Source: Selenomonadaceae bacterium (lineage in GTDB: Bacteria; Bacillota; Negativicutes; Selenomonadales; Selenomonadaceae). From it: a stretch of 64,000 nucleotides of DNA. Both the position numbers and the translations under genes were made by a program. Shown one piece after another: positions 1 through 64,000 of this stretch (its first letter is position 1; every line of letters begins with the position of its first letter). The notes below the pieces were generated by a model. It had not been told where the DNA came from, did no database searches, and saw nothing but the letters and a program-made list of their open reading frames with translations. The stretch is taken from the NCBI GenBank assembly GCA_022773425.1, contig JALFBM010000014.1, positions 1 through 64,000 of the forward strand, written 5' to 3'.

Positions 1-1
1 A

Positions 2-175
2 TCGCCTGAGTCACGTTCGCATATCTTGATCAATGTACCGATGGCTAGTCGGGAACAGGCCGTTGCCTTGCCCAGCAAGGAGCACGGTCAACGCCTTTGG
101 AGTGTACAAGAACTTGTGAGTAGTCTCAGGCTTGCCTGGACAAAAGCATACACGATGAAAAAGGAATTTTTCTAG
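2..175 (+). CDS. C-terminal end of an unidentified frame (partial)
   Basis: An open frame enters from the left edge and runs 57 codons to a TAG at 173-175. It ends in a stretch containing LWSVQELVSSLRLAW and a short basic/aromatic tail. I do not recognise the family, and no start is visible because the frame continues off the window. Base composition is less GC-biased than the gene that follows. It could be the tail of a real gene, of a mobile-element gene, or a chance frame. Confidence 0.3.
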   Translation, partial: SPESRSHILINVPMASREQAVALPSKEHGQRLWSVQELVSSLRLAWTKAYTMKKEFF

Positions 176-225
176 ACATAGATAATTTCTATGTTATTCT
201 ATGTTTTTAGTAGCAGGCTTTTTAT

Positions 226-1740
226 ATGAATACTTCGGAAAAAGATATGATGAAACTCGCGAATGGCAGTGATGTCCGCGGTGTTGCCGTCGAGGGCGTG
301 GCGGATGAGCCGGTGACGCTGACGGAGGAGGCGGCGAACCGCATCGCGGCCGGTTTCGTGGAATTCCTCGCCGAGCGCGTCGGCTGCAGCAAGCGCGATC
401 TGCGCATCGCGGTCGGCCACGATACGCGCATTTCGGCGCATCCGCTCAAGAAGGCCGTGCTCTCGGCGCTGACGGCTGAGGGCTGTGTGACGGTGGACTG
501 CGGGCTCGCGTCGACGCCGGCGATGTTCATGTCGACGGTGTTCAAGTCGACGCAGATGGACGGCGCGATCATGATTACGGCCAGCCATCTGCCCTATAAC
601 CGCAACGGGCTGAAATTCTTTACGGTTGACGGCGGCGTCGAGCACGAGGACGTCCTGCAGATCCTGCGCAATGCCTGCCGCCTGCCGGAGCAGCAGGGGG
701 AGCTCGCGCATGTGCAGCGCTATGACCTCATGGAGCGCTACTGCCATTTCCTGCGCAAGAAGATCCGTCAGGCGCTCGATGGCGAGGCGGTCAACCAGCC
801 GCTCAAGGGCATGCACATCGTCGTGGACGCCGGCAACGGCGCGGGCGGCTTCTTCGCGACGCAGATCCTCGGCCGGCTTGGCGCGGATACGACGGGCTCG
901 GTATACCTCGAGCCGGACGGGCATTTCCCCAACCATATCCCGAATCCGGAGAACAAGCAGGCCATGGCGTCGATTCAGAAGGCCGTGCTCAGCAGCCGCG
1001 CGGATCTCGGCTTGATTTTCGATACGGATGTGGACCGCATGAGCGCCGTGCTCGGCAATGGCCGCGAGATTTCTCGCAACGCGCTGATCGCCATGATCGC
1101 GGCGATCCTTGCGCCGGATTATCCGGGCTCGACGATTGTCACGGATTCGGTCACGAGCGACGAGCTCACGGCGTTTTTGACGAAGAAGCTCGGACTCAAG
1201 CATCACCGCTACATGCGCGGCTACAAGAACGTCATTGACGAATGCGCGCGGCTGAACCGCGCCGGCATCGTCTCGCCGCTCGCGATTGAGACGAGCGGAC
1301 ACGGCGCGCTCTCGGAAAACTACTATCTCGATGACGGGGCGTATCTCGCGGTGAAGCTGCTCGTCGCGGCGACGAAGATGAAGCGCCAGGGCAAGAAGCT
1401 GTCCACGCTGATCAAGGATCTCGGTGAACCGCTCGAGGCGCGCGAGTACCGCATGTGCATCAAGGGCGTGGAGGATTTCCGCGGCTACGGCGAGGGTGTT
1501 TTGAAGACGTTTGCGCAGCGCGCGCAGGAAAAGGGCCTGAAGCTCGCGGATCCGAACTACGAGGGCGTGCGCCTTGTGTTCCCCGACGGTTGGGCGCTGC
1601 TGCGCCTGTCGCTGCATGACCCGAATATGCCGCTGAACGTCGAGTCCCGCAAAGAGGGCGGCGTAAAGGCCATCGCCGCGCAGGTCAAGGATCTGCTCGA
1701 GGGCTTTGCCTCGCTCGACACCTCTGTTCTCGACAGCTGA
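226..1740 (+). CDS. Phosphomannomutase/phosphoglucomutase (alpha-D-phosphohexomutase)
   Basis: The protein interconverts hexose 1- and 6-phosphates in the cytoplasm to supply sugar nucleotides. The four landmarks of the superfamily are present: the phosphoserine loop TASHLPYNRNG near residue 118 (catalytic Ser120), the metal loop DTDVDR at 266-271, the sugar-binding ETSGHG loop near 364, and a C-terminal phosphate-binding region around LRLSLHDPN. The catalytic loop reads TASHLP where TASHNP is common, a known variant type. Length (504 aa) is usual. Two further ATGs at 247 and 250 (before KLANGSDVRG) fit homologue N-termini better and have a weak purine-rich site upstream, so the true start may be there. 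Mannose versus glucose preference cannot be told from the sequence. Confidence 0.9.
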   Translation: MNTSEKDMMKLANGSDVRGVAVEGVADEPVTLTEEAANRIAAGFVEFLAERVGCSKRDLRIAVGHDTRISAHPLKKAVLSALTAEGCVTVDCGLASTPAMFMSTVFKSTQMDGAIMITASHLPYNRNGLKFFTVDGGVEHEDVLQILRNACRLPEQQGELAHVQRYDLMERYCHFLRKKIRQALDGEAVNQPLKGMHIVVDAGNGAGGFFATQILGRLGADTTGSVYLEPDGHFPNHIPNPENKQAMASIQKAVLSSRADLGLIFDTDVDRMSAVLGNGREISRNALIAMIAAILAPDYPGSTIVTDSVTSDELTAFLTKKLGLKHHRYMRGYKNVIDECARLNRAGIVSPLAIETSGHGALSENYYLDDGAYLAVKLLVAATKMKRQGKKLSTLIKDLGEPLEAREYRMCIKGVEDFRGYGEGVLKTFAQRAQEKGLKLADPNYEGVRLVFPDGWALLRLSLHDPNMPLNVESRKEGGVKAIAAQVKDLLEGFASLDTSVLDS

Positions 1741-1743
1741 GGG

Positions 1744-1772
1744 TTCTCAAATCTTGTGCTCTGTGCTATAAT
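1744..1772 (+). promoter_or_regulatory. Promoter of a predicted antisense RNA
   Basis: TTCTCA at 1744-1749 and TATAAT at 1767-1772 are separated by exactly 17 bases, directly after the phosphohexomutase stop. The predicted start is near 1779. The transcript would run into the terminator at 1843-1888. Confidence 0.55.
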
Positions 1773-1778
1773 AAAATA

Positions 1779-1888
1779 TAGAAAAGACCACCGATAGACG
1801 GATCTCATTCCCGCTCGTTGGTTGACATTACATTTTTGCAAGGTAACCGCTAAGCTGGCGAGCTTTTGATGGCGGTTACTTTTCTTTT
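1779..1888 (+). ncRNA. Predicted ~110-nt antisense RNA with intrinsic terminator (type I antitoxin-like)
   Basis: No reading frame of note lies between the promoter at 1744-1772 and a strong hairpin. The hairpin pairs GTAACCGC at 1843-1850 with GCGGTTAC at 1872-1879, has an inner AAGCT/AGCTT stem, and is followed by TTTTCTTTT. The 3' end overlaps the 3' end of the opposite-strand hydrophobic micro-ORF at 1876-1941. This convergent 3'-overlap arrangement is that of Firmicutes type I toxin-antitoxin loci such as TxpA/RatA. The function is inferred from architecture only. Confidence 0.45.
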
Positions 1889-1941
1889 ATGACGATTAAT
1901 ATGAGCAACAGCAGAAGCAGTTGCATCGAACCATCATTCAA
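1876..1941 (-). CDS. Hydrophobic micro-protein, type I toxin-like
   Basis: A minus-strand frame ends at 1876 with the residues MQLLLLLLILIVIKEK, a single hydrophobic segment followed by a charged tail, typical of membrane-acting type I toxins. The same frame stays open upstream to an ATG at 2031 (51 codons, a Lys/Arg/Gly-rich N-terminus with KPRKRGGK). That ATG overlaps the extended -10 element at 2022-2030, so a transcript from this promoter would start inside the frame. I therefore prefer the TTG at 1941, preceded by GGGGTGGG, giving 21 codons; the ATG at 1926 is another option. The stop codon lies inside the terminator of the opposing RNA. Confidence 0.45.
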   Translation of the reverse strand: MNDGSMQLLLLLLILIVIKEK

Positions 1942-2021
1942 TTTCCCACCCCGCTTCCGAGGTTTATTTCGACCCTTTCTGCGAGAAGGAGAACCGCCTA
2001 CCGTTTCTGGTGGCCAACTAC

Positions 2022-2030
2022 AGTATAACA
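2022..2030 (-). promoter_or_regulatory. Extended -10 promoter for the micro-ORF
   Basis: Read on the minus strand this is TG-T-TATACT, an extended -10 element without a clear -35. The predicted transcript starts near 2015 and has a 5' leader of about 75 nt that contains a short CCTTCT/AGAAAGG hairpin. Confidence 0.4.
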
Positions 2031-2047
2031 TATATTTCTGTGCAGCA

Positions 2048-2083
2048 GCATTGCCAATGAAAAAATATTGGCGATGCTTTTTT
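2048..2083 (+). terminator. Intrinsic terminator
   Basis: GCATTGCCAAT at 2048-2058 pairs with ATTGGCGATGC at 2067-2077 (one G-T pair) and is followed by six T. It insulates the restriction-modification gene from plus-strand transcription through the locus to its left. Confidence 0.7.
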
Positions 2084-2090
2084 GTATGTT

Positions 2091-2119
2091 TTGCGAAAAA
2101 GGGGCAATGAAGGTAAAAT
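2091..2119 (+). promoter_or_regulatory. Promoter of the restriction-modification gene
   Basis: TTGCGA at 2091-2096, a 17-base spacer and TAAAAT at 2114-2119, placed about 38 bases before the chosen start at 2157. Confidence 0.45.
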
Positions 2120-2156
2120 AGAGAATAAGAGATTTTTGAAGAGAGCAGGGATTACG

Positions 2157-5100
2157 ATGAGGAATACCTCTACGGCTGCGGCGGAGTTTGCGAAGAAGTG
2201 GGCTGGAGCCGGTGATGAGAAACAGGATAGCCAGCGGTTCTGGATTGAGCTTTTACAGAAGGTTTATGGCGTAGAGGATCCGGCGAATTTCGTTCAGTTC
2301 GAAACGCGGGTTAAGCTGAAACATACGTCGTTCATCGACGTGATGATTCCGGCAACGCATACGATGATTGAGCAGAAGTCGCTCGGCAAGAATCTCCGTG
2401 AGCCAATCAAGCAGGCAGACGGCTCGCTGCTGACGCCTTTTGAGCAGGCGAAGCGTTATGCGGATGCCTTGCCGTATTCGGAGCGCCCTCGGTGGATTGT
2501 GAGCTGCAATTTCTCGGACTTTCTGGTCTATGACATGGAGCGCCCGAATGACGATCCGGAGCATATTGAACTGAAGAATCTTGGCAAGGACTATTACCGG
2601 CTGCAGTTCATGGTGGATGTGGCAGACAGCCATGTCGTGAAGGAAATGGAAATTTCCCGCGATGCAGGCACGTTGGTGGGGAAAATCTACGATGCTCTGC
2701 TGCCGGAATACGGGGAACATCCTACGGCGAAGGATCTGCAGGACCTCAACAAGTTCATTGTACGGCTGGTATTCTGCTTCTACGAAGAGGACGCTGAACT
2801 TTTCGGTCGGCGCGGTATGTTCCATGATTATATGGAGACGTTCAGCAAACAGCATTTTCGCGACGGGCTGATGCAGCTCTTTCGTGTACTGGATCAGAAG
2901 GAGGACGAGCGCGACCGCTTCATGGATCCGCAGCTTGCCGCGTTCCCGTACGTTAATGGCTCACTCTTTGCCGAGGAAGTTCCGATTCCACCAATCAGTG
3001 AAAGTACGCGTGAGCTGATTTTGGGCGAGGGTTGCGCCTTTGACTGGGAAGGCATCTCTCCGACGATTTTCGGTGCTATCTTCGAGAGTACGCTGAACCC
3101 TGAGACACGACGGCAGGGCGGCATGCACTATACGAGTGTCCAGAACATCCACAAGGTCATCGACCCGCTATTCTTGGATGCATACAAGGAGAAGTTCAGT
3201 GAGGCGATGGAGGAGCGCGTTGATACGAAGCGCGTGGCGAAGCTGAAAGCACTGCAGAATGAGCTGGCGAGCGGAAAGTATTTCGATCCAGCCTGCGGCT
3301 CGGGCAATTTCCTAACGGAAAGCTATCTCTCGTTGCGGCGGCTCGAGAACGATATCGTGCGCGAAATCCTCAAGGCAAAAGGCGCTGGTTCGCAGGTGCT
3401 TGGTTTTGGGTTCGATGAGGGCGATGAGAACGCCTTCATAAAGGTATCCATCCAGCAGTTCTACGGTATCGAGATCAACGATTTCGCCGTTTCGGTCGCA
3501 AAGACCGCCATGTGGATTGCCGAGGCGCAGATGTTCCAGCAGACGCAGGACATCGTCTATCGCGAGATGGACTTCCTGCCTCTGCACAGCTATACCAACA
3601 TCCACGAAGGCAACGCCCTGCGCATGGACTGGAAAGAAATCCTGCCACCAGCTGACAACGTGAAAATCCTAGGCAATCCGCCGTTCGTGGGCTACTCTAA
3701 TCAGTCGAAAGAGCAGAAGGTAGATATTGCCTCTATATATGTTGATAAAGCAGGGAAAACATATAAAAGAGCAGGGAAAATTGATTATGTTTCCTGTTGG
3801 TATTTTAAGGCAGCTTCATATATTTCGGGCACAAAAGCAGAATGTGCCTATGTATCCACAAATTCTATTACGCAGGGAGAGCAGGTGGCTGCTGTATGGA
3901 AGCCACTATATGAACGTTTTGGCATTCATATTGATTTTGCGTATAGAACCTTTAACTGGACCAGCGAAAGTAAGGATAAAGCGCATGTACATTGTGTGAT
4001 TATCGGCTTCAGTATTGCCAATAATTCCCGGGAAAAAGTCATTTATACTGATAATGCTGCGCATAAGGCAGATGTTGGTATTACGCCCTATCTTACTGAT
4101 GGAAAACCGATATTTATTGAGAATCGGACGAAGCCATTGTGTGCTGTCCCGAAAATGAAAGGCGGAAACAGACCTGCGGATGGTGGTCATTTGATTTTGA
4201 GCAGGGAGGAAATGGAAAATCTTGTTGCAAAAGAACCCGCTGCAAAAAAATATGTCCGTAAATTTTCAATGGGAGCGGATTACCTCCACAATAAGTATCG
4301 CTATTGTTTATGGCTGGTAGGCGTGTCACCGGCAGAACTTCGTAATATGCCTTTGGTTATGAGGCGTGTGGAAGCTTGTAGACAAGACCGGCTTAATGGT
4401 GCCCCAGATCGACAAAAACTTGCAGATACACCGACGCTTTTCCGCGAGCAGATGAACCCGGCGCACTATCTTGCAATTCCTGTGGTTTCATCGCAGAGAC
4501 GACGATACATTCCGATAGGATTCTTAGATGATTCGGTTATACCTGGTAATAAATTGATGATGGTAGAAGCTGGACTATATGAGTTTGGTATCCTTATATC
4601 GAATGTGCATATGTCATGGATGAGAGCTTTGGCGGGAAGATTGAAAAGCGACTATAGTTACTCAGCAGGCATCGTTTACAATAATTTTCCTTGGCCGGAG
4701 CCGACGCCAGAACAGAAGGCGAGAATCGAGCAGACGGCACAGGGAATCTTGGATGCGCGTGCGCTTTATCCGGACAGTTCCCTTGCCGACCTCTATGATC
4801 CGGTAAATATGCCGCCGGAACTTCGTAACGCCCATCGCGCGAACGACAAGGCAGTCATGCAGGCGTATGGCTTCTGGGGCAGGCTCAACAGCGAATCCGA
4901 CTGCGTGGCCGAGCTCATGAAGCTCTATCAGAAGCTTGTCGAGGATGAATCTGCGGCGACGAAACCGAAGAAGCGTCAGAAGGCCGCAAAGAAACCGGCA
5001 GAGCCGACCGATGCAGACATCATCGCGTCTCTGCTGCAGCATCCGCAGGATGACGGTGCGGCAGCTCTTCCGGATTTCCTATCCTATCTCAAGACCTTCA

Positions 5101-5312
5101 CCGATACGGCCAATTTCGCCAACGAACTGAACGGAACAACCCTTCCCGCCATTTTCGAGCAGAAACGCTATGAGAACGCAGACCGGCATCAATGCCATAT
5201 CATCCTCGCCATGATCGGCATGGAGAACCAGCTTTTCGGTAATAGCTTCGCTGCCCGTTGGCAGCAAGGTCAGATTCAGTCGGTCCTTCACCGCCTTGCT
5301 GCTCTGCTATGA
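2157..5312 (+). CDS. MmeI-like (type IIL/IIG) fused restriction endonuclease-adenine methyltransferase
   Basis: A 1051-residue enzyme that combines a nuclease and an N6-adenine methyltransferase on one chain. The N-terminal PD-(D/E)XK nuclease shows D61, E72 and K74 (the D-X10-E-X-K pattern of MmeI). After a helical linker comes SAM motif I, FDPACGSGNF at 376-385, and the catalytic NPPF at 507-510, then a target-recognition region and a Lys-rich C-terminal extension. The frame is open from 2082, but ATG 2157 is preceded by a purine-rich AGAGCAGGG, so I start there. Residues about 522-845 are encoded by clearly more A/T-rich DNA (3720-4690) than the flanks, as expected if the recognition domain was exchanged. 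No separate methylase or specificity gene lies nearby, consistent with a stand-alone system. Confidence 0.88.
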   Translation: MRNTSTAAAEFAKKWAGAGDEKQDSQRFWIELLQKVYGVEDPANFVQFETRVKLKHTSFIDVMIPATHTMIEQKSLGKNLREPIKQADGSLLTPFEQAKRYADALPYSERPRWIVSCNFSDFLVYDMERPNDDPEHIELKNLGKDYYRLQFMVDVADSHVVKEMEISRDAGTLVGKIYDALLPEYGEHPTAKDLQDLNKFIVRLVFCFYEEDAELFGRRGMFHDYMETFSKQHFRDGLMQLFRVLDQKEDERDRFMDPQLAAFPYVNGSLFAEEVPIPPISESTRELILGEGCAFDWEGISPTIFGAIFESTLNPETRRQGGMHYTSVQNIHKVIDPLFLDAYKEKFSEAMEERVDTKRVAKLKALQNELASGKYFDPACGSGNFLTESYLSLRRLENDIVREILKAKGAGSQVLGFGFDEGDENAFIKVSIQQFYGIEINDFAVSVAKTAMWIAEAQMFQQTQDIVYREMDFLPLHSYTNIHEGNALRMDWKEILPPADNVKILGNPPFVGYSNQSKEQKVDIASIYVDKAGKTYKRAGKIDYVSCWYFKAASYISGTKAECAYVSTNSITQGEQVAAVWKPLYERFGIHIDFAYRTFNWTSESKDKAHVHCVIIGFSIANNSREKVIYTDNAAHKADVGITPYLTDGKPIFIENRTKPLCAVPKMKGGNRPADGGHLILSREEMENLVAKEPAAKKYVRKFSMGADYLHNKYRYCLWLVGVSPAELRNMPLVMRRVEACRQDRLNGAPDRQKLADTPTLFREQMNPAHYLAIPVVSSQRRRYIPIGFLDDSVIPGNKLMMVEAGLYEFGILISNVHMSWMRALAGRLKSDYSYSAGIVYNNFPWPEPTPEQKARIEQTAQGILDARALYPDSSLADLYDPVNMPPELRNAHRANDKAVMQAYGFWGRLNSESDCVAELMKLYQKLVEDESAATKPKKRQKAAKKPAEPTDADIIASLLQHPQDDGAAALPDFLSYLKTFTDTANFANELNGTTLPAIFEQKRYENADRHQCHIILAMIGMENQLFGNSFAARWQQGQIQSVLHRLAALL

Positions 5313-5353
5313 TGGAGCTGAAGCAGAATAAAGGTTCTTTAGCACCTGCTCGC

Positions 5354-5382
5354 AAGACACGGCTATATTTTCATGTTATAAT
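5354..5382 (+). promoter_or_regulatory. Promoter of the yybS-gdpP-rplI operon
   Basis: AAGACA at 5354-5359, 17 bases, TATAAT at 5377-5382. The inferred start near 5389 lies after the first in-frame ATG (5388), which argues for a downstream translation start of yybS. Confidence 0.5.
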
Positions 5383-5441
5383 GTCAAATGGTATATAAGC
5401 TTTTGGGAAACAGAATGCCCGGAGAAGAGGGGAGAACACAG

Positions 5442-6401
5442 TTGTATCAGCAGAAACTCACGCCGCTTACGGAGAGCGGCCTGCTCGCGGCGCTGTCCGT
5501 GGTGCTCGCTTTCGCGGCCGTCTATCTGCCGGTCATCGGGATCGTGGCGACGCTCATCTGGCCGCTGCCGGTCCTCGTGCTCGTCGTGCGGCATGGCCTG
5601 CGCTGGGGCGTGATGGGCGTACTGACGGCGGGCGTGCTCATGGCGCTGGTCCTCGAGCCGATGCTCGCCGTGCGCATGGTGCTGTCCTTTGGCTTTACGG
5701 GGCTCGCCCTTGGCTGGGGGTTCCGCAAACGATGGTCCGGCGCAAGAATTTTCGGCATCGGACTGCTGTTTTCCGTCCTCGGCAAGCTCGGGACCATCGC
5801 GCTGCTGTTTTTCGTGACCGGTATTGACCCGCTGCACGCGCAGCTCGACGCGCTGCACGCGACGTTCGACCAGACGTTTGCTCTCTACGAGGCGGTCGGG
5901 ATACCGGCGGGCGAGCTCGAGCAGAGCCGCGAGCAGATCCGGCAGGGCATGAAGTTCGTGACACTGCTGATCCCGCTCGTCGTGTTGTTCATGGGACTCT
6001 TCGATACGACGGTGTCCTATCTGCTCGGCGGGAAAGTGCTCCGGCGGCTCGGCCACGATGTGCACACGATGCCGCCGTTTCACGCGTGGCATCTCCCGCG
6101 GTTTTTCGCGTATCTGTTCGGGTTCGCGCTCGTCGGTATCTACTGGGGCGGATCGCGGCAGATCGACTGGCTCTACAAGCTGTCGATGAATCTGGAGATC
6201 CTCGCGATCTGCGCGGGCTTCGTGCAGGGCCTTTCGCTGCTGTCTTATTTGATGAAGCAGTATAGGCTCGCGGGTATCTGGCGCTTTCTGATTTACATGC
6301 TCGTGCTGTTTAGCGGCTTTCTTCTGCAGCTCGTCGCTTTTTCCGGGCTCGTGGATATGGTTTTCGATTACCGGCGCCGGTTTGAGCGGAGACTCCGATA
6401 A
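5442..6401 (+). CDS. yybS: YybS-like DUF2232 integral membrane protein
   Basis: A polytopic membrane protein of about 319 residues with roughly eight hydrophobic segments starting at LLAALSVVLAFAAVYLPVIG. It matches the DUF2232/YybS family by its position just before the c-di-AMP phosphodiesterase and L9, the order known from Bacillus. The biochemical role of the family is not established; a resemblance to small-molecule (ECF S-component-like) carriers has been proposed. I choose TTG 5442, which has GAGGGGAG seven bases upstream. The upstream ATGs at 5388 and 5415 lack a good ribosome site, and 5388 sits before the predicted transcript start. Confidence 0.8.
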   Translation: MYQQKLTPLTESGLLAALSVVLAFAAVYLPVIGIVATLIWPLPVLVLVVRHGLRWGVMGVLTAGVLMALVLEPMLAVRMVLSFGFTGLALGWGFRKRWSGARIFGIGLLFSVLGKLGTIALLFFVTGIDPLHAQLDALHATFDQTFALYEAVGIPAGELEQSREQIRQGMKFVTLLIPLVVLFMGLFDTTVSYLLGGKVLRRLGHDVHTMPPFHAWHLPRFFAYLFGFALVGIYWGGSRQIDWLYKLSMNLEILAICAGFVQGLSLLSYLMKQYRLAGIWRFLIYMLVLFSGFLLQLVAFSGLVDMVFDYRRRFERRLR

Positions 6402-6433
6402 GGGGGCCGCACCGGCTTAGGAGATGATAGATT

Positions 6434-8443
6434 ATGCCTCGGAATATGTCCGCGTGGATGGATCTTACCCTGCAGCTCGTCATTATGCTGACGCTGATCG
6501 GGATTCTCGCCTGTTACAATGTCTACGCGGCGGCCGCCGCGCTCGTCCTGTGGTTTTGCCTCGTGCTGTTCGCGCACGAACGCTGCAGGGACCGCTCGAG
6601 GCGGTTCACCCGCTACTGCAAGAACATCGTGCAGAACATCGGCGAGATGACGACCTACGCCGTCGAGGAGTTGCCGCAGGCCATTCTCGTGGTCACGGCA
6701 GACGGGCGGCTGCAATGGTTTAACACGAATCTAGAAAAATGTCTGGGCTTCCGCCCGGATGAAAATACCGATGTCAAGGATTTCTGGCCAGGCTTCATCA
6801 TTTCCCCGGTCTGGGGAACGGAAGGCGAGTACGTCTTCGCGCACGAGAATACCTACTATCAGGTGAAGTACCGGCCGGTCCCGCTGCCGCCGCATCAGGA
6901 CCCGCTCATGGCGTTCTACGTGCAGGATATCACGCAGTTCGAGACGATGCGGAAGGAATTCATCGAGAGCCGGACGGTGCTCGCCTATATCCAGATCGAC
7001 AACTATGACGAGGTTATGCAGGGACAGTCCGATGCGGAATGCGCGGCGCTGCTGCTCTCGGTCAATCAGCTGCTCGACGGCTGGCTCAAGGAGCTCGGCG
7101 GTTTTATGCGCCGCGTGTCGGAGGATCAGTACATCGCCGTACTCGACCGCAAGGCGCTCGAGCAGGCCATGCATGAAAAATTCGATATTCTCGACAAGGT
7201 CCGTCAGCTCCAGAACACGAACCGGCTGCCGGTCACGCTTTCGATGGGTATGGCCGTTGCCGATAAGCAGAGCCTCAAGGCGCTCGGCAGCCAGGCACAG
7301 GCGGGCCTCGACCTTGCGCTCGGGCGCGGTGGTGACCAGGTCGCCGTGAATATCGGCGGCAAGACGCAGTTCTTCGGCGGCCGCGCGAAGGCGGTCGAGA
7401 AGCATACGCGCGTTAAAGCGCGCGTCGTCGCGCATGCCATCCGGGAGATCATGGAGGGTGCGGATGCCGTCTACATCATGGGACACCATAACGAGGATTT
7501 CGACTGCTTCGGCGCGTCCATCGGCATCGCGCGCATGGCAAGGCATCTGAAGAAACCCGTCCGCATTGTGCTTTCGAATACGAACGAGGGGATCGAGAAG
7601 TTCCAGGGACTCCTGCGCGGGCATGAGAATTTCGAGGATCTCTTTGTCCACGAGGAAGATGTGATGAATCTGACGGCGCTGAATCCCGTGCTCTTTGTCG
7701 TCGACACGCATATCCCACATCTCGTGGCTGCGCCGTCCCTGCTCGAGCGGATCCCGCAGGTCGTCGTCATCGACCATCACCGGCGCAGCGAGGACTTTAT
7801 CCGCAATCCGCTGCTCGTCTACATCGAGCCGGCTTCGAGCTCCGTCAGCGAGCTCGTGACGGAGCTGCTGATGTATTTTAGCGACAACATGCGGCTTTCC
7901 CGGCTCGACGCGACCGCGCTCTACTCGGGCATTGTCGTCGATACGAAGAATTTCGCCGTGCAGACCGGCGTCCGCACGTTCGATGCGGCGGCGTATCTGC
8001 GGCGCAGCGGCGCGGATCCGGTGCTCGTCCGCCATCTGTTCCGCACGGATTATGAGACGACCGTCATTCTGTCGCGCGCCAAGGCGAATTCGAAATTCTA
8101 CCCGGGCGGGCTCATCGTCACCTCCATTCAGGAGCCGCGGCCCGATATCACGATCATCGCGGCGCAGGCCGCGGACGCGCTGCTCAGCATCGAGGGCGCA
8201 CAGATGACGATCGTCGTGTTCCAGCTCGACAAGGATACCGTCGGCATCAGCGCGCGCTCGACCGGCGAGGCGAACGTGCAGGTCATCATGGAGGCGTTCG
8301 GCGGCGGCGGCCACCAGAACGTCGCCGGCGCCCAGATTAAGGGCGCGGATCTCGAGGAAATCAAGGCGAAGGCCATTGCGCTCAGCCAAAAGTATATAGA
8401 GGAGAATGATCAAGATGAAAGTGATCTTACAGCAGGACGTTAA
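6434..8443 (+). CDS. gdpP: Cyclic-di-AMP phosphodiesterase GdpP (YybT)
   Basis: Membrane-bound enzyme that hydrolyses c-di-AMP and thereby sets osmolyte, potassium and wall homeostasis. The order is canonical: two N-terminal membrane helices (about residues 8-50), a PAS-like domain (about 75-165), a degenerate GGDEF domain (about 170-300), a DHH domain with GHHNEDFDCFGA, DTHIPH and IDHHRRSED motifs (metal ligands), and a C-terminal DHHA1 domain ending with GGGGHQNVAG. Length (669 aa) is normal. The start at 6434 has AGGAG ten bases upstream. The 3' end overlaps the start of rplI, indicating translational coupling. Confidence 0.95.
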   Translation: MPRNMSAWMDLTLQLVIMLTLIGILACYNVYAAAAALVLWFCLVLFAHERCRDRSRRFTRYCKNIVQNIGEMTTYAVEELPQAILVVTADGRLQWFNTNLEKCLGFRPDENTDVKDFWPGFIISPVWGTEGEYVFAHENTYYQVKYRPVPLPPHQDPLMAFYVQDITQFETMRKEFIESRTVLAYIQIDNYDEVMQGQSDAECAALLLSVNQLLDGWLKELGGFMRRVSEDQYIAVLDRKALEQAMHEKFDILDKVRQLQNTNRLPVTLSMGMAVADKQSLKALGSQAQAGLDLALGRGGDQVAVNIGGKTQFFGGRAKAVEKHTRVKARVVAHAIREIMEGADAVYIMGHHNEDFDCFGASIGIARMARHLKKPVRIVLSNTNEGIEKFQGLLRGHENFEDLFVHEEDVMNLTALNPVLFVVDTHIPHLVAAPSLLERIPQVVVIDHHRRSEDFIRNPLLVYIEPASSSVSELVTELLMYFSDNMRLSRLDATALYSGIVVDTKNFAVQTGVRTFDAAAYLRRSGADPVLVRHLFRTDYETTVILSRAKANSKFYPGGLIVTSIQEPRPDITIIAAQAADALLSIEGAQMTIVVFQLDKDTVGISARSTGEANVQVIMEAFGGGGHQNVAGAQIKGADLEEIKAKAIALSQKYIEENDQDESDLTAGR

Positions 8444-8858
8444 AAAGCTCGGCAAGAAGGGCGATATCGTAGAGGTTTCGGAAGGCTACGGCCGCAATTT
8501 CCTGTTGCCGCGCAAGGCGGCGGTCCCGGCCACGGCATCGAACCTGAACGTCGCCGAGGCAAAGGCGGGGTCCAAGGCGCGCAAGGCGGCGATGGAGACC
8601 GACGAGGCACGCCTCATGGCGAAGCAGCTCGAGAAGGTCGAGGTCACGATTCCCGTGCGCATCGGTGAGGGCGGCAAGCTTTTCGGCAGCGTGACGGGCA
8701 AAGACGTCGCGAACGCGCTGAAGAAGCTCAATATCGATATCGACAAGCGCAAGATCAGCCTGAAGGGCGAGGTCACCGGAGAGGGCACCTATGACGCCGT
8801 CATCAAGGTACACCCGTCGATTACGAGCACCATCAAGGTGCACGTCGTTGCCGCGTAA
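8415..8858 (+). CDS. rplI: 50S ribosomal protein L9
   Basis: Binds 23S rRNA and spans the ribosome surface through its long central helix. The N-terminal rRNA-binding motif MKVILQQDVKKLGKKGDIVEV and the GYGRNFLLPRKAA segment are classical. Length from ATG 8415 is 147 aa. An ATG at 8406 sits one base from the AGGAG, too close; 8415 has proper spacing and matches the family N-terminus. The gene begins inside the last 29 bases of gdpP. Confidence 0.96.
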   Translation: MKVILQQDVKKLGKKGDIVEVSEGYGRNFLLPRKAAVPATASNLNVAEAKAGSKARKAAMETDEARLMAKQLEKVEVTIPVRIGEGGKLFGSVTGKDVANALKKLNIDIDKRKISLKGEVTGEGTYDAVIKVHPSITSTIKVHVVAA

Positions 8859-8876
8859 GTTTTCCACGGAATCGAG

Positions 8877-8910
8877 AAAGAAAGCCATCCGGCAGGAAGG
8901 CTTTCTTTTT
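8877..8910 (+). terminator. Intrinsic terminator after rplI
   Basis: AAAGAAAGCC at 8877-8886 pairs with GGCTTTCTTT at 8899-8908, with further T. It separates rplI from the lon gene, which has its own ribosome site. Confidence 0.8.
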
Positions 8911-8942
8911 GTCCATACAGAGGAAGGAAATCAATCGATACT

Positions 8943-10979
8943 ATGAAGTTTATCCAACGCTTCTTCCATCGCGGAGAAGAGAAGACGGAGCAGGCATCGC
9001 CGGAGGCGGAGCAGCAGGCGCAAGCAGAGGCGCCGGAGGATAAGGTCGTCGATACCGTCGACAAGGAAATTGATCTGCTCTACATGCTCCTGACCAATGT
9101 CTGGGGGACGGAAAAGGTCGTCCTGCAGGCGGGGCGCATGAACGCGCTGCAGCTCATGCGCTCGGACAAACGCGAGGAGCGCGTGCTCGCGCTCGAGCGG
9201 CTGATCGAGGAGGATCCGCTCCTGCAGCCGGCGCCGAAACAGATGGATATCCCGGGGATCCTCGAGACGTTGTTCGACCGCGTGGCGGAATTGCAGGCGA
9301 AAAAGGTCGTGCAGGACCGCATCGAGAAGAAGGTCAACGAGAAGCTCGAGGAGGATCACGCCAACTACGTGCAGGATATCCGCCGCGAGGTATTCGAGGA
9401 CGAACAGGCCGGTACGGAGAGCCCGCAGGACGCGATCAAGCGGGAGAAGCTCGAGAAGCTCGAGAAGGTGCATTTGACGCAGTCCGTCATGGAGCTCCTG
9501 CGTCCGAAATCCCTCGATGAGATTGTCGGGCAGGATCGTGCGGTGCACGCCCTGCTCGCGAAGCTCAGTTCGCCGTATCCGCAGCATCTGCTGCTCTACG
9601 GGCCGCCGGGCGTCGGCAAGACGACCGCCGCGCGTCTCGTGCTCGAGGCCGCGCGCAAGAAGCCGGCCTCTCCGTTCGCGGAGGACGCGCCGTTTGTTGA
9701 GACGGACGGAACGACGCTTCGCTGGGATCCGCGCGATATCACGAACCCGCTGCTCGGCTCAGTGCATGATCCGATCTATCAGGGCGCGCAGCGCAACCTC
9801 GCCGATCTCGGGATCCCGGAGCCGAAACCCGGTCTCGTCACGGACGCGCACGGCGGCATCCTGTTCATCGACGAGATCGGCGAGATGGACGAAATGCTGC
9901 AGAACAAGCTGCTCAAGGTGCTTGAGGACAAGCGCGCGACGTTTGAGTCCGCGTATTATGATCCGACGAATCCGAAGGTCCCGCCGTATATCAAGCACCT
10001 GTTCGAGCAGGGCGCACCAGCGGATTTTGTGCTGATCGGCGCGACGACGCGCGATCCGGGGCACATCAATCCGGCCCTGCGCTCGCGCTGCGCGGAGATC
10101 TATTTCGATCCGCTCGAGCCGTCGCAGATCGTGACGATTCTCGAGCACGCGGCGAAGAAGCTGCAGGTCGAGCTCGAGGACGGTGTGGCCGAGCAGATTG
10201 CGGCGTACACGATCGAGGGCCGCAAGGCGGTCGGCATCCTCGCGGACGCGTATAGCCAGGCGCTCGAACGCATCATGGAAGCGGAGGAAAAACCGGCGGA
10301 GGTCAAGGAAGGCAGCTTGCCGCAGGGCATTGTCGTCGAGAAGGCGGATGTCTACGAAGTCGCCCGCGTCTCGCGTCTCTATCCGTACGTGACGAAAAAG
10401 GCTTCGCATACGGCGCAGGTCGGCCATATCTTCGGCCTTGGCGTCGCGGGCTTTGTCGGTTCGGTCATCGAGATCGAGGCTGCGGCGTTCCCCGCGGAAA
10501 AGGGCAAGGGACAGATCCGCTTCAACGAGACGGCCGGCAGCATGGCGAAGGATTCCGTGTTCAACGCGGCCTCGGTCATGCGCGAGCTCACCGGCAAGGA
10601 CATCCACAACTACGACGTGCACGTCAACGTGATCGGCGGCGGCAACATCGATGGGCCGAGCGCCGGTACCGCCATTCTCGCGTGCATCGTGAGCGCTGTG
10701 ACGGAACGGAAGATCTGGCAGGATGTCGCGGTGACCGGTGAGATTTCCCTCGCAGGCCGCGTGCGCCCGGTCGGCGGCGTACCGGAGAAGGCCTACGGCG
10801 CGAGCCAGGCCGGCATTGCCGCGATGGTCATCCCGAAGGAAAACGAAAAGGATATTCCACACGAATACCTCGGCATGCAGGTGCATCCGGTCGAGACGGC
10901 GGAAGAGGCGTTTTCCTGGATTTTCGCACCGGATGACGAGGAAGCGCCGGCAAGCGGACCGGCAGAGGAAAGGCAATAA
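8943..10979 (+). CDS. ATP-dependent Lon-family protease (LonB/LonC-like)
   Basis: A cytoplasmic AAA+ serine protease of 678 residues. Walker A GPPGVGKT lies at 220-227, Walker B ILFIDEIGEMDE near 306. The S16 proteolytic domain carries the catalytic Ser573 (DGPSAGTA) and Lys616 (VGGVPEKAYG). The N-terminal 190 residues are charged, helical and unlike the substrate-binding domain of LonA, placing it with the shorter LonB/LonC type proteins. Neighbours are rplI and dnaB. The AAGGAAGG-like ribosome site is rather far from ATG 8943, but no better start is visible. Confidence 0.88.
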   Translation: MKFIQRFFHRGEEKTEQASPEAEQQAQAEAPEDKVVDTVDKEIDLLYMLLTNVWGTEKVVLQAGRMNALQLMRSDKREERVLALERLIEEDPLLQPAPKQMDIPGILETLFDRVAELQAKKVVQDRIEKKVNEKLEEDHANYVQDIRREVFEDEQAGTESPQDAIKREKLEKLEKVHLTQSVMELLRPKSLDEIVGQDRAVHALLAKLSSPYPQHLLLYGPPGVGKTTAARLVLEAARKKPASPFAEDAPFVETDGTTLRWDPRDITNPLLGSVHDPIYQGAQRNLADLGIPEPKPGLVTDAHGGILFIDEIGEMDEMLQNKLLKVLEDKRATFESAYYDPTNPKVPPYIKHLFEQGAPADFVLIGATTRDPGHINPALRSRCAEIYFDPLEPSQIVTILEHAAKKLQVELEDGVAEQIAAYTIEGRKAVGILADAYSQALERIMEAEEKPAEVKEGSLPQGIVVEKADVYEVARVSRLYPYVTKKASHTAQVGHIFGLGVAGFVGSVIEIEAAAFPAEKGKGQIRFNETAGSMAKDSVFNAASVMRELTGKDIHNYDVHVNVIGGGNIDGPSAGTAILACIVSAVTERKIWQDVAVTGEISLAGRVRPVGGVPEKAYGASQAGIAAMVIPKENEKDIPHEYLGMQVHPVETAEEAFSWIFAPDDEEAPASGPAEERQ

Positions 10980-10997
10980 GACAGGGGAGAGGAAACG

Positions 10998-12335
10998 ATG
11001 CCATTACAGGAACGCGTACCGCCGCAGAATGTGGAAGCCGAGCGCTCGGTTCTCGGCGCCATCATGATCAAGCCGGAGGCGCTGACGGAGGTACAGGAGC
11101 AGCTCCAGCCGGACGATTTTTACCGCGAGGCATATCGCGTTGTCTACGAGGATATGCTCGAGCTTTCGGAGAAGGGTGAGGCCGTCGATGTCATCACGTT
11201 GACGGAAATGCTCAAAAAGAAAGATCAGCTCGAGAAGGTCGGCGGCGTTCCGATGATCATGGACCTCGCCAATGCCGTACCGACGGCAGCGAACGTTTCT
11301 TTCCACGCGAAAATCGTCAAGGAGAAAGCGGAGCTGCGCCGGCTCATCGACGCGGCGACGGAAATCGCGGCGTCCGCCTATGAAGGCAATGAGGACGTCG
11401 AGAACATCATGGACGACGCAGAGAAGAAAATTCTCGCCGTCGCCGGCACGCAGACCGGCAATGGGTTCGAGCCGATCAAGAGCATCCTCCTGCGCACGTT
11501 TGACGACATCAGCACGATTTACGCGAACAAGGGCGGTCTTACCGGGCTTGCGTCCGGTTTTCGCGACCTCGATAAGCTGACCAACGGCTTCCAGAAGTCC
11601 GACCTTATTTTGATCGCCGCGCGCCCGTCGATGGGCAAGACGGCGTTCGTGTTGAACATCGCGTCGTATATCGGCACGCATGGAGGAAAGGTCGCCTTCT
11701 TCTCGCTCGAGATGTCGAAGGAGCAGCTCATGCAGCGTATGCTCGCGTCGGAGGGGCAGATCGATTCGCAGAAACTCCGTACGGGACAGATGGACAGCAC
11801 GGAATGGAGCCGGCTCATGGGGGCTGCGGATACGATGAACCGGGCGTCCATCTACATCGATGACACGCCGGGTATCACCATCATGGAACTGCGCTCGAAA
11901 GCGCGCCGACTCAAGGCAGAGCATGGGCTCGACATCGTCATCATCGACTATCTGCAGCTCATGCAGGGGCGGCAGACGCGCGGCGGAGAGAATAGCCGCC
12001 AGCAGGAGATTTCGGAGATTTCGCGCTCGCTGAAGGCGCTCGCGCGCGAGCTCGATGTGCCGGTCATCGCCCTTTCGCAGCTCTCGCGTTCGGTGGAGTC
12101 GCGGCAGGTCAAGCGTCCGATGCTCTCCGACCTGCGCGAGTCCGGCTCGCTCGAGCAGGACGCGGACATCGTCATGTTCCTGTATCGCGAGGATTACTAC
12201 GACCAGGAGACCGATCGCAAGAATATCACCGAGGTCATCGTCGCGAAGCACCGCAATGGGCCGATTGATACGGTCGAGATGTATTTTGCGAAGGAGTTCA
12301 CGAAGTTCCGTGACCTCTCGCATGCAGAAGGGTAA
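10998..12335 (+). CDS. dnaB: Replicative DNA helicase DnaB
   Basis: Hexameric 5'-3' helicase that unwinds DNA at the replication fork. The N-terminal domain begins with the typical PLQERVPPQNVEAERSVLGA. The RecA-like C-terminal domain has Walker A ARPSMGKTAF near 209, the DYLQLM Walker B region and the LSQLSRSVESR arginine-rich motif. 445 aa is standard. It sits 18 bases after the lon gene with AGGGGAGAGG before the ATG, so it is probably cotranscribed. The rplI-to-dnaB neighbourhood is conserved in many Firmicutes. Confidence 0.96.
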   Translation: MPLQERVPPQNVEAERSVLGAIMIKPEALTEVQEQLQPDDFYREAYRVVYEDMLELSEKGEAVDVITLTEMLKKKDQLEKVGGVPMIMDLANAVPTAANVSFHAKIVKEKAELRRLIDAATEIAASAYEGNEDVENIMDDAEKKILAVAGTQTGNGFEPIKSILLRTFDDISTIYANKGGLTGLASGFRDLDKLTNGFQKSDLILIAARPSMGKTAFVLNIASYIGTHGGKVAFFSLEMSKEQLMQRMLASEGQIDSQKLRTGQMDSTEWSRLMGAADTMNRASIYIDDTPGITIMELRSKARRLKAEHGLDIVIIDYLQLMQGRQTRGGENSRQQEISEISRSLKALARELDVPVIALSQLSRSVESRQVKRPMLSDLRESGSLEQDADIVMFLYREDYYDQETDRKNITEVIVAKHRNGPIDTVEMYFAKEFTKFRDLSHAEG

Positions 12336-12375
12336 AGCAGGTGCTGCCAAGCGCACTGCCGGACCCGCCGGCTGA

Positions 12376-12431
12376 AGCGTATAAAAAAGGACGAAAAAGC
12401 ATGCTTTTTCGTCCTTTTTTATACGCTTTTT
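12376..12431. terminator. Bidirectional terminator, perfect 26-bp inverted repeat
   Basis: Bases 12376-12427 form a perfect 52-base palindrome with A-runs and T-runs in the arms, followed by five T. It serves both dnaB (plus) and the convergent small gene at 12467-12700 (minus). Confidence 0.85.
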
Positions 12432-12466
12432 GCGAAAAATTCTTTTTGCAGATTTTTGGCAACCGC

Positions 12467-12700
12467 TTATCGCGAGGCTGCCTTTTTCGATACTTCGGGC
12501 GCGAGATCCACGCGTCGGATGCGTTCAAACGGATTTTCCTCGAAGGAATAGCGGATATCCAGATACGTATCGCCTCTTCGGAAGGCAACTTTTTTCAGGT
12601 TCATTTTGGTGGAATGACGGATCCGGTCAATGTAGTATTGCGCATCCTCTGCAGATAAGGGCCCTTTTTCGACGATGACACGAACATCATCTATAAACAT
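12467..12700 (-). CDS. Conserved-looking hypothetical protein, 77 aa
   Basis: A small charged cytoplasmic protein beginning MFIDDVRVIVEKGPLS and ending in a basic tail. I do not recognise the family. ATG 12700 has GGGAGGTG ten bases upstream; the GTG at 12709 is too close to that site. A well-formed minus-strand promoter at 12807-12835 and the convergent terminator at 12376-12431 frame it as a single-gene unit, so it is very likely real. The sequence has no membrane segment, signal peptide or Cys cluster. Confidence 0.65.
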   Translation of the reverse strand: MFIDDVRVIVEKGPLSAEDAQYYIDRIRHSTKMNLKKVAFRRGDTYLDIRYSFEENPFERIRRVDLAPEVSKKAASR

Positions 12701-12806
12701 AAGGAACACCTCCCAGCGTCAATGTGTCAGCCAGTCCATTCGGTTAACCGGTTCAGACAAGGGAGAAACGCGCGGGAAATCAAAAACCTGCGCATCTCAT
12801 GGTTCC

Positions 12807-12835
12807 ACTATACTACAAAAGTAAACGTTTGTTAA
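12807..12835 (-). promoter_or_regulatory. Promoter of the small gene at 12467-12700
   Basis: On the minus strand TTAACA (12830-12835) and TATAGT (12807-12812) are 17 bases apart. The 5' leader of about 100 bases contains no obvious riboswitch. Confidence 0.6.
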
Positions 12836-12898
12836 GGGACAGGTGGCCCGACAGGGCCGTTACTTTGGTAAAAGATGTGGATATCGATACATCGGGGG

Positions 12899-13345
12899 TC
12901 AGATGAAGTACATCAGGCTTTCGGTGTTCTTCTCCGCCTCGATGCCCATCAGGATATCGTCGAGGGTTACGGAGGAAAGAGATGCCTGGATGGCCTTGTC
13001 GAGCGGGTCGTAGACTTTGGCGTCCATGGCGTGGTCGAGCTCCGGCGCTTTTTCCGGCGAGGCCGGCGCCGCCTTTTCCATGAGCGTGAGCTCGATGGAG
13101 GACAGGATATCGTAGGCCGATATCTCACGCGGCGGGCGCGCGAGCTGATAGCCGCCCTGGCTGCCCTTGATCGAGTGGACGAGCTGTGCGCGCTTGAGCA
13201 GCGAGAACACCTGCTCGAGGTAGATCTTGGAGATGCCGAGCGCCTTGGAAATGGAGAGGATCGTGATCGGGGCACCGGCGCTGTAGCGTCTGGCAAGATA
13301 GGTCATTGCGGCCATGCCGTAGCGGCCCTTTGCAGAAATCTTCAT
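12899..13345 (-). CDS. Rrf2-family transcriptional regulator (CymR-like)
   Basis: A 148-residue winged-helix repressor. The N-terminus MKISAKGRYGM and the recognition helix region ISKALGISKIYLEQVFSLL followed by GSQGGYQLA are typical of Rrf2 proteins. The three cysteines that bind the Fe-S cluster in IscR are absent (no Cys at all). It therefore resembles the CymR branch, which senses cysteine availability through CysK. The divergently placed cysK supports that. ATG 13345 follows GAGGGA at good spacing; a GAG-rich ATG at 13360 is less likely. Confidence 0.85.
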   Translation of the reverse strand: MKISAKGRYGMAAMTYLARRYSAGAPITILSISKALGISKIYLEQVFSLLKRAQLVHSIKGSQGGYQLARPPREISAYDILSSIELTLMEKAAPASPEKAPELDHAMDAKVYDPLDKAIQASLSSVTLDDILMGIEAEKNTESLMYFI

Positions 13346-13432
13346 GGAGAGTTCCCTCATTTCTTTCTATTTTATTCGCTGGTTTTTCTTTTCTCTGTGC
13401 GTTCTTTTTTCTGTACGACAAAACATAGAGAA

Positions 13433-13482
13433 CCTATATGCTTTTATGTATATAATATATAGGATAGAACGCATTTTGTCAA
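13433..13482 (-). promoter_or_regulatory. Promoter and candidate autoregulatory operator of the Rrf2 gene
   Basis: Minus-strand TTGACA (13477-13482), 17 bases, TATATT (13454-13459). An inverted repeat CCTATAT (13433-13439) / ATATAGG (13457-13463) overlaps the -10 and the predicted start, the place expected for repression. Confidence 0.55.
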
Positions 13483-13536
13483 ACACATACTACACGAGTA
13501 TGTAAAAATATTTTTACACAATTCATAGGGCAGCTA

Positions 13537-13565
13537 TTGACAATCCGTGTATCAGGTCGTAGAAT
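13537..13565 (+). promoter_or_regulatory. cysK promoter
   Basis: TTGACA at 13537-13542, 17 bases, TAGAAT at 13560-13565, followed by an A/T-rich leader and GGAGGG before the ATG at 13621. Confidence 0.65.
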
Positions 13566-13620
13566 AAAAGCATAGAAAGTAAACATATAAATTAAGTAGG
13601 TAATAAATGGAGGGCTTGAC

Positions 13621-14553
13621 ATGGGAAAGATTTATCAGAGCGTAACGGAACTGATCGGGCATACGCCGCTTTTGCAGGCGAACAACTTCCAGAAGGCGAA
13701 TGAGCTGGAGGCAAATGTCCTCGTGAAGCTCGAGTATTTCAATCCGGCGGGATCCGTCAAAGACCGCATCGCGCTGGCGATGATTGACCAGGCGGAGAAG
13801 GAAGGCAAACTGCACAAGGGTTCTGTCATCATCGAGCCGACCTCCGGCAACACGGGTATCGGCCTCGCGTCGGTTGCGGCGGCACGCGGATACAAAGCGA
13901 TCCTGACGATGCCGGAGACGATGAGTGTCGAGCGCCGCAATCTGCTCAAGGCCTATGGCGCGCAGATCGTGCTGACGGACGGCTCGAAGGGCATGAAGGG
14001 CGCCATCGCGAAGGCCGATGAACTCGCCAAAGAGACGCCGGATTCGTTCATCCCGTCCCAGTTCACGAATCCGGCGAATCCGGCGGCGCATGAGGCGACG
14101 ACGGGTCCGGAGATCTGGCAGGATACGGACGGCAAGGTCGACGCGTTCATCGCTGGCGTCGGTACGGGCGGTACGCTGACGGGCGTCGGCCGCTATCTCA
14201 AGAAGCAGAATCCGAACGTCAAGGTTTTTGCTGTAGAGCCGGCGACCTCGCCGGTCCTCTCGAAGGGACAGGCCGGCCCGCATAAGATTCAGGGTATCGG
14301 CGCCGGTTTCGTGCCGGAGACGCTCGACACGAAGGTCTATGATGAAGTCCTGCCGATCAGCAATGAGGATTCCTTTACCTACGGCCGCCAGTTCTCGCAT
14401 GTCGAGGGCGTGCTCGTCGGTATCTCGTCCGGTGCGGCTCTCGCGGCGGCGGTGCAGCTCGCGAAGCGCCCGGAATTCAAGGGTAAGAACATTGTCGCAC
14501 TGCTGCCGGATACCGGCGACCGCTACCTCTCGAGGGAGCTGTTCTCCGACTGA
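13621..14553 (+). CDS. cysK: Cysteine synthase (O-acetylserine sulfhydrylase)
   Basis: PLP enzyme that makes cysteine from O-acetylserine and sulfide. The PLP lysine is K47 in [11 protein letters not shown], the substrate loop TSGNTG and the GTGGT phosphate-binding loop are intact, and 310 aa is the standard length. It stands alone between its own promoter and a terminator and is divergent from the Rrf2 regulator, consistent with CymR-type control. No cysE is adjacent. The C-terminus ends at LSRELFSD, somewhat different from the classical serine acetyltransferase-binding surface, so complex formation cannot be judged. Confidence 0.95.
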
Positions 14554-14574
14554 TTTCCCAGACTAGAGAAAGTA

Positions 14575-14616
14575 AAAATTCCCGCGATGCGCGGAAACGC
14601 ATCGCGGGAATTTTTT
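14575..14616. terminator. Bidirectional terminator between cysK and ilvD
   Basis: A 17-base stem (AAATTCCCGCGATGCG and its complement) with a six-base loop, A-run before and T-run after, between two convergent genes. Confidence 0.88.
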
Positions 14617-14626
14617 GGTTATGTTT

Positions 14627-16288
14627 TTATTTCATGACGGCGCCGGTGTTTGCGGAGGTCACGAGACGCGCGTAGCGGGAGAGGTAGCCGGTCTTGACCT
14701 TCGGTTCCGGCTGTTTCCAGGCTACCTTGCGCTTTGCGAGCTCCTCGTCGCTGACCTCGAGCTCGAGCTTGCGGTTCGGGATGTCAACCTTGATTTTATC
14801 CCCGTCATGCACGAGGGCAATCGGGCCGCCCTCCATGGCCTCCGGGGAGATATGGCCGACGCAGGCACCGCGGCTTGCACCGCTGAAGCGGCCGTCGGTC
14901 AGCAGGGCGACTTTGAGCCCCATGCCGGTGATGACCGCCGTCGGATTCAGCATTTCGCGCATGCCTGGACCGCCCTTCGGGCCCTCGTAGCGGATGACGA
15001 CGACATGGCCTTCTTTGATCTCGCCGCCGAGGATCGCCTCAATCGCGTCCTCCTCCGAATCGTAGCATTTCGCTGTGCCCTCGTAGACGAGCAGATCCTT
15101 GTCTACGGCGCTTTCCTTGATGACCGAGCCGAGCGGCGCAAGGTTGCCTTTGAGCACGGCGATGCCGCCTTTGTGCATATAGGCATTGTCGACCGAGTGG
15201 ATGACGTCGCGGTTGCGTACCTTCGCGTTCTTGATGCGGTCGCCGATCGTGCCCGTGACGGTCATGGCATCGGTGTGGATCAGGCCGAGCTTGGCCACCT
15301 CTTTCATGACCGCGCTGATGCCGCCGGCTTCGTTGAGGTCCTGCATGTGATAGCTGCCGCCCGGGCTCATCTTGCAGATATAGGCGGCCTTGCGGCTGAT
15401 CTGGTCGAACGTGTCGAGCGAGAGGTCGACACCGGCCTCGTGCGCGATGGCCGGCAGGTGCAGGGCCGTGTTCGTCGACCCGCCGATGGCCATATCGACG
15501 GCAATCGCGTTTTCAAAGGCGTCGGGCGTCATGATGTCGCGCGGCTTGATGTCTTTGCGGACGAGGTCCATGACGACCTCACCAGCCGTTTTCGCGAGCA
15601 TACGGCGCATGCCGGTATAGGCGGCTGGCACCGTGCCGTTGCCCGGCAGGCCCATGCCGAGAACCTCGGTCAGACAGTTCATGGTGTTGGCCGTGAAAAG
15701 TCCTGCGCAGGATCCGCAGCCCGGGCACGCCTGCAGTTCCATTTCGTGCAGCTCATCTTGGGACATCTGCCCGGAGCCGACCTTGCCGGCGGCCTCAAAC
15801 ATCGTGCTGACGCTGATGTTTTTGCCGTTGTGGCGCCCTGCGAGCATCGGGCCGCCGCTGACGACGACCGTCGGGATGTTGAGGCGGCCGGCCGCCATGA
15901 GCATGCCCGGGACGATCTTATCGCAGTTCGGGATCAGTACGAGGCCGTCGAACGCGTGTGCTGTCGCGACGGCTTCGATGGAATCGCAGATGAGCTCGCG
16001 GCTCGAAAGCGAAAAACTCATGCCGCGATGGCCCATCGCAATGCCGTCGCAGACCCCGATGGCCGGGAACTCGATCGGCGTGCCGCCGGCAGCGGCTACG
16101 CCGAGCTTGACGGCTTCGGCGATATCCCGCAGATGGATATGCCCCGGAATAATTTCATTAAATGCGTTGCATACGCCGATCAGCGGCTTTTTCAGATCCT
16201 CGTCGCGGTAGCCCATTGCATGAAACAGGCTGCGGTGCGCGATACGGGTAACCCCTTTTTTGACAACATCACTGCGCATAACTTTCAT
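14627..16288 (-). CDS. ilvD: Dihydroxy-acid dehydratase
   Basis: Fe-S enzyme that dehydrates dihydroxy-isovalerate and dihydroxy-methylvalerate to the keto acids for valine and isoleucine. Family landmarks include the cluster cysteines in PNCDK and [17 protein letters not shown], and [14 protein letters not shown] and [10 protein letters not shown] motifs; 553 aa is standard. Two starts are possible: ATG 16288 (SD GAGGAG very close) and ATG 16279 (MRSDVVKKG, which fits homologues). It is the last gene of ilvC-ilvB-ilvD with 19 bases to ilvB. Confidence 0.95.
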
Positions 16289-16307
16289 CCTCTCCTCTGT
16301 TGGGTAC

Positions 16308-18029
16308 TTACTTTTTCGCTGTCTGGGTATCCGGCCCGAGCAGCATATCGTTCAGGCTCTTTCCACCGGGAACCATCGGGTAGACGTCCTCGTCCTTTGG
16401 GATCCAAACGTTCAGCAGCGCCGGGCCTTTCGTTTCAAAGAGCCGTTTGACTGCGGCGGGTAGATCCTCAGGCCTCTGCACGGCGAACCCCGGAACTCCC
16501 ATCGAGGACGAGATCGCCGCGAGATCCGGGCCGTCCTCCAGGACGGATTCCGCGTAATGCCCGTGGTAGAACAGGCGCTGCCACTGATTGACCATGCCGA
16601 GAACGCGGTTGCAGAGCACGATGGTCTTGACCCCGACACCGTATTTGTGCAGGGTCGCGAATTCCTGGCAGTTCATCAGGACGCTGCCATCTCCCGTAAA
16701 CAGCACGACCTTCGATTGCGGGACGCCGATTTTCGCGCCCATCGCGGCCGGCAGGCCATAGCCCATGGTGCCGAGTCCGCCGGACGTCACGAAATGGCGG
16801 GGCTTTGCCGTATCGAAGAACTGCGCGGCCCACATCTGGTGCTGGCCGACATCGGTCGCGACAATCGTGTCCTCGTCCGTCCATTTCTGGACCTCTTCGA
16901 ACAGGCGCTGCGGGGAAATGGCCCCCGGGATGCTGCGGGATCGGAAGGGATACGCGGCTTTCCAGGCTGCGGTCGTCTCCCGCCATTTGCCATAGCGGTC
17001 CTTTTGGAACAGGCCACGGGCCGCAAGCTCTTTTTCAAAGAGCGGCAGGGAGCAGCGAAGATCTCCCTGGACGCCGATGTCCGCATGAATGATCTTGTTG
17101 ATTTCCTTCTTATCAATATCGAAGTGGACTATCCTGGCGTGCGGGGCAAAGCTGCTGACCTCGCCGGTCACGCGGTCATCAAAGCGCGCGCCGATGCAGA
17201 GCAGCAGATCGCAGTTCATGACCGCCTTGTTGGCGGCATAGGATCCGTGCATGCCGACCATGCCGAGATGCAGGGCTGACCGATCCGGCACCGCTCCTTT
17301 GCCCATCAGCGTCGTCACGACCGGGATATGCAGGGCCTGCACCAACCGGTTCAGGCATTCCGAGCGATCCGAAAGGATGACACCGCCGCCGGCGAGCACC
17401 ACCGGGCGCTCCGCCTGTGCTACCGCCTGCGCGGCGCGCGCGATACCGGCATCCACACCGGTATCGTGGCTTTCGCGGCAGGCGGCCGGACTCTCTGCGT
17501 CGGGATAGGAAAAGTCCAGGGATGCGTCAAAGACATCCTTGGCAATGTCGATCAGGACCGGTCCCGGCCGGCCATCCCGTGCAAGGGAAAAGGCTTTTTT
17601 CATGATCCGGGGCAAGTCCTCGACCTGCGTGACGAGGATATTCCGTTTGGTAATCGGCTTGGTGACGGCACAGGTATCCGCCTCCTGAAAGGAATCGCGC
17701 CCGATCAGGTGCGAGGCAACCTGGCCGCTGATGACGACGAGGGGAATGGAATCCATATTGGCCGTAGCGAGACCGGTGACCATATTGCATACGCCGGGGC
17801 CGGACGTCGCAAAGCAAACGCCAGGTTTTCCCGTCACGCGGGCGTATCCGTCCGCGGCATGCACGGCACCTTGTTCATGTCCTGTCAGGATATGTGGAAA
17901 TTTCTGCTTGTAGACTTCGTCGTATAGGGACAGGACGGCTCCGCCGGGGTATCCGAAGACTACTTCTACGCCTTCGCGCCTCAAACATTCCAATACGGCC
18001 TGTGCTCCGGTCATTTTCATAGCATTCAC
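16308..18029 (-). CDS. ilvB: Acetolactate synthase, catalytic subunit
   Basis: Thiamine diphosphate and FAD enzyme that condenses pyruvate with pyruvate or 2-ketobutyrate, the first common step to branched-chain amino acids. The N-terminal motif [10 protein letters not shown], the conserved Glu in [15 protein letters not shown], and the C-terminal ThDP/Mg region [11 protein letters not shown] are intact; 573 aa is usual for the biosynthetic type. No ilvN-type regulatory subunit lies next to it: only 57 bases separate it from ilvC and 19 from ilvD. Confidence 0.94.
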
Positions 18030-18086
18030 CTCGTATGTCGTAAAAGCTCTGACCGTCCCAGCGGACCGGTCAGAGCCGTAATCGAT

Positions 18087-19097
18087 TTAGTCGTTCTTGG
18101 CGTTATCCTGGAGCCATGGCATCATAGCGCGAAGTTCCTTGCCGACCTTCTCGATCGGGTGCTCTGCGTGGAGCTGACGCTGCATCAGGAAGTTCACGCG
18201 GCCGGCCGAGCGGTTCTCGAGCAGCCAGTTGCGGGCGAAGGTGCCATCCTGGATTTCCTTGAGGATTTTCTTCATCTCTTTCTTCGTATCCTCGGTGATG
18301 ATGCGTGGGCCGGCCATATAGTCGCCGTATTCCGCCGTATCGGAAATCGACTTGCGCATCTTCGTGAAGCCGCCTTCGTAGCAGAGGTCGACGATGAGCT
18401 TCATCTCATGGAAGCATTCGAAGTATGCCATCTCCGGCGGGTAACCAGCTTCGACGAGGACTTCAAAGCCCGTCTGCATGAGCTGACAGACACCGCCGCA
18501 GAGGACGGCCTGCTCACCGAAGAGGTCTTCCTCCGTCTCATCGCGGAACGTCGTCTGCAGAACGCCGGAACGCGTTGCGCCGAGGCCTCTGGAATACGCG
18601 AGGGCGAGGTCGAAGCATTTGCCGGAAGCGTCCTGATAGACGGCGAAGACGGCAGGAACGCCGGATCCCTCCGTGAACGTGCGGCGGACGAGGTGGCCCG
18701 GGCCTTTCGGAGCGACCATGAACACATCGACGTCCTTCGGCGGTACGATCTGCTTGAAATGGATGTTGAAGCCATGTGCAAAGGCGAGCGCGCTGCCCGG
18801 TTTCAGGTTCGGGCCGATTTCCGTCTTGTAGACATCCGCCTGCTTTTCGTCCGGGATCAGGACCATCGTGATGTCCGCCTGCTTGACGGCTTCCGCCGTC
18901 GGCAGAACGGTCAGGCCATGTTCTTCCGCGACTTTCTTGGACTTGGAGCCCTCGTAGAGGCCGACAACGACATCCACGCCGCTGTCCTTGAGGCATAACG
19001 CATGTGCATGTCCCTGGCTGCCATAGCCGATAACCGCAACTTTTTTCCCTTTCATAACATCCCAGTTTGCGTCCTGATCGTAATACACCTTTGCCAT
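18087..19097 (-). CDS. ilvC: Ketol-acid reductoisomerase
   Basis: NADPH-dependent isomeroreductase, second step of valine and isoleucine synthesis. The Rossmann motif [14 protein letters not shown], the metal-binding acidic [11 protein letters not shown] and the [11 protein letters not shown] helix are present, a class I enzyme of 336 aa. ATG 19097 has AAGGAGAGA seven bases upstream; an upstream in-frame ATG at 19118 has no such site. It is the first gene of the ilvCBD unit. Confidence 0.95.
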
Positions 19098-19178
19098 AAA
19101 ACATCTCTCCTTTTCCATGACTCCATTGCGGATCGTGTTTCTCTAAGCCGCTCTCATCGGCTTTTGGTTGAAAAACTT

Positions 19179-19213
19179 GGATACATTATACTTAATGCAC
19201 GGATACATGTCAA
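19179..19213 (-). promoter_or_regulatory. ilvC promoter with a direct repeat around the -10
   Basis: Minus-strand TTGACA (19208-19213), 17 bases, TATAAT (19185-19190), a near-perfect sigma-A promoter. GGATACAT (plus-strand sense) occurs at 19179-19186 and again at 19201-19208, 22 bases apart, bracketing the -10. The 80-base leader has a small AAGCCG/CGGCTT hairpin but no T-box. Confidence 0.7.
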
Positions 19214-19296
19214 CACTTTTCTGCATTATTTTTGATAAAAATAGATAAAGTTTACATATTGCGTGCACGTATAAACAACAAACATACAAGGCTGCG

Positions 19297-20637
19297 TTAT
19301 TCGCCGCCGAGTACAGGTTCTGCGTCCTCCTCTGCAGTCTCCCTGGATTTTTTCGTGGAGAAGCCGAAGCCGTACTGGATGCTGAGCACGAGAAGCCCTG
19401 CCGCGAACATCGCGGCGCCCATGATATAGTAGCCGAGATCGAAGGAACCGGTGTTCGTCTTGATCCAGCCCATCATATACGGGCCGACGAGGCCGCCGAG
19501 GTTGCCGCAGCAGTTGATCAGTGCAGTGGAGGCCGCGGCTGCGGAACCCGTCAGAAAGGTCGTCGGGATCGTCCACCATACGCCCATCGAGGCGTGGATG
19601 CCGATCGCGGACAGGCAGATCAATACGAGCGCGATGGTCACATTCGGCGCGTGCGGCGAAAGGGCGAGACCGACTGCACCGACAAAGAGCGCGCCGGCGA
19701 CATGCCAGACTTTATCTCCCGTGCGGGAGGACGAGCGGCCGATGAAGATCTGCACGAGCAGGGCGGCCATCATCGGGATCGCGATAGCACCGCCGAGCAG
19801 CTGCGTCGAAAGGCCGGAAAGCTGCTTGAGGACAGTCGGCATCCAGAAATAAAAGCCCCAGAACCCGACGACCCAAAGGAAATAAATCACGCAGAGGCGC
19901 AGGACCTTCGGGTCGCGGAACGCCTTGAGCACCGAGTACTGCTTTTTCTGGAGCATCGCGGCGCGCTCTTTTTCGTATTCTTCCGTTAGATACTGTTTTT
20001 CTGCGTCCGTCAGCCAGGATGCCTCTGCCGGGCTGTCCTTTACACCAAAGAAGAACAGGACGGCGAACAGCAGCGCCGGCGCGGCCTCGAGGATGAAGAG
20101 TTCCTGCCAGCCGGCAAGCCCGAAGAGCGAGGTCGAGAGCAGGAAGCCCGAGAGCGGTGCGCCGATGATGTTTGCGAGCAGCAGGCTCGTGAGCATGTAG
20201 CTCGTCGCGCGCGCCCGTTCTTTGCCCATGAACCAGCGCGGGAAGAGCACCGAGTAGATGACCGGGTAGAGGCTGGCCTCCGCGGCACCGAGCAGGAACC
20301 GGCAGAGATAGAACTCAACCTGCGTGTGCATGAACGCCATGCAGCAGCTGACGAGCCCCCAGGTGAACATGATGCGCGCAATCCACTTCGACGCGGAGAA
20401 CCGCGCCGCAATCAGCGAGCCCGGAATCTCGAGCAGCAGATAGCCGAAGAAGAAAATGCTCGCGCCGGCACCGTAGATTTCCGGCGTCAGCCAGCCGAGA
20501 TCCTGCTTCATCGTCAATGCCGCGTACGAAATGTTCACGCGGTCGAGGCAGGCGATGATCGAGACGAGAAATACCGGAAGGACAATCCGGAGATCTCGCT
20601 TTCGCGTCAGTAGCTTCATGTCAACGGATGAGTTCAT
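19297..20637 (-). CDS. MFS transporter, anion:cation symporter-like
   Basis: A 446-residue, about 12-helix transporter. The N-terminal half has VNISYAALTMKQDLGW and the signature FFFGYLLLEIPGSLIAARF, and GKERARATS follows helix 5, as in the ACS/phthalate-permease branch of the major facilitator superfamily. The substrate cannot be read from sequence. The isoleucine-type T-box in its leader and the adjacent ilv operon suggest a branched-chain amino acid, keto acid or precursor. ATG 20637 has AGGAGG at seven bases. Confidence 0.82.
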   Translation of the reverse strand: MNSSVDMKLLTRKRDLRIVLPVFLVSIIACLDRVNISYAALTMKQDLGWLTPEIYGAGASIFFFGYLLLEIPGSLIAARFSASKWIARIMFTWGLVSCCMAFMHTQVEFYLCRFLLGAAEASLYPVIYSVLFPRWFMGKERARATSYMLTSLLLANIIGAPLSGFLLSTSLFGLAGWQELFILEAAPALLFAVLFFFGVKDSPAEASWLTDAEKQYLTEEYEKERAAMLQKKQYSVLKAFRDPKVLRLCVIYFLWVVGFWGFYFWMPTVLKQLSGLSTQLLGGAIAIPMMAALLVQIFIGRSSSRTGDKVWHVAGALFVGAVGLALSPHAPNVTIALVLICLSAIGIHASMGVWWTIPTTFLTGSAAAASTALINCCGNLGGLVGPYMMGWIKTNTGSFDLGYYIMGAAMFAAGLLVLSIQYGFGFSTKKSRETAEEDAEPVLGGE

Positions 20638-20679
20638 GCTGATTCCTCCTAAATAGAATACTGGTGTTCTTTATGGAAT

Positions 20680-20925
20680 AAAAAAACCCCGTCCCTCGAA
20701 GGGACGGAGGTTTATTTCCGCGTTACCACCCAATTTCCCGGCAAGGCCGGGCACTCACAACGTACCAACATACGTGTCTCCGATAACGTGGAGAATCCGT
20801 CTTGGCTTACCTCTTTCGTTCAGCCTCGCTCCTCAAGGAGGATTTTCGTCTCTGCCTCCGTCACCGCTTCTCAGCAAACCGCGGCTCTCTGTGTACTTCG
20901 TACAGAAATTACTCGTTCCTATCAT
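20680..20925 (-). promoter_or_regulatory. T-box leader, probable isoleucine (AUC) specifier
   Basis: On the minus strand the leader has a stem I region with AGUAA and CAGAGAGCCGCGG motifs, a stem III hairpin (ACGTA...TACGT) and the hallmark antiterminator GGTGGTAACGCGG (20718-20730). It ends in a terminator CCTCCGTCCC/GGGACGGGG plus seven T (20680-20710). The specifier loop GACGAAAATCCTCC places AUC (Ile) at 20841-20843. The specifier reading is by alignment to general T-box patterns and is less certain than the T-box itself. Confidence 0.88.
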
Positions 20926-20979
20926 CGGATGTTTACAATCTTGTTGAATTTTTTGTGTTTTTGAAATCTGTTTGTAAAT

Positions 20980-21008
20980 AATATATCCTTATCCCTAACA
21001 GATGTCAA
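20980..21008 (-). promoter_or_regulatory. Promoter of the T-box/MFS unit
   Basis: Minus-strand TTGACA (21003-21008), 17 bases, TATATT (20980-20985). The predicted start near 20973 gives a leader of about 335 bases holding the T-box. Confidence 0.6.
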
Positions 21009-21099
21009 GGGATTTTTGCTAATTTTTTATTTTTTTTTGCGCCCATCCATCAGGCCTTTTTTGCGCTTCGTTTTGAGCGGGCAGGAAAGAGGCCGGCGC

Positions 21100-21141
21100 G
21101 TAACATCCGTTACCGCGGCCCCGCCGCTTACCTGCTATACT
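21100..21141 (+). promoter_or_regulatory. hcp promoter with HcpR/FNR-type operator
   Basis: GTAAC-ATCC-GTTAC, a perfect inverted repeat at 21100-21113, lies upstream of TATACT at 21136-21141. Its centre is about 41.5 bases before the predicted start (about 21148), the classical class II position for Crp/Fnr activators. GTAAC-N4-GTTAC is, from memory, a motif reported for HcpR in clostridia. Confidence 0.6.
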
Positions 21142-21225
21142 AAGGGCAACGAAAGCAAAGAAACCTCCCGTTGAGGATAAGGCGTCTGTGTGGGGCCCTG
21201 AGCCCCCGGAAAAGGAGAGAGCTTT

Positions 21226-22866
21226 ATGGAAAACGCTATGTTTTGTTATCAGTGTCAGGAAACGGCCGGCTGCAAGGGCTGCACGCGCGTCGGCGTCTGC
21301 GGCAAGAAACCGGACGTCGCAGCCATGCAGGACCTGCTGGTCTATGTGACGAAGGGACTGTCTGCCATCACGACGCGTCTGCGCGCCGAGGGCAAGGCGG
21401 TTTCGCGCGAGGTCAACCATCTCGTCACGCTGAACCTGTTCGTGACGATCACGAACGCGAACTTCGATAAGGAAGCGATTGCGGACCGCGTGGAGCAGAC
21501 CCTTGCGACGAGTCAGAAACTCCTGTCCACGCTCTCCGATGCGGACGGCCTGCCGGAAGCTGCGCGCTGGTCTGATGACCGGAGCCGCTACGAGGCAAAG
21601 GCCGCGTCGCATGCGGTCGGTGTCCTCGCGACGCAGAACGAGGATATCCGCAGCCTGCGCGAGCTCATCACCTACGGGCTCAAAGGCCTTGCCGCCTATA
21701 TGAAGCATGCGAATGCGCTCGGCTATGAAAACGAGGCCATCGATGCGGCGATGCAGTCGACGCTCGCCAAGCTCCTCGACGATAGCCTTTCCGGTGAGGA
21801 ACTGACGGCGCTGACGCTCGAGACGGGCAAGTGGGGCGTCGAGGGCATGGCGCTGCTCGATAAGGCGAACACGGAGAGCTACGGCAATCCGGAGGTTACG
21901 GAGGTCGACCTCGGTGTGCGCAAGAACCCGGGTATCCTGATTTCCGGACATGACCTCAAGGATCTTGAGATGCTGCTCGAGCAGACGCAGGGCACGGGCA
22001 TTGACGTCTACACGCACGGCGAGATGCTGCCGGCGCATTACTATCCGAAGTTCAAGAAGTACGAGAACTTCGCCGGCAACTACGGCAACGCGTGGTGGAA
22101 GCAGAAAGAGGAATTCGAGGCGTTCCACGGCCCGATCCTCATGACGACGAACTGCGTCGTTCCACCGGCGGCATCCTATCAGAGCCGTCTCTTTACAACG
22201 GGCGCGGTCGGTGTGCCGGGCTGCCCGCATATCGCGCAGAAGGCCGATGGCACGAAGGACTTCACGCCGATCATCGAGATGGCGAAGAAGTGCCAGGCTC
22301 CGGCCGAGCTCGAGACGGGCAAGATCGTCGGCGGCTTCGCGCATGCACAGGTCCTCGCCCTTGCGGACAAAGTTGTCGATGCGGTCAAGACCGGTGCCAT
22401 CAAGAAGTTCGTCGTCATGGCTGGCTGCGATGGCCGCATGAAGTCCCGTTCCTACTATACGGAGTTTGCCAAGGCGCTGCCAAAAGACGTCGTGATCCTG
22501 ACGGCTGGCTGCGCGAAGTACAAGTACAACAAGCTGAATCTCGGCGATATCGGCGGGATCCCGCGTGTGCTCGACGCGGGCCAGTGCAACGACTCCTACA
22601 GCCTCGCGCTTATCGCGATGGCGCTGCAGAAGGCGTTCGGCCTCGCGGACATCAACGAGCTGCCGCTCGTGTTCAACATCGCGTGGTACGAGCAGAAGGC
22701 CGTCATCGTCCTGCTTGCCCTGCTGCACCTCGGGGTAAAGAACATTCACCTTGGCCCGACGCTCCCGGCCTTCCTTTCCCCGAATGTCGCGGAGGTCCTC
22801 GTGAAGAACTTCGGCATCGGCGGCATCACGAACGTCGAGGACGATATTAAAACGATGATTGGCTAA
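21226..22866 (+). CDS. hcp: Hybrid cluster protein (hydroxylamine/NO reductase)
   Basis: Fe-S/oxo cluster protein that protects anaerobes against nitric oxide and hydroxylamine. The N-terminal cluster cysteines are C7, C10, C19 and C25 (C-X2-C-X8-C-X5-C), as in class I/II Hcp. Downstream hybrid-cluster ligands sit in [41 protein letters not shown] and [11 protein letters not shown]. 546 aa is standard. No separate hcr reductase gene follows; a terminator comes directly after. GAAAAGGAGAG precedes the ATG. Confidence 0.96.
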
Positions 22867-22894
22867 AGACTTCTCATTCGTCCAACCCATCCCT

Positions 22895-22936
22895 AAAAAA
22901 AGCCCGGGACCGCACGGCTGTGCGGCCCCGGGCTTT
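22895..22936. terminator. Bidirectional terminator between hcp and the amino acid permease
   Basis: Stem AAAGCCCGGGACCGCAC / GTGCGGCCCCGGGCTTT with A- and T-runs, serving the two convergent genes. Confidence 0.85.
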
Positions 22937-22943
22937 GCTGTCT

Positions 22944-24293
22944 TCAGGCCTGGTGTTTTCTCTTTTGGAACTGATAGCCGATCCAAAGCACGATCAGCCA
23001 GATCGGCAGGAAAAGGACGGCGAGCTGCATATCGGGAATCTGCGCCATCATCGCGATGACGCCCGCGAGGAACGCAAGGCACAGGTAGTTCGTCCACGGG
23101 TAGAGGATCGAAGGGAATTTCGTCTCTTTGCCCTGCTGGCGGGCCTGTGCCCGGAACTTCAGATGGGTGACGCAGATGACGACCCAGCTGATGACCGCGG
23201 CGCAGGTCGCAATCGTCATGAGGTACAGGAATACGTGGCCCTCGAGGAAGTAGTTCAGGATGACGACGATCAGCGTGAAGCCCGAGGACACGAGGATGCC
23301 GGGGACCGGCACGCCCCGGCTGGAGAGCTTCGCGAGGAAGGAGGGCGCCTCGTCCTTCCCCGCGAGACCGTAGAGCATGCGGCTATTGCTGTAGATGGCC
23401 GAATTGTAAACGGAAATCGCGGCGATCAGCACGACGAAGTTCAAGATATGCGCGGCGGCGGGGATGCCGACATTCTGGAAGATCTGCACGAACGGGCTCG
23501 CCTGCGTGCCGACCTCATTCCACGGCCAGAGCGCCATCAGTACGGCCATCGTGCCGACGTAGAAAATCAGGATGCGCCAGATGACCTGGTTGATCGCGCG
23601 CGGGATCGTATGGTCCGGATCCTCGGCTTCGCCGGCTGTGATACCGATGAGTTCGATGCCGCCGAACGAGAACATGACGACGGCGGTCGCCGCGGCCAGT
23701 CCATAGACACCGTTTGGCAGGAAGCCGCCGTTTTTCCAAAGGTTGCTGAAATTCTCCGGGAACGGCTGCGGGCTGCCGAGCAGCAGGTAGAGGCCGAGCA
23801 GGATCATCGCACAGATGGCCGCGATCTTGATGAGGGCCATCCAGAATTCCGTCTCGCCATAGGCCCGGACATTGACGAGGTTCAGCAGCGTGATCAACAC
23901 GAGGCAGATGAGTGCCGAAACCCATTGCGGCAAGGCGGGAAACCAGAAATTCATATAGATGCCGACCGCCGTGAGCTCAGCCATGGACACGAGCACGTAG
24001 TTGAACCAATAGTTCCAGCCGGACAGAAAACCCGGGAACCGACCCCAGTACTTCGTCGCGTAGTAGCTGAACGAACCGGATACCGGTTCGTCGACGGCCA
24101 TCTCCCCGAGCATGCGCATGATGAAGAAAATCACGATGCCGCCGAGCAGGTAGGCGAGCATGACCGCGGGCCCCGCGAGCGCAATCGTCGAGGTCGACCC
24201 GTAGAACAGGCCGGTGCCGATGGCTCCGCCGAGCGCGATCATCTGCAGATGACGGTTTTTCAAACCGCGTGTCAGTTGTTTCTTTTCTGCCAT
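22944..24293 (-). CDS. Amino acid permease, AAT/APC family
   Basis: A 449-residue inner-membrane permease of 12 helices. The conserved helix 1 segment LGGAIGTGLFYGS, the helix 3 region DEPVSGSFSYYATKYWG and the EAEDPDHTIPRAINQV loop mark the amino acid transporter branch of the APC superfamily (relatives of GabP, AroP, ProY). It lies alone on the minus strand. Substrate is not deducible. There is a poor ribosome site but no alternative start. Confidence 0.88.
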   Translation of the reverse strand: MAEKKQLTRGLKNRHLQMIALGGAIGTGLFYGSTSTIALAGPAVMLAYLLGGIVIFFIMRMLGEMAVDEPVSGSFSYYATKYWGRFPGFLSGWNYWFNYVLVSMAELTAVGIYMNFWFPALPQWVSALICLVLITLLNLVNVRAYGETEFWMALIKIAAICAMILLGLYLLLGSPQPFPENFSNLWKNGGFLPNGVYGLAAATAVVMFSFGGIELIGITAGEAEDPDHTIPRAINQVIWRILIFYVGTMAVLMALWPWNEVGTQASPFVQIFQNVGIPAAAHILNFVVLIAAISVYNSAIYSNSRMLYGLAGKDEAPSFLAKLSSRGVPVPGILVSSGFTLIVVILNYFLEGHVFLYLMTIATCAAVISWVVICVTHLKFRAQARQQGKETKFPSILYPWTNYLCLAFLAGVIAMMAQIPDMQLAVLFLPIWLIVLWIGYQFQKRKHQA

Positions 24294-24436
24294 AGAATCA
24301 CCAAAATCTTTCGCAAAGCATATATAAAACGCCCCTATTATAGCATGAATCCTCTGTCTTTTACAACGTTACAGGGAGTGAGGACGCGCTCATCGCGCTT
24401 GCGCAGGCGGTGCTCGCCCAGGTCGCCTGCTGCGTT

Positions 24437-24465
24437 TTGCAAATCCCGTAGATCTATGCTATGAT
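24437..24465 (+). promoter_or_regulatory. Promoter of the panS-panC-panD operon
   Basis: TTGCAA at 24437-24442, 17 bases, TATGAT at 24460-24465. The predicted start is near 24472, 235 bases before the first codon. Confidence 0.55.
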
Positions 24466-24471
24466 GAAGCC

Positions 24472-24706
24472 GATGGTAAAAGATGACACCGCTTCGCGGG
24501 TTGTACTTTTGCCGCAGGGAGGATAGATCGATGCCCCGCCCGTATCCGGCAGCCGGAACGGGACGCGTGGATAGGACCGTCTGTCCGGCGCTGCGGACGT
24601 TCCGGCCTTTTGCCGGAAAAGACAAAAGAACATGGACGGCGGGAGAGACCGCCGTTTCTTCGCCTCTTTTACCAGCAACGATGGTTTGGCAAAGGAGGTT
24701 TTTTGC
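24472..24706 (+). promoter_or_regulatory. Long structured leader of the pan operon
   Basis: GC-rich, non-coding and able to fold strongly. CCGGAACG (24553-24560) can pair with CGTTCCGG (24598-24605) around a GTCCG/CGGAC hairpin. A CCCG-CCGGC/GCCGG-CGGG hairpin with a small internal loop precedes it. GACGGCGG/CCGCCGT with a T-rich tail follows near 24634-24660, before AAAGGAGG. I cannot assign it to a known riboswitch; the pan RNA motif is the obvious comparison. Confidence 0.4.
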
Positions 24707-25654
24707 TTGCAAAAATTGGGAAAGGGCATCGTCGACGATATGGCGGTGCTCGTTGCGGCGGCGGGCGTCATCGGCGCTCTGTATCCGCCGGCGTTTGCCT
24801 GGGCCGGCCACTATGTGAGCTGGCTGCTCGGCCTGGTGATGTTCGGCATGGGCATGACGCTTTCGGTTGAGGATTTTCGGCGCGTGTTCGCGCGCCCGCG
24901 GTATGTGGCCATCGGCGTTTTCGCACAGTTCTTGATCATGCCGCTTGTTGCGTACGCGCTCGTCCGGGTGTTCCACCTGCCGCCGGAACTCGCCATCGGC
25001 GTGATCCTGCTCGGCACATGTCCGGGCGGCACGGCGTCGAATGTCATCTCGTATCTCGCGCGCGGTGATGTGGCGTTGTCGGTCTCGATGACGATGACGA
25101 CGACGCTGCTCGCTCCGGTCGTGACGCCGGCACTGACGTATCTGCTCGCCGGCGCCTATATCGAGGTATCGTTTTCCTCGATGATGCTTTCCATTGCGGA
25201 AATGGTTCTGCTGCCGGTCCTGCTCGGGCTGCTGGTCCACCACTATTTCGAGCCGGTGTCGCGGCGCATCATGCCGGTGATGCCGGTGTTCTCGGTGCTC
25301 TGCATCGTGACACTCGTCGGCTGCGTGGTCGCACTCTCCTCGACGAAGCTGCTCACGGTTGGGCCGCTGATGGCGGTACTCGTCGTACTGCACAACGCGT
25401 TTGGTCTCGCACTGGGCTACGGACTCGCGAAATGTTTCGGTATGGAGAGCCGCGGGGCGCGGACGGTCTCGATTGAGGTCGGCATGCAGAATTCTGGTCT
25501 CGCGGTGAGCCTTGCGCTCTTGTACTTCAACCCGGCTGCGGCGATCCCCGGCGCGATTTTCTCCGTGTGGCACAATATCTCAGGTTCGCTGTTCGCCAAT
25601 TTCTGGGTGCGGCGGGATGAGAAAAAAGAAAAGAAAGAGGTCGTTTACGAATGA
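24707..25654 (+). CDS. panS: BASS-family transporter, probable pantothenate-precursor transporter PanS
   Basis: A 315-residue sodium/bile-acid-symporter-like membrane protein with about nine to ten helices. The motifs MFGMGMTLSVEDF, GTCPGGTASNVISYLARGDVALSVSMT and EVGMQNSGLAVSLA are the two crossing-helix regions of the BASS fold. PanS proteins take up ketopantoate or pantoate. The close linkage to panC (overlapping stop/start) is why I name it so. TTG 24707 has AAAGGAGG eight bases upstream, and gives the usual family length; the frame is open further upstream without a signal. Confidence 0.82.
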   Translation: MQKLGKGIVDDMAVLVAAAGVIGALYPPAFAWAGHYVSWLLGLVMFGMGMTLSVEDFRRVFARPRYVAIGVFAQFLIMPLVAYALVRVFHLPPELAIGVILLGTCPGGTASNVISYLARGDVALSVSMTMTTTLLAPVVTPALTYLLAGAYIEVSFSSMMLSIAEMVLLPVLLGLLVHHYFEPVSRRIMPVMPVFSVLCIVTLVGCVVALSSTKLLTVGPLMAVLVVLHNAFGLALGYGLAKCFGMESRGARTVSIEVGMQNSGLAVSLALLYFNPAAAIPGAIFSVWHNISGSLFANFWVRRDEKKEKKEVVYE

Positions 25655-26511
25655 AGATGAAGGTTTTTACGACACCGGATGCGATGCAGGCGTGGGCCGC
25701 AGAGCAGAAAAAAGCGGGCAGGACCATCGGGCTCTGCCCGACGATGGGCGCCCTGCATGAGGGGCATATGACGCTGATGCGCGCGGCGAGGAAGGCCTGC
25801 GATGTCGTCATCGCGTCGGTATTCGTGAACCCGACGCAGTTCGCGCCGGGCGAGGACTATGAGAAATACCCGCGCCAGTTCGAGCAGGATTGTGAAAAGC
25901 TCGAGAAGGAGGGCGTCGACGCGGTGTTCCACCCGGAGCCAGCGGCGATGTATCCGAAGGGGTTCGGCACGTACGTGACGCCGGACTGCAACGAGACGAA
26001 GGTACTCGAGGGCGCGCGACGTCCAATCCATTTCCGCGGCGTCGCAACGGTCGTGACGAAGCTCATGAACATCACGCGCGCGGACCGCGCGTTCTTCGGG
26101 CAGAAAGACGCGCAGCAGGTCGCGGTCGTGCGCCGCTTTACGGCGGATCTCAACCTGCCGGTCGAAATCACGATGGTGCCGATATGCCGCGAGGAGAGCG
26201 GGCTCGCGCGGAGCTCGCGCAACGCGTACATGAAGGCGGAGGAGAAGCAGGCCGCGACGGTGCTTTCCCGCAGCCTCCGCCGGGCAAAAGCCGCGTTTGA
26301 CGCGGGGGAGCGCTCGGCGAAGAAGCTCGTCGAGATCGCGCAGGAAGAGCTCAGGAAAGAGCCGATGGCGCGGGTGGACTACGTGGCGCTCCGGACGTTC
26401 CCCGCGCTGCAGGAGGCAGACGAAGTCCTGGAACCGAGCCTGCTCGCGCTCGCCGTATACATCGGCAAGACGCGCCTGATCGACAATGTCATTCTGGGAG
26501 GCAAAGCATGA
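25651..26511 (+). CDS. panC: Pantothenate synthetase
   Basis: ATP-dependent ligation of pantoate to beta-alanine. The nucleotidyl-transferase signature [17 protein letters not shown], the [18 protein letters not shown] segment and FFGQKDAQQ are all intact; 286 aa is standard. The start overlaps the panS stop (ATGA), and a second ATG at 25657 is equally possible. panB, needed to make ketopantoate, is absent from this operon. Confidence 0.96.
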
Positions 26512-26891
26512 TCCTGAATCTTTTGAAGAGCAAAATCCACTGCGCGACGGTGACCGAAGCGAACCTCGCGTACATGGGGAGTATCACGATTGACGAAGAC
26601 CTCATGGACGCGGCGGGCATCCTGCGCAATGAGCGCGTACAGGTCGTCGACAACAACAACGGCGAACGGCTTGAGACCTACGTGATCCCCGGCGAACGCG
26701 GTTCCGGTGTCATCTGCCTGAACGGCGCGGCCGCGCGCCTCGCGCAGCCCGGCGATATCGTGATCATCATGGCGTATGCGTTCTTTACCGAGGACGAGGC
26801 GAAGGGCTACGCGCCGACTGTCGTGATGGTGGACGCAAAGAACAAGATCCGCGAAATCCGTCATCTCGAAAGGGCCGGGGAAACGGCGTAA
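26508..26891 (+). CDS. panD: Aspartate 1-decarboxylase
   Basis: Pyruvoyl enzyme that makes beta-alanine from aspartate for pantothenate. The self-cleavage site is Gly24-Ser25 in AYMGSITID, with the catalytic Lys9 in LKSKIH and the C-terminal [10 protein letters not shown] barrel strand. 127 aa is typical. It overlaps the panC stop by four bases. No PanM/PanZ-type maturation factor is visible, as usual outside enterobacteria. Confidence 0.96.
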
Positions 26892-26985
26892 GTCTGGCAT
26901 ACGGACTTTGACAGGCGGCGGCCCCTGCGCAGAGGCAGCGTATGGAAACCTAGAAATACCAATCGAAGGATGCGGCGGAAAACGG

Positions 26986-27014
26986 TTGACAATTTGCGCG
27001 GATTGCCCTATAAT
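26986..27014 (+). promoter_or_regulatory. Promoter of the sulfur-carrier operon
   Basis: TTGACA at 26986-26991, 17 bases, TATAAT at 27009-27014, a perfect sigma-A promoter. The following bases (27021-27055) are A/T-rich with partial dyads and could hold a repressor site. Confidence 0.75.
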
Positions 27015-27086
27015 GACGTTAATTACTTAGAAAACATATTGATATTATATGATTAGCCGTCCGGCCGTAGGTCATTCGACAAACGA

Positions 27087-27165
27087 AAGCCTGCGGAAAG
27101 CGTCGGAGAACAGGACAGGTATGCCTCGGTTCCCCCTTGCTTTCCGCAGGCCTTTTTGCAGGGGC
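27087..27165 (+). terminator. Long hairpin with T-run in the operon leader (possible attenuator)
   Basis: GCCTGCGGAAAGC pairs perfectly with GCTTTCCGCAGGC, with an inner GGAGAAC/GGTTCC helix, then five T, all upstream of the first gene at 27185. Position after a strong promoter and before the first ribosome site suggests conditional termination. No known riboswitch fold was recognised in the 65 bases before it. Confidence 0.5.
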
Positions 27166-27184
27166 GCGCGGAGGAGGAAGCGCA

Positions 27185-27394
27185 ATGAAACTGACGGTAA
27201 ATGGGGATCCCTTGGAAATTGAGAAGCCGATCACGGTGAAGGAATTGCTCGTCGTCGCGAAGGCCGAGCAGCCGGAATACGTGACGGTGGAACTCAATGG
27301 CGAGTTTGTCGACCATTCCGGTTTTGAGACGACGACGGTAAAGGACGGCGACGTCGTGGAGTTCCTGTACTTCATGGGAGGCGGTGCGAGATGA
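27185..27394 (+). CDS. ThiS/MoaD-like sulfur carrier with extended C-terminus (HcyS-like)
   Basis: A 69-residue ubiquitin-fold sulfur carrier. It ends FLYFMGGGAR, so two residues follow the diglycine that must be exposed before thiocarboxylation. Carriers of this type (CysO, HcyS) are trimmed by a JAMM protease, and such a gene lies two genes downstream at 28224. ATG 27185 follows GAGGAGGAAG; the frame is open upstream to 27137 without a site. The stop overlaps the next start. In Wolinella succinogenes, from memory, a similar carrier delivers sulfide for homocysteine synthesis by MetY. Confidence 0.85.
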   Translation: MKLTVNGDPLEIEKPITVKELLVVAKAEQPEYVTVELNGEFVDHSGFETTTVKDGDVVEFLYFMGGGAR

Positions 27395-28209
27395 GCAGCC
27401 TGACGAATGAGCAGCTGGAACGGTATTCCCGCCACATCATCCTCCAGCAGGTCGGCGGTAAGGGCCAGGAGAAGATTCTCGGCAGCAAGGTGCTCGTCAT
27501 CGGCACGGGCGGGCTCGGCGCCCCGGCGGCGATGTACCTTGCCGCGGCGGGCGTCGGCACCATCGGACTCGTGGATTTCGACGTCGTGGATCTGTCGAAC
27601 CTCCAGCGCCAGATCATCCACCAGACGGCGGATGTCGGCAAGCCAAAGGTCGACTCGGGCCGCGAGACCATCGAGGCGATGAACCCGGACGTCGACGTGC
27701 ACACCTATCATGAGATGGTGACGTCGGCGAATATCCGCGACATCATCCGCGATCAGGACTACGATTTCATCATCGACGGCACGGACAATTTCCCGGCGAA
27801 ATTCCTGATCAACGATGCCTGTGTTTTTGAAAAGAAGCCGTTCGTGCATGCGGGCATCCTTCGCTTCTCCGGGCAGCTCATGACGTATGTGCCGGGCAAG
27901 GGGCCGTGCTACCGCTGCGTGTTCAAGACGATGCCGCCAAAGGACGCTGTGCCAACCTGCCGGCAGGCGGGCGTCCTCGGCGTGATGGGCGGTGTCATCG
28001 GCACGCTGCAGGCAACGGAGGCGCTCAAATACATCCTCGGCGTCGGGGAGCTGCTCACGGGGTATCTCCTGACCTATGACGCGCTGACGATGAAATTCCG
28101 CAAGGTCAAGATACCGCGGGATCCGCACTGCGCCATCTGCGGCGAGCATCCGACCATCACGGAACTCATCGACTACGAGCAGCCGGCCTGTGACCTGCGG
28201 AAGGCCTGA
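27391..28209 (+). CDS. ThiF/MoeB/HesA-family E1-like adenylyltransferase (HcyF-like)
   Basis: Adenylates the C-terminus of the sulfur carrier in the cytoplasm. The P-loop-like GTGGLGAPAAMYLAAAGVG is followed by the DFDVVDLSNLQRQI and DGTDNFPAKFLIND motifs. The structural zinc sits in paired CYRC and CAIC, and a potential catalytic Cys lies in PTCRQAG. 272 aa without a rhodanese domain places it with ThiF/HesA rather than long MoeB. It is translationally coupled to the carrier gene. Confidence 0.92.
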   Translation: MSSLTNEQLERYSRHIILQQVGGKGQEKILGSKVLVIGTGGLGAPAAMYLAAAGVGTIGLVDFDVVDLSNLQRQIIHQTADVGKPKVDSGRETIEAMNPDVDVHTYHEMVTSANIRDIIRDQDYDFIIDGTDNFPAKFLINDACVFEKKPFVHAGILRFSGQLMTYVPGKGPCYRCVFKTMPPKDAVPTCRQAGVLGVMGGVIGTLQATEALKYILGVGELLTGYLLTYDALTMKFRKVKIPRDPHCAICGEHPTITELIDYEQPACDLRKA

Positions 28210-28223
28210 GAGGAGGAACCGGC

Positions 28224-28637
28224 ATGATCGTAAAGCTGAAGCTGCAGGATTACCTTTCGCTGGTCCGTCACGCGCGCGCTCTCTCGCCAGTCGAGGACTG
28301 CGGCCTCCTTGGCGGCACCATCGAGGACGGCGTCAAGACCGTCGAGAAGGTATTTTACCTGACGAACGTGGACCACAGTGCGGAGCATTTTACGCTGGAC
28401 CCGAAGGAACAGTTCGCGGCGGTCAAGGAGCTGCGCGCCAAGGGCTGGCAGCTTCTCGGCAATTGGCACAGCCACCCCGCGAGCCCCTCACGTCCGAGCG
28501 AGGAGGATAAACGCCTGGCATTCGACAGCAAGGCGAGCTATTTTATCCTGTCGCTGAACGGCGGGGAGCCGGTACTGAACAGCTTCCACGTGGACCGGGA
28601 CAAGACCGTCACGAAAGAGGATCTGCGCATCCGGTAA
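28224..28637 (+). CDS. JAMM/Mov34-type metalloprotease for sulfur-carrier trimming (HcyD/Mec-like)
   Basis: A 137-residue single-domain zinc protease. The JAMM motif is complete: the Glu in PVEDCGLLGG, then HSHPASPSRPSEED (His-X-His-Pro...Ser-X2-Asp). Mec (mycobacterial CysO pathway) and HcyD have the same size and remove residues after the carrier's diglycine. The preceding carrier with its GG-G-A-R end is the obvious substrate. RBS GAGAGGAGG is present. Confidence 0.9.
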   Translation: MIVKLKLQDYLSLVRHARALSPVEDCGLLGGTIEDGVKTVEKVFYLTNVDHSAEHFTLDPKEQFAAVKELRAKGWQLLGNWHSHPASPSRPSEEDKRLAFDSKASYFILSLNGGEPVLNSFHVDRDKTVTKEDLRIR

Positions 28638-28670
28638 TGCCGATACCTGTGGAAAAGGGAGGAGCGCAAC

Positions 28671-29531
28671 ATGGCAGTAGACTACAAGGAACTCAAGAAG
28701 GGCGGACTCATGCGGCAGAAACAGAAGGACTGTTTCTCCATGCGCCTGAAGTCGGTCGGTGGGCATTTTACGGCGAAGCAGCTGGATGTCATTCAGCAGG
28801 TCGCGGAAAAATACGGCAAAGGCTATGTGCATCTGACGAGCCGTCAGGGCATTGAGATCCCCTATATCCGCTTGCAGGATATCGAGGAGGTCAAAGGCGC
28901 TTTGAAGCAGGGCGGCGTCGAGATCGGCGTCTGCGGCCCGCGCGTGCGCACGATCACGGCGTGCCAGGGGGCGGCAACCTGCCCGTCCGGTCTCATCGAT
29001 ACGGTGAAGATGGCCAACGAATTCGACCGCCGCTATGGCGGCAAAGAGCTCCCGCATAAGTTCAAGTTCGGGTTCACGGGCTGTCACAACAACTGCCTGA
29101 AGGCGGAGGAGAACGACTTCGGCGTAAAGGGCGGCGTCATGCCGAAATGGGATGCGGCGTCCTGTACGTATTGCGGCGTCTGCGAAGCCGTTTGTCCGGA
29201 AAAGGCCATCAAGGTCGATCGGGACGGACAGAGCCTCGATTTTGACGCGGATGCCTGCGTGTACTGCGGCAAATGCATCAAGAGCTGCCCGACGGATTCG
29301 TGGACGGGCGAGAATGGCTTCGTGATTTCGTTTGGCGGACTCTATGGCAACCGCATTGCGGTCGGCCGTCATTTCCTGCCGATCGTCTTTGATGAGGAGA
29401 AGGTCTATGAGATCGTCGATGTCACGCTCCAATTCTTTGAGGACAACGCGAAGCCGAGCGAGCGTTTCGCGAACTGCCTCGATCGCGTGGGCTGGGATAA
29501 ATTTCAGAAGAAAGTGGAGGAAGTCTTATGA
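28671..29531 (+). CDS. Siroheme sulfite (or nitrite) reductase with ferredoxin domain
   Basis: A 286-residue cytoplasmic reductase of the small AsrC/NirA-like type. Siroheme/4Fe-4S ligands are in TACQGAATCPSG (C-X5-C) and GFTGCHNNC (C-X3-C). They are followed by a two-cluster ferredoxin insertion with CTYCGVCEAVCP and CVYCGKCIKSCP. It should produce sulfide that is loaded onto the carrier. Nitrite as a substrate cannot be excluded, but the sulfur-relay neighbours favour sulfite. Overlaps the next gene by four bases. Confidence 0.88.
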   Translation: MAVDYKELKKGGLMRQKQKDCFSMRLKSVGGHFTAKQLDVIQQVAEKYGKGYVHLTSRQGIEIPYIRLQDIEEVKGALKQGGVEIGVCGPRVRTITACQGAATCPSGLIDTVKMANEFDRRYGGKELPHKFKFGFTGCHNNCLKAEENDFGVKGGVMPKWDAASCTYCGVCEAVCPEKAIKVDRDGQSLDFDADACVYCGKCIKSCPTDSWTGENGFVISFGGLYGNRIAVGRHFLPIVFDEEKVYEIVDVTLQFFEDNAKPSERFANCLDRVGWDKFQKKVEEVL

Positions 29532-29776
29532 GCCGGAAGCAAGCAGATGCGGCGATTGACATCACGGATGTCGTCTGTCCGATTACCTTTGTCAAGGTAA
29601 AGGTCGCACTCGAGGAGCTCGAGGACGGGCAGACGCTCGCCGTGCACCTGAACGACGGCGAGCCGATCCAGAATGTGCCGCGCAGCCTGAAAGACGAGGG
29701 GCACAAGGTGCTGTCCGTGGACAAGAACGAGGATGGCACGTTTTCCCTGCTCGTAGAAAAAGGCGGCCTGGCGTGA
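29528..29776 (+). CDS. TusA/SirA-family sulfurtransferase
   Basis: An 82-residue sulfur shuttle with the TusA fold. The active Cys is in DVVCPITFVKVKVALEEL, a CPIT variant of the usual CPxP. The ending LSVDKNEDGTFSLLVEK is the typical last strand. It probably passes persulfide sulfur between the reductase/donor and the carrier system. Its stop overlaps a GTG that opens the metY remnant. Confidence 0.88.
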   Translation: MSRKQADAAIDITDVVCPITFVKVKVALEELEDGQTLAVHLNDGEPIQNVPRSLKDEGHKVLSVDKNEDGTFSLLVEKGGLA

Positions 29777-29853
29777 AGTTCACGACGCGGCTCCTGCACG
29801 AGGCGTTTGCGCCAGACCCGTCGACCGGCGCGACGACACTGCCTTCCCGATAG
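29773..29853 (+). pseudogene. metY: Truncated N-terminus of an O-acetylhomoserine sulfhydrylase/cystathionine synthase-like gene (metY remnant)
   Basis: A GTG overlapping the tusA stop opens a 26-codon frame with TTRLLHEAFAPDPSTGATTLP. The part LLH...DP-TGA...LP is the very N-terminus of the PLP Cys/Met-metabolism family, where IYQTS normally follows. Here the frame ends after two more codons, inside the stem of the terminator at 29841-29865. The rest of the gene (about 400 codons) is gone. The coupled start is what a cotranscribed metY would have. Identification rests on a short stretch but the pattern is specific. Confidence 0.65.
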
Positions 29854-29865
29854 GAAGGCTTTTTT
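29841..29865 (+). terminator. Terminator of the sulfur operon
   Basis: GCCTTCC/GGAAGGC with a five-base loop and six T. The left arm overlaps the last codons of the metY remnant, so the deletion joined metY codon ~24 to this terminator. Confidence 0.85.
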
Positions 29866-29931
29866 CTTGACTTTCTGCTGTTTTTGCTTTAGGCTATACA
29901 AGGTGATAGAATAGGAAAGGGTGGTGATTCC

Positions 29932-30378
29932 GTGACGTTCCGGACGGAGTATCATGTCAATTACTATGAAACCGACGCGATGGCCGTGGTGCATCATTCG
30001 AATTATGTGCGCTGGTTTGAGAACGGACGCGTCGATTTTCTGCATCAACTTGGGATATCGCTCAACGATATGACGGCCGATGGGTTTTCCTACCCGATTA
30101 CGGAGGTCAGCGTGAAGTATCTTGAGCCGGCTCATTTTGACGATATCGTGATCATTGAGACCATTCCGACCGCGCTGACGCGCGCGAAGATGGAGTTCGA
30201 CTACCGCGTCATCAAGAAGGGGACGCAGGAGCTGCTCGTGACCGGACATACCCAGAATGTGTTTACGAGCCTGGAAACCGGCCACATCACCCGTCTGCCA
30301 GAGAAGTATTACGGCAAGCTCCGCGAGATCATGAAGAAGGTCAAGGCAGAAAAGGCACAGAAAGCCGCAAAAGCGTGA
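29932..30378 (+). CDS. Acyl-CoA thioesterase, YbgC/4-hydroxybenzoyl-CoA thioesterase family
   Basis: A 148-residue hotdog-fold hydrolase. The motif YYETDAMAVVHHSNYVRWFENGR has the catalytic Asp and the His of the YbgC/4HBT group. The substrate is probably a short or medium acyl-CoA. The start is GTG 29932 after GGGTGGTG. A Lys/Ala-rich tail (KKVKAEKAQKAAKA) is added at the C-terminus. It heads a group with the two genes that follow, 25 and 13 bases apart. Confidence 0.88.
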   Translation: MTFRTEYHVNYYETDAMAVVHHSNYVRWFENGRVDFLHQLGISLNDMTADGFSYPITEVSVKYLEPAHFDDIVIIETIPTALTRAKMEFDYRVIKKGTQELLVTGHTQNVFTSLETGHITRLPEKYYGKLREIMKKVKAEKAQKAAKA

Positions 30379-30403
30379 GATTGTCGAAAGAGGAGGAATC
30401 ATC

Positions 30404-30964
30404 GTGACTGTCGTAGATTGGATTGTCGGCCTGCTCGCCGCAATCGTCGTCATCGTGTTGCTCGCAAAGCTCATCCTTTGCGCGCTGGGAAAAGAGGATA
30501 TCCGCGTCAAGACGGACGCACCGTTTGAGTTGGTTTCAAAGGATGCAGACAGCATGATCATCCAAAAGAAGCTGACCTACTACAACGAGGGCAAACAGTG
30601 CGCAACGCTCATGGACGCCTTTGTCCGCCCCCTGCTGCCGTACGAGCAGTACGATGGCATCGAGGCGCGCGGCAAGGCGGAACGCGAGGGATATCCGCGC
30701 GAGGACGACTACTTTGAGGCCGTGCTGATCCAGAAAAAGGGCGACCGGAACCACGAGGATGTGCTGAACGTCTATGCAAAGGTCAAGCTCACGGCCCGCA
30801 AGGGCATGAGCCTCGATGAGGCGCTCTCGCACATGGTGGACCTGCCGCTCGATATCCTTTGGCAGGAGACCGGCCGCACGCCGTGGCATTACCGCAAAGT
30901 GCAGCTGATCCTCCCGGCGGAGGAGATCGCGAAGCTTGCGGGCGTTGCGTTGAAGCGGGATTAA
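30404..30964 (+). CDS. Membrane-anchored hypothetical protein, 186 aa
   Basis: One N-terminal membrane helix (about residues 5-29, VDWIVGLLAAIVVIVLLAKLIL) is followed by a soluble domain with no motif I recognise. The soluble part is acidic/basic mixed and has a single Cys. GTG 30404 follows GAGGAGG at good spacing. Its position between the thioesterase and the CofE-like gene suggests one transcript. No function is proposed. Confidence 0.7.
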   Translation: MTVVDWIVGLLAAIVVIVLLAKLILCALGKEDIRVKTDAPFELVSKDADSMIIQKKLTYYNEGKQCATLMDAFVRPLLPYEQYDGIEARGKAEREGYPREDDYFEAVLIQKKGDRNHEDVLNVYAKVKLTARKGMSLDEALSHMVDLPLDILWQETGRTPWHYRKVQLILPAEEIAKLAGVALKRD

Positions 30965-30977
30965 AGGAGGCAGAGGC

Positions 30978-31646
30978 ATGGCTGAAGAGAAATTGACATT
31001 GATTCCGGTGCCGACGCGCATCTTTACGGAAAAAGACGATATCGTCGACTGCATCGACCATTACACCAAGGGAAAGGTTGGACCTGATGATCTGATCTGC
31101 TCGGCGGAAAGCGTCATTGCGATCACGCAGGGGCGCTATGTGCGCCCGGAGGACCTGAAGATCTCCCGCGTCGCGCAGTTCTGCTGCCGTTTTATCCCGG
31201 ATTACGGCTCTCTCGCGTCGCCGCACGGCATGCAGTCGCTGATGAACGTCGAGGGCAAATGGCGCGTGGCGTTCGCGCTGTTCGCGGGCTTCTTCGCGAA
31301 GCTCGTCGGCAAATCCGGTATGTTCTACAAATGGGGCGGCAAGGAGACCGCGATGATCGACGATGTCACGGGCACGATGCCGCCGTTTGACAAATGCATC
31401 GTCTACGGGCCGGCGGACGCAGATGACGTCGCGAAGGCCATCCAGGAGCGCACGGGCGCGTTCGGTGCGATGGTCGCCGATGTCAACGACCTCAAGCGCT
31501 CGCGCGTCGTCGGCATCACGCCGGAAGTCGACGGGGAGATCGCGCGGATGCTGTTGATCGACAACCCGTTCGGCAACGCGAGCCAGAAGACGCCGATCTG
31601 CATCATCAAGAACTATCGGCAGTATCAGGAAAGCAAAAAACAGTAA
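30978..31646 (+). CDS. Coenzyme F420-0:L-glutamate ligase-like (CofE-like) protein
   Basis: 222 residues with the CofE-like fold signals: TLIPVPTRIFTEKDDIVDCI at the N-terminus, SAESVIAITQGR, and near the end VVGITPEVDGEIARMLLIDNPFGN. Firmicutes without F420 often carry such paralogues, whose role is unknown. No other F420 gene is present, so F420 synthesis should not be inferred. RBS AAAGGAGG; a terminator follows. Confidence 0.75.
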   Translation: MAEEKLTLIPVPTRIFTEKDDIVDCIDHYTKGKVGPDDLICSAESVIAITQGRYVRPEDLKISRVAQFCCRFIPDYGSLASPHGMQSLMNVEGKWRVAFALFAGFFAKLVGKSGMFYKWGGKETAMIDDVTGTMPPFDKCIVYGPADADDVAKAIQERTGAFGAMVADVNDLKRSRVVGITPEVDGEIARMLLIDNPFGNASQKTPICIIKNYRQYQESKKQ

Positions 31647-31679
31647 ATGGTTCCGCCGGCCAAAAAACGGCAGGACGTC

Positions 31680-31708
31680 AAAAAACCTTCCTTGCGGAAG
31701 GCTTTTTT
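31680..31708 (+). terminator. Intrinsic terminator
   Basis: CCTTCC/GGAAGG with a four-base loop TTGC, A-run before and six T after. Confidence 0.8.
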
Positions 31709-31818
31709 CTTCCTAAATAAGATAGGAAAATCGATCATGCAAATTTTGCATACACCATATGAGCAGACAACATGTGTGACGCGGTTACCGCGTGTTAGAA
31801 TAGGGGAGGTCCTTTTCC

Positions 31819-32412
31819 GTGAAACGAATCGTGTTGGCAACGAAAAACGAGGGTAAGATCCGGGAGATCCGGGGCGCTTTTGCGCACCTGCCGGTGGAGG
31901 TCCTATCGCTCGCGGAGCTCGGGACGTTCCCGGACGCCGTCGAGGATGGAGAAACCTTTGAGCAGAATGCACGCATCAAGGCGGAATTTTATCAGCAGCA
32001 GACGCATGAGGCGGTGCTCGCCGATGATTCCGGCCTGGAGATCGCGGTGCTCGGCGGCGCTCCCGGCGTGCATTCCGCACGCTTTGCAGGAGGCGTGCAT
32101 GCGAGCGATGCGGCGAACAACCAAAAAATGCTCGCAGAGCTCGAAAAGAGGGGCGTCTCGGAATCCCCCGCCGACTACCGCTGCGTCTTGCATTTCTGCG
32201 ACACGGATGGGACGGTGCTCTCGGCGGAAGGGCGCGTTGACGGCTTGATCCGCACGCAGGCGCACGGCTCAGGCGGCTTCGGCTACGATCCGTATTTTTA
32301 CATCGGAACGCGCACGATGGCCGATATGACGCCGGAAGAGAAGGGGGCCATCAGTCACCGAGGCAAGGCGCTGCGCGCGCTCGTGAAGAAGCTGGAGGAT
32401 TATCTGAAATGA
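31819..32412 (+). CDS. rdgB: XTP/dITP diphosphatase (RdgB/HAM1)
   Basis: House-cleaning pyrophosphatase that removes inosine and xanthosine triphosphates. The N-terminal VLATKNEGKIREIRGAF, the ADDSGLEIAVLGGAPGVHSARFAG block and the C-terminal GFGYDPYFY and SHRGKAL motifs are complete. 197 aa is standard. GTG 31819 follows GGGGAGG. It overlaps the phosphodiesterase gene by four bases, the common rdgB-yfcE pairing. Confidence 0.95.
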   Translation: MKRIVLATKNEGKIREIRGAFAHLPVEVLSLAELGTFPDAVEDGETFEQNARIKAEFYQQQTHEAVLADDSGLEIAVLGGAPGVHSARFAGGVHASDAANNQKMLAELEKRGVSESPADYRCVLHFCDTDGTVLSAEGRVDGLIRTQAHGSGGFGYDPYFYIGTRTMADMTPEEKGAISHRGKALRALVKKLEDYLK

Positions 32413-32897
32413 TCATCGGAGTGGTAAGCGACAGCCATGGGAATACGTGCGCCATCGACCAGACGCTGGCATTCCTTGCCGAGCAGGGCGTCGAACCCGA
32501 CGCGTGGATCCATGCCGGCGATGTGACGCCCGATGCCGATTATCTCGCGATGCTCACGCAGAAAGAGGTTTACAAGGTCGCCGGGAACTGCGACTGGCCG
32601 GATTCGCGCGTGCCTTACGTGCGCGTCGTGCAGCTCGTGGGGCACCGCATTTTGCTGACACACGGACATACCTATGGCGCGCAGTATACGCTCGATCTCA
32701 TGGTGCGCGCGGCGTCGTCGAAGGACTGCGACGGCATCGTTTTCGGACACACGCACGCCGTGACGTATTTCCCCGGGGCAATTACGATCTTGAATCCGGG
32801 CAGCGTTGCGCGTCCGCGCGACGACGGACAGGGCTCATTCGCCTTGCTGACGCTCGAAAAAAATCAGGCGATTTCCGCGAAAATTTTCCGGATTTAG
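32409..32897 (+). CDS. YfcE/MJ0936-type metallophosphodiesterase
   Basis: 162-residue calcineurin-like phosphoesterase. Metal ligands are in VVSDSHGN, HAGDV, GNCD, THGH and GHTH; the motif order is complete. Activity on bis-p-nitrophenyl phosphate-type diesters is known for relatives, but the physiological substrate is unknown. Translationally coupled to rdgB (ATGA). Confidence 0.9.
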   Translation: MIIGVVSDSHGNTCAIDQTLAFLAEQGVEPDAWIHAGDVTPDADYLAMLTQKEVYKVAGNCDWPDSRVPYVRVVQLVGHRILLTHGHTYGAQYTLDLMVRAASSKDCDGIVFGHTHAVTYFPGAITILNPGSVARPRDDGQGSFALLTLEKNQAISAKIFRI

Positions 32898-32957
32898 AAG
32901 GAGAATTTTTGCGAATATCCAATATAGAACAATAGTGTGGTATGCATTTTTCAGCTC

Positions 32958-32990
32958 TGTGAGAGGATCACAAAAAGTGAACTCGGTTCA
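32958..32990 (+). promoter_or_regulatory. Two inverted repeats upstream of the fumarase operon
   Basis: TGTGA-N5-TCACA (32958-32972) and TGAAC-TCG-GTTCA (32978-32990) lie in tandem about 80-100 bases before a TATAGA hexamer at 33051-33056. The first resembles a Crp/Fnr half-site pair with a spacer one base short. Both are candidate operators for the fumarase/fumarate reductase genes. Confidence 0.4.
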
Positions 32991-33098
32991 TATTTTATGC
33001 GGCTTCACGGCACATTCTTCCTGCTTGTAAGACAAGATGAAATGTGCTACTATAGAGCTAAAGGTGTATGATAAGTTGTATTTATGGGAGGGATTACT

Positions 33099-33941
33099 TT
33101 GCGAGAACTCGACGTAAAGACAATCACGGAAAACGTGGCCGAGATGTGCAAGGAAGCAGCTTACTATCTGCCGGACGATGTTGTGGCGGCGCTCAAGAAG
33201 GGCCGCGAGACGGAGAAGTCGCCAGTAGGGCAGAACGTGCTCGACCAGATCATCAAGAATGCGGAGATCGCAAAGAACGAAGATCGTCCGTACTGCCAGG
33301 ATACGGGTATCACGATTGTCTTCCTCGAAGTCGGTCAGGACCTTCATATCGTCGGCGGCGATCTGGAAGAAGCGGTCAACAAGGGCATCGGCAAAGGCTA
33401 CACGGACGGCTACCTGCGTAAATCCGTCGTCGGCGAGCCGCTGTTCAACCGCGTCAACACGGGCGACAACACGCCGGGCGTCATCTACACGAAGATCGTT
33501 CCGGGCGACAAGCTCAAGATCACGGTCGAGCCGAAGGGCTTTGGTTCGGAGAACAAGGGCGGCGTCAAGATGCTCGTTCCGGCCGATGGCGTCGAGGGCG
33601 TGAAGAAAGCCGTCATGGATATTATCCTGCACGCGAGCATGAACCCGTGCCCGCCGGAGGTCGTCGGTATCGGTATCGGCGGCACGATGGACAAGGCCGC
33701 GCTCATGAGTAAGCTCGCGCTGACGCGTTCCATCGACTCGCATAACCCGATGCCGGAATACGCGAAACTCGAGGACGAACTCCTCGATCTCATCAACCAG
33801 ACGGGTATCGGACCGCAGCTCGGCGGCTCGACGACTTGCCTTGGCGTCAACATCGAATGGGGCCCGACGCACATCGCCGGTCTGCCGGTCGCAGTGACGA
33901 TCTGCTGCCACGCTTGCCGTCATAAGACCCGCACGCTTTGA
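33099..33941 (+). CDS. fumA: Class I fumarate hydratase, alpha subunit
   Basis: Oxygen-sensitive 4Fe-4S fumarase, N-terminal subunit of a two-gene enzyme. Cluster cysteines are in RPYCQDTG, MNPCPPE and STTCLG. The TTG at 33099 is chosen because the upstream ATG (33084) is part of the ribosome site GGGAGGG. 280 aa matches the family. It pairs with the beta subunit 44 bases downstream and precedes the fumarate reductase genes, fitting malate-to-fumarate-to-succinate flow. Tartrate dehydratase is the alternative, less likely from context. Confidence 0.92.
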   Translation: MRELDVKTITENVAEMCKEAAYYLPDDVVAALKKGRETEKSPVGQNVLDQIIKNAEIAKNEDRPYCQDTGITIVFLEVGQDLHIVGGDLEEAVNKGIGKGYTDGYLRKSVVGEPLFNRVNTGDNTPGVIYTKIVPGDKLKITVEPKGFGSENKGGVKMLVPADGVEGVKKAVMDIILHASMNPCPPEVVGIGIGGTMDKAALMSKLALTRSIDSHNPMPEYAKLEDELLDLINQTGIGPQLGGSTTCLGVNIEWGPTHIAGLPVAVTICCHACRHKTRTL

Positions 33942-33984
33942 TGCGCGGACGTTTCGATGATCTGTGAGATAGGAGGATATAAAA

Positions 33985-34551
33985 ATGGCAGAACCAATTA
34001 AAATCCGTACGCCGTTTACGGAAGAGATGTCGCACAAGCTTCATATCGGTGATGCGGTACTCATCACGGGTGAGATCTACGCAGCGCGCGATGCGGCGCA
34101 TAAGAAGATGACGGAGGCTCTCGCACGCGGCGAGGAGCTCCCGATTGACTGGCACAACAAGATGGTCTATTACCTCGGCCCGACGCCGGCAAAGCCGGGC
34201 GATCCGATCGGCTCCTGCGGCCCGACGACCTCCGGCCGTATGGATGCGTATACGCCGACGATGCTCGATCAGGGCATCAAGGGCATGATCGGCAAGGGTT
34301 CCCGTACGAAGGAAGTCGTCGAGTCCATGAAGAAGAATGGCGTCACGTATTTCGCGGCAGTCGGCGGCGCAGCAGCTCTGATTGCAAAATCCGTCAAGAA
34401 ATACGAAGTGCTCGCGTATCCGGAGCTCGGCCCGGAAGCGCTCGCACGGCTCACGGTTGAGGATTTCCCGGCAATCGTCGTTATCGACTGCGAGGGCAAC
34501 AACCTCTACGACGTAAATCAGAAGAAATTCCGCACGCTGAAAGGCTATTGA
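33985..34551 (+). CDS. fumB: Class I fumarate hydratase, beta subunit
   Basis: 188-residue C-terminal fumarase subunit with the typical GPTPAKPGDPIGSCGPTTSGRMD block and the KNGVTYFAAVGGAAAL segment. RBS AGGAGG before ATG 33985. Operates with the preceding subunit; the split organisation is the one found in many Firmicutes and archaea. Confidence 0.93.
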   Translation: MAEPIKIRTPFTEEMSHKLHIGDAVLITGEIYAARDAAHKKMTEALARGEELPIDWHNKMVYYLGPTPAKPGDPIGSCGPTTSGRMDAYTPTMLDQGIKGMIGKGSRTKEVVESMKKNGVTYFAAVGGAAALIAKSVKKYEVLAYPELGPEALARLTVEDFPAIVVIDCEGNNLYDVNQKKFRTLKGY

Positions 34552-34646
34552 TACAGGATTAAGATGGGATGATTCCAGGGCTCCCCGCGGTTTTTGCCGC
34601 CCGTGGGCCTTGCTCTATTCCCGAGAGAGTTTTTAGGAGGTACAGA

Positions 34647-35273
34647 ATGTATCATACAAGTTTCTATTTACGCCGCCTGCATTCCCTGGTCGGTCTGCTC
34701 GTGCTCGGCGTAGTCATCTTCGAGCATATCTTCACGAACTCGATGGCTATGGGCGGCGCGGCAGCGCTGAACGGCGCACTCGCTATGATGGAACTCATTC
34801 CGCGTCCGGTATTCCTCGCGATTGAGGTATGCGGCATCGCCGTTCCGCTGTTGTTCCACGGGATTTATGGCATTTACATCGCTCTGCAGGCCAACACGAA
34901 CGCGCGCCACTATGGGTATTCCCGCAACTGGCAGTTCACGCTGCAGCGCGCGACGGCCTGGTATCTGGTTGCCTTCCTGATCTGGCATGTCGGTTATCTC
35001 CGCGTCTTCACGAAGGGCGTCACGGGCACGCCGATTTCCTATGAGCTGCTTCAGAATCTCTTCACGAGCAGCCCGATCACGACGGTGCTCTACATCATCG
35101 GTATGTTTGCTGCCATCTTCCACTTCACGAACGGTATCACGACGTTCTGCATGACCTGGGGTATTGCCAAGGGGCCGCGCTGCCAGAAAGTCATCAACTT
35201 CCTCTCAATGTGCCTCTGCGTCGTCCTCTGCCTCATCACGCTCGCTTTCATGGCAAGCTATTTCGTGATGTAA
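34647..35273 (+). CDS. frdC: Succinate dehydrogenase/fumarate reductase cytochrome b558 subunit
   Basis: A 208-residue five-helix, di-haem type membrane anchor as in Wolinella and Bacillus enzymes. Candidate haem-ligand histidines are present in RRLHSLVG, FEHIFTNS, LFHGIYG, WHVGYLR and FHFTNG. It anchors the FrdAB catalytic pair and exchanges electrons with menaquinone. TTTTAGGAGG precedes ATG 34647. Confidence 0.92.
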   Translation: MYHTSFYLRRLHSLVGLLVLGVVIFEHIFTNSMAMGGAAALNGALAMMELIPRPVFLAIEVCGIAVPLLFHGIYGIYIALQANTNARHYGYSRNWQFTLQRATAWYLVAFLIWHVGYLRVFTKGVTGTPISYELLQNLFTSSPITTVLYIIGMFAAIFHFTNGITTFCMTWGIAKGPRCQKVINFLSMCLCVVLCLITLAFMASYFVM

Positions 35274-35304
35274 GACACGCTGTGTAAGAAAAGGAGACAA
35301 ATCC

Positions 35305-37212
35305 ATGGCTAAAAAACCAGAAAAGAAGATTATCGTCGTAGGCGGCGGCCTTTCGGGCCTCATGGCTACGCTGAAGATTTGCGAGGACGGCGGCAAAGTC
35401 GACCTGTTCTCCTATTGCCCGGTCAAGCGCTCCCATTCCCTCTGCGCACAGGGCGGCATCAACGCCTGCATGGATACGAAGGGCGAGCATGATTCCATCT
35501 ATGAGCATTTCGATGATACGGTTTACGGCGGCGACTTCCTCGCCGATCAGCTCGCCGTAAAGGGCATGGTTGAGGCTGCGCCGAAGCTCATCAAGATGTT
35601 CGACCGCATGGGCGTTCCGTTCACGCGTACGGCCGAGGGCGTGCTCGACCTCCGCAATTTCGGCGGCCAGAAGAACAAGCGCACGGTATTCGCGGGCTCC
35701 ACGACGGGCCAGCAGCTTCTGTACGCGCTCGACGAGCAGGTACGCCGCTGGGAAGTCAAGGGCGGCGTCAAGAAGTATGAGTTCTGGGAATTCATCAAGG
35801 TCATCAAGAATAAGGACGGTATCTGTCGCGGCATCGTCGCGCAGAACATGAACTCGAACGAGATCGTCGCGTTCCGCGCGGACGCGGTCATCCTCGCGAC
35901 GGGCGGCCCGGGCCAGGTCTACGGCCGCTGCACGGCTTCGACCATCTGCAACGGCTCCGCGGTCTCTGCGGTCTATCAGCAGGGTGCGGATCTCGGCAAC
36001 CCGGAGTTCCTGCAGATCCATCCGACGGCGATCCCGGGCTCGGACAAGAACCGCCTGATGAGCGAGGCTTGCCGCGGCGAGGGCGGCCGCGTCTGGGTCT
36101 ATCGCGAGAACCCGACGACGCACGAGAAAGAGCGCTGGTACTTCCTCGAGGATATGTACCCGGCATACGGCAACCTCGTGCCGCGTGATGTCGCATCCCG
36201 CGCCATCTACAAGGTCGTCGTGCACATGGGCCTCGGCATGCACAACCCGAACCGCGTTTACCTCGACCTTTCGCATATCCCGGCGGCTTACCTCGAGCGC
36301 AAGCTCGGCGGCATCCTCGAGATGTACAGCGACTTCATGGGTCAGGATCCGCGCAAGGTCCCGATGGAAATCTTCCCGTCGATCCATTACTCGATGGGCG
36401 GCATCTGGGTAGACCGCATGCATCATACGAATATCCCGGGTCTGCTCGCATCCGGCGAGTGCGATTATCAGTACCATGGCGCAAACCGCCTCGGTGCGAA
36501 CTCGCTGCTCTCCGCGACGTATTCCGGCACGATTTCCGGTCCGGAGGCCCTGCGCGTTGCACGCAGCGGCGAACTCGGCGACGAGCTCACGGATGAGGAA
36601 CTCGAAAAGGCACGTCAGGACTGCGTCGACGAGTTCGACAAGATCCGCAACATGAACGGTTCGGTCAACGCACATCAGCTCCACCACAAGCTCGGCGACA
36701 TCATGTACAAGTATGTATCCGTTGAGCGCGATAACAACGGCCTCGAGCAGTGCGTCACGGAGCTCAAGGAGCTCCTGAAAGAGTGGAACGACATCGGCGT
36801 CACGGATCACGGCACCTGGGCGAACCAGGAAGCCATGTTCGTCCGCCAGCTCCGCAACATGATCATCTACGCGATGGCCATCACGAAGTCCGCGCTGCTG
36901 CGCGACGAGAGCCGCGGTGCGCATGCGAAGATCGTTCTGAAGTCCGACTGGGATCAGCTCGACGACGCGCGCAAGGAAGGCCTCAAGAAGAAGTATGGCA
37001 AGTTCCACTTCGATGAGAAGACGGGCCGTGCCATGACGGACGACGGCAAGGATGACCTCGTATTCTTCGAGCGCGACGACAAGCGTTTCATGCGCACGAC
37101 AATCGTCGACTTTGATGCGGACAAGGAAGAGCCGGAAGTCACCTATCGTGAGTTCGAGCACTCTCTCATCAAGCCGCGTCTGCGTAACTACGCCGTAGCT
37201 AAGAAAGAGTAA
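35305..37212 (+). CDS. frdA: Fumarate reductase/succinate dehydrogenase flavoprotein subunit
   Basis: 635-residue FAD subunit. The dinucleotide fold VVGGGLSGLMATLKI, the covalent-FAD His44 in RSHSLCAQGGIN, the ATGGPGQVYG loop, the catalytic HPTAIPG and RGEGGRVW segments, and the LGANSLLSA capping region are intact. The length and motifs follow the Wolinella-type (B-group) enzyme. Located 31 bases after frdC with AAGGAG. Confidence 0.95.
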   Translation: MAKKPEKKIIVVGGGLSGLMATLKICEDGGKVDLFSYCPVKRSHSLCAQGGINACMDTKGEHDSIYEHFDDTVYGGDFLADQLAVKGMVEAAPKLIKMFDRMGVPFTRTAEGVLDLRNFGGQKNKRTVFAGSTTGQQLLYALDEQVRRWEVKGGVKKYEFWEFIKVIKNKDGICRGIVAQNMNSNEIVAFRADAVILATGGPGQVYGRCTASTICNGSAVSAVYQQGADLGNPEFLQIHPTAIPGSDKNRLMSEACRGEGGRVWVYRENPTTHEKERWYFLEDMYPAYGNLVPRDVASRAIYKVVVHMGLGMHNPNRVYLDLSHIPAAYLERKLGGILEMYSDFMGQDPRKVPMEIFPSIHYSMGGIWVDRMHHTNIPGLLASGECDYQYHGANRLGANSLLSATYSGTISGPEALRVARSGELGDELTDEELEKARQDCVDEFDKIRNMNGSVNAHQLHHKLGDIMYKYVSVERDNNGLEQCVTELKELLKEWNDIGVTDHGTWANQEAMFVRQLRNMIIYAMAITKSALLRDESRGAHAKIVLKSDWDQLDDARKEGLKKKYGKFHFDEKTGRAMTDDGKDDLVFFERDDKRFMRTTIVDFDADKEEPEVTYREFEHSLIKPRLRNYAVAKKE

Positions 37213-37229
37213 GAGGGAGGATACATAGA

Positions 37230-37982
37230 ATGGCAGAACAGAAAATGGTTAGATTCATCATCGAACGCCAGGACGGCCCGAAGGACAAGCCGTATGAGCA
37301 GCAGTTCGATGTTCCGTACCGCCCCGGACTCAACGTCGTTGCGGCACTCATGGAAATCCAGAAGAACCCGGTGACCGTCGATGGCAAGCGCGTTCCTCCT
37401 GTCGTTTGGGAGTGCAACTGCCTCGAGAAGGTCTGCGGTGCCTGCATGATGGTCATCAACGGCAAGGCCCGTCAGGCTTGCTGCTCGCTGGTTGACAAAC
37501 TCGACCAGCCGATCCATCTGGCTCCGGCACGCACGTTCCCGGTCATCCGCGATCTGCTGATCGATCGCTCCGTGATGTTCGAGTCCCTGAAGCGCATCCA
37601 CGGCTGGGTTGAGGTCGATGGCACCTGGGAAGTCAAGGACGCGCCGATTCAGAACCCGTATACGGCGCAGACGGCCTACGAGATCTCGCACTGCATGACC
37701 TGCGGCTGCTGCCTCGAGGCATGCCCGAACGTCGGTCCGCAGTCCGATTTCATCGGCCCGGCTCCGACGGTACAGGCGTATCTCTTCAACCTGCATCCGC
37801 TCGGAAAGTTCGACGCGCCGACGCGCCTGAACGCACTGATGGAAAAAGGCGGTATCACGAGCTGCGGCAACAGCCAGAACTGCGTCGAGGTCTGCCCGAA
37901 GAACATCAAGCTGACGACCTATCTCGCACAGCTCAACCGCGATGTCAACAAACAGGCGCTGCGCAACATCTTCGATCATTGA
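37230..37982 (+). CDS. frdB: Fumarate reductase/succinate dehydrogenase iron-sulfur subunit
   Basis: 250-residue electron-transfer subunit with a 2Fe-2S site (CNCLEKVCGAC...ACC), a 4Fe-4S site (CMTCGCCLEACP) and the 3Fe-4S region (CGNSQNCVEVCP). It links FrdA to the quinone site in FrdC. A 17-base gap to frdA and a strong terminator after it end the operon. Confidence 0.95.
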   Translation: MAEQKMVRFIIERQDGPKDKPYEQQFDVPYRPGLNVVAALMEIQKNPVTVDGKRVPPVVWECNCLEKVCGACMMVINGKARQACCSLVDKLDQPIHLAPARTFPVIRDLLIDRSVMFESLKRIHGWVEVDGTWEVKDAPIQNPYTAQTAYEISHCMTCGCCLEACPNVGPQSDFIGPAPTVQAYLFNLHPLGKFDAPTRLNALMEKGGITSCGNSQNCVEVCPKNIKLTTYLAQLNRDVNKQALRNIFDH

Positions 37983-38015
37983 TCGGGATCGCCGCGGCCT
38001 GAAAACAGAAAGCCA

Positions 38016-38076
38016 ACAGAAAAGCCCCATAGGGCGTCCGCCATCCGCGGCGCAGCCCTATGGGGCTCTTTTCTGT
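38016..38076 (+). terminator. Strong terminator of the frd operon
   Basis: A 20-base stem ACAGAAAAGCCCCATAGGGC with its near-complement ending in CTTTTCTGT, loop of about 19 bases that itself can pair (CCGC/GCGG). Likely bidirectional. Confidence 0.8.
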
Positions 38077-38177
38077 AGACAAAAGGAGGAACCAGATTAC
38101 ACCACTTCCCGGTTGCGGCTTTTTTTTGTATAATGAAACTATCCATTTGAGAAAAGAAAGGTGGAGGCTTGCAAGCG

Positions 38178-39176
38178 ATGGAAAAAATCTTTTATGTTGT
38201 ATTGGCGTGTCTCTTTGTCGGTTTGCTATTCTATGTCCGCCGCCTGCGGCTGGAGGCGCGACGGCTCGGCCGACTCAAACAGGTCTTCTATGCAGCCAGC
38301 TCGACGTTTGGCCTGTTGATGGTCGGCTACGATGCGCGCCGCGATGTGGCGACACTCTCTCCGGACTGTGCGCGCCTGTTCCATCTGCCGAAGAAGGTGC
38401 CGCATTTTTCTCGTACGCGGCAGGCGGCGGAGCAGGATCCCGCCCATCCGCTCTATCCGCTTTATCACTGCCTCGGCGCCTTTGACGCTGATACGCCGTA
38501 TTCCTATCTGCGGCGCGGCGAGGCGCCGCGCCGGTTCCTCCTGCGGAGCTTCGTGCTCAAGGACGAGACGGCGCGTCCCTATTACGTGCTCGGCGTCTTT
38601 CGCGACATTACGCAGCAGGCGAACGAGGAGGCGCGGCTCGTCGCGCGTGCGCAGTTCGACGGGCTCACGCGCATCCACAACTCCGGCGCAACGCGCAGCT
38701 GGATGCGCGATCACATCGGGCGGCCGCGCGCAGACGGGACGCGCGGCGGCATGCTCTTTCTCCTCGACGTCGATCATTTCAAGGGTGTCAACGATACGAT
38801 CGGTCACCAGGGCGGCGACCGCGCGCTCATTTGCGTGGCAAACGCCCTGCGGCGGACATTCGCAGGGCGCGGGTTTCTCGGGCGGCTCGGCGGCGACGAG
38901 TTCATCGCCTACCTCGATACGAATGACGCCGCAGAGGCGGAAAAGCTTGCGTGCGCCATTCACGAGCACGCGCTGCGTCTCGGCCGCGAGGCGGGCCTTC
39001 CCCTCGACCTCACCGTCAGCATCGGCTGCGCCCTGCTCGAGGATGAGGACTACGAGGCGGCCTACCAAAAGGCTGACCGCGCGCTCTATGCCGCGAAAGA
39101 ACAAGGGCGCAATACCCATGTGATCCTCCGTGCAGACGGCGCGGCTCCGAAAACGGAAAGGCGGGAAGCCCTATGA
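38178..39176 (+). CDS. Membrane-anchored diguanylate cyclase (PAS-like + GGDEF)
   Basis: A 332-residue protein with one N-terminal membrane helix (about residues 4-22), a PAS-like middle part (about 35-150) and a C-terminal GGDEF domain. The active loop is intact (LGGDEF), with the upstream DVDHFKGVNDTIGHQGGD metal/substrate block, so c-di-GMP synthesis is expected. ATG 38178 lies ten bases from GGTGGAGG; TTG 38169 is too close. The stop overlaps the next start (ATGA), tying it to the periplasmic-binding sensor. Confidence 0.88.
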   Translation: MEKIFYVVLACLFVGLLFYVRRLRLEARRLGRLKQVFYAASSTFGLLMVGYDARRDVATLSPDCARLFHLPKKVPHFSRTRQAAEQDPAHPLYPLYHCLGAFDADTPYSYLRRGEAPRRFLLRSFVLKDETARPYYVLGVFRDITQQANEEARLVARAQFDGLTRIHNSGATRSWMRDHIGRPRADGTRGGMLFLLDVDHFKGVNDTIGHQGGDRALICVANALRRTFAGRGFLGRLGGDEFIAYLDTNDAAEAEKLACAIHEHALRLGREAGLPLDLTVSIGCALLEDEDYEAAYQKADRALYAAKEQGRNTHVILRADGAAPKTERREAL

Positions 39177-41644
39177 TCCAGCATTTGATCTCACGTGCCC
39201 TGTGCCTCGCGCTCGTGCTGTTTGTCGGCCTGTCCCTCGCGGCGGGCGCCGTGGAGGCCGAGAACACCGCAGATCCGGCGCCTGCCAAGTTACGCGTCGG
39301 CTACTCCTCCTCCGGCAGCATGCTCTACCAGGATGCGGAAGGGAAATATCGAGGTTACGACGCCATCTACCTCTACGAAATCGCTCGCTATACGGGTTGG
39401 GAATACGAGTTCGTTCCCTACACCAACTGGTCACAGGCCATCGCCGACGTCGCTGCTGGCCGCATCGACATCCTGCCTACCGTGCTCAAAACGCCGGAGA
39501 GGGAGAAGAAGATGTTCTTTTCCCTCTATCCGATGGCCTCGACGAGCATCGCGGTTATCGCGCGCCCTGAAGATAATCGCTACATCTATGGCGATATCGG
39601 CAGCACGGATGGCGCGCGCGTTGGCGTGCGCGAACAGACCGCAGACACGAAGGCTTTTTTCCGCTGGGCAGCAAAGAACGGCCTGCACTTCGACATCGCG
39701 AACTACCACGATCGCGGCGATCTGCTCGCCGCACTGCGCGCCGGCGACATCGACCTCGCCGCGACCTCTTACGCGGGCGATGTGCAGAAGTTCCCCGCCA
39801 TCGCGGAATTCGCTCCGCAGCCCATGTATTTTATCGTGAACCCGCAGAAGCCACAGATCGCCGCACGCCTCGACCAGGCTATGAGCAATATTCTACTCTA
39901 CAATGCCTCCTTTGCAAGCCTGCTCGAGCGCGTTTCTCAGCCGGATAAGAACCGTTACCGCGTGCTTATTAGCGAAAAAGAGAAAGACTTCATCGCTGCG
40001 CTGCCGCCGCAGCGCGTCGCGCTTATCGCGAATAACGCCCCTTACTCCTATCAGCGCGATGGCAAGATGGAGGGCATCACTGTCCGCGTGCTCGAGCATA
40101 TCGCGGCACTCACGGGAATCTCGTTCACCTACGTGCCGGTTAAGGACGAGGCGGAGGCGTTTGCGCTCAGCGAAAAAGGGGAGATCGACCTCATCGGCAG
40201 CATGAACGTCGATTATTTCAGGGCGCAGGAAAACAAGCTGCGCATGACGACACCCTATGAGCAGGACAGCATCGCGCTCCTCGTCCGCAAGGGTCACGAG
40301 CCTGAGCGTCTGGCGGTGACAGGCGGGCAAGTCCAGTTTTTGCGCGAGCACATGCCGGATAAGGACTTTGTGACGACTGCGACCGCGGCGGATGCGCTCT
40401 CGCTTCTCGAGCAGGGCCGCGTCGACGCCATCGCCTGTGACATGATGACCGCGACCTACTACGCGAGCCTCCTGCACCGCGGCGACTACGAGCTGCGGAC
40501 CTTGCCGGATCTCCCGTCATGTATAGCCCTCGCGTTGCCGGAGGACGCCGACCCGCAGCTCGGTTTTTTGCTCGACCGCACCATCCAGTACCTTGTGGAC
40601 ACCAAGATGGACGAGATCGAGCAAAAGGAGCTCAACGCGGCGCCGATTTCCTTTACGAATCTTTTCGACCGGCTCACAAGTGCACAGGCCAATGCGTTCG
40701 TGTTCCTTCTCGTCCTTGCCATCTGCCTCCTCGCCTATTTTCTTTGGATGCTTTGGCATAGGAACAGGCTTGAGCGGCGCGTCGCTGTCATCGAGCGCGA
40801 GCACGACAGCATGACCGCTTCGCTCGCCTGGGAGAAAAAGATCGGCCACGCGCAGCAGGACTTTTTCGCCTACATGGACGACAACATCATAAGGCCGGTG
40901 CTCATCTCGCTGAAGCATCTCCTCGCGATGGGTGCCGCCGAGCCGGAGAGCCCGCTTCACGAGGACTACCTGCGGTGCGGACAGGTTCAGGACTTCCTGA
41001 TCGAGGTGCGTCTGCTCAACCAGCTGACACAGGACAATCTCGCACGCGCGGACTGGCAGGATCTCCCGCTCTCTGCCACGCTCACCGAGCAGGGGAATAC
41101 ACTTTCCATGGCCGCGGCACGTAAGAACATCCGTTTTACGATGGACTTCAGCGGCATCGGCGAGGAGCACGTTCTCGTCGAGAAACGCCTCTTTCTCATG
41201 ACCCTTACGCGCGTCATGAGCTACCTCATCAAATACACGCCCGCAGGCGGCAGTCTGCTGTTTTCTGCTTTTCTTTCGCATATGGGCGATGACCCAAAGC
41301 GCTGTGTGCTTTGGATCTTCTTTCACGCGCCGGATCTCTTCGTCACACCTGCACTGCTGCAGGCTGTCCGCGCTATGCGCGAGTGCGCACAGAAGAACCC
41401 GCGCACGATCTACGAATGCATGTCCCAGGAGAAATGCCAAACCCTCGACGAGCAATCCATGCTCGTCCGCCTCGCCATCCTCGAGCTCCTCATCCCCAAG
41501 ATCGGCGGTGAGTGGGAACTCTCCTATACCAAGGATAAGGGCACGGAAGTCACCGTCGACCTCGTGCTCGATTTGGCGGACACGGATTTTCCAACAATAG
41601 AAAACACAGATTCGTCCGCCGAAGGAACGTTGCAATCCTCATAA
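39173..41644 (+). CDS. Sensor with two periplasmic solute-binding domains and a degenerate histidine-kinase core
   Basis: 823 residues: signal/anchor (about 1-27), two tandem SBP_bac_3-like domains (about 38-270 and 280-490, LRVGYSSSGSMLYQ and VALIANNAPYSYQ starts), and one membrane helix (about 515-535). The cytoplasmic part is kinase-like. The dimerisation helix reads FFAYMDDNIIRPV, with Asp where the phospho-acceptor His of the usual MSHE-IRTP pattern should be. The N-box region reads MSYLIKYTPAGG without the catalytic Asn. Only vestiges of the ATPase end remain (GTEVTVDLVL). I infer a signalling scaffold without kinase activity, working with the coupled cyclase gene. Confidence 0.82.
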   Translation: MIQHLISRALCLALVLFVGLSLAAGAVEAENTADPAPAKLRVGYSSSGSMLYQDAEGKYRGYDAIYLYEIARYTGWEYEFVPYTNWSQAIADVAAGRIDILPTVLKTPEREKKMFFSLYPMASTSIAVIARPEDNRYIYGDIGSTDGARVGVREQTADTKAFFRWAAKNGLHFDIANYHDRGDLLAALRAGDIDLAATSYAGDVQKFPAIAEFAPQPMYFIVNPQKPQIAARLDQAMSNILLYNASFASLLERVSQPDKNRYRVLISEKEKDFIAALPPQRVALIANNAPYSYQRDGKMEGITVRVLEHIAALTGISFTYVPVKDEAEAFALSEKGEIDLIGSMNVDYFRAQENKLRMTTPYEQDSIALLVRKGHEPERLAVTGGQVQFLREHMPDKDFVTTATAADALSLLEQGRVDAIACDMMTATYYASLLHRGDYELRTLPDLPSCIALALPEDADPQLGFLLDRTIQYLVDTKMDEIEQKELNAAPISFTNLFDRLTSAQANAFVFLLVLAICLLAYFLWMLWHRNRLERRVAVIEREHDSMTASLAWEKKIGHAQQDFFAYMDDNIIRPVLISLKHLLAMGAAEPESPLHEDYLRCGQVQDFLIEVRLLNQLTQDNLARADWQDLPLSATLTEQGNTLSMAAARKNIRFTMDFSGIGEEHVLVEKRLFLMTLTRVMSYLIKYTPAGGSLLFSAFLSHMGDDPKRCVLWIFFHAPDLFVTPALLQAVRAMRECAQKNPRTIYECMSQEKCQTLDEQSMLVRLAILELLIPKIGGEWELSYTKDKGTEVTVDLVLDLADTDFPTIENTDSSAEGTLQSS

Positions 41645-41658
41645 AAAAGAGCTATAAT
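41630..41658 (+). promoter_or_regulatory. Promoter of the thiamine operon
   Basis: TTGCAA at 41630-41635, 17 bases, TATAAT at 41653-41658. The -35 lies inside the last codons of the upstream gene. Confidence 0.65.
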
Positions 41659-41679
41659 GAAAAGCAAAAGTATATTGTG

Positions 41680-41784
41680 TGGGGAGCTCGTCGGAGTCGT
41701 TTGTTTTCCAAACGGGCTGAGAGGGCAGTGGGACTGCCGACCCAGAACCTGATTTGGATAATGCCAACGTAGGGAGTACAGAGA
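41680..41784 (+). promoter_or_regulatory. TPP riboswitch (THI element)
   Basis: Conserved THI-box pieces appear in order: GGGGAGCTCG, GGGCTGAGAGGGC, GACCC, GAACCTGATTTGGATAATGCC and AACGTAGGGAG. An intrinsic terminator follows at 41799, giving transcription attenuation when thiamine diphosphate is bound. Confidence 0.95.
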
Positions 41785-41798
41785 TTCTGTAAAGCGGA

Positions 41799-41826
41799 GA
41801 CCGTCCAGATTTGGGCGGTCTTTTTT
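41799..41826 (+). terminator. Riboswitch-controlled terminator
   Basis: GACCGTCC (41799-41806) pairs with GGGCGGTC (41813-41820), followed by six T, directly downstream of the TPP aptamer. Confidence 0.9.
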
Positions 41827-41870
41827 GGTAAGGAAAGTCTGGCGTTGCGTTTCGAAAGGGAGAAGACGAT

Positions 41871-42068
41871 ATGGTAAAGATCAATGGGGAGATGCAGCAG
41901 GCAGCGGGAAAGACCGTCGCGGCGTATCTGGAAGAGGCTGGCTATGACAGCCGCGCCGTTGCGGTCGAGCACAACGAGGTCATCCTGCCCAAAGAGCGGT
42001 ATGCCTCGACCAGGCTCGCAGACGGCGATACCGTGGAGATTGTCTGCTTTATGGGCGGTGGCTGTTAA
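41871..42068 (+). CDS. thiS: Sulfur carrier protein ThiS with terminal Cys after the glycines
   Basis: 65-residue ubiquitin-fold carrier that donates sulfur to the thiazole ring. It starts [20 protein letters not shown] and ends VCFMGGGC: one residue follows the glycine run, so the usual free diglycine end is blocked in the translated product. Whether this Cys must be removed is unknown. RBS GAAAGGGAGAAG. First gene behind the TPP switch. Confidence 0.93.
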
Positions 42069-42117
42069 ATGGCCCGCTGCGAGCATCGGAAGGACGAAAC
42101 GAGAAAGGAACATCGAC

Positions 42118-42897
42118 ATGGAGAAAAATGAGGAAGATGTGCTGGAACTTGGCGGACGGAAATTCCATTCGCGCTTTATTCTCGGCTCGGGAAAGTATTC
42201 GCTGAAGCTCATCGAGGCGGCGGTAAAGGACGCGGGCGCGGAACTCGTGACTGTGGCCGTGCGCCGCGCGAACACGAAGGAACATGAGAATATCCTGGAT
42301 TACGTGCCGGAGGGCGTGACCCTGCTGCCGAATACGTCCGGCGCGCGCACGGCGGATGAAGCCGTGCGCATTGCCCATCTCGCGCGGGAACTCGGCTGCG
42401 GCGATTTTGTGAAGATTGAGATCATGCGCGATACGAAGTATCTGCTGCCGGATAACGAGGCGACGATCCGGGCGACGGAAACGCTGGCGAAAGAGGGCTT
42501 TGTGGTGCTGCCCTATATGTACCCGGATCTTAATGTGGCACGCGACCTCGTGGATGCGGGCGCGGCTGCGGTCATGCCGCTCGCGGCACCCATCGGCTCG
42601 AACAAGGGCCTTGTGACCCGGGAATTCATCCAGATCCTGATCGACGAAATCGACCTGCCGATCATCGTAGACGCTGGCATCGGCAGCCCGGCACAGGCCT
42701 GCGAGGCTATGCAGATGGGCGCGGCCGCGGTCATGGCGAACACCGCGCTTGCGACGGCGGGCAATCTGCCGCTGATGGCCTCCGCGTTCCGCGAGGCGAT
42801 TTCCGCGGGGCGCAAGGCGTACCGCGCCGGGCTCGGCCGCGTGCTTTCGCGCGGTGCATCCGCTTCGGATCCTCTGACGGGATTCCTGCGGGACTAA
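42118..42897 (+). CDS. thiG: Thiazole synthase
   Basis: TIM-barrel enzyme that assembles the thiazole phosphate from DXP, dehydroglycine and ThiS thiocarboxylate. Motifs: [36 protein letters not shown], the [11 protein letters not shown] loop and [15 protein letters not shown] 42118 after AAAGGAAC gives 259 aa, standard. No dehydroglycine oxidase (thiO) is present; ThiH fills that role, fitting an anaerobe. Confidence 0.96.
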
Positions 42898-42909
42898 GGG
42901 GGCGGGAGC

Positions 42910-44157
42910 ATGAGCGAGCAGAAAAACCATTTTTTCATTGATTCCCAGAAACTCAGCCCGAAGGCGCTCGAGAAGAAACATCGCTTGGAACAGGATCCGT
43001 CCTGCCGCAAAGACCCGATGGAATATTTCCCCGACATGGAACAGATCCATTCGGATGTGCGCGAGAAAGTGATCGCGCAGATGAAGGCGTATGATCCGTC
43101 GCGCTATACGTCCATCGACGTACAGCGCGCGCTCGCGCATCCGCGCTGCAGCATCGAGGATTTTAAGGCGCTGCTTTCCGATGCGGCGGCCCCCTTCCTC
43201 GAGGAGATGGCGCAGCGCGCACGGCGTGAGACAAGCCGCCATTTCGGCAATACGGTCTACCTGTTCACCCCGCTCTACATCGCGAACTACTGCGTCTATT
43301 GCGGGTTCAACTGCTACAACGACATCGAGCGCCTGCAGCTGACGCCGGAGCAGGTCGCGCATGAGATGAAGGTTATCGCGGACAGCGGCATGGAGGAAAT
43401 CCTGATCCTGACCGGTGAGAGCAAGGCAAGGAGCGACGTTCATTATATCGGGGAAGCCTGCAAGCTCGCGCGGAAATACTTCAAGAACGTCGGCCTTGAG
43501 GTCTATCCGATGAATACGGAGGATTACCGCTATCTGCATGCATGCGGCGCGGACTATGTAACGGTATTCCAGGAGACGTACGACCTGAAAAAGTACGAGA
43601 CGCTGCATCTGCTCGGGCATAAGCGGGTTTGGCCGTATCGCTTCGAGGCGCAGGAGCGCGCGCTGATGGGCGGCATGCGCGGTGTCGGGTTCTCGGCGCT
43701 GCTCGGTCTGTCCGACTACCATAAGGATGCGCTCGCGACGGCGCTGCATGTCTACTATCTGCAGCGCAAATACCCGCAGGCGGAGTTTTCCCTTTCGTGC
43801 CCGCGGCTGCGCCCGATCATCAACAACGAGAAGATTAACCCGCAGGATGTCAGCGAGAAGGTGCTCTGCCGGATTCTCTGCGCTTACCGCATTTTCCTGC
43901 CGTATGTCGGCATCACGGTTTCTTCACGGGAGAACGCGCGGTTCCGCAATGGCATCGCAAAAATCTGCGCGACGAAGATCTCGGCCGGCGTTTCGACGGG
44001 CATCGGGGACCACGAGGAGAAATACACCGGCCATGAGACGGGGAAGACCGGTGACGAGCAGTTCGAGATCTCCGATACGCGCAGCATCCGCAGCATGTAC
44101 GGCGATATGGAGAGCGAGGGCCTGCAGCCAGTCCTGAACGATTATCTCTATGTTTGA
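42910..44157 (+). CDS. thiH: 2-iminoacetate synthase (radical SAM)
   Basis: Cleaves tyrosine to dehydroglycine and p-cresol for thiazole synthesis. The radical SAM triad CVYCGFNC is C-X3-C-X2-C type when read with its surroundings (YCVYCGFNCYN), preceded by YLFTPLYIANY. 415 aa. RBS GGGGGCGGGAG. The 3' end overlaps the thiE start by eight bases. Confidence 0.94.
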   Translation: MSEQKNHFFIDSQKLSPKALEKKHRLEQDPSCRKDPMEYFPDMEQIHSDVREKVIAQMKAYDPSRYTSIDVQRALAHPRCSIEDFKALLSDAAAPFLEEMAQRARRETSRHFGNTVYLFTPLYIANYCVYCGFNCYNDIERLQLTPEQVAHEMKVIADSGMEEILILTGESKARSDVHYIGEACKLARKYFKNVGLEVYPMNTEDYRYLHACGADYVTVFQETYDLKKYETLHLLGHKRVWPYRFEAQERALMGGMRGVGFSALLGLSDYHKDALATALHVYYLQRKYPQAEFSLSCPRLRPIINNEKINPQDVSEKVLCRILCAYRIFLPYVGITVSSRENARFRNGIAKICATKISAGVSTGIGDHEEKYTGHETGKTGDEQFEISDTRSIRSMYGDMESEGLQPVLNDYLYV

Positions 44158-44794
44158 GCGTAGGAAGGAAACGCCCGCGCTCTCCTCGGTGGTCTGTGTG
44201 ACCAACCGGCGCCTTGTGCCGGGCGTGCTGCAGGCGGCCGGCGGCGAGAACTGGGCACCGTTCCTGCGGCGGCTGGAGGCTGTCGTGGCCGCGCGGCCGC
44301 GTGCCGTGATTCTGCGCGAAAAGGACCTCCCGGAGGCCACCTATGCACAGCTCGCGCAGCAGGTGCTCGCCATCTGCCGCCGCGCAGCGGTGCCCTGTAT
44401 CCTGCACAGCTGGGCGGAACTCGCGCGGCAGCTCGGTGCGGACGGCCTGCATCTGCCGCTGGATCGACTGCGCGGGCTGCCACGCGAGCGGCGGTCCGCG
44501 TTCCCCGTGCTCGGTGCCTCCTGTCATTCTCTGGCGGACATCGCCGAGGCGCAGCAGCTCGGCTGTCATTACGTATCGCTTGGGCACATTTACGCGACCG
44601 CATGCAAACCGGGCCTGCCGCCGCGCGGGAGAGAGCTGCTGCGGCGTGGCTGCGCTGCGGCACGGATCCCGGTTTATGCCATCGGTGGCATCACGCCCGC
44701 GCGTCTGCCGGAGGTCCTGCGCGATGGCGCGGCGGGCGCCTGCGTCATGAGCGGTTTTATGCGCGGGGATACATGGATAGCGGGAAAAGAATAA
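44150..44794 (+). CDS. thiE: Thiamine phosphate synthase/TenI-like
   Basis: TIM-barrel of 214 residues that couples thiazole and pyrimidine phosphates, or a TenI-type thiazole tautomerase. Seen: VCVTNRRLVPG, VILREKDLPEATYAQLA, GADGLHLPLD, LGASCHSLADIAEAQQLGCHYVSLGHIYAT and PVYAIGGITPA. The HIYAT and GGI motifs agree with both functions. thiC and thiD are absent, so the pyrimidine branch lies elsewhere. Overlaps thiH. Confidence 0.88.
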   Translation: MFERRKETPALSSVVCVTNRRLVPGVLQAAGGENWAPFLRRLEAVVAARPRAVILREKDLPEATYAQLAQQVLAICRRAAVPCILHSWAELARQLGADGLHLPLDRLRGLPRERRSAFPVLGASCHSLADIAEAQQLGCHYVSLGHIYATACKPGLPPRGRELLRRGCAAARIPVYAIGGITPARLPEVLRDGAAGACVMSGFMRGDTWIAGKE

Positions 44795-44802
44795 ATGTTT
44801 TG

Positions 44803-44852
44803 GCAAGCGGCTCTGCCTTTCGGGAAAAGGCGGGGTACGCTTGCTATTTTTT
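44803..44852 (+). terminator. Terminator of the thi operon
   Basis: GCAAGCG (44803-44809) pairs with CGCTTGC (44838-44844) around an inner GCCTTT/AAAGGC hairpin, followed by TATTTTTT. Confidence 0.82.
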
Positions 44853-44937
44853 GCGGAAATGAGTAAGATAGAGATAATAGATACGTGTATGTAAGGATAG
44901 ACGCAGACGAGAAAGGGAAGTTAACGGAAGAAGTAGC

Positions 44938-46683
44938 ATGATGAAGAGGAAACGTAGCAATCGCATCCCCTTGAGCCCCATTTTGAAACGGGTGAAGCTT
45001 TATTTCGATTTGCTGAAGCGAAGCACGGATGCTTACCTTTATGTCGAGGATATTCCATCGAAGATTGCGATGCTTTCACCGAACCTTGTGCAGGATTTTG
45101 ACCTGCCGAACGAGGTCATGGAGAATCTGCACGAACGCTGGGCGCAATTGATTCATCCGGAGGAACGGGTGGCTTATGAAACGTCTTTTCGGGAGTCTGT
45201 GGAAAAGGAAAACGTCTTCGACTGGTCGGATGAGTATCGAGTAAAAACGCGGAAGGGCGAGTACATCTGGGTGCGGGCCCGCGGGCGCGTCGGCATGGAC
45301 GAGCAGGGAAAGCCGCAGCTGTTCGTCGGCGTCATGACGCGGATGGCGCGGCGCAATCAGGCGGACGAGGTCACGGGCCTGCTCAACAAGTATCAGTTCG
45401 AACGCGGCGTGAAGGCCGCGCTCGCGAACTGGCGCGCGACGCAGGAGGGCGGCGCCATTTTGCTCTTCGGCCTCGATAACTTCAAGATCGTCAACGAGAC
45501 GAACAACCGGAGCTTTGGCGACCAGGCGCTGAAGCATGTCGCCCGCGCGGTCGAGAAGATCCTGCCGGAAGGCATGACGCTCTACAAGCTGGACGGCGAC
45601 GAGTACGCGACCATATACCCGGGGGCGGGCAAGCAAGAGATCGCGGAGCTGTTCGCGAGCCTGCAGAGTACCCTTTCTCACCCGCATACGATCGACGGGC
45701 GGCCATTCTTCTGCACGGCATCGGCGGGGACGGCCTTTTATCCGGCGGCGGGCAAGGACTATCTCGTCCTGCACAAGCACGCGGAGGCCGCCATGGATTT
45801 CGCGAAGCAGGAGGGCAAGAACCGGAACTGCCTGTTCACGAAAGAGCAGTACAATCGCTGGGTGCGCTCGATTTCCATCCGGGACGCGATGTTCTCGAGC
45901 GTCGAGAACGGCTGCGAGGGGTTCAGCCTGTTCTATCAGCCGCAGGTTGACGCGCGGACGCAGAAGCTCATCGGCGCGGAGGCGCTGCTCCGCTGGAAGA
46001 ACCCGAAGGGCCGCATGGTCGCTCCTATGGAGTTTATTCCCGTCCTCGAGGAGACCAAGCTGATCATCCTCGTCGGCAAATGGATTTTTGAGGAGGCCGT
46101 CAAGACCTGCAAGAAATGGCGAAAGATCCAGCCCAATTTCCGCATGAGCATCAATCTGAGCTATGAGCAGGTCCGCGATCTGTCATTCCAGGATTTCGTG
46201 CTGACCTGTCTCGAGGCCTATCACATGCCTCCGGATTCCGTGACGCTGGAGCTCACGGAGAGCAAGATCGTCGCGGACTGGAGCTTTGTCAACAAGCAAT
46301 TTGACCAGTTCCGGCAGTCCGGCGTCCACATCGCGATGGATGATTTCGGGACGGGCTATTCCTCGCTTTCCTCCCTGAAGAATCTTTCCTGTGACATCGT
46401 GAAGATTGACCGGGAATTCGTCAAGGAGATATTGGCGAATGAATTCGACCGCGAGCTCGTGAAATACACGGTCGCGCTCTGCCACAGCATCGGGATTTGC
46501 TGCTGCATCGAGGGCGTGGAGGATGACGATGTGTTCCGGCTGCTGCGCGATACTTGCATGGCCGACTCGATTCAGGGGTATCTGTTCGGCCACCCGGAGA
46601 GCGAAGAGAACTTCGAAAAGGAATTTTTTCACAGCGGAGGCGTAATGCCGGAACTGCCGCCGGAAGAGCGCGCGAAATGGTAA
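44938..46683 (+). CDS. PAS-GGDEF-EAL protein, probable c-di-GMP phosphodiesterase
   Basis: 581 residues, cytoplasmic. PAS/PAC-type sensor (about 20-145), GGDEF domain (about 150-300) whose active loop is degenerate (LDGDEYA), and an EAL domain (about 320-570). The EAL domain keeps the catalytic set: GAEALLRWKNP, LELTESKI, MDDFGTGYSSL and CIEGVED. Expected to degrade c-di-GMP with the GGDEF part as a regulatory module. It is followed by queF, 12 bases away, an unusual partner. Confidence 0.9.
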   Translation: MMKRKRSNRIPLSPILKRVKLYFDLLKRSTDAYLYVEDIPSKIAMLSPNLVQDFDLPNEVMENLHERWAQLIHPEERVAYETSFRESVEKENVFDWSDEYRVKTRKGEYIWVRARGRVGMDEQGKPQLFVGVMTRMARRNQADEVTGLLNKYQFERGVKAALANWRATQEGGAILLFGLDNFKIVNETNNRSFGDQALKHVARAVEKILPEGMTLYKLDGDEYATIYPGAGKQEIAELFASLQSTLSHPHTIDGRPFFCTASAGTAFYPAAGKDYLVLHKHAEAAMDFAKQEGKNRNCLFTKEQYNRWVRSISIRDAMFSSVENGCEGFSLFYQPQVDARTQKLIGAEALLRWKNPKGRMVAPMEFIPVLEETKLIILVGKWIFEEAVKTCKKWRKIQPNFRMSINLSYEQVRDLSFQDFVLTCLEAYHMPPDSVTLELTESKIVADWSFVNKQFDQFRQSGVHIAMDDFGTGYSSLSSLKNLSCDIVKIDREFVKEILANEFDRELVKYTVALCHSIGICCCIEGVEDDDVFRLLRDTCMADSIQGYLFGHPESEENFEKEFFHSGGVMPELPPEERAKW

Positions 46684-46695
46684 AGGAGACAGACG

Positions 46696-47187
46696 ATGCC
46701 AAGAGAGAAAGAAAAGGAGAACATCACCCTTCTCGGAGAAAAGCATGTTCCCTATGATTACGATTACCATCCGGAGGTGCTCGAGACCTTCGAAAACAAG
46801 CATCCGGATCATGATTATTGGGTCAAGTTCAACTGTCCGGAGTTCACGGCATTGTGCCCGATTACGGGGCAGCCGGACTACGCGACCCTCTATATTTCCT
46901 ATGTGCCGGCGGTCCGCATGGTCGAGAGCAAGTCGCTGAAGCTCTATCTCGTGAGCTTCCGCAACCACGGGGATTTCCACGAGGACGTCGTCAACGTCAT
47001 TCTGAAGGATCTCGTCCGACTCATGGAGCCGAAGTACATCGAGGTCTGGGGGAAGTTCCTGCCGCGCGGCGGCATTTCCATCGATCCGTACACGAACTAT
47101 GGGAAGCCGGGCACGAAATACGAGAAGCTCGCGGAGCACCGCTTCATGGAACACGATCTCTATCCGGAAAAGGTGGACAATCGATGA
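46696..47187 (+). CDS. queF: NADPH-dependent preQ0 reductase
   Basis: Reduces 7-cyano-7-deazaguanine to preQ1 for tRNA queuosine. Type I QueF of 163 aa. The nucleophile is Cys54 in [14 protein letters not shown], with Asp61 in place, and the NADPH/binding motif [15 protein letters not shown] begins at Glu77. GAGACAG precedes ATG 46696. The stop overlaps the following pyridoxine kinase start (ATGA). Other queuosine genes are not in the window. Confidence 0.95.
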
Positions 47188-48008
47188 AAAGACAGAAACG
47201 CATCGCGCTCGTCAACGATATCACGGGCTTCGGCCGTTGCTCGGTGGCGGTAGAGCTCCCGTTGATCTCGGCGATGAAGGTGCAGGCGTGTCCGCTGCCG
47301 ACGGCCATTCTGTCGGTGCACACCGGTTTTCCCCATCATTTTCTCGATGATTATACGGATCGCATGAAGCCGTACATCGACAGCTGGGAGCAGAATCATC
47401 TCGCGTTCGACGGCATTGCGACGGGGTTCCTCGGCTCGGCGGAACAGATCGATATCGTCATCGACTTCATTCGCCGCTTTAAGCAGCCGTCGACGCGCGT
47501 GATGGTCGATCCCGTGATGGGGGACTACGGAAAGCTCTATTCGTCGTATACGGAGGAGATGTGTGTCCGCATGCGGAAGCTTCTCGCCTATGCGGATATC
47601 GTGACGCCGAATCTGACGGAGGCCTGTCAGCTACTCGGTCGGCCCTATCCGGCGGGGGGCCGCGTCAATGAGCGGGAGCTCGCCGGTATGGCGAAACAGC
47701 TCGCGGACCGCGGGCCGTCGCAGGTCGTGATCACGGGGCTCAGCGAGGGCGATGAAATCGAGAACTACATCTATGAGGCGCATCGAGGCAAGATGCTCCG
47801 CCAGAAGAAAATCGGCGGGGACCGGTCTGGGAGCGGCGATGCGTTCGCGGCCATCGTCAGCGCGAGCCTGATCAACGGCGACAGCCTCGAGCACGCGGTG
47901 CGGCGGGCGGCGGACTTCATCAGCAAATGTCTCGCCTACGCCGTGGAGCTCGACCTCCCGTGGAACTACGGCCTGCCGTTTGAGGAGTATTTGACCGAGC
48001 TTCGGTGA
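47184..48008 (+). CDS. pdxY: Pyridoxine/pyridoxal/pyridoxamine kinase
   Basis: 274-residue ribokinase-like enzyme that phosphorylates B6 vitamers. Seen: [22 protein letters not shown], the [14 protein letters not shown] substrate loop, [26 protein letters not shown] and the anion hole/catalytic [12 protein letters not shown], where Asp is the base. No signs of truncation. The frame is open upstream within queF but ATG 47184 is the coupled start. It could equally be called pdxK. Confidence 0.9.
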
Positions 48009-48034
48009 CACCTGGCTTGTTAGGAGGAACGAAT

Positions 48035-48697
48035 ATGCTTGTCTATGCCACGCATGCGGGCGGACGCTATCTGCCGCTCGAGGAATCCCTGAAGGAGCAG
48101 CCGGAGGGGAAGCGCAATCTCTATGTGAACATTACGAACCAGTGCAACTGCAGCTGCACGTTTTGCCTGCGCAATATGAAGAAAATGGGCGCGTCGTCGT
48201 CGCTCTGGCTCAAGAACGGTGAGCCGACCGTGGACGAAGTGAAAAAAGCGCTCGACGCCGTGCCCTGGACCTGTATCAAGGAAGTCGTGTTCTGCGGATT
48301 CGGCGAGCCAACCATGCGCCTGCCGGAGCTGCTGGAGCTCCTGGCCTATGTCAAAAAGACGCACCCGGGCATGCCGACGCGCCTGAACACGAATGGCCTC
48401 GCGGAGCTCCAATACGGAGAAGATGTCGCAAGCCGGTTCCAGGGCCTCCTCGATACCGTCTCCATCAGCCTCAACGCCTCGAACGCGGAACGCTATTATG
48501 AACTGACGCGCGCGCGGTTCGGCCTGGCGTCTTACGAGGGGATGTTGACGTTTGCCGAGCACTGCAAGCCCTATGTGCCGAACGTCGTCATGACGATCGT
48601 CGACAAGGTAGAGAGCCCCGATGAAATCGAGAAATGCAAGAAGATCTGCGCGGCGCGCCATCTTAAACTCCGCATCCGCCCGTACGAGGATTCTTGA
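48035..48697 (+). CDS. Radical SAM protein, TatD-associated type
   Basis: 220 residues, a short radical SAM core. The cluster motif CNCSCTFC is C-X3-C-X2-C in NITNQCNCSCTFCLRN. GEPT in VVFCGFGEPTMRLPEL and NTNGL are the usual SAM-binding strands. This matches small radical SAM proteins often found beside TatD nucleases; no tatD is here, and the substrate is unknown. ATG 48035 is preceded by TTAGGAGG; the frame is open from 48005. Last gene before a terminator. Confidence 0.85.
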   Translation: MLVYATHAGGRYLPLEESLKEQPEGKRNLYVNITNQCNCSCTFCLRNMKKMGASSSLWLKNGEPTVDEVKKALDAVPWTCIKEVVFCGFGEPTMRLPELLELLAYVKKTHPGMPTRLNTNGLAELQYGEDVASRFQGLLDTVSISLNASNAERYYELTRARFGLASYEGMLTFAEHCKPYVPNVVMTIVDKVESPDEIEKCKKICAARHLKLRIRPYEDS

Positions 48698-48725
48698 TTT
48701 TCGGATTGTCCCCTCAAACACGAAT

Positions 48726-48773
48726 TAGACCGGTCCACAACGTGTCCTCACGCATGTGAACCGGTCTATTTTT
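48726..48773 (+). terminator. Intrinsic terminator
   Basis: TAGACCGGT (48726-48734) pairs with ACCGGTCTA (48760-48768), with an inner ACGTG/CATGT possibility and five T. Confidence 0.85.
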
Positions 48774-49035
48774 GGTTTGCCATAGATACCTGTTTTCCTT
48801 TTCTATTCAATTGTCGCGAGGAACCTTCTCGAGCAAGTCCTTCGCTTTCCTCGGATATGAATCGTCGCTCTATTTTCATGTTCAGCTGAAACACTATCCG
48901 GGACACCATTTCATCTTTCCCTTGCTCTGACGTTGTGCGCCTGACTTCCGCCGGCCTCGGGGCTTTTGCGGCAGCTCCCTGAGCTATCGTCATCGGCCCT
49001 AACCACGCCTGATGCTGGATATTCTTTTTCTTCAA
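48766..49035 (-). CDS. Uncertain minus-strand frame, 89 aa
   Basis: Opens at TTG 49035 without a convincing ribosome site and ends inside the terminator region. The product is Lys/Arg/Glu/Gln-rich, helical in appearance, with no recognised motif; its second half (from about residue 50) is the most protein-like. It lies downstream of the small gene at 49115-49195 and could share its promoter at 49226. It may be real, a decayed gene or chance; the surrounding DNA is less GC-rich than the flanking genes. Confidence 0.3.
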   Translation of the reverse strand: MKKKNIQHQAWLGPMTIAQGAAAKAPRPAEVRRTTSEQGKDEMVSRIVFQLNMKIERRFISEESEGLAREGSSRQLNRKGKQVSMANQK

Positions 49036-49114
49036 CGATGCACTTGCTAGTCAGTCCGGAAAGAAGACTGGTGATGCAGAATGATCAAATAACCTTCACA
49101 TCCTTTCTATGTTA

Positions 49115-49195
49115 CTAGAAAGCGGTTATCCGTAAGAGAAAAGCCAATTGGTTCGAGCTCCCGCCGGCCGCTCGCCCTACAAGACTCCTGACCAT
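49115..49195 (-). CDS. 26-codon micro-ORF with good expression signals
   Basis: On the minus strand a promoter (49226-49254), AAAAGGAG (49204-49211) and an ATG at the ideal eight-base spacing lead into 26 codons. The peptide is Gly/Ser/Arg-rich first, then hydrophobic (SSNQLAFLLRITAF). A regulatory leader peptide or a small membrane peptide are both possible; I recognise no family. The longer open frame upstream of the ATG (to 49312) crosses the promoter and is not expected to be used. Confidence 0.5.
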   Translation of the reverse strand: MVRSLVGRAAGGSSNQLAFLLRITAF

Positions 49196-49225
49196 CTGGC
49201 GTGCTCCTTTTCTCTTTTCACTTAT

Positions 49226-49254
49226 AGTATAGCATTCCATGCCGACGATGGCAA
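49226..49254 (-). promoter_or_regulatory. Promoter of the micro-ORF
   Basis: Minus-strand TTGCCA (49249-49254), 17 bases, TATACT (49226-49231). Confidence 0.6.
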
Positions 49255-49387
49255 GACCTTTTGACAGAAAATTTGATAAAAATCGACAAATTCCGACAAA
49301 ATGAGCATACAAATGCGAAAAAACTTTTCCTCAATGGCGAGTGGAATATAGTATAATAAAGAAGAATCGAGTAGAGGAGAGATTGCT

Positions 49388-50230
49388 ATGAAACATCTGA
49401 TTATCGTCCGCGGCGGCGGAGAGCTCGCGACGGGTGTGATTCACTGCCTGCACCGCGCGGGTTTTCGCGTGCTGGCGCTGGAAAAGGCGTTGCCGACAGC
49501 GACGCGGCGCCGCGTCGCGTTTTCGGACGCCATGTATCGCGGGGAAATGACCGTGGAGCGCGTGACTTGCTACAAGGCGGAAAATCTCGACGAGGCGAGA
49601 AAATACCTGAAAAACGGCGAGGTCACGATGCTGGATGATCCGGAGGGCAGATGCATCGCCAAGCTTTCGCCGGCCGTCGTCGTCGACGCGATTACGGGCA
49701 AGCACAATTATGGGACAAACCGGAAGATGGCGCCGCATACCATCGCCCTGGGGGCAGGGTTCTGCGCGGGGCGCGATGTCGACACGGTCGTTGAAATCGC
49801 GCGCGGGCACAATCTCGGCCGCCTGATCTACGACGGCTACAGTGCGAAGGATGACCGCAGCAACGGCTATGTCGGCGTAGACCGCAACATCGAACATCTC
49901 GTCTTTGCACCGGTCGGCGGGACGGTCGACGTGCTGCGCACGATTTCCCAGTTCGTCAAGAAGGACGAATCCATCGCGCATATCCATGGCGAGGACGGCA
50001 GCATCCTTGAGATTCGGGCGACGATCGACGGCATCCTGCGCGGTGCGGTGCACAGCGGCAGCGAGGTCGCGAAGGGTCAGCGCATTGCGGATATTCACCC
50101 GACGATGGGACAGGAGGAGTGCTTCACGATTTCGGATAAGGCGCGCTGCATCGGCGGCAGCGTGCTCGAGGATGTCATGGCGTGGTGGCACGCAAGCCAT
50201 CATCGCCGCGGCTTCCTCTCGCGTCTGTGA
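49388..50230 (+). CDS. yqeB: YqeB family protein (selenium-dependent molybdenum hydroxylase-associated)
   Basis: 280 residues with a start HLIIVRGGGELATGVIHCL, a Rossmann-like GGGELATG, then TMLDDPEGRCIAKLSPAVVVDAI and a C-terminal biotinyl-like/beta region (FAPVGGTVDVLRTISQFVKK). This matches EF2563/YqeB, which accompanies selenium-dependent molybdenum hydroxylase genes. None of the usual partners (xdh-like, yqeC, selD) is in the window, so it is an isolated member here. AGAGGAGAG precedes the ATG; TATAAT lies at 49352-49357. Confidence 0.85.
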   Translation: MKHLIIVRGGGELATGVIHCLHRAGFRVLALEKALPTATRRRVAFSDAMYRGEMTVERVTCYKAENLDEARKYLKNGEVTMLDDPEGRCIAKLSPAVVVDAITGKHNYGTNRKMAPHTIALGAGFCAGRDVDTVVEIARGHNLGRLIYDGYSAKDDRSNGYVGVDRNIEHLVFAPVGGTVDVLRTISQFVKKDESIAHIHGEDGSILEIRATIDGILRGAVHSGSEVAKGQRIADIHPTMGQEECFTISDKARCIGGSVLEDVMAWWHASHHRRGFLSRL

Positions 50231-50916
50231 GCGCGGGGAAGGGCAGCATTCGCGAGGCGTTGCTGTCCTTTTTGTTTCCGCCGCACTGCCCGCATTGCCA
50301 TGCCTATGTGGAAGCGCGCGGAGACTGGTGCCCGGCGTGTCTTGCAGAGATCGCGCATTTCACGGTTTACCCGGGATTCGGCAGCGTTGCGCGTGCCTGC
50401 TCGTTCGGCGCATACCGGGGCGGTCTGCGCGACTTGATCCGCGGACTGAAATATCAGCGAAGGGAGAGTGCGCTGCCGTATATCGAAACGGTGCTGCAGT
50501 TCGTCGCGGAGGGGGAACAACGGGCCATGGCCGCGGACTTCCTGCGGCCTGGGATCCTCGCCGTGCCCGTCCCGCTGGCGAGGGCTCGGCAGAAAGAGCG
50601 CGGCTTTAACCAGGCGGAGCGCATTTTCTCGGGCTGGCTGGCAGAACACGGCATCGAGATGCAGGCCGTGCTCGCGCGGACGCGGGAAACGCGGCCGATG
50701 TACGGGCTCGGGCGCCATGCGCGCCGCGAGAATCTGCGGGGCGCCTTTGCCCTTGCAGACGGTGTGGCGCCGGAGCAGATCCGCGGCCGCCGCATTTTGC
50801 TGCTCGACGATATTCTGACGACGGGAGCGACGCTGGAGGCCTGTGCGGCCGTACTGCATCGGGCGGGGGCCGGCGAGATTCTCGGCATGGTTCTCGCGAG
50901 CGACCATGCCGTATAG
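50227..50916 (+). CDS. comF: ComF-family phosphoribosyltransferase-like protein
   Basis: 229 residues. N-terminal zinc-ribbon cysteines (CPHCHAYVEARGDWCPAC) followed by a PRTase domain with VPVPLARARQKERGFNQAE and the PRPP loop LLLDDILTTGATL. ComF acts in DNA uptake in Bacillus, other members in DNA repair. I choose GTG 50227, which overlaps the yqeB stop; ATG 50182 in the same frame is possible. Its place before yvyF/flgM is the comF-flagellar order of Bacillus. Confidence 0.9.
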   Translation: MSAGKGSIREALLSFLFPPHCPHCHAYVEARGDWCPACLAEIAHFTVYPGFGSVARACSFGAYRGGLRDLIRGLKYQRRESALPYIETVLQFVAEGEQRAMAADFLRPGILAVPVPLARARQKERGFNQAERIFSGWLAEHGIEMQAVLARTRETRPMYGLGRHARRENLRGAFALADGVAPEQIRGRRILLLDDILTTGATLEACAAVLHRAGAGEILGMVLASDHAV

Positions 50917-51054
50917 CTGGCAGATTTCCTCATAGGAAAGTTTAATCCCGTGTGCTATGGCAAAAAAGAGGAAAAAGCCGTGTGCTTGTAGAATGTTCTA
51001 GTCAAGAGAAAACATGGGGCGCCATCTGCGGCGCCTGCGATGGGGATGAGTGTG

Positions 51055-51474
51055 ATGGCTGGAAAATTGAAGAACTGCCCGATCTGCGGCAGACTGTATA
51101 TGGACACGGGACTGCATGTGTGCAGAGACTGCTACGACAAGCGCGAAAAGATGGAATCGGAGATCATCAATTTCGTGCGCGATAACCCGAATTCGACGGT
51201 GCCGGAAATCATTGAGGCGACCGGTGCCAGCGAGAAGCTTATCAAAGAGATGATCCGGCAGGGCCGCTTCATCCAGGTCGGCGTGAAGATGAGCTACCCG
51301 TGCAAGATGTGCGGGGCACCGATCATCTCGGGCGAGATCTGCCCGTCCTGCATGGCAAAGATGCAGAAGGACCTGCAGGCGCAGGCCGCAAAGATCACGG
51401 CGGCCAGGCAGGCGGAGAAAGACCGCCGCAACCAGCGCGGCATGTACTCGATGCATGAGAAAAAGAAAAAATGA
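51055..51474 (+). CDS. yvyF: YvyF-like flagellar operon protein
   Basis: 139 residues with two zinc-ribbon pairs (CPICGRLYMDTGLHVCRDC and CKMCGAPIISGEICPSC) flanking a winged-helix-like middle. The middle contains NSTVPEIIEATGASEKLIKEMIRQGRF. This is the small protein (TIGR03826/YvyF) between comF and flgM in Bacillus, thought to regulate flagellar genes. ATG 51055 is favoured; 51046 and 51040 are in frame. Ends in a run of Lys and a terminator follows. Confidence 0.86.
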   Translation: MAGKLKNCPICGRLYMDTGLHVCRDCYDKREKMESEIINFVRDNPNSTVPEIIEATGASEKLIKEMIRQGRFIQVGVKMSYPCKMCGAPIISGEICPSCMAKMQKDLQAQAAKITAARQAEKDRRNQRGMYSMHEKKKK

Positions 51475-51503
51475 GGCACGAAGCGAGAAACGAAGAGAAA
51501 AAG

Positions 51504-51535
51504 GGCGCGAGACTTAAGTCTCGCGCCTTTTTTTT
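51504..51535 (+). terminator. Intrinsic terminator before flgM
   Basis: A perfect 24-base palindrome (GGCGCGAGACTT / AAGTCTCGCGCC) with eight T. The flagellar genes that follow must therefore have their own promoter; none with a clear sigma-28 pattern was found in 51536-51585. Confidence 0.85.
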
Positions 51536-51585
51536 CGATACTGTTACTAGGAAAATAATTTCTTTCTTTTAAGGTGGTGAGGGTT

Positions 51586-51867
51586 ATGACCATCAATCAT
51601 GGCATTCAGGCAGTGTCGAGCGTTTACGCGAATGCACCGGTTGCGCAGGCTGCACGCAAGATGCCAACGGCAAAAGCACGGGAAAATGGCGACGAATTCG
51701 TCGTGTCGAATGAGGCGAAGAGCTTCAGCAGCATGCTCGAGGAGCTTCGCAGTATGGATGAGGTCCGCGAGGACAAGGTCGCGGCGGTCACGCAGCAGAT
51801 TGCGTCGGGGAGCTATTCTGTTTCCTCTGAAAATGTTGCGGCAAGCCTCTTGAACGCGAGATTCTAA
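51586..51867 (+). CDS. flgM: Anti-sigma-28 factor FlgM
   Basis: 93-residue negative regulator that holds sigma-28 until export of FlgM after hook completion. The C-terminal VREDKVAAVTQQIASGSYSVSSENVAASLL is the sigma-binding helix pair typical of the family; the N-terminal half is disordered-looking. ATG 51586 follows AAGGTGGTGAG; GTG 51574 is too close. Heads the hook-filament junction cluster. Confidence 0.9.
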   Translation: MTINHGIQAVSSVYANAPVAQAARKMPTAKARENGDEFVVSNEAKSFSSMLEELRSMDEVREDKVAAVTQQIASGSYSVSSENVAASLLNARF

Positions 51868-51885
51868 GGCAGGGGAGAGACAGCT

Positions 51886-52371
51886 ATGTGGCGTGAACTC
51901 ATCGCATTGCTCCGGCAGATCCGCAATGCCTACGCGAAGAGCATCGACATTGGGAAAAAGAAGCACCATGCCCTCGTCGGGCTGGATTTCCAGACACTGG
52001 ACGCGCTGAACAAGCAGGAAGAGACGCTCACCGGTGAAATCCGCCAGCTGGAGGAGAAACGCCTGCAGCTCATGGCGAAGCTCTCCAAGGAGCAGGCCGG
52101 CATCGAGCAGGACATCAAGCTCAGCAAGCTGCTCGCGAAGCTTCCGACGAGTCCGGTCCGTGAAACGCTCTATGCGCTTTACGCGGAGCTCTCGGAAAAC
52201 GTCAAGGCGGCCAGACAGCTTTCAGACGACAACCGCGTGCTGATTCGCGCGGCAATGACGGCGGTTTCCTACCATCTGAACCGCTTCGGCGGTGCCCGGG
52301 CGGATTCTACGTACGGACGCAGCGGAGCCGAGGGCGGCACGCAGCAGCAGAATCTCGATTTTCGAGCTTGA
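51886..52371 (+). CDS. flgN: FlgN-type export chaperone
   Basis: 161 residues, almost wholly coiled-coil (residues about 1-130) with LDALNKQEETLTGEIRQLEEKRLQL, typical of FlgN, the chaperone for FlgK and FlgL. A low-complexity tail follows (GGTQQQ). Located immediately upstream of another chaperone-like gene and flgK. GGGGAGAG ribosome site. Confidence 0.82.
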   Translation: MWRELIALLRQIRNAYAKSIDIGKKKHHALVGLDFQTLDALNKQEETLTGEIRQLEEKRLQLMAKLSKEQAGIEQDIKLSKLLAKLPTSPVRETLYALYAELSENVKAARQLSDDNRVLIRAAMTAVSYHLNRFGGARADSTYGRSGAEGGTQQQNLDFRA

Positions 52372-52418
52372 GAACCGGGATCGGAGCGGTAGAGTTTTTG
52401 AGAAAAGGAGGCAAAGGG

Positions 52419-52940
52419 ATGGAGCAGACTGGAGAACGAGGGGGCAAAGCATCGGTTTGCGGTGTGGATGCCAATACGGATGCCGTTTCCCTGCTTTATC
52501 AGCAGCTCGGACTCCTGAACGATGCCTCGGCGCGCGTCAAGGCTCTGCAGGAAACGCTGAAACACAGCACGTCCGGCAAAGGCGTGCGCGAGACCGTCAA
52601 GGAACTCGAAACGATCCTGACGGGGCTGTTTTCGTTTGAAAAGGTGCAGGAGGCATTCCTGCGGCAGCGTGGCTTTTCCGCGATGCGTGACAGCCTTGTG
52701 GCGCTGCCTGTAGCGAAACGGGCGGCCGGGCAGAAGCTCCTGCGCGCGAATGCCGCGCTGGAGCACCGGCTGCGCGGCCAGATCGTCAGCGCGCAGACCC
52801 TTCTGCAGAACAGCAAGGCGTTCGTCGATTTTCATGTCAACGTCATGAACCAGGCACAGGCGAGCGAGACCTACGCGCCGCCGGGCGCCTCAACCGTGGA
52901 AAATCCCCGCGGCGTCAAGATGTTTGACGCCAATATTTAA
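52419..52940 (+). CDS. Second small flagellar helical protein, chaperone-like
   Basis: 173 residues starting MEQTGERGGKASVCG, mostly alpha-helical (LLYQQLGLLNDASARVKALQETL). It resembles neither FlgK nor a known enzyme, but has the helical character of FlgN-type chaperones and sits between flgN and flgK. ATG 52419 follows AAAAGGAGG; an earlier in-frame ATG at 52368 overlaps the flgN stop. A role in junction-protein export is inferred from position only. Confidence 0.65.
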   Translation: MEQTGERGGKASVCGVDANTDAVSLLYQQLGLLNDASARVKALQETLKHSTSGKGVRETVKELETILTGLFSFEKVQEAFLRQRGFSAMRDSLVALPVAKRAAGQKLLRANAALEHRLRGQIVSAQTLLQNSKAFVDFHVNVMNQAQASETYAPPGASTVENPRGVKMFDANI

Positions 52941-52963
52941 CAAAGAAAGTACAGGTGACCGAA

Positions 52964-54712
52964 ATGCGTTCAACCTTTGCCGGCCTCAATACGATGGTGC
53001 GCGGCATAACGGCGAATCAGGTTTCTCTCGATACGGTCGGGCATAATATCACAAATGCGTCGACGGACGGTTACTCTCGTCAGAGCGTGAACCTCGTGGC
53101 AGCGCGCTCGCAGGCCTATCCGACCGTCAACGGCGATGCGCGCGTCGGATCGGGCGTGGAAACCCTGTCCATCACGCGTGCGCGCAACGTCTACGCGGAC
53201 AAACAGTTCTGGGCAGAGACAGCGACGCAGAGCTATTATTCGACGAAGCAGACCAATTACGATAAGGTCGAGGCCATCTTTGACGACTCGGATAATACCG
53301 GCATCCAGAATGCCTTGTCTGAGTTCTACAACGCGCTGCAGGACCTCTCGACCGGTGCGAGCACGGCGAGCAACCGCACGGCGGTCGTCGAGAAAGCGAC
53401 GAACTTCGTCGATAAAGTGCAGACCGCGGCCGAACAGATGCAGTCGCAGATCGGTTCGCAGTACGACGACCTGTCCAGTGCGGTAACGCAGGTCAATGCC
53501 ATCACGGGGCAGATTGTCGAGTTGAACAAGAATATCATGACCACGGAGGCAAACGGCGCGTCGGCAAACGACCTGCGCGATCAGCGCGACCTGCTCGTCG
53601 ACAAGCTGTCGGCGTACACGAGCGTCAATGTCTACGAGAGTTCCGATGGCATGTACTCGATCGTATCGAACGGCATCACGCTCGTCGGCGGCGTCAACCG
53701 TTTGACGCTGCAGATGTCGGATCCTATTCACAATGCGGACTACGGCATCAACGATTACAACATTCAGATCAAGGAGTCCGGCATCAACTTCATGCCGACG
53801 AATGGCACGATGAAGTCGCTGCAGGACACGATCGCGGAGGACAAGGGATACATCGACGATCTGTCGGCGATCTCCGGCACATTCCTGACGACGTTCAACA
53901 ACGTCCATCAGCAGGGTGCCGGCATCGACGGCTCGGATTCCAAGCTCGGCACCAGCGATGGCCCGTCGTTTGGTCTGAACTTCTTCGGCGATAACGATAC
54001 GGTCTACCAGTGGGACGATGCCAAGCAGGCCGTCAAGGCGACGAAGCTGAACAACATCCAGCGCAAGCTCGAGCCAAAGAGCGGCACGGATCCCAAAGCG
54101 TCGGTCACGGTGAACATTACGGGCGGTGTCGCGAGCACGCAGGAGCTCAAGGGCATCAATATCATCAAGGAGCTCGGTGTCAACCTGGCGATAAAGAATG
54201 ACCACAATAAAATCGCGGCGCGTATTTTTAAGGTCACGGAGGATACGACGTCGACGGGTGCGAATGCCGGCACGTATTCCGCTGCGCTGAACGGCACCGG
54301 TGATGGTACGAACGCCGTCAATATTGCGAGCGTCATCAATATGGAGCAGAAGAACGTCTCGAATACGGCGACGGTCAAGCTGAACGGCACAGCGGTCAAC
54401 ACGGTGACGGGCGGCGCGGATACGACGACGGAGCGCATGATCGGCACGAATTCCATCAACGCTTACTACAACGCGATGATGAGCCAGCTCGGCAGCGATT
54501 CCGAGTCGATGGACGATAAGGCGGATGCGCAGGACGACCTGATCGAGCAAATCACGGACTGGCGTTCGTCGACTTCCGGCGTCGACTGGAATGAGGAGCT
54601 CTCGAACATGATCATGTTCCAGCAGGGCTACAGCGCGTGCTCGCGCTGCCTGACAACGATGGACGAGATGCTGGACCGGCTTGTCAACAACACCGGCGAG
54701 GTCGGCAGATAA
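52964..54712 (+). CDS. flgK: Flagellar hook-associated protein 1
   Basis: 582 residues, hook-filament junction protein. The N-terminal FAGLNTMVRGITANQVSLDTVGHNITNASTDGYSRQ is the conserved rod/hook-family helix, and the C-terminal GVDWNEELSNMIMFQQGYSACSRCLTTMDEMLDRLVN is the matching D0 helix. The middle Ala/Thr-rich region is variable. ATG 52964 is chosen over GTG 52955. Two Cys near the C-terminus are unusual for an exported filament-side protein. Confidence 0.93.
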   Translation: MRSTFAGLNTMVRGITANQVSLDTVGHNITNASTDGYSRQSVNLVAARSQAYPTVNGDARVGSGVETLSITRARNVYADKQFWAETATQSYYSTKQTNYDKVEAIFDDSDNTGIQNALSEFYNALQDLSTGASTASNRTAVVEKATNFVDKVQTAAEQMQSQIGSQYDDLSSAVTQVNAITGQIVELNKNIMTTEANGASANDLRDQRDLLVDKLSAYTSVNVYESSDGMYSIVSNGITLVGGVNRLTLQMSDPIHNADYGINDYNIQIKESGINFMPTNGTMKSLQDTIAEDKGYIDDLSAISGTFLTTFNNVHQQGAGIDGSDSKLGTSDGPSFGLNFFGDNDTVYQWDDAKQAVKATKLNNIQRKLEPKSGTDPKASVTVNITGGVASTQELKGINIIKELGVNLAIKNDHNKIAARIFKVTEDTTSTGANAGTYSAALNGTGDGTNAVNIASVINMEQKNVSNTATVKLNGTAVNTVTGGADTTTERMIGTNSINAYYNAMMSQLGSDSESMDDKADAQDDLIEQITDWRSSTSGVDWNEELSNMIMFQQGYSACSRCLTTMDEMLDRLVNNTGEVGR

Positions 54713-54738
54713 CAGATAGACAGCAGAGGTGAAAGAAT

Positions 54739-56088
54739 ATGGCAATCCGGGTAGCAAGCACCCAGAACGTTTATAACTACCAAAAAGCGCTGAACGAGGC
54801 GAGCAAGCGGCAGTCGGATCTCCTGGAACAGGGCGATGGCAGCAAGCTGCACCGCCCGTCAGACGACAGCGTGGCCTATGCGAAGTACCTGCGTTATCAG
54901 ATTTCCGGCAATGAGAATACGCAGTATCAGGAGAACGTCGATACGGCCATTTCCTGGATGAAGACGTCGGACTCCGCACTGGTCAACATGACAGATATCC
55001 AGACGACGTTCAAGGAAAAGACGGTTTCTGCGGCGAATGATACGAACAACACGAACGATATGCAGGCCATCGCCAAGGAAATGATGGCGGAGATCCAGCA
55101 GCTCGTCTCTCTTGGAAACACGCAGCAGGGCGACCGCTATATCTTCGCGGGACAACGCGATACGACGATGCCGTTTGCAATGTCCGAGACCGAGGTGACA
55201 CGAGGCCTGGCTAAGACTCTTTCGGATAAGCAGTCTGCGTATTTCACGAACGCGGACGACGCGGGGACGGTCCAGCAGATGCTGACGCTAAGCGGCAGTG
55301 ATGGCAATACCTACTATCTGAACACGAAAGACGGCTACATCTACACGAAGGATTTCGTCGAGAGCGGCTATCAGGATAAAGTGACGAAGGATGCCAACGC
55401 GACGGTCAACCCGGCTGTGGATGCGGTTGGTCAGCTCCAAGACTGGGATACGGGGAACGGCGGCACAGAGACCGTGTCGAAGTATTTCCGCAATACCGGT
55501 GAAATCATCGACAGCAAGGCGGTGCTTTCCGGCGCGAAGGACGTCGGTTCCGGCAAGGTCAGCGGTCTGACGTTCAACTTCTCGACCGTCCAGCAGAAGA
55601 TCGTCACCTATAACGGCGACGAGAACGGCATTTCGATGGTCAAGAAGAACGGCACGACCGAGCCGACGTCCGATATCATTAATGTGACCGGTTCGGATAT
55701 TTGGGGGAAAGACATCTTTGACGATGCGAATTCCGGCAATTCGGCCTCCGGCACGGCGATGCTCAATGAAATGCTGACGGTCTACGCGAAGGTCAAGGGA
55801 GACGACCACGCGTGGCTTACCGGCGACGGGCAGACGATCTCTGACCAGGCGCACGCGACGACCGTCAACACGGAGACGAAGCTCGGCGCGCGCCAGCAGC
55901 TCTACACGTCCGTGAAGACGATGCTCGGCAATCAGAACGAAAACATTACGAACGATATCACGAATGTCAGCTCGACCGATGTCGCGAAGCTCTCCGTGAA
56001 GCTCATGGAGGAGACGACCATCTACAACATGAGCCTCGCACTCGGTGCCCGCCTGCTCCCGTCGAGCCTCGCGGATTACCTCTCCTGA
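54739..56088 (+). CDS. flgL: Flagellar hook-associated protein 3
   Basis: 449 residues, second junction protein. Flagellin-like N-terminus IRVASTQNVYNYQKALNEASKRQSDLLEQ and C-terminus ETTIYNMSLALGARLLPSSLADYLS. The variable domain (about 140-360) is larger than in short homologues. AGAGGTGAAAG before ATG 54739; 26 bases after flgK. Confidence 0.9.
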   Translation: MAIRVASTQNVYNYQKALNEASKRQSDLLEQGDGSKLHRPSDDSVAYAKYLRYQISGNENTQYQENVDTAISWMKTSDSALVNMTDIQTTFKEKTVSAANDTNNTNDMQAIAKEMMAEIQQLVSLGNTQQGDRYIFAGQRDTTMPFAMSETEVTRGLAKTLSDKQSAYFTNADDAGTVQQMLTLSGSDGNTYYLNTKDGYIYTKDFVESGYQDKVTKDANATVNPAVDAVGQLQDWDTGNGGTETVSKYFRNTGEIIDSKAVLSGAKDVGSGKVSGLTFNFSTVQQKIVTYNGDENGISMVKKNGTTEPTSDIINVTGSDIWGKDIFDDANSGNSASGTAMLNEMLTVYAKVKGDDHAWLTGDGQTISDQAHATTVNTETKLGARQQLYTSVKTMLGNQNENITNDITNVSSTDVAKLSVKLMEETTIYNMSLALGARLLPSSLADYLS

Positions 56089-56157
56089 AACGCGTGACGC
56101 GGTACAAGTTTCATGCTAAAATGAAGGGAGAATATCCCAAGGAAGGGAGAAGAAGCC

Positions 56158-56736
56158 ATGGAGTATCTGAACATCCGCCTGACGCAGCCGATGATCGGCA
56201 TGCACACGCGGCTCGGCCAGCTTGAAGCGCATGCGACGCCGGCCCGCCTGCATTCCGAGAACCGTCAGGCCCGCTCGAACGTCGGTATTGAGCAGTCATC
56301 GATTTCCATCAATACCTATCCGAGCCGCCATTCCTACGGCTTCACGAACCACGCCGATTTTGCGAAGGAGCACGGAGAGCAGGGATTCTCCGATCTCGCG
56401 AAAGCGACGTCCGGCCACACGCAGGAAGCGTGGCAATACATCGACAATGCGGCGCGTCCCGGCAGCAATGAGCCGGCCGCGACGTATACGCGCGAGGTAT
56501 GGTCGCAGCTCAGGAAGCAGCGCCAGCTCGTCGCGGAGCTTATCCCGGATCCCGAGATACACGGGACGCCGGCGCGGATCGTCGGCGATGTGGACCCCGG
56601 CGATGTCACGGTCCACATCGATACCGATGCGTTCGCCAAGACGCACTTCACACCAGGGCAGGTGGAAGTCTATATGAAACAAAAAGGCGAAGTTCGCCAA
56701 TGGGTCACGGAAGGCCATTATGATAGGTATGCCTGA
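56158..56736 (+). CDS. yviE: YviE-like DUF6470 protein
   Basis: 192 residues beginning MEYLNIRLTQPMIGMHTRLGQLEAHATPARLH, the pattern of YviE proteins that lie between flgL and fliW in Firmicutes. Function unknown. Middle part has ISINTYPSRHSYG; the end is Gly/Lys-rich (VEVYMKQKGEVRQWV). AAGGAAGGGAG before ATG. Confidence 0.85.
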   Translation: MEYLNIRLTQPMIGMHTRLGQLEAHATPARLHSENRQARSNVGIEQSSISINTYPSRHSYGFTNHADFAKEHGEQGFSDLAKATSGHTQEAWQYIDNAARPGSNEPAATYTREVWSQLRKQRQLVAELIPDPEIHGTPARIVGDVDPGDVTVHIDTDAFAKTHFTPGQVEVYMKQKGEVRQWVTEGHYDRYA

Positions 56737-56775
56737 CGCAGAGCGCCGGGCAGATAATGGAGGCGTAACAAAACA

Positions 56776-57225
56776 ATGAGTAAAAAGGTGCATACGCTCC
56801 GCTTCGGTGACATTACCATCGACGAGGACAAGGTCATTCATTTCGAGGACGGCATTCCGGCTTTCGAGGACGAGCACGAGTTCGCAATCATCCCTTACGA
56901 TGAGCAGAGCCCGTATGTCTTTCTGCAGTCGCTTTCTACGCCGGATCTCGCGTTTTTGATGACCGTGCCGTTCGTCTTTTTCCCGGATTACGAGTTCGAA
57001 CTCGATGATGCCAATCAGCAGAAACTCGGTCTCGAGCACGAGGAGGATCTGCTGATCTACACCCTGCTGACGATCCCCGGCGGCAAAGTGGCGGATATGA
57101 CCGCGAATCTCATGGCTCCGATCGTCATCAATGCGCGGACAAAGCAGGCAAGGCAGGTCGTTCTCGAGAACAGTCCGTATACGACAAAGCACAGGCTTTT
57201 CCAGAACAAAAAAGAGGAGGCCTGA
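56776..57225 (+). CDS. fliW: Flagellar assembly factor FliW
   Basis: 149 residues. FliW binds CsrA and flagellin, coupling filament assembly to flagellin translation. Motifs: FGDITIDEDKVIHFEDGIPAFEDEHEF, and the C-terminal NLMAPIVINARTKQARQVVL. Directly followed by csrA (three bases), the standard FliW-CsrA pair. Confidence 0.94.
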   Translation: MSKKVHTLRFGDITIDEDKVIHFEDGIPAFEDEHEFAIIPYDEQSPYVFLQSLSTPDLAFLMTVPFVFFPDYEFELDDANQQKLGLEHEEDLLIYTLLTIPGGKVADMTANLMAPIVINARTKQARQVVLENSPYTTKHRLFQNKKEEA

Positions 57226-57228
57226 ATC

Positions 57229-57456
57229 ATGCTCGTATTGACTCGTAAACCCAAACAACAGATCATGATTGGCGAGAATATCGTCATCAACATCGTCGAG
57301 GTGCAGGGTGACAATGTCCGCATCGCCATCGATGCCCCGCGGGAAATCAAGATTTATCGCGGGGAAATATACCGTGCCATTCAGGACGAAAATAAGCAGG
57401 CGGCTGTACAGGTGCCAAAGGACCTGGACCTGAGCAGTGCGCTGCCGAAGAAGTAA
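57229..57456 (+). CDS. csrA: Carbon storage regulator CsrA
   Basis: 75-residue RNA-binding homodimer that blocks translation of flagellin until FliW is freed. MLVLTRKPKQQIMIGENIVINIVEV and VRIAIDAPREIKIYRGEIY are complete; the RNA-binding Leu4 and Arg44-type residues are in place. A 25-residue basic/acidic tail follows the core. GGAGG upstream. Confidence 0.96.
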   Translation: MLVLTRKPKQQIMIGENIVINIVEVQGDNVRIAIDAPREIKIYRGEIYRAIQDENKQAAVQVPKDLDLSSALPKK

Positions 57457-57501
57457 CCTGCGGGCATTTAAGGACAGCGTTTTTTCTATGGAGGGATAAA
57501 C

Positions 57502-57984
57502 ATGATTGGGGCAGTTTCAGCTACGCAAACGATGACAGCCGCACAGAGCGCTGCCGGGAGCGTCGCGCAGAGCGCGGACTACGCTGCGCACGATACGTTG
57601 GATGCGCAGGAGACGCAGAGCGAGCAGTCCGGCGGGGCGCTGCAGAGCTTGAACGAGCAGGCAGTCGCCAGCGCGGTCAAGCAGGCGCAGAAAACTGAGG
57701 ACGCGAAGGCGGACAAAGAGCAGAAGGACGACAAGAACAAGCAGGATGACCAGCCGCTCAATGAGAATCAGGTGGACTACCTCACCCAAGAGTTGAACAA
57801 GCTCATGAGCAAGATCAACTGTAACCTGGAGTTCACCTACCACAAGGAGCTCAATACCATGTCCGTCAAGATGCTGGACAAGAAGACCCATGAAGTGCTG
57901 AAAGAGGTTCCGCCGGAGAAGCTGATCCAACATATGATCAAGGCGAAGGACTGGCTTGGAGCCTTCCTCGATAAGAAGATTTGA
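57502..57984 (+). CDS. flaG: FlaG family protein
   Basis: 160 residues. The C-terminal half (EELNKLMSKINCNLEFTYHKELNTMSVKMLDKKTHEVLKEVPPEKL, in pieces) is the FlaG/YvyC domain that influences filament length; the N-terminal half is Gln/Ala/Asp-rich and probably disordered. Between csrA and fliD as in Bacillus. Confidence 0.92.
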   Translation: MIGAVSATQTMTAAQSAAGSVAQSADYAAHDTLDAQETQSEQSGGALQSLNEQAVASAVKQAQKTEDAKADKEQKDDKNKQDDQPLNENQVDYLTQELNKLMSKINCNLEFTYHKELNTMSVKMLDKKTHEVLKEVPPEKLIQHMIKAKDWLGAFLDKKI

Positions 57985-58034
57985 GCGCTGGTTTCGGATT
58001 TTGCAGCTGCACAGTCGCAGAGGAGGAATAAAAA

Positions 58035-59744
58035 ATGTCCGTCACAAGAGGTATATACGGCCTTTCGGGATCTGGCATCGACGTTGACTCCATGGTCAAG
58101 GTCGGCATGATGACCTATCAGAACCGTTACGACAAGATGTACAAGCAGGAGGTCAAGAACGAGTGGATGAAGGAAGCCTACACCGACGTCTACAACAACC
58201 TCAACACGTTTAATACATCCACGCTGTCAAGCTATAAGATGACGTCGAAGACGAGCCCGATGCTCGCGTCGAGCTCGAACACGACGGCCGTGACGGCGGT
58301 CGCAAACGCGGACGCCGCGACGATGTCCCACACGGTGACGGTTTCGAAGCTCGCGTCCAACGCCTATATGCTGACCGGCAGCGAGAAGCTCAAGCGAGAG
58401 AATACCGACAGCAGTGCGTCGAAGAGCGTAAAGCTCAAGGATATCCTGTTTTCAGCGGCTCAGCAGAAGGACCTGGCGGATCGCCTGGCAGCCGGGACGC
58501 TCAAGGACACCGATACGATTGCCAGCTTCAAGATTGCGGACGGTACCCAACCGGATTCGAATTCGGCGGAGATTTCGTTCACCTATGCGGACCTGTTCAG
58601 CAGTGATCAGACGATGAATGATTTTGCGTCGAAGATCAACGCGTCCGGCGTCAATATCCGCGCGTCCTACGACGCGACCAACGACGCCTTCTCCCTCTAC
58701 CAGAAGGACGGCGGAAGCAAGAATCAGATCATTCTTTCCGCATCCTCGGATACCACGAATAACGCGCAGCAAAATGGGCTGACCTTGCTCAACAATCTGA
58801 ATCTTCATCAGGTTGTGCAGACACAGGATGCACAGACCGGCGCGATGACGAGTTCCCTTTCCACCGATGCGTTTACCGTAAGCGCGGATAAGCAGGCTGA
58901 TGCGGCCGGTGAAACCGGCCAGGTCGTCATCGACGGCAAGCCATACGAGTCGGACACTGGCCGCGTGACGGCCGGCGGCGTGACGTACACGCTGAACGCG
59001 ATCGGCTCGACGACGGTGTCCGTCTCGCAGGATACGGATACCCTCGTCAAGAACGTACAGGCTTTCGTCGACGACTACAACAAGATGTTCGACAAGCTCA
59101 CGGAGAAATACTACGAGACGCAGTACAGTGACTACGATGTCCTGACGAAATCGCAGGAGAACGCGATGACGTCCGATCAGGTCACGAAATGGAACGAGAA
59201 GGCGAAATCCGGCCTGCTCTACCACGACCAGACGCTCAGCAAGATCATCTCGGCGATGCGCGAGGCCATCGCGACGCCGGTCGACTCGTCGACGAGCTCG
59301 TACAATTCGATGATGTCCATCGGCATCACGTCGTCGACGGATCAGGGCCATCTGACGCTCGACACGGACAAGCTGAAGAAAGCGCTCGCTGCGGATCCGG
59401 ACTGCGTGCGCAACATCTTCGCGGCGTCCGGCGATGTCACGACGACGAAGAATGGCGTGACCAAGACCACGACGGACTATGACAGCGAGGGCGTGCTGAA
59501 CCGCATCAGCGATTCACTCTACACGAACCTCAAGACATTGAAGTCCTACGCGGGCAACTCGACGGAGACATCCGACGGCTCCACACTTGGCACGCTGATC
59601 GAGACGCTCAAGACGAAGATGTCGGACTTCCAGGTGCAGATGGATGCGTACGAGGAGCAGCTCTACGACAAATATGACGCGATGGAGACCGCCATCCAGC
59701 AGCTCTCTGTACAGCTTGGCTACATCAGCGGCAGTTCGTCGTAA
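58035..59744 (+). CDS. fliD: Flagellar filament cap protein FliD
   Basis: 569 residues, the cap that incorporates flagellin at the tip. N-terminus RGIYGLSGSGIDVDSMVKVGMM and the FliD-C region ending LYDKYDAMETAIQQLSVQLGYISG are typical. The middle is Thr/Ser/Ala-rich. RBS AGAGGAGG. Confidence 0.93.
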   Translation: MSVTRGIYGLSGSGIDVDSMVKVGMMTYQNRYDKMYKQEVKNEWMKEAYTDVYNNLNTFNTSTLSSYKMTSKTSPMLASSSNTTAVTAVANADAATMSHTVTVSKLASNAYMLTGSEKLKRENTDSSASKSVKLKDILFSAAQQKDLADRLAAGTLKDTDTIASFKIADGTQPDSNSAEISFTYADLFSSDQTMNDFASKINASGVNIRASYDATNDAFSLYQKDGGSKNQIILSASSDTTNNAQQNGLTLLNNLNLHQVVQTQDAQTGAMTSSLSTDAFTVSADKQADAAGETGQVVIDGKPYESDTGRVTAGGVTYTLNAIGSTTVSVSQDTDTLVKNVQAFVDDYNKMFDKLTEKYYETQYSDYDVLTKSQENAMTSDQVTKWNEKAKSGLLYHDQTLSKIISAMREAIATPVDSSTSSYNSMMSIGITSSTDQGHLTLDTDKLKKALAADPDCVRNIFAASGDVTTTKNGVTKTTTDYDSEGVLNRISDSLYTNLKTLKSYAGNSTETSDGSTLGTLIETLKTKMSDFQVQMDAYEEQLYDKYDAMETAIQQLSVQLGYISGSSS

Positions 59745-59806
59745 TGGCTGCGCCCCTAAGATTTGCACCGTGAACACGAAGCAGGGAACACAATAGGAGG
59801 AATATC

Positions 59807-60220
59807 ATGGTCAATCCAGCAGCGGAAGCCTACAAGCGTCAGCAGGTCATGACAGCAACGCCGGAGGCGCTCACGCTGATGCTCTACAACGGCTGCCTGA
59901 AGTTTATCGATGAAGGGATGCAGCATGTCCAAGCCAAGGAATGGGAGAAGGCGAACAACGCACTGCAGAAGGCGCAGAACATCATCAGCGAGTTCCGCAT
60001 CACGCTGAACATGGATTATGATATCTCCCACCAGCTCATGCCGCTCTACAACTACGCCTACGACCGCCTCGTCGAGGGCAATATGAAGAGCGACACCAAT
60101 CAGATTCAGGAGGCGCGTGACATCATCAAAGAGCTGCGCGACGCCTGGGCGCAGGCCATGAAGAAGGCGCGCGCCGAAAAGGGCACGCAGGGTGCGCGGG
60201 GAGGCAGCTATGTCGGATGA
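59807..60220 (+). CDS. fliS: Flagellin export chaperone FliS
   Basis: 137-residue helical bundle that binds the flagellin C-terminus. AAEAYKRQQVMTATPEALTLMLYNGCLKFIDEG is the family signature; the tail is basic. 3' end overlaps the next gene by 11 bases. RBS AGGAGG. Confidence 0.95.
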   Translation: MVNPAAEAYKRQQVMTATPEALTLMLYNGCLKFIDEGMQHVQAKEWEKANNALQKAQNIISEFRITLNMDYDISHQLMPLYNYAYDRLVEGNMKSDTNQIQEARDIIKELRDAWAQAMKKARAEKGTQGARGGSYVG

Positions 60221-60584
60221 GAAAAATCCGGACGCGGAAGCGCAGAAAGCGCGGGATCTCTGGCAGATGTACCGCATGCTCTCGCAGGAACTCCTGAAGT
60301 TCATCGACAAGGAGGACATCGACGAGTTCCTCGACCTCGTGCGGCAGCGCGGCATCGTCGTCGACCGCATGAAGGCCGTCGATCTGGATGTGATGCAGGC
60401 GTTTCGGGAAACGCCGGAATGCCAGGGCTACATCCAGGAAATTCGCCCGCTTGATATGCAGATTGTCTACAAGGCGCGGGCCTGGCTCAACAAGAGCCGC
60501 CGCAAGAACGCGATGGTTCGCAGCTACGATCTCAACGCACTGTCTGTCCATCCCGCAGGCAATCTCGTCAACCAGAAATATTAA
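60210..60584 (+). CDS. FliT-like helical protein after fliS
   Basis: 124 residues from ATG 60210 (after GGGGAGGC), largely helical: ARDLWQMYRMLSQELLKFIDKEDIDEFLDLV. This is the place and character of FliT-type chaperones of FliD in Firmicutes, but sequence identity to FliT cannot be judged by eye. The overlap with fliS indicates translational coupling. Confidence 0.7.
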   Translation: MSDEKNPDAEAQKARDLWQMYRMLSQELLKFIDKEDIDEFLDLVRQRGIVVDRMKAVDLDVMQAFRETPECQGYIQEIRPLDMQIVYKARAWLNKSRRKNAMVRSYDLNALSVHPAGNLVNQKY

Positions 60585-60590
60585 AGGCAG

Positions 60591-60624
60591 AAAAGCTGTG
60601 AGCCGGCGTGCTCACAGCTTTTTA
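60591..60624 (+). terminator. Terminator of the flagellar operon
   Basis: AAAAGCTGTGAGC pairs with GCTCACAGCTTTT, five T. Confidence 0.85.
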
Positions 60625-60636
60625 ACGAATCAGGGA

Positions 60637-60659
60637 ATCCCCGGCTTTCGCCAGGGGAT
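60637..60659 (+). other. Small stable hairpin upstream of the glycosyltransferase gene
   Basis: ATCCCCGGC and GCC-A-GGGGAT form a nine-pair hairpin with one bulged A and a TTTC loop, ten bases before the AAGGAGG of the GTG at 60683. It could influence translation or be incidental. Confidence 0.4.
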
Positions 60660-60682
60660 GTGTCAAGAAGGAGGAGACCAGC

Positions 60683-61750
60683 GTGAAGATTTCTGTCTGT
60701 TATATGGTGAAAAATGAAGAAGAGAATCTCGCGCGGTCGCTGGCTTCGCTGCCTGGCAGGCTCGAGGATCTCGTCGTTGTGGATACGGGATCGACCGATG
60801 GGACGCGGGAGGTGGCGCGCCGCAGCGGCGCGCGCCTCTTCGACGCGCCGTGGACGGGGGATTTCTCCGCACCGCGCAACGCAGCCATCGAGCTGGCCAA
60901 GGGCGACTGGATCCTCTTTCTCGATGCCGACGAATCCTTTGAGCCTGGCTTACGGGATTTTTCTGGCATTCTCCGTGAAATCGAGGAAAAGGGCGGCGAC
61001 GCCCTGCTTTTCCGCCTTCGGAACATCGAGTCGCTGGCTCGTCCGCTCGATGCGAGTGTGGCCTGGAGTGTCCGCGCGTTCCGCCGGTCGGATAATCTGC
61101 GCTATATCGGCGCGGTGCACGAGCAGATCACGCGGCTCGATGGCGGGACACTCGACGTACATTACGCGGATCCGCGCTATACGCTGCTGCATACGGGCTA
61201 TGCTGGCAGTTTGGGCGAGGCAAAGGCGCGGCGCAACCTCGGGATCCTGTTAGCCGACATCGCGCGCCGCGGGCCGCGGCCATCGGACGACGTGTATCTG
61301 ACCGACTGCTATTATGGCGTACAGGACTATGAGCGGGCCATGCACTGCGCGGAAAAGGTTGTGAAAAAGGACAGCCTGGTCGTCTATGGCGGCAAAGGGC
61401 ATATCTACCATACCATTATCGAGTGCATGCGGCATTTGCACCGCCCTGACGCGGATATGCTGCCGTGGGCGGACGCGGCCATCCGGGCGTACCCGGATCT
61501 TCCAGAGTTTTATGCGGAACGGGGCATGGTGCTCTGCGGTATGGGGCGGCTGCCGGAGGCACGCGCCTCGCTGCTCGACGCCCTGATTCATTATGAGTCG
61601 CATACGGCGAAGCCGGAGCACGAGAGCTATTTCCAGCCGCGGATCGCTGCGCAGATAGCCCGTCGGCTCGCGGAAATCGCCGCGCTTTACCATGACGAGC
61701 GGGAGGCCGCGTATTTCCGCTCGAAGGCAGCCCAGTACGAGAAAGTGTGA
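60683..61750 (+). CDS. TPR/GT2 glycosyltransferase
   Basis: 355 residues. An N-terminal GT-A domain of the GT2 type (SVCYMVKNEEENLARSL, VVDTGSTDGT, WILFLDADE with the DAD metal motif) is followed by a helical repeat-like part. Proteins of this shape often modify cell-surface or flagellar proteins in Firmicutes. GTG 60683 after AAGGAGG. Close behind the flagellar operon but with its own signals; a terminator separates it from the larger relative at 61891. Confidence 0.88.
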   Translation: MKISVCYMVKNEEENLARSLASLPGRLEDLVVVDTGSTDGTREVARRSGARLFDAPWTGDFSAPRNAAIELAKGDWILFLDADESFEPGLRDFSGILREIEEKGGDALLFRLRNIESLARPLDASVAWSVRAFRRSDNLRYIGAVHEQITRLDGGTLDVHYADPRYTLLHTGYAGSLGEAKARRNLGILLADIARRGPRPSDDVYLTDCYYGVQDYERAMHCAEKVVKKDSLVVYGGKGHIYHTIIECMRHLHRPDADMLPWADAAIRAYPDLPEFYAERGMVLCGMGRLPEARASLLDALIHYESHTAKPEHESYFQPRIAAQIARRLAEIAALYHDEREAAYFRSKAAQYEKV

Positions 61751-61795
61751 GCCGAGACTTTCCCCAAAATACAACGGAATAAGCGAAGGGAAAAT

Positions 61796-61820
61796 GCCCT
61801 CTTCTTCGGGAGAGGGTTTT
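61796..61820 (+). terminator. Probable terminator between the two glycosyltransferase genes
   Basis: CCCTCT...GAGAGGG with T-run TTTTT. Confidence 0.55.
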
Positions 61821-61890
61821 TCTCATCCGCTGGCGAATACTTACTATAACGAGGCCTTGAGGCAGAGGCTGTTTGGAAAGCAGGTGGAGG

Positions 61891-64000
61891 ATGTTGCGCA
61901 TTTCCCTTTGTTATATCGTCCGGAATGAGGCGGAAAAGCTTCGCCGTTCGCTCGAGAGCTGTGCAGGGGCCGTGGACGAAATCGTTGTGGTCGACACCGG
62001 CTCGACGGATGACAGCGCGGCGGTTGCGGCATCGTTTGGCGCGCGGGTGTATTCCTTTGCCTGGTGTGACGATTTTTCCGCGGCGCGGAATTTTGCGCTT
62101 TCAAAGCTGCATGGCGATTGGGCGCTGTTCCTCGATGCGGACGAATGGTTCACCGAGGAGACACGCGGAAACCTGCGGCAGGTCTTTAGCCGGGCTGATG
62201 CCCGAAAGGATATCCAGTTCCTCTTTTTGATGCGCGAGGATCTCGACGCGGACGGAAAGGTCATCCTGCGGCTCCCGATGCCGCGGGCTTTTCGTCTGCA
62301 TGTCGGCATCACCTATCGCGGCCGCATTCACGAAAATCTCTGGAAGGATGGCGCGCCGTGTGAACGCGGCGCAGAAATCGACGAAGCGGATCTTCTGCTG
62401 CGGCACGATGGCTATGCTGGAGCGAGCGGTCCCCAAAAGGCGGCGCGAAACCTGCCGCTGCTCCTTCGCGACCTGCAGGACGCGAGGACGGAGCCGGAAC
62501 GGATGCGACTCTACCGATATCTCGCGGAGGCCTGCGACGGCGTTGGCGATCTAGAGGGTGCGGAGAAATACGCCCGCCTCGACATCGAGACGGGACGCAA
62601 GCCGGTGCTCTACGCAAGTCATAGCTACCGCATCCTGCTCGAACTCGTGCAGAAACGCGGCGACCGTGCGGAGCGGATTCGCCTCGCGCGCCGCGCGGTG
62701 CACGACTATCCGGAACTTCCCGAGTTCCGCGCGGAACTCGCGGAGGCTTTGGCCGACGATCTTTCCTATGAGAACGCGGTGCGGGAGATGCGCGCGGCCC
62801 TTGAGCAGGCAGCGGCGGGCGCTGGCTCGCTGACGGAGCCGAGTGCGTTTGGTGCGGATCTGCAGGAGCAGGCGCGCCACCGCATGGCTCACTGGCAGGG
62901 CATTGCCGCGCGCGCCAAGGCGCTGACCATCAGCGCCTGCCTGATTGTGCGTGATGCCGGCCGCGATTTGGAGCGATGGATCCGCAACGCACGGGAGTCT
63001 GCGGACCAGCTCATCGTCGTCGATACTGGCTCAACGGATGGTACGTTGGCTGCGGCAAGGGCGGCGGGAGCCGAAGTCTATTCGTTCCCGTGGCGGGAGG
63101 ATTTCGCAGCGGCCCGCAATGAGAGCCTTCGCCATGCGCGCGGGGACTGGATCCTCGTGACCGACGCCGACGAAACGATCCAACCGGCGGAGAAGCTCCC
63201 CTTCCTGCTGGCCAAGGTGGAAGGGGAAGCGCCGGACGCGCAGGCGGTCGATACGCTGCTCATCAATATCGACGAGGATACGGGCGAGGAAATACAGCGC
63301 GCGCGGAATCTGCGCTTGTTCCGCCGCAGTCCGGATATGCGCTATGCGGGCAAGGTACACGAAACTGTGTACTATGGCGGTCGTCTTCCGCGCGTCTACG
63401 ACGCGTCGGACCGACTGACCGTCTATCATACGGGGTATTCGAGCCGCCGGATGCTCGGCAAGGCGAGGCGGAATCGCAAGCTGCTCGAGCAGGAACTCGC
63501 GGATGGCGTGGAACCAGACCGGCTCTACCGATACCTGGCAGAAACGGAGCTGACGCTCGGACATCTCGAGAAAGCAGAGGAATACGGCCTGCGTGCCATT
63601 CTCTCGCCATGGCAGGCGGAGGATAAGCGGGCAGACCTCTATCATATCGTCCTACAGGCGATGGCCCTGCGCGACGAGCCGCGCGCGGATCAGCTGGCGA
63701 TGGCGCGCCGCGCGGCCGAGGCGGTGCCCGGCGTGCCGGATTTTTTCGCGCAGGCAGGTTTGCTGCTGGAGCAAGAGGGAAAGGACGAGGCGGCGCGGGC
63801 GTCGCTAGAACGCGCACTCACGCTTGCAAAGCGCTCGTCTGGTGATGCTTCGGCCTTTGCCGCGATGTGGGGCCGGGTCTATGCGGCGCTCGCCCGCATC
63901 GAGGCGCGCGCAGGCCATGGGGCGGCGGCAAAGCGATGGGTGACGCAGGGACTTCATCTCGCGCCGGATGAGCAGGCGCTCTGGAATGCAGCGTGGCAGA
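61891..64000 (+). CDS. Large double-GT2 glycosyltransferase, truncated by the window end
   Basis: At least 703 codons remain open to base 64000. Two GT2 domains lie in tandem, each with the same pattern: first SLCYIVRNEAEKLRRSL / VVVDTGSTDD / ALFLDADEW (about 5-90), second SACLIVRDAGRDLERWI / IVVDTGSTDGT / WILVTDADE (about 350-430). Between and after them are helical repeat regions (RYLAEACDGVGDLEGAEKYA, RYLAETELTLGHLEKAEEYG). AGGTGG lies directly before ATG 61891, closer than ideal; TTG 61894 is possible. The organisation suggests stepwise glycan transfer on one acceptor. Confidence 0.85.
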   Translation, partial: MLRISLCYIVRNEAEKLRRSLESCAGAVDEIVVVDTGSTDDSAAVAASFGARVYSFAWCDDFSAARNFALSKLHGDWALFLDADEWFTEETRGNLRQVFSRADARKDIQFLFLMREDLDADGKVILRLPMPRAFRLHVGITYRGRIHENLWKDGAPCERGAEIDEADLLLRHDGYAGASGPQKAARNLPLLLRDLQDARTEPERMRLYRYLAEACDGVGDLEGAEKYARLDIETGRKPVLYASHSYRILLELVQKRGDRAERIRLARRAVHDYPELPEFRAELAEALADDLSYENAVREMRAALEQAAAGAGSLTEPSAFGADLQEQARHRMAHWQGIAARAKALTISACLIVRDAGRDLERWIRNARESADQLIVVDTGSTDGTLAAARAAGAEVYSFPWREDFAAARNESLRHARGDWILVTDADETIQPAEKLPFLLAKVEGEAPDAQAVDTLLINIDEDTGEEIQRARNLRLFRRSPDMRYAGKVHETVYYGGRLPRVYDASDRLTVYHTGYSSRRMLGKARRNRKLLEQELADGVEPDRLYRYLAETELTLGHLEKAEEYGLRAILSPWQAEDKRADLYHIVLQAMALRDEPRADQLAMARRAAEAVPGVPDFFAQAGLLLEQEGKDEAARASLERALTLAKRSSGDASAFAAMWGRVYAALARIEARAGHGAAAKRWVTQGLHLAPDEQALWNAAWQ

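Follow-up and report, generated by a model that had tools for sequence, protein, structure and literature searches.

A metY remnant at the 3' end of a sulfur-carrier operon in a Selenomonadaceae bacterium

In a 64,000-nucleotide stretch of a Selenomonadaceae genome (GenBank assembly GCA_022773425.1, contig JALFBM010000014.1, forward strand; hereafter the window), an operon built around a small sulfur-carrier protein ends in a short reading frame. With a probability of roughly 0.86, this frame is the 5' remnant of a metY gene of the type that closes the operon in relatives, left behind when the operon was severed by a rearrangement or a large deletion and the upstream genes were kept. We hold with good confidence that the remnant is a real metY fossil, biologically sensible and the product of an ordinary kind of gene loss.

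The operon lies on the forward strand. It has a promoter with TTGACA and TATAAT elements (26986-27016) and encodes a ThiS-like sulfur carrier with a ThiS domain (HcyS-like, 27185-27394), a ThiF/MoeB-like adenylyltransferase with a ThiF domain (HcyF-like, 27391-28209), a JAMM/M67 protease with a Prok-JAB domain (HcyD-like, 28224-28637), an AsrC-like sulfite reductase with NIR_SIR and 4Fe-4S (ferredoxin) domains (28671-29531) and a TusA-domain protein, the tusA-like sulfurtransferase (29528-29776). HcyS, HcyF and HcyD are the gene names in use for the Wolinella system. All five genes are intact, as the initial annotation had stated of the upstream genes, and dN/dS values of about 0.03-0.17 against relatives show that the last four, for which they were calculated, are maintained. 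At the C-terminus of the carrier (...FMGGGAR), two residues follow the glycine run, as would be expected of a carrier trimmed by a JAMM protease, and this ending is common to most Selenomonas relatives. Judged by sequence, all five upstream genes look functional.

The short frame after tusA

A GTG codon (29773-29775) overlaps the tusA stop codon TGA (29774-29776) in the sequence GTGA, confirming the overlap that the initial annotation had pointed out, and opens a forward-strand frame of 26 codons that ends at a TAG (29851-29853). The frame (29773-29853) translates as VKFTTRLLHEAFAPDPSTGATTLPSR followed by the stop; 24 of its codons are homologous to metY and the last two encode Ser-Arg. From the start codon to position 29843, the DNA is ~87% identical to the first 71 bases of the intact 407-codon metY of S. 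bovis, UBA2897 and others, and with the full orthologous metY as query the frame was matched at E 3e-6 across the whole genome. Only 24 of about 407 metY codons are left and the catalytic lysine region is absent, so the capacity to encode the enzyme has been lost.

The first residues of the frame had been read as characteristic of O-acetylhomoserine sulfhydrylases. The N-terminal motif, however, occurs throughout the Cys/Met-metabolism PLP family, and cystathionine lyases and methionine gamma-lyase also match it; the name metY therefore rests on synteny with relatives and not on the motif. An intact metY was found directly after tusA at loci L062, L063, L067, L069, L072-L076, L080, L081 and L087. 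The closest relatives with a complete gene at this place are Selenomonas bovis (L062), RUG102 (L063) and UBA2897 (L067, genome G001), and S. ruminis and S. ruminantium also carry a complete metY directly 3' of tusA. The relatives' operon metY has 405-407 codons (for example, MKFTTRLLHEAFAPDAATGATTQPIFQSSAFYQ) and shares the stop/start overlap with tusA, as ATGA or GTGA. The presence of an intact gene at the syntenic place in close relatives supports the proposal that the operon once ended in metY. Other relatives lack metY, and in none of them was this short frame seen.

Compared to S. bovis metY, the remnant shows four nonsynonymous and eight synonymous differences over 23 codons, which is within the range of intact pairs. 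We considered dN/dS of the remnant as proof of decay and set it aside as uninformative on these counts. That no clear relaxation of selection is seen points to a recent break, to a stretch too short for relaxation to show, or to a misassembled join.

The break, its flanks and metY loss in relatives

An intrinsic terminator (29841-29865, forward strand) lies at the break and consists of a 7-bp stem (GCCTTCC-CGATA-GGAAGGC, 29841-29859) followed by six T; its 41-base stretch has a folding energy of -12.3 kcal/mol (z -3.3). The frame had been described as breaking off into a terminator stem. The terminator is there, but homology to metY stops abruptly inside the first bases of the stem rather than ahead of it, and the first three bases of the terminator are the last metY-homologous ones. 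An origin of the terminator as a leftover of the metY end of relatives was rejected, as the sequences 3' of metY differ there. Similar terminators occur elsewhere in the same genome (for example, on contig C17), which marks that of the remnant as an ordinary terminator.

Downstream, a promoter (TTGACT ... TAGGCTATA, 29867-29903, forward strand) precedes a gene for a YbgC/FadM-type acyl-CoA thioesterase (29932-30378, forward strand), the first gene of an unrelated operon. The promoter is conserved: six relatives have it in front of this thioesterase gene, with different genes further upstream. Of the two flanks of the carrier operon in the window, panCD and the thioesterase operon, neither adjoins it in relatives. 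In S. bovis, thiamin genes precede the carrier operon and the contig ends after metY, so that the nearest relative shows no downstream neighbour; in UBA2897, the genes after metY are sbp-cysTWA-aprAB-cysDN (named from sequence and homology searches). With flanks that do not adjoin the carrier operon in relatives, the break resembles the edge of a rearrangement more than the outcome of simple decay. One such edge inside metY is the simplest account and a likely one, the single event being our reading of the junction.

The initial annotation left it open whether the gene was lost or had moved. The assembly is a single draft of 84 contigs, and a search of its assembled 1.91 Mb (82% complete) with the full enzyme as query found no second copy of the operon-type metY; nor, even at E 10, did the missing 3' portion of the gene turn up in the same 82% complete assembly. 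The search did return a canonical MetY on contig 59, 39% identical to the operon-type query. A canonical MetY and a MetA-type acyltransferase were found in all six genomes checked (G000-G003, G006, G013), G000 being the genome studied here, and their retention indicates that the chemistry is backed up. In the same assembly (82% complete), we found no sulfate-binding protein, no member of the PAPS-reductase/CysD/CysH family and no close AprA, only a distant FAD-protein homologue. The sulfite reductase and the carrier operon are kept in this genome, although the sulfate-binding protein, AprA and CysD, whose genes come after metY in UBA2897, gave no close match in the 82% complete assembly.

Loss at this position recurs in the family. 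On a tree of four upstream proteins, parsimony requires the state of metY to switch between intact and lost seven times, and well-supported branches force at least four of these switches; by this count, about seven separate lineages of Selenomonadaceae lack metY at this place or carry it broken. Unrelated DNA follows tusA at L064-L066, L068, L070 and L077-L079. At four of these loci (L064, L065, L068, L070), metY has been removed and sbp now follows tusA; at L066 and L077 other DNA lies there, and a Mitsuokella pair represents a further mode. Selenomonas montiformis (L071, ~7109-7316) carries a more decayed metY fossil after tusA, with internal deletions and an in-frame stop after SAFY, of which N- and C-terminal pieces remain. 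In one Mitsuokella genome (L216; G159, contig 9), an intact 406-codon operon-type metY lies away from its operon with a leader element of its own, and there the gene has moved. The literature searched held nothing on metY loss in Selenomonas.

The events at the studied locus may be pictured as follows. The ancestral order would have been carrier (HcyS-like), activating enzyme (HcyF-like), JAMM protease (HcyD-like), sulfite reductase, tusA and metY, the last two linked by translational coupling at the ATGA/GTGA overlap. A rearrangement or large deletion would then have cut the operon after metY codon 24 and joined its end to a terminator and to the promoter of the unrelated thioesterase operon. 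Sulfur from the five remaining genes is probably now passed to the canonical MetY at its other locus or to some different acceptor.

An intact metY could still exist if the contig wrongly joined the carrier operon to the thioesterase locus. The state of the draft, with its many contigs and incomplete coverage, would allow this, the stub still looks constrained, and the sulfate-assimilation genes could fall in the unassembled part. However, the junction occurs once in the assembly and has no long repeat by which an assembler might be misled (its best secondary match in the same assembly covers 29 bases of the terminator at 90% identity), the join leaves both the terminator on one side and the conserved promoter on the other complete, and several relatives with assemblies of their own also lack metY at this position. 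We consider such an assembly error improbable.

The clean start-stop overlap, the terminator directly 3' and the mild constraint over 23 codons could also be taken to mean that selection maintains the frame, either as a small protein with a function or as a coupling device at the operon's end. This is very improbable: relatives without metY keep no such frame (L064-L066, L068, L070 and L077-L079, with a decayed gene at L071), the 26-codon frame having been seen in none of those examined, and the constraint is accounted for by descent from a functional metY. Chance resemblance to a MetY N-terminus might be argued from the mere 24 residues and from a motif found family-wide, but ~87% DNA identity over 65-70 bases at the exact syntenic position, together with the overlap, leaves it next to no credibility; it is refuted by synteny. 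A remnant of operon-type metY is therefore the reading we retain. Such a fossil is a snapshot of a sulfur-carrier operon without its dedicated acceptor and with its carrier machinery intact, and the repeated loss opens to testing the question of whether canonical MetY, or some other acceptor, can take sulfur from the carrier.

Leader RNA and operator-like repeat

Between the operon promoter and the carrier ATG (27185) lie a leader hairpin, a putative antiterminator (27065-27096, forward strand) with a conserved GGUCAUUCG...CGAAAGCC core, and a strong leader terminator (27089-27156, forward strand) that uses the hairpin's 3' strand as its own 5' arm. The hairpin follows the consensus CCGnAGG-UCA-UUCG-loop-CGAA-AG-CCUnnGG. 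A model of the leader matched 31 of the 381 genomes of the class, often two to three times per genome, and the weakest of these matches may be chance; the 3' strand of the hairpin runs on into a terminator in 26 of 34 copies. Among 31 distinct leader sequences, 94% of cells pair, a figure that leans towards the structure to which the alignment was fitted. Covariation, read on the same structure-fitted alignment, gave 13 double-changed cells compared with 2.7 in shuffles (0 of 500 reached the observed value). One candidate copy (L224) was rejected, as it lies inside a coding frame and has no terminator.

The genes 3' of leader copies, named from sequence, are the carrier operon, sulfate-uptake operons and the relocated metY, and further DUF2292 genes near cysK and metY and an amino-acid ABC transporter. 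The leader gave no match at gathering threshold to the 4227 models of Rfam 15, and at E up to 5 only chance-level matches to eukaryotic miRNA and lncRNA families. Elsewhere in the window, Rfam matches were a RAGATH-18 RNA (94-166, forward strand), a T-box leader (20697-20934, reverse strand) and a TPP riboswitch (41670-41793, forward strand). The literature searched held nothing on the leader RNA. On balance we favour, with some reserve, the view that the leader carries a small attenuator RNA not described before, by which Selenomonadaceae control a set of sulfur-assimilation genes as a regulon; the element may act as a riboswitch of a new kind or be recognised by a protein antiterminator. If confirmed, it would tie the carrier operon, sulfate-uptake genes and metY into one regulon.

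Just 3' of the operon promoter lies an operator-like inverted repeat (AAAACATAT...ATATGATT, 27031-27054, forward strand), and most relatives share the conserved arrangement AAAACATAT-n-ATATGATT ahead of their operon. At several loci (for example, L063, L064, L065, L067 and L068), the hairpin is absent and the operator-like repeat is kept. Related AACATATATG motifs were observed upstream of sbp. The repeat is a possible candidate for the site of a sulfur regulator.

Comparison with known systems

The remnant is most directly compared with the operon-type MetY of Selenomonas, as in UBA2897 and S. bovis, with which it shares position, start overlap and N-terminus; the gene is complete there, at 405-407 codons, and reduced to 24 codons in the studied genome. 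The S. montiformis pseudogene likewise sits after tusA with the upstream genes kept. It differs in its C-terminal pieces, in-frame stop and internal deletions and in its flank, and the different flank indicates an event independent of the one studied here.

Among structures, chain 3ri6 (O-acetylhomoserine sulfhydrylase), the W. succinogenes enzyme, was only the seventh-best match to the MetY of relatives, and the idea that the W. succinogenes enzyme is the nearest relative of the operon MetY found no support. By its parts, the operon would belong to the Wolinella type of protein-thiocarboxylate route to homocysteine, in which, by analogy, MetY would accept sulfur from the carrier thiocarboxylate. 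In Wolinella succinogenes the route runs from HcyS/HcyF/HcyD to MetY. Two papers (PMC6271081, PMC5764234) cite the work on this system (Krishnamoorthy & Begley 2011, doi 10.1021/ja107424t). Compared with the Wolinella route, a ThiS-like carrier with residues after the glycines, a ThiF-like activator, a JAMM protease and a sulfur-supplying reductase are shared, and MetY as acceptor is shared with the intact relatives. Of the parts that mark an Hcy-type operon, a trimmed ThiS-like carrier, a JAMM protease and a ThiF-like activator are present in the studied genome and an in-operon metY is not. The differences are that metY is a 24-codon stub and that TusA and an AsrC-like sulfite reductase lie inside the operon.

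Among known architectures, that of the HMP-PP (thiS motif) riboswitch comes closest to the leader, going by its published description. As set out there (PMC6478431), the aptamer of that riboswitch is embedded in the terminator and only HET-P/thiamin genes lie downstream, whereas here the hairpin stands upstream and contributes no more than its 3' strand to the terminator, and the downstream genes are those of sulfur assimilation.
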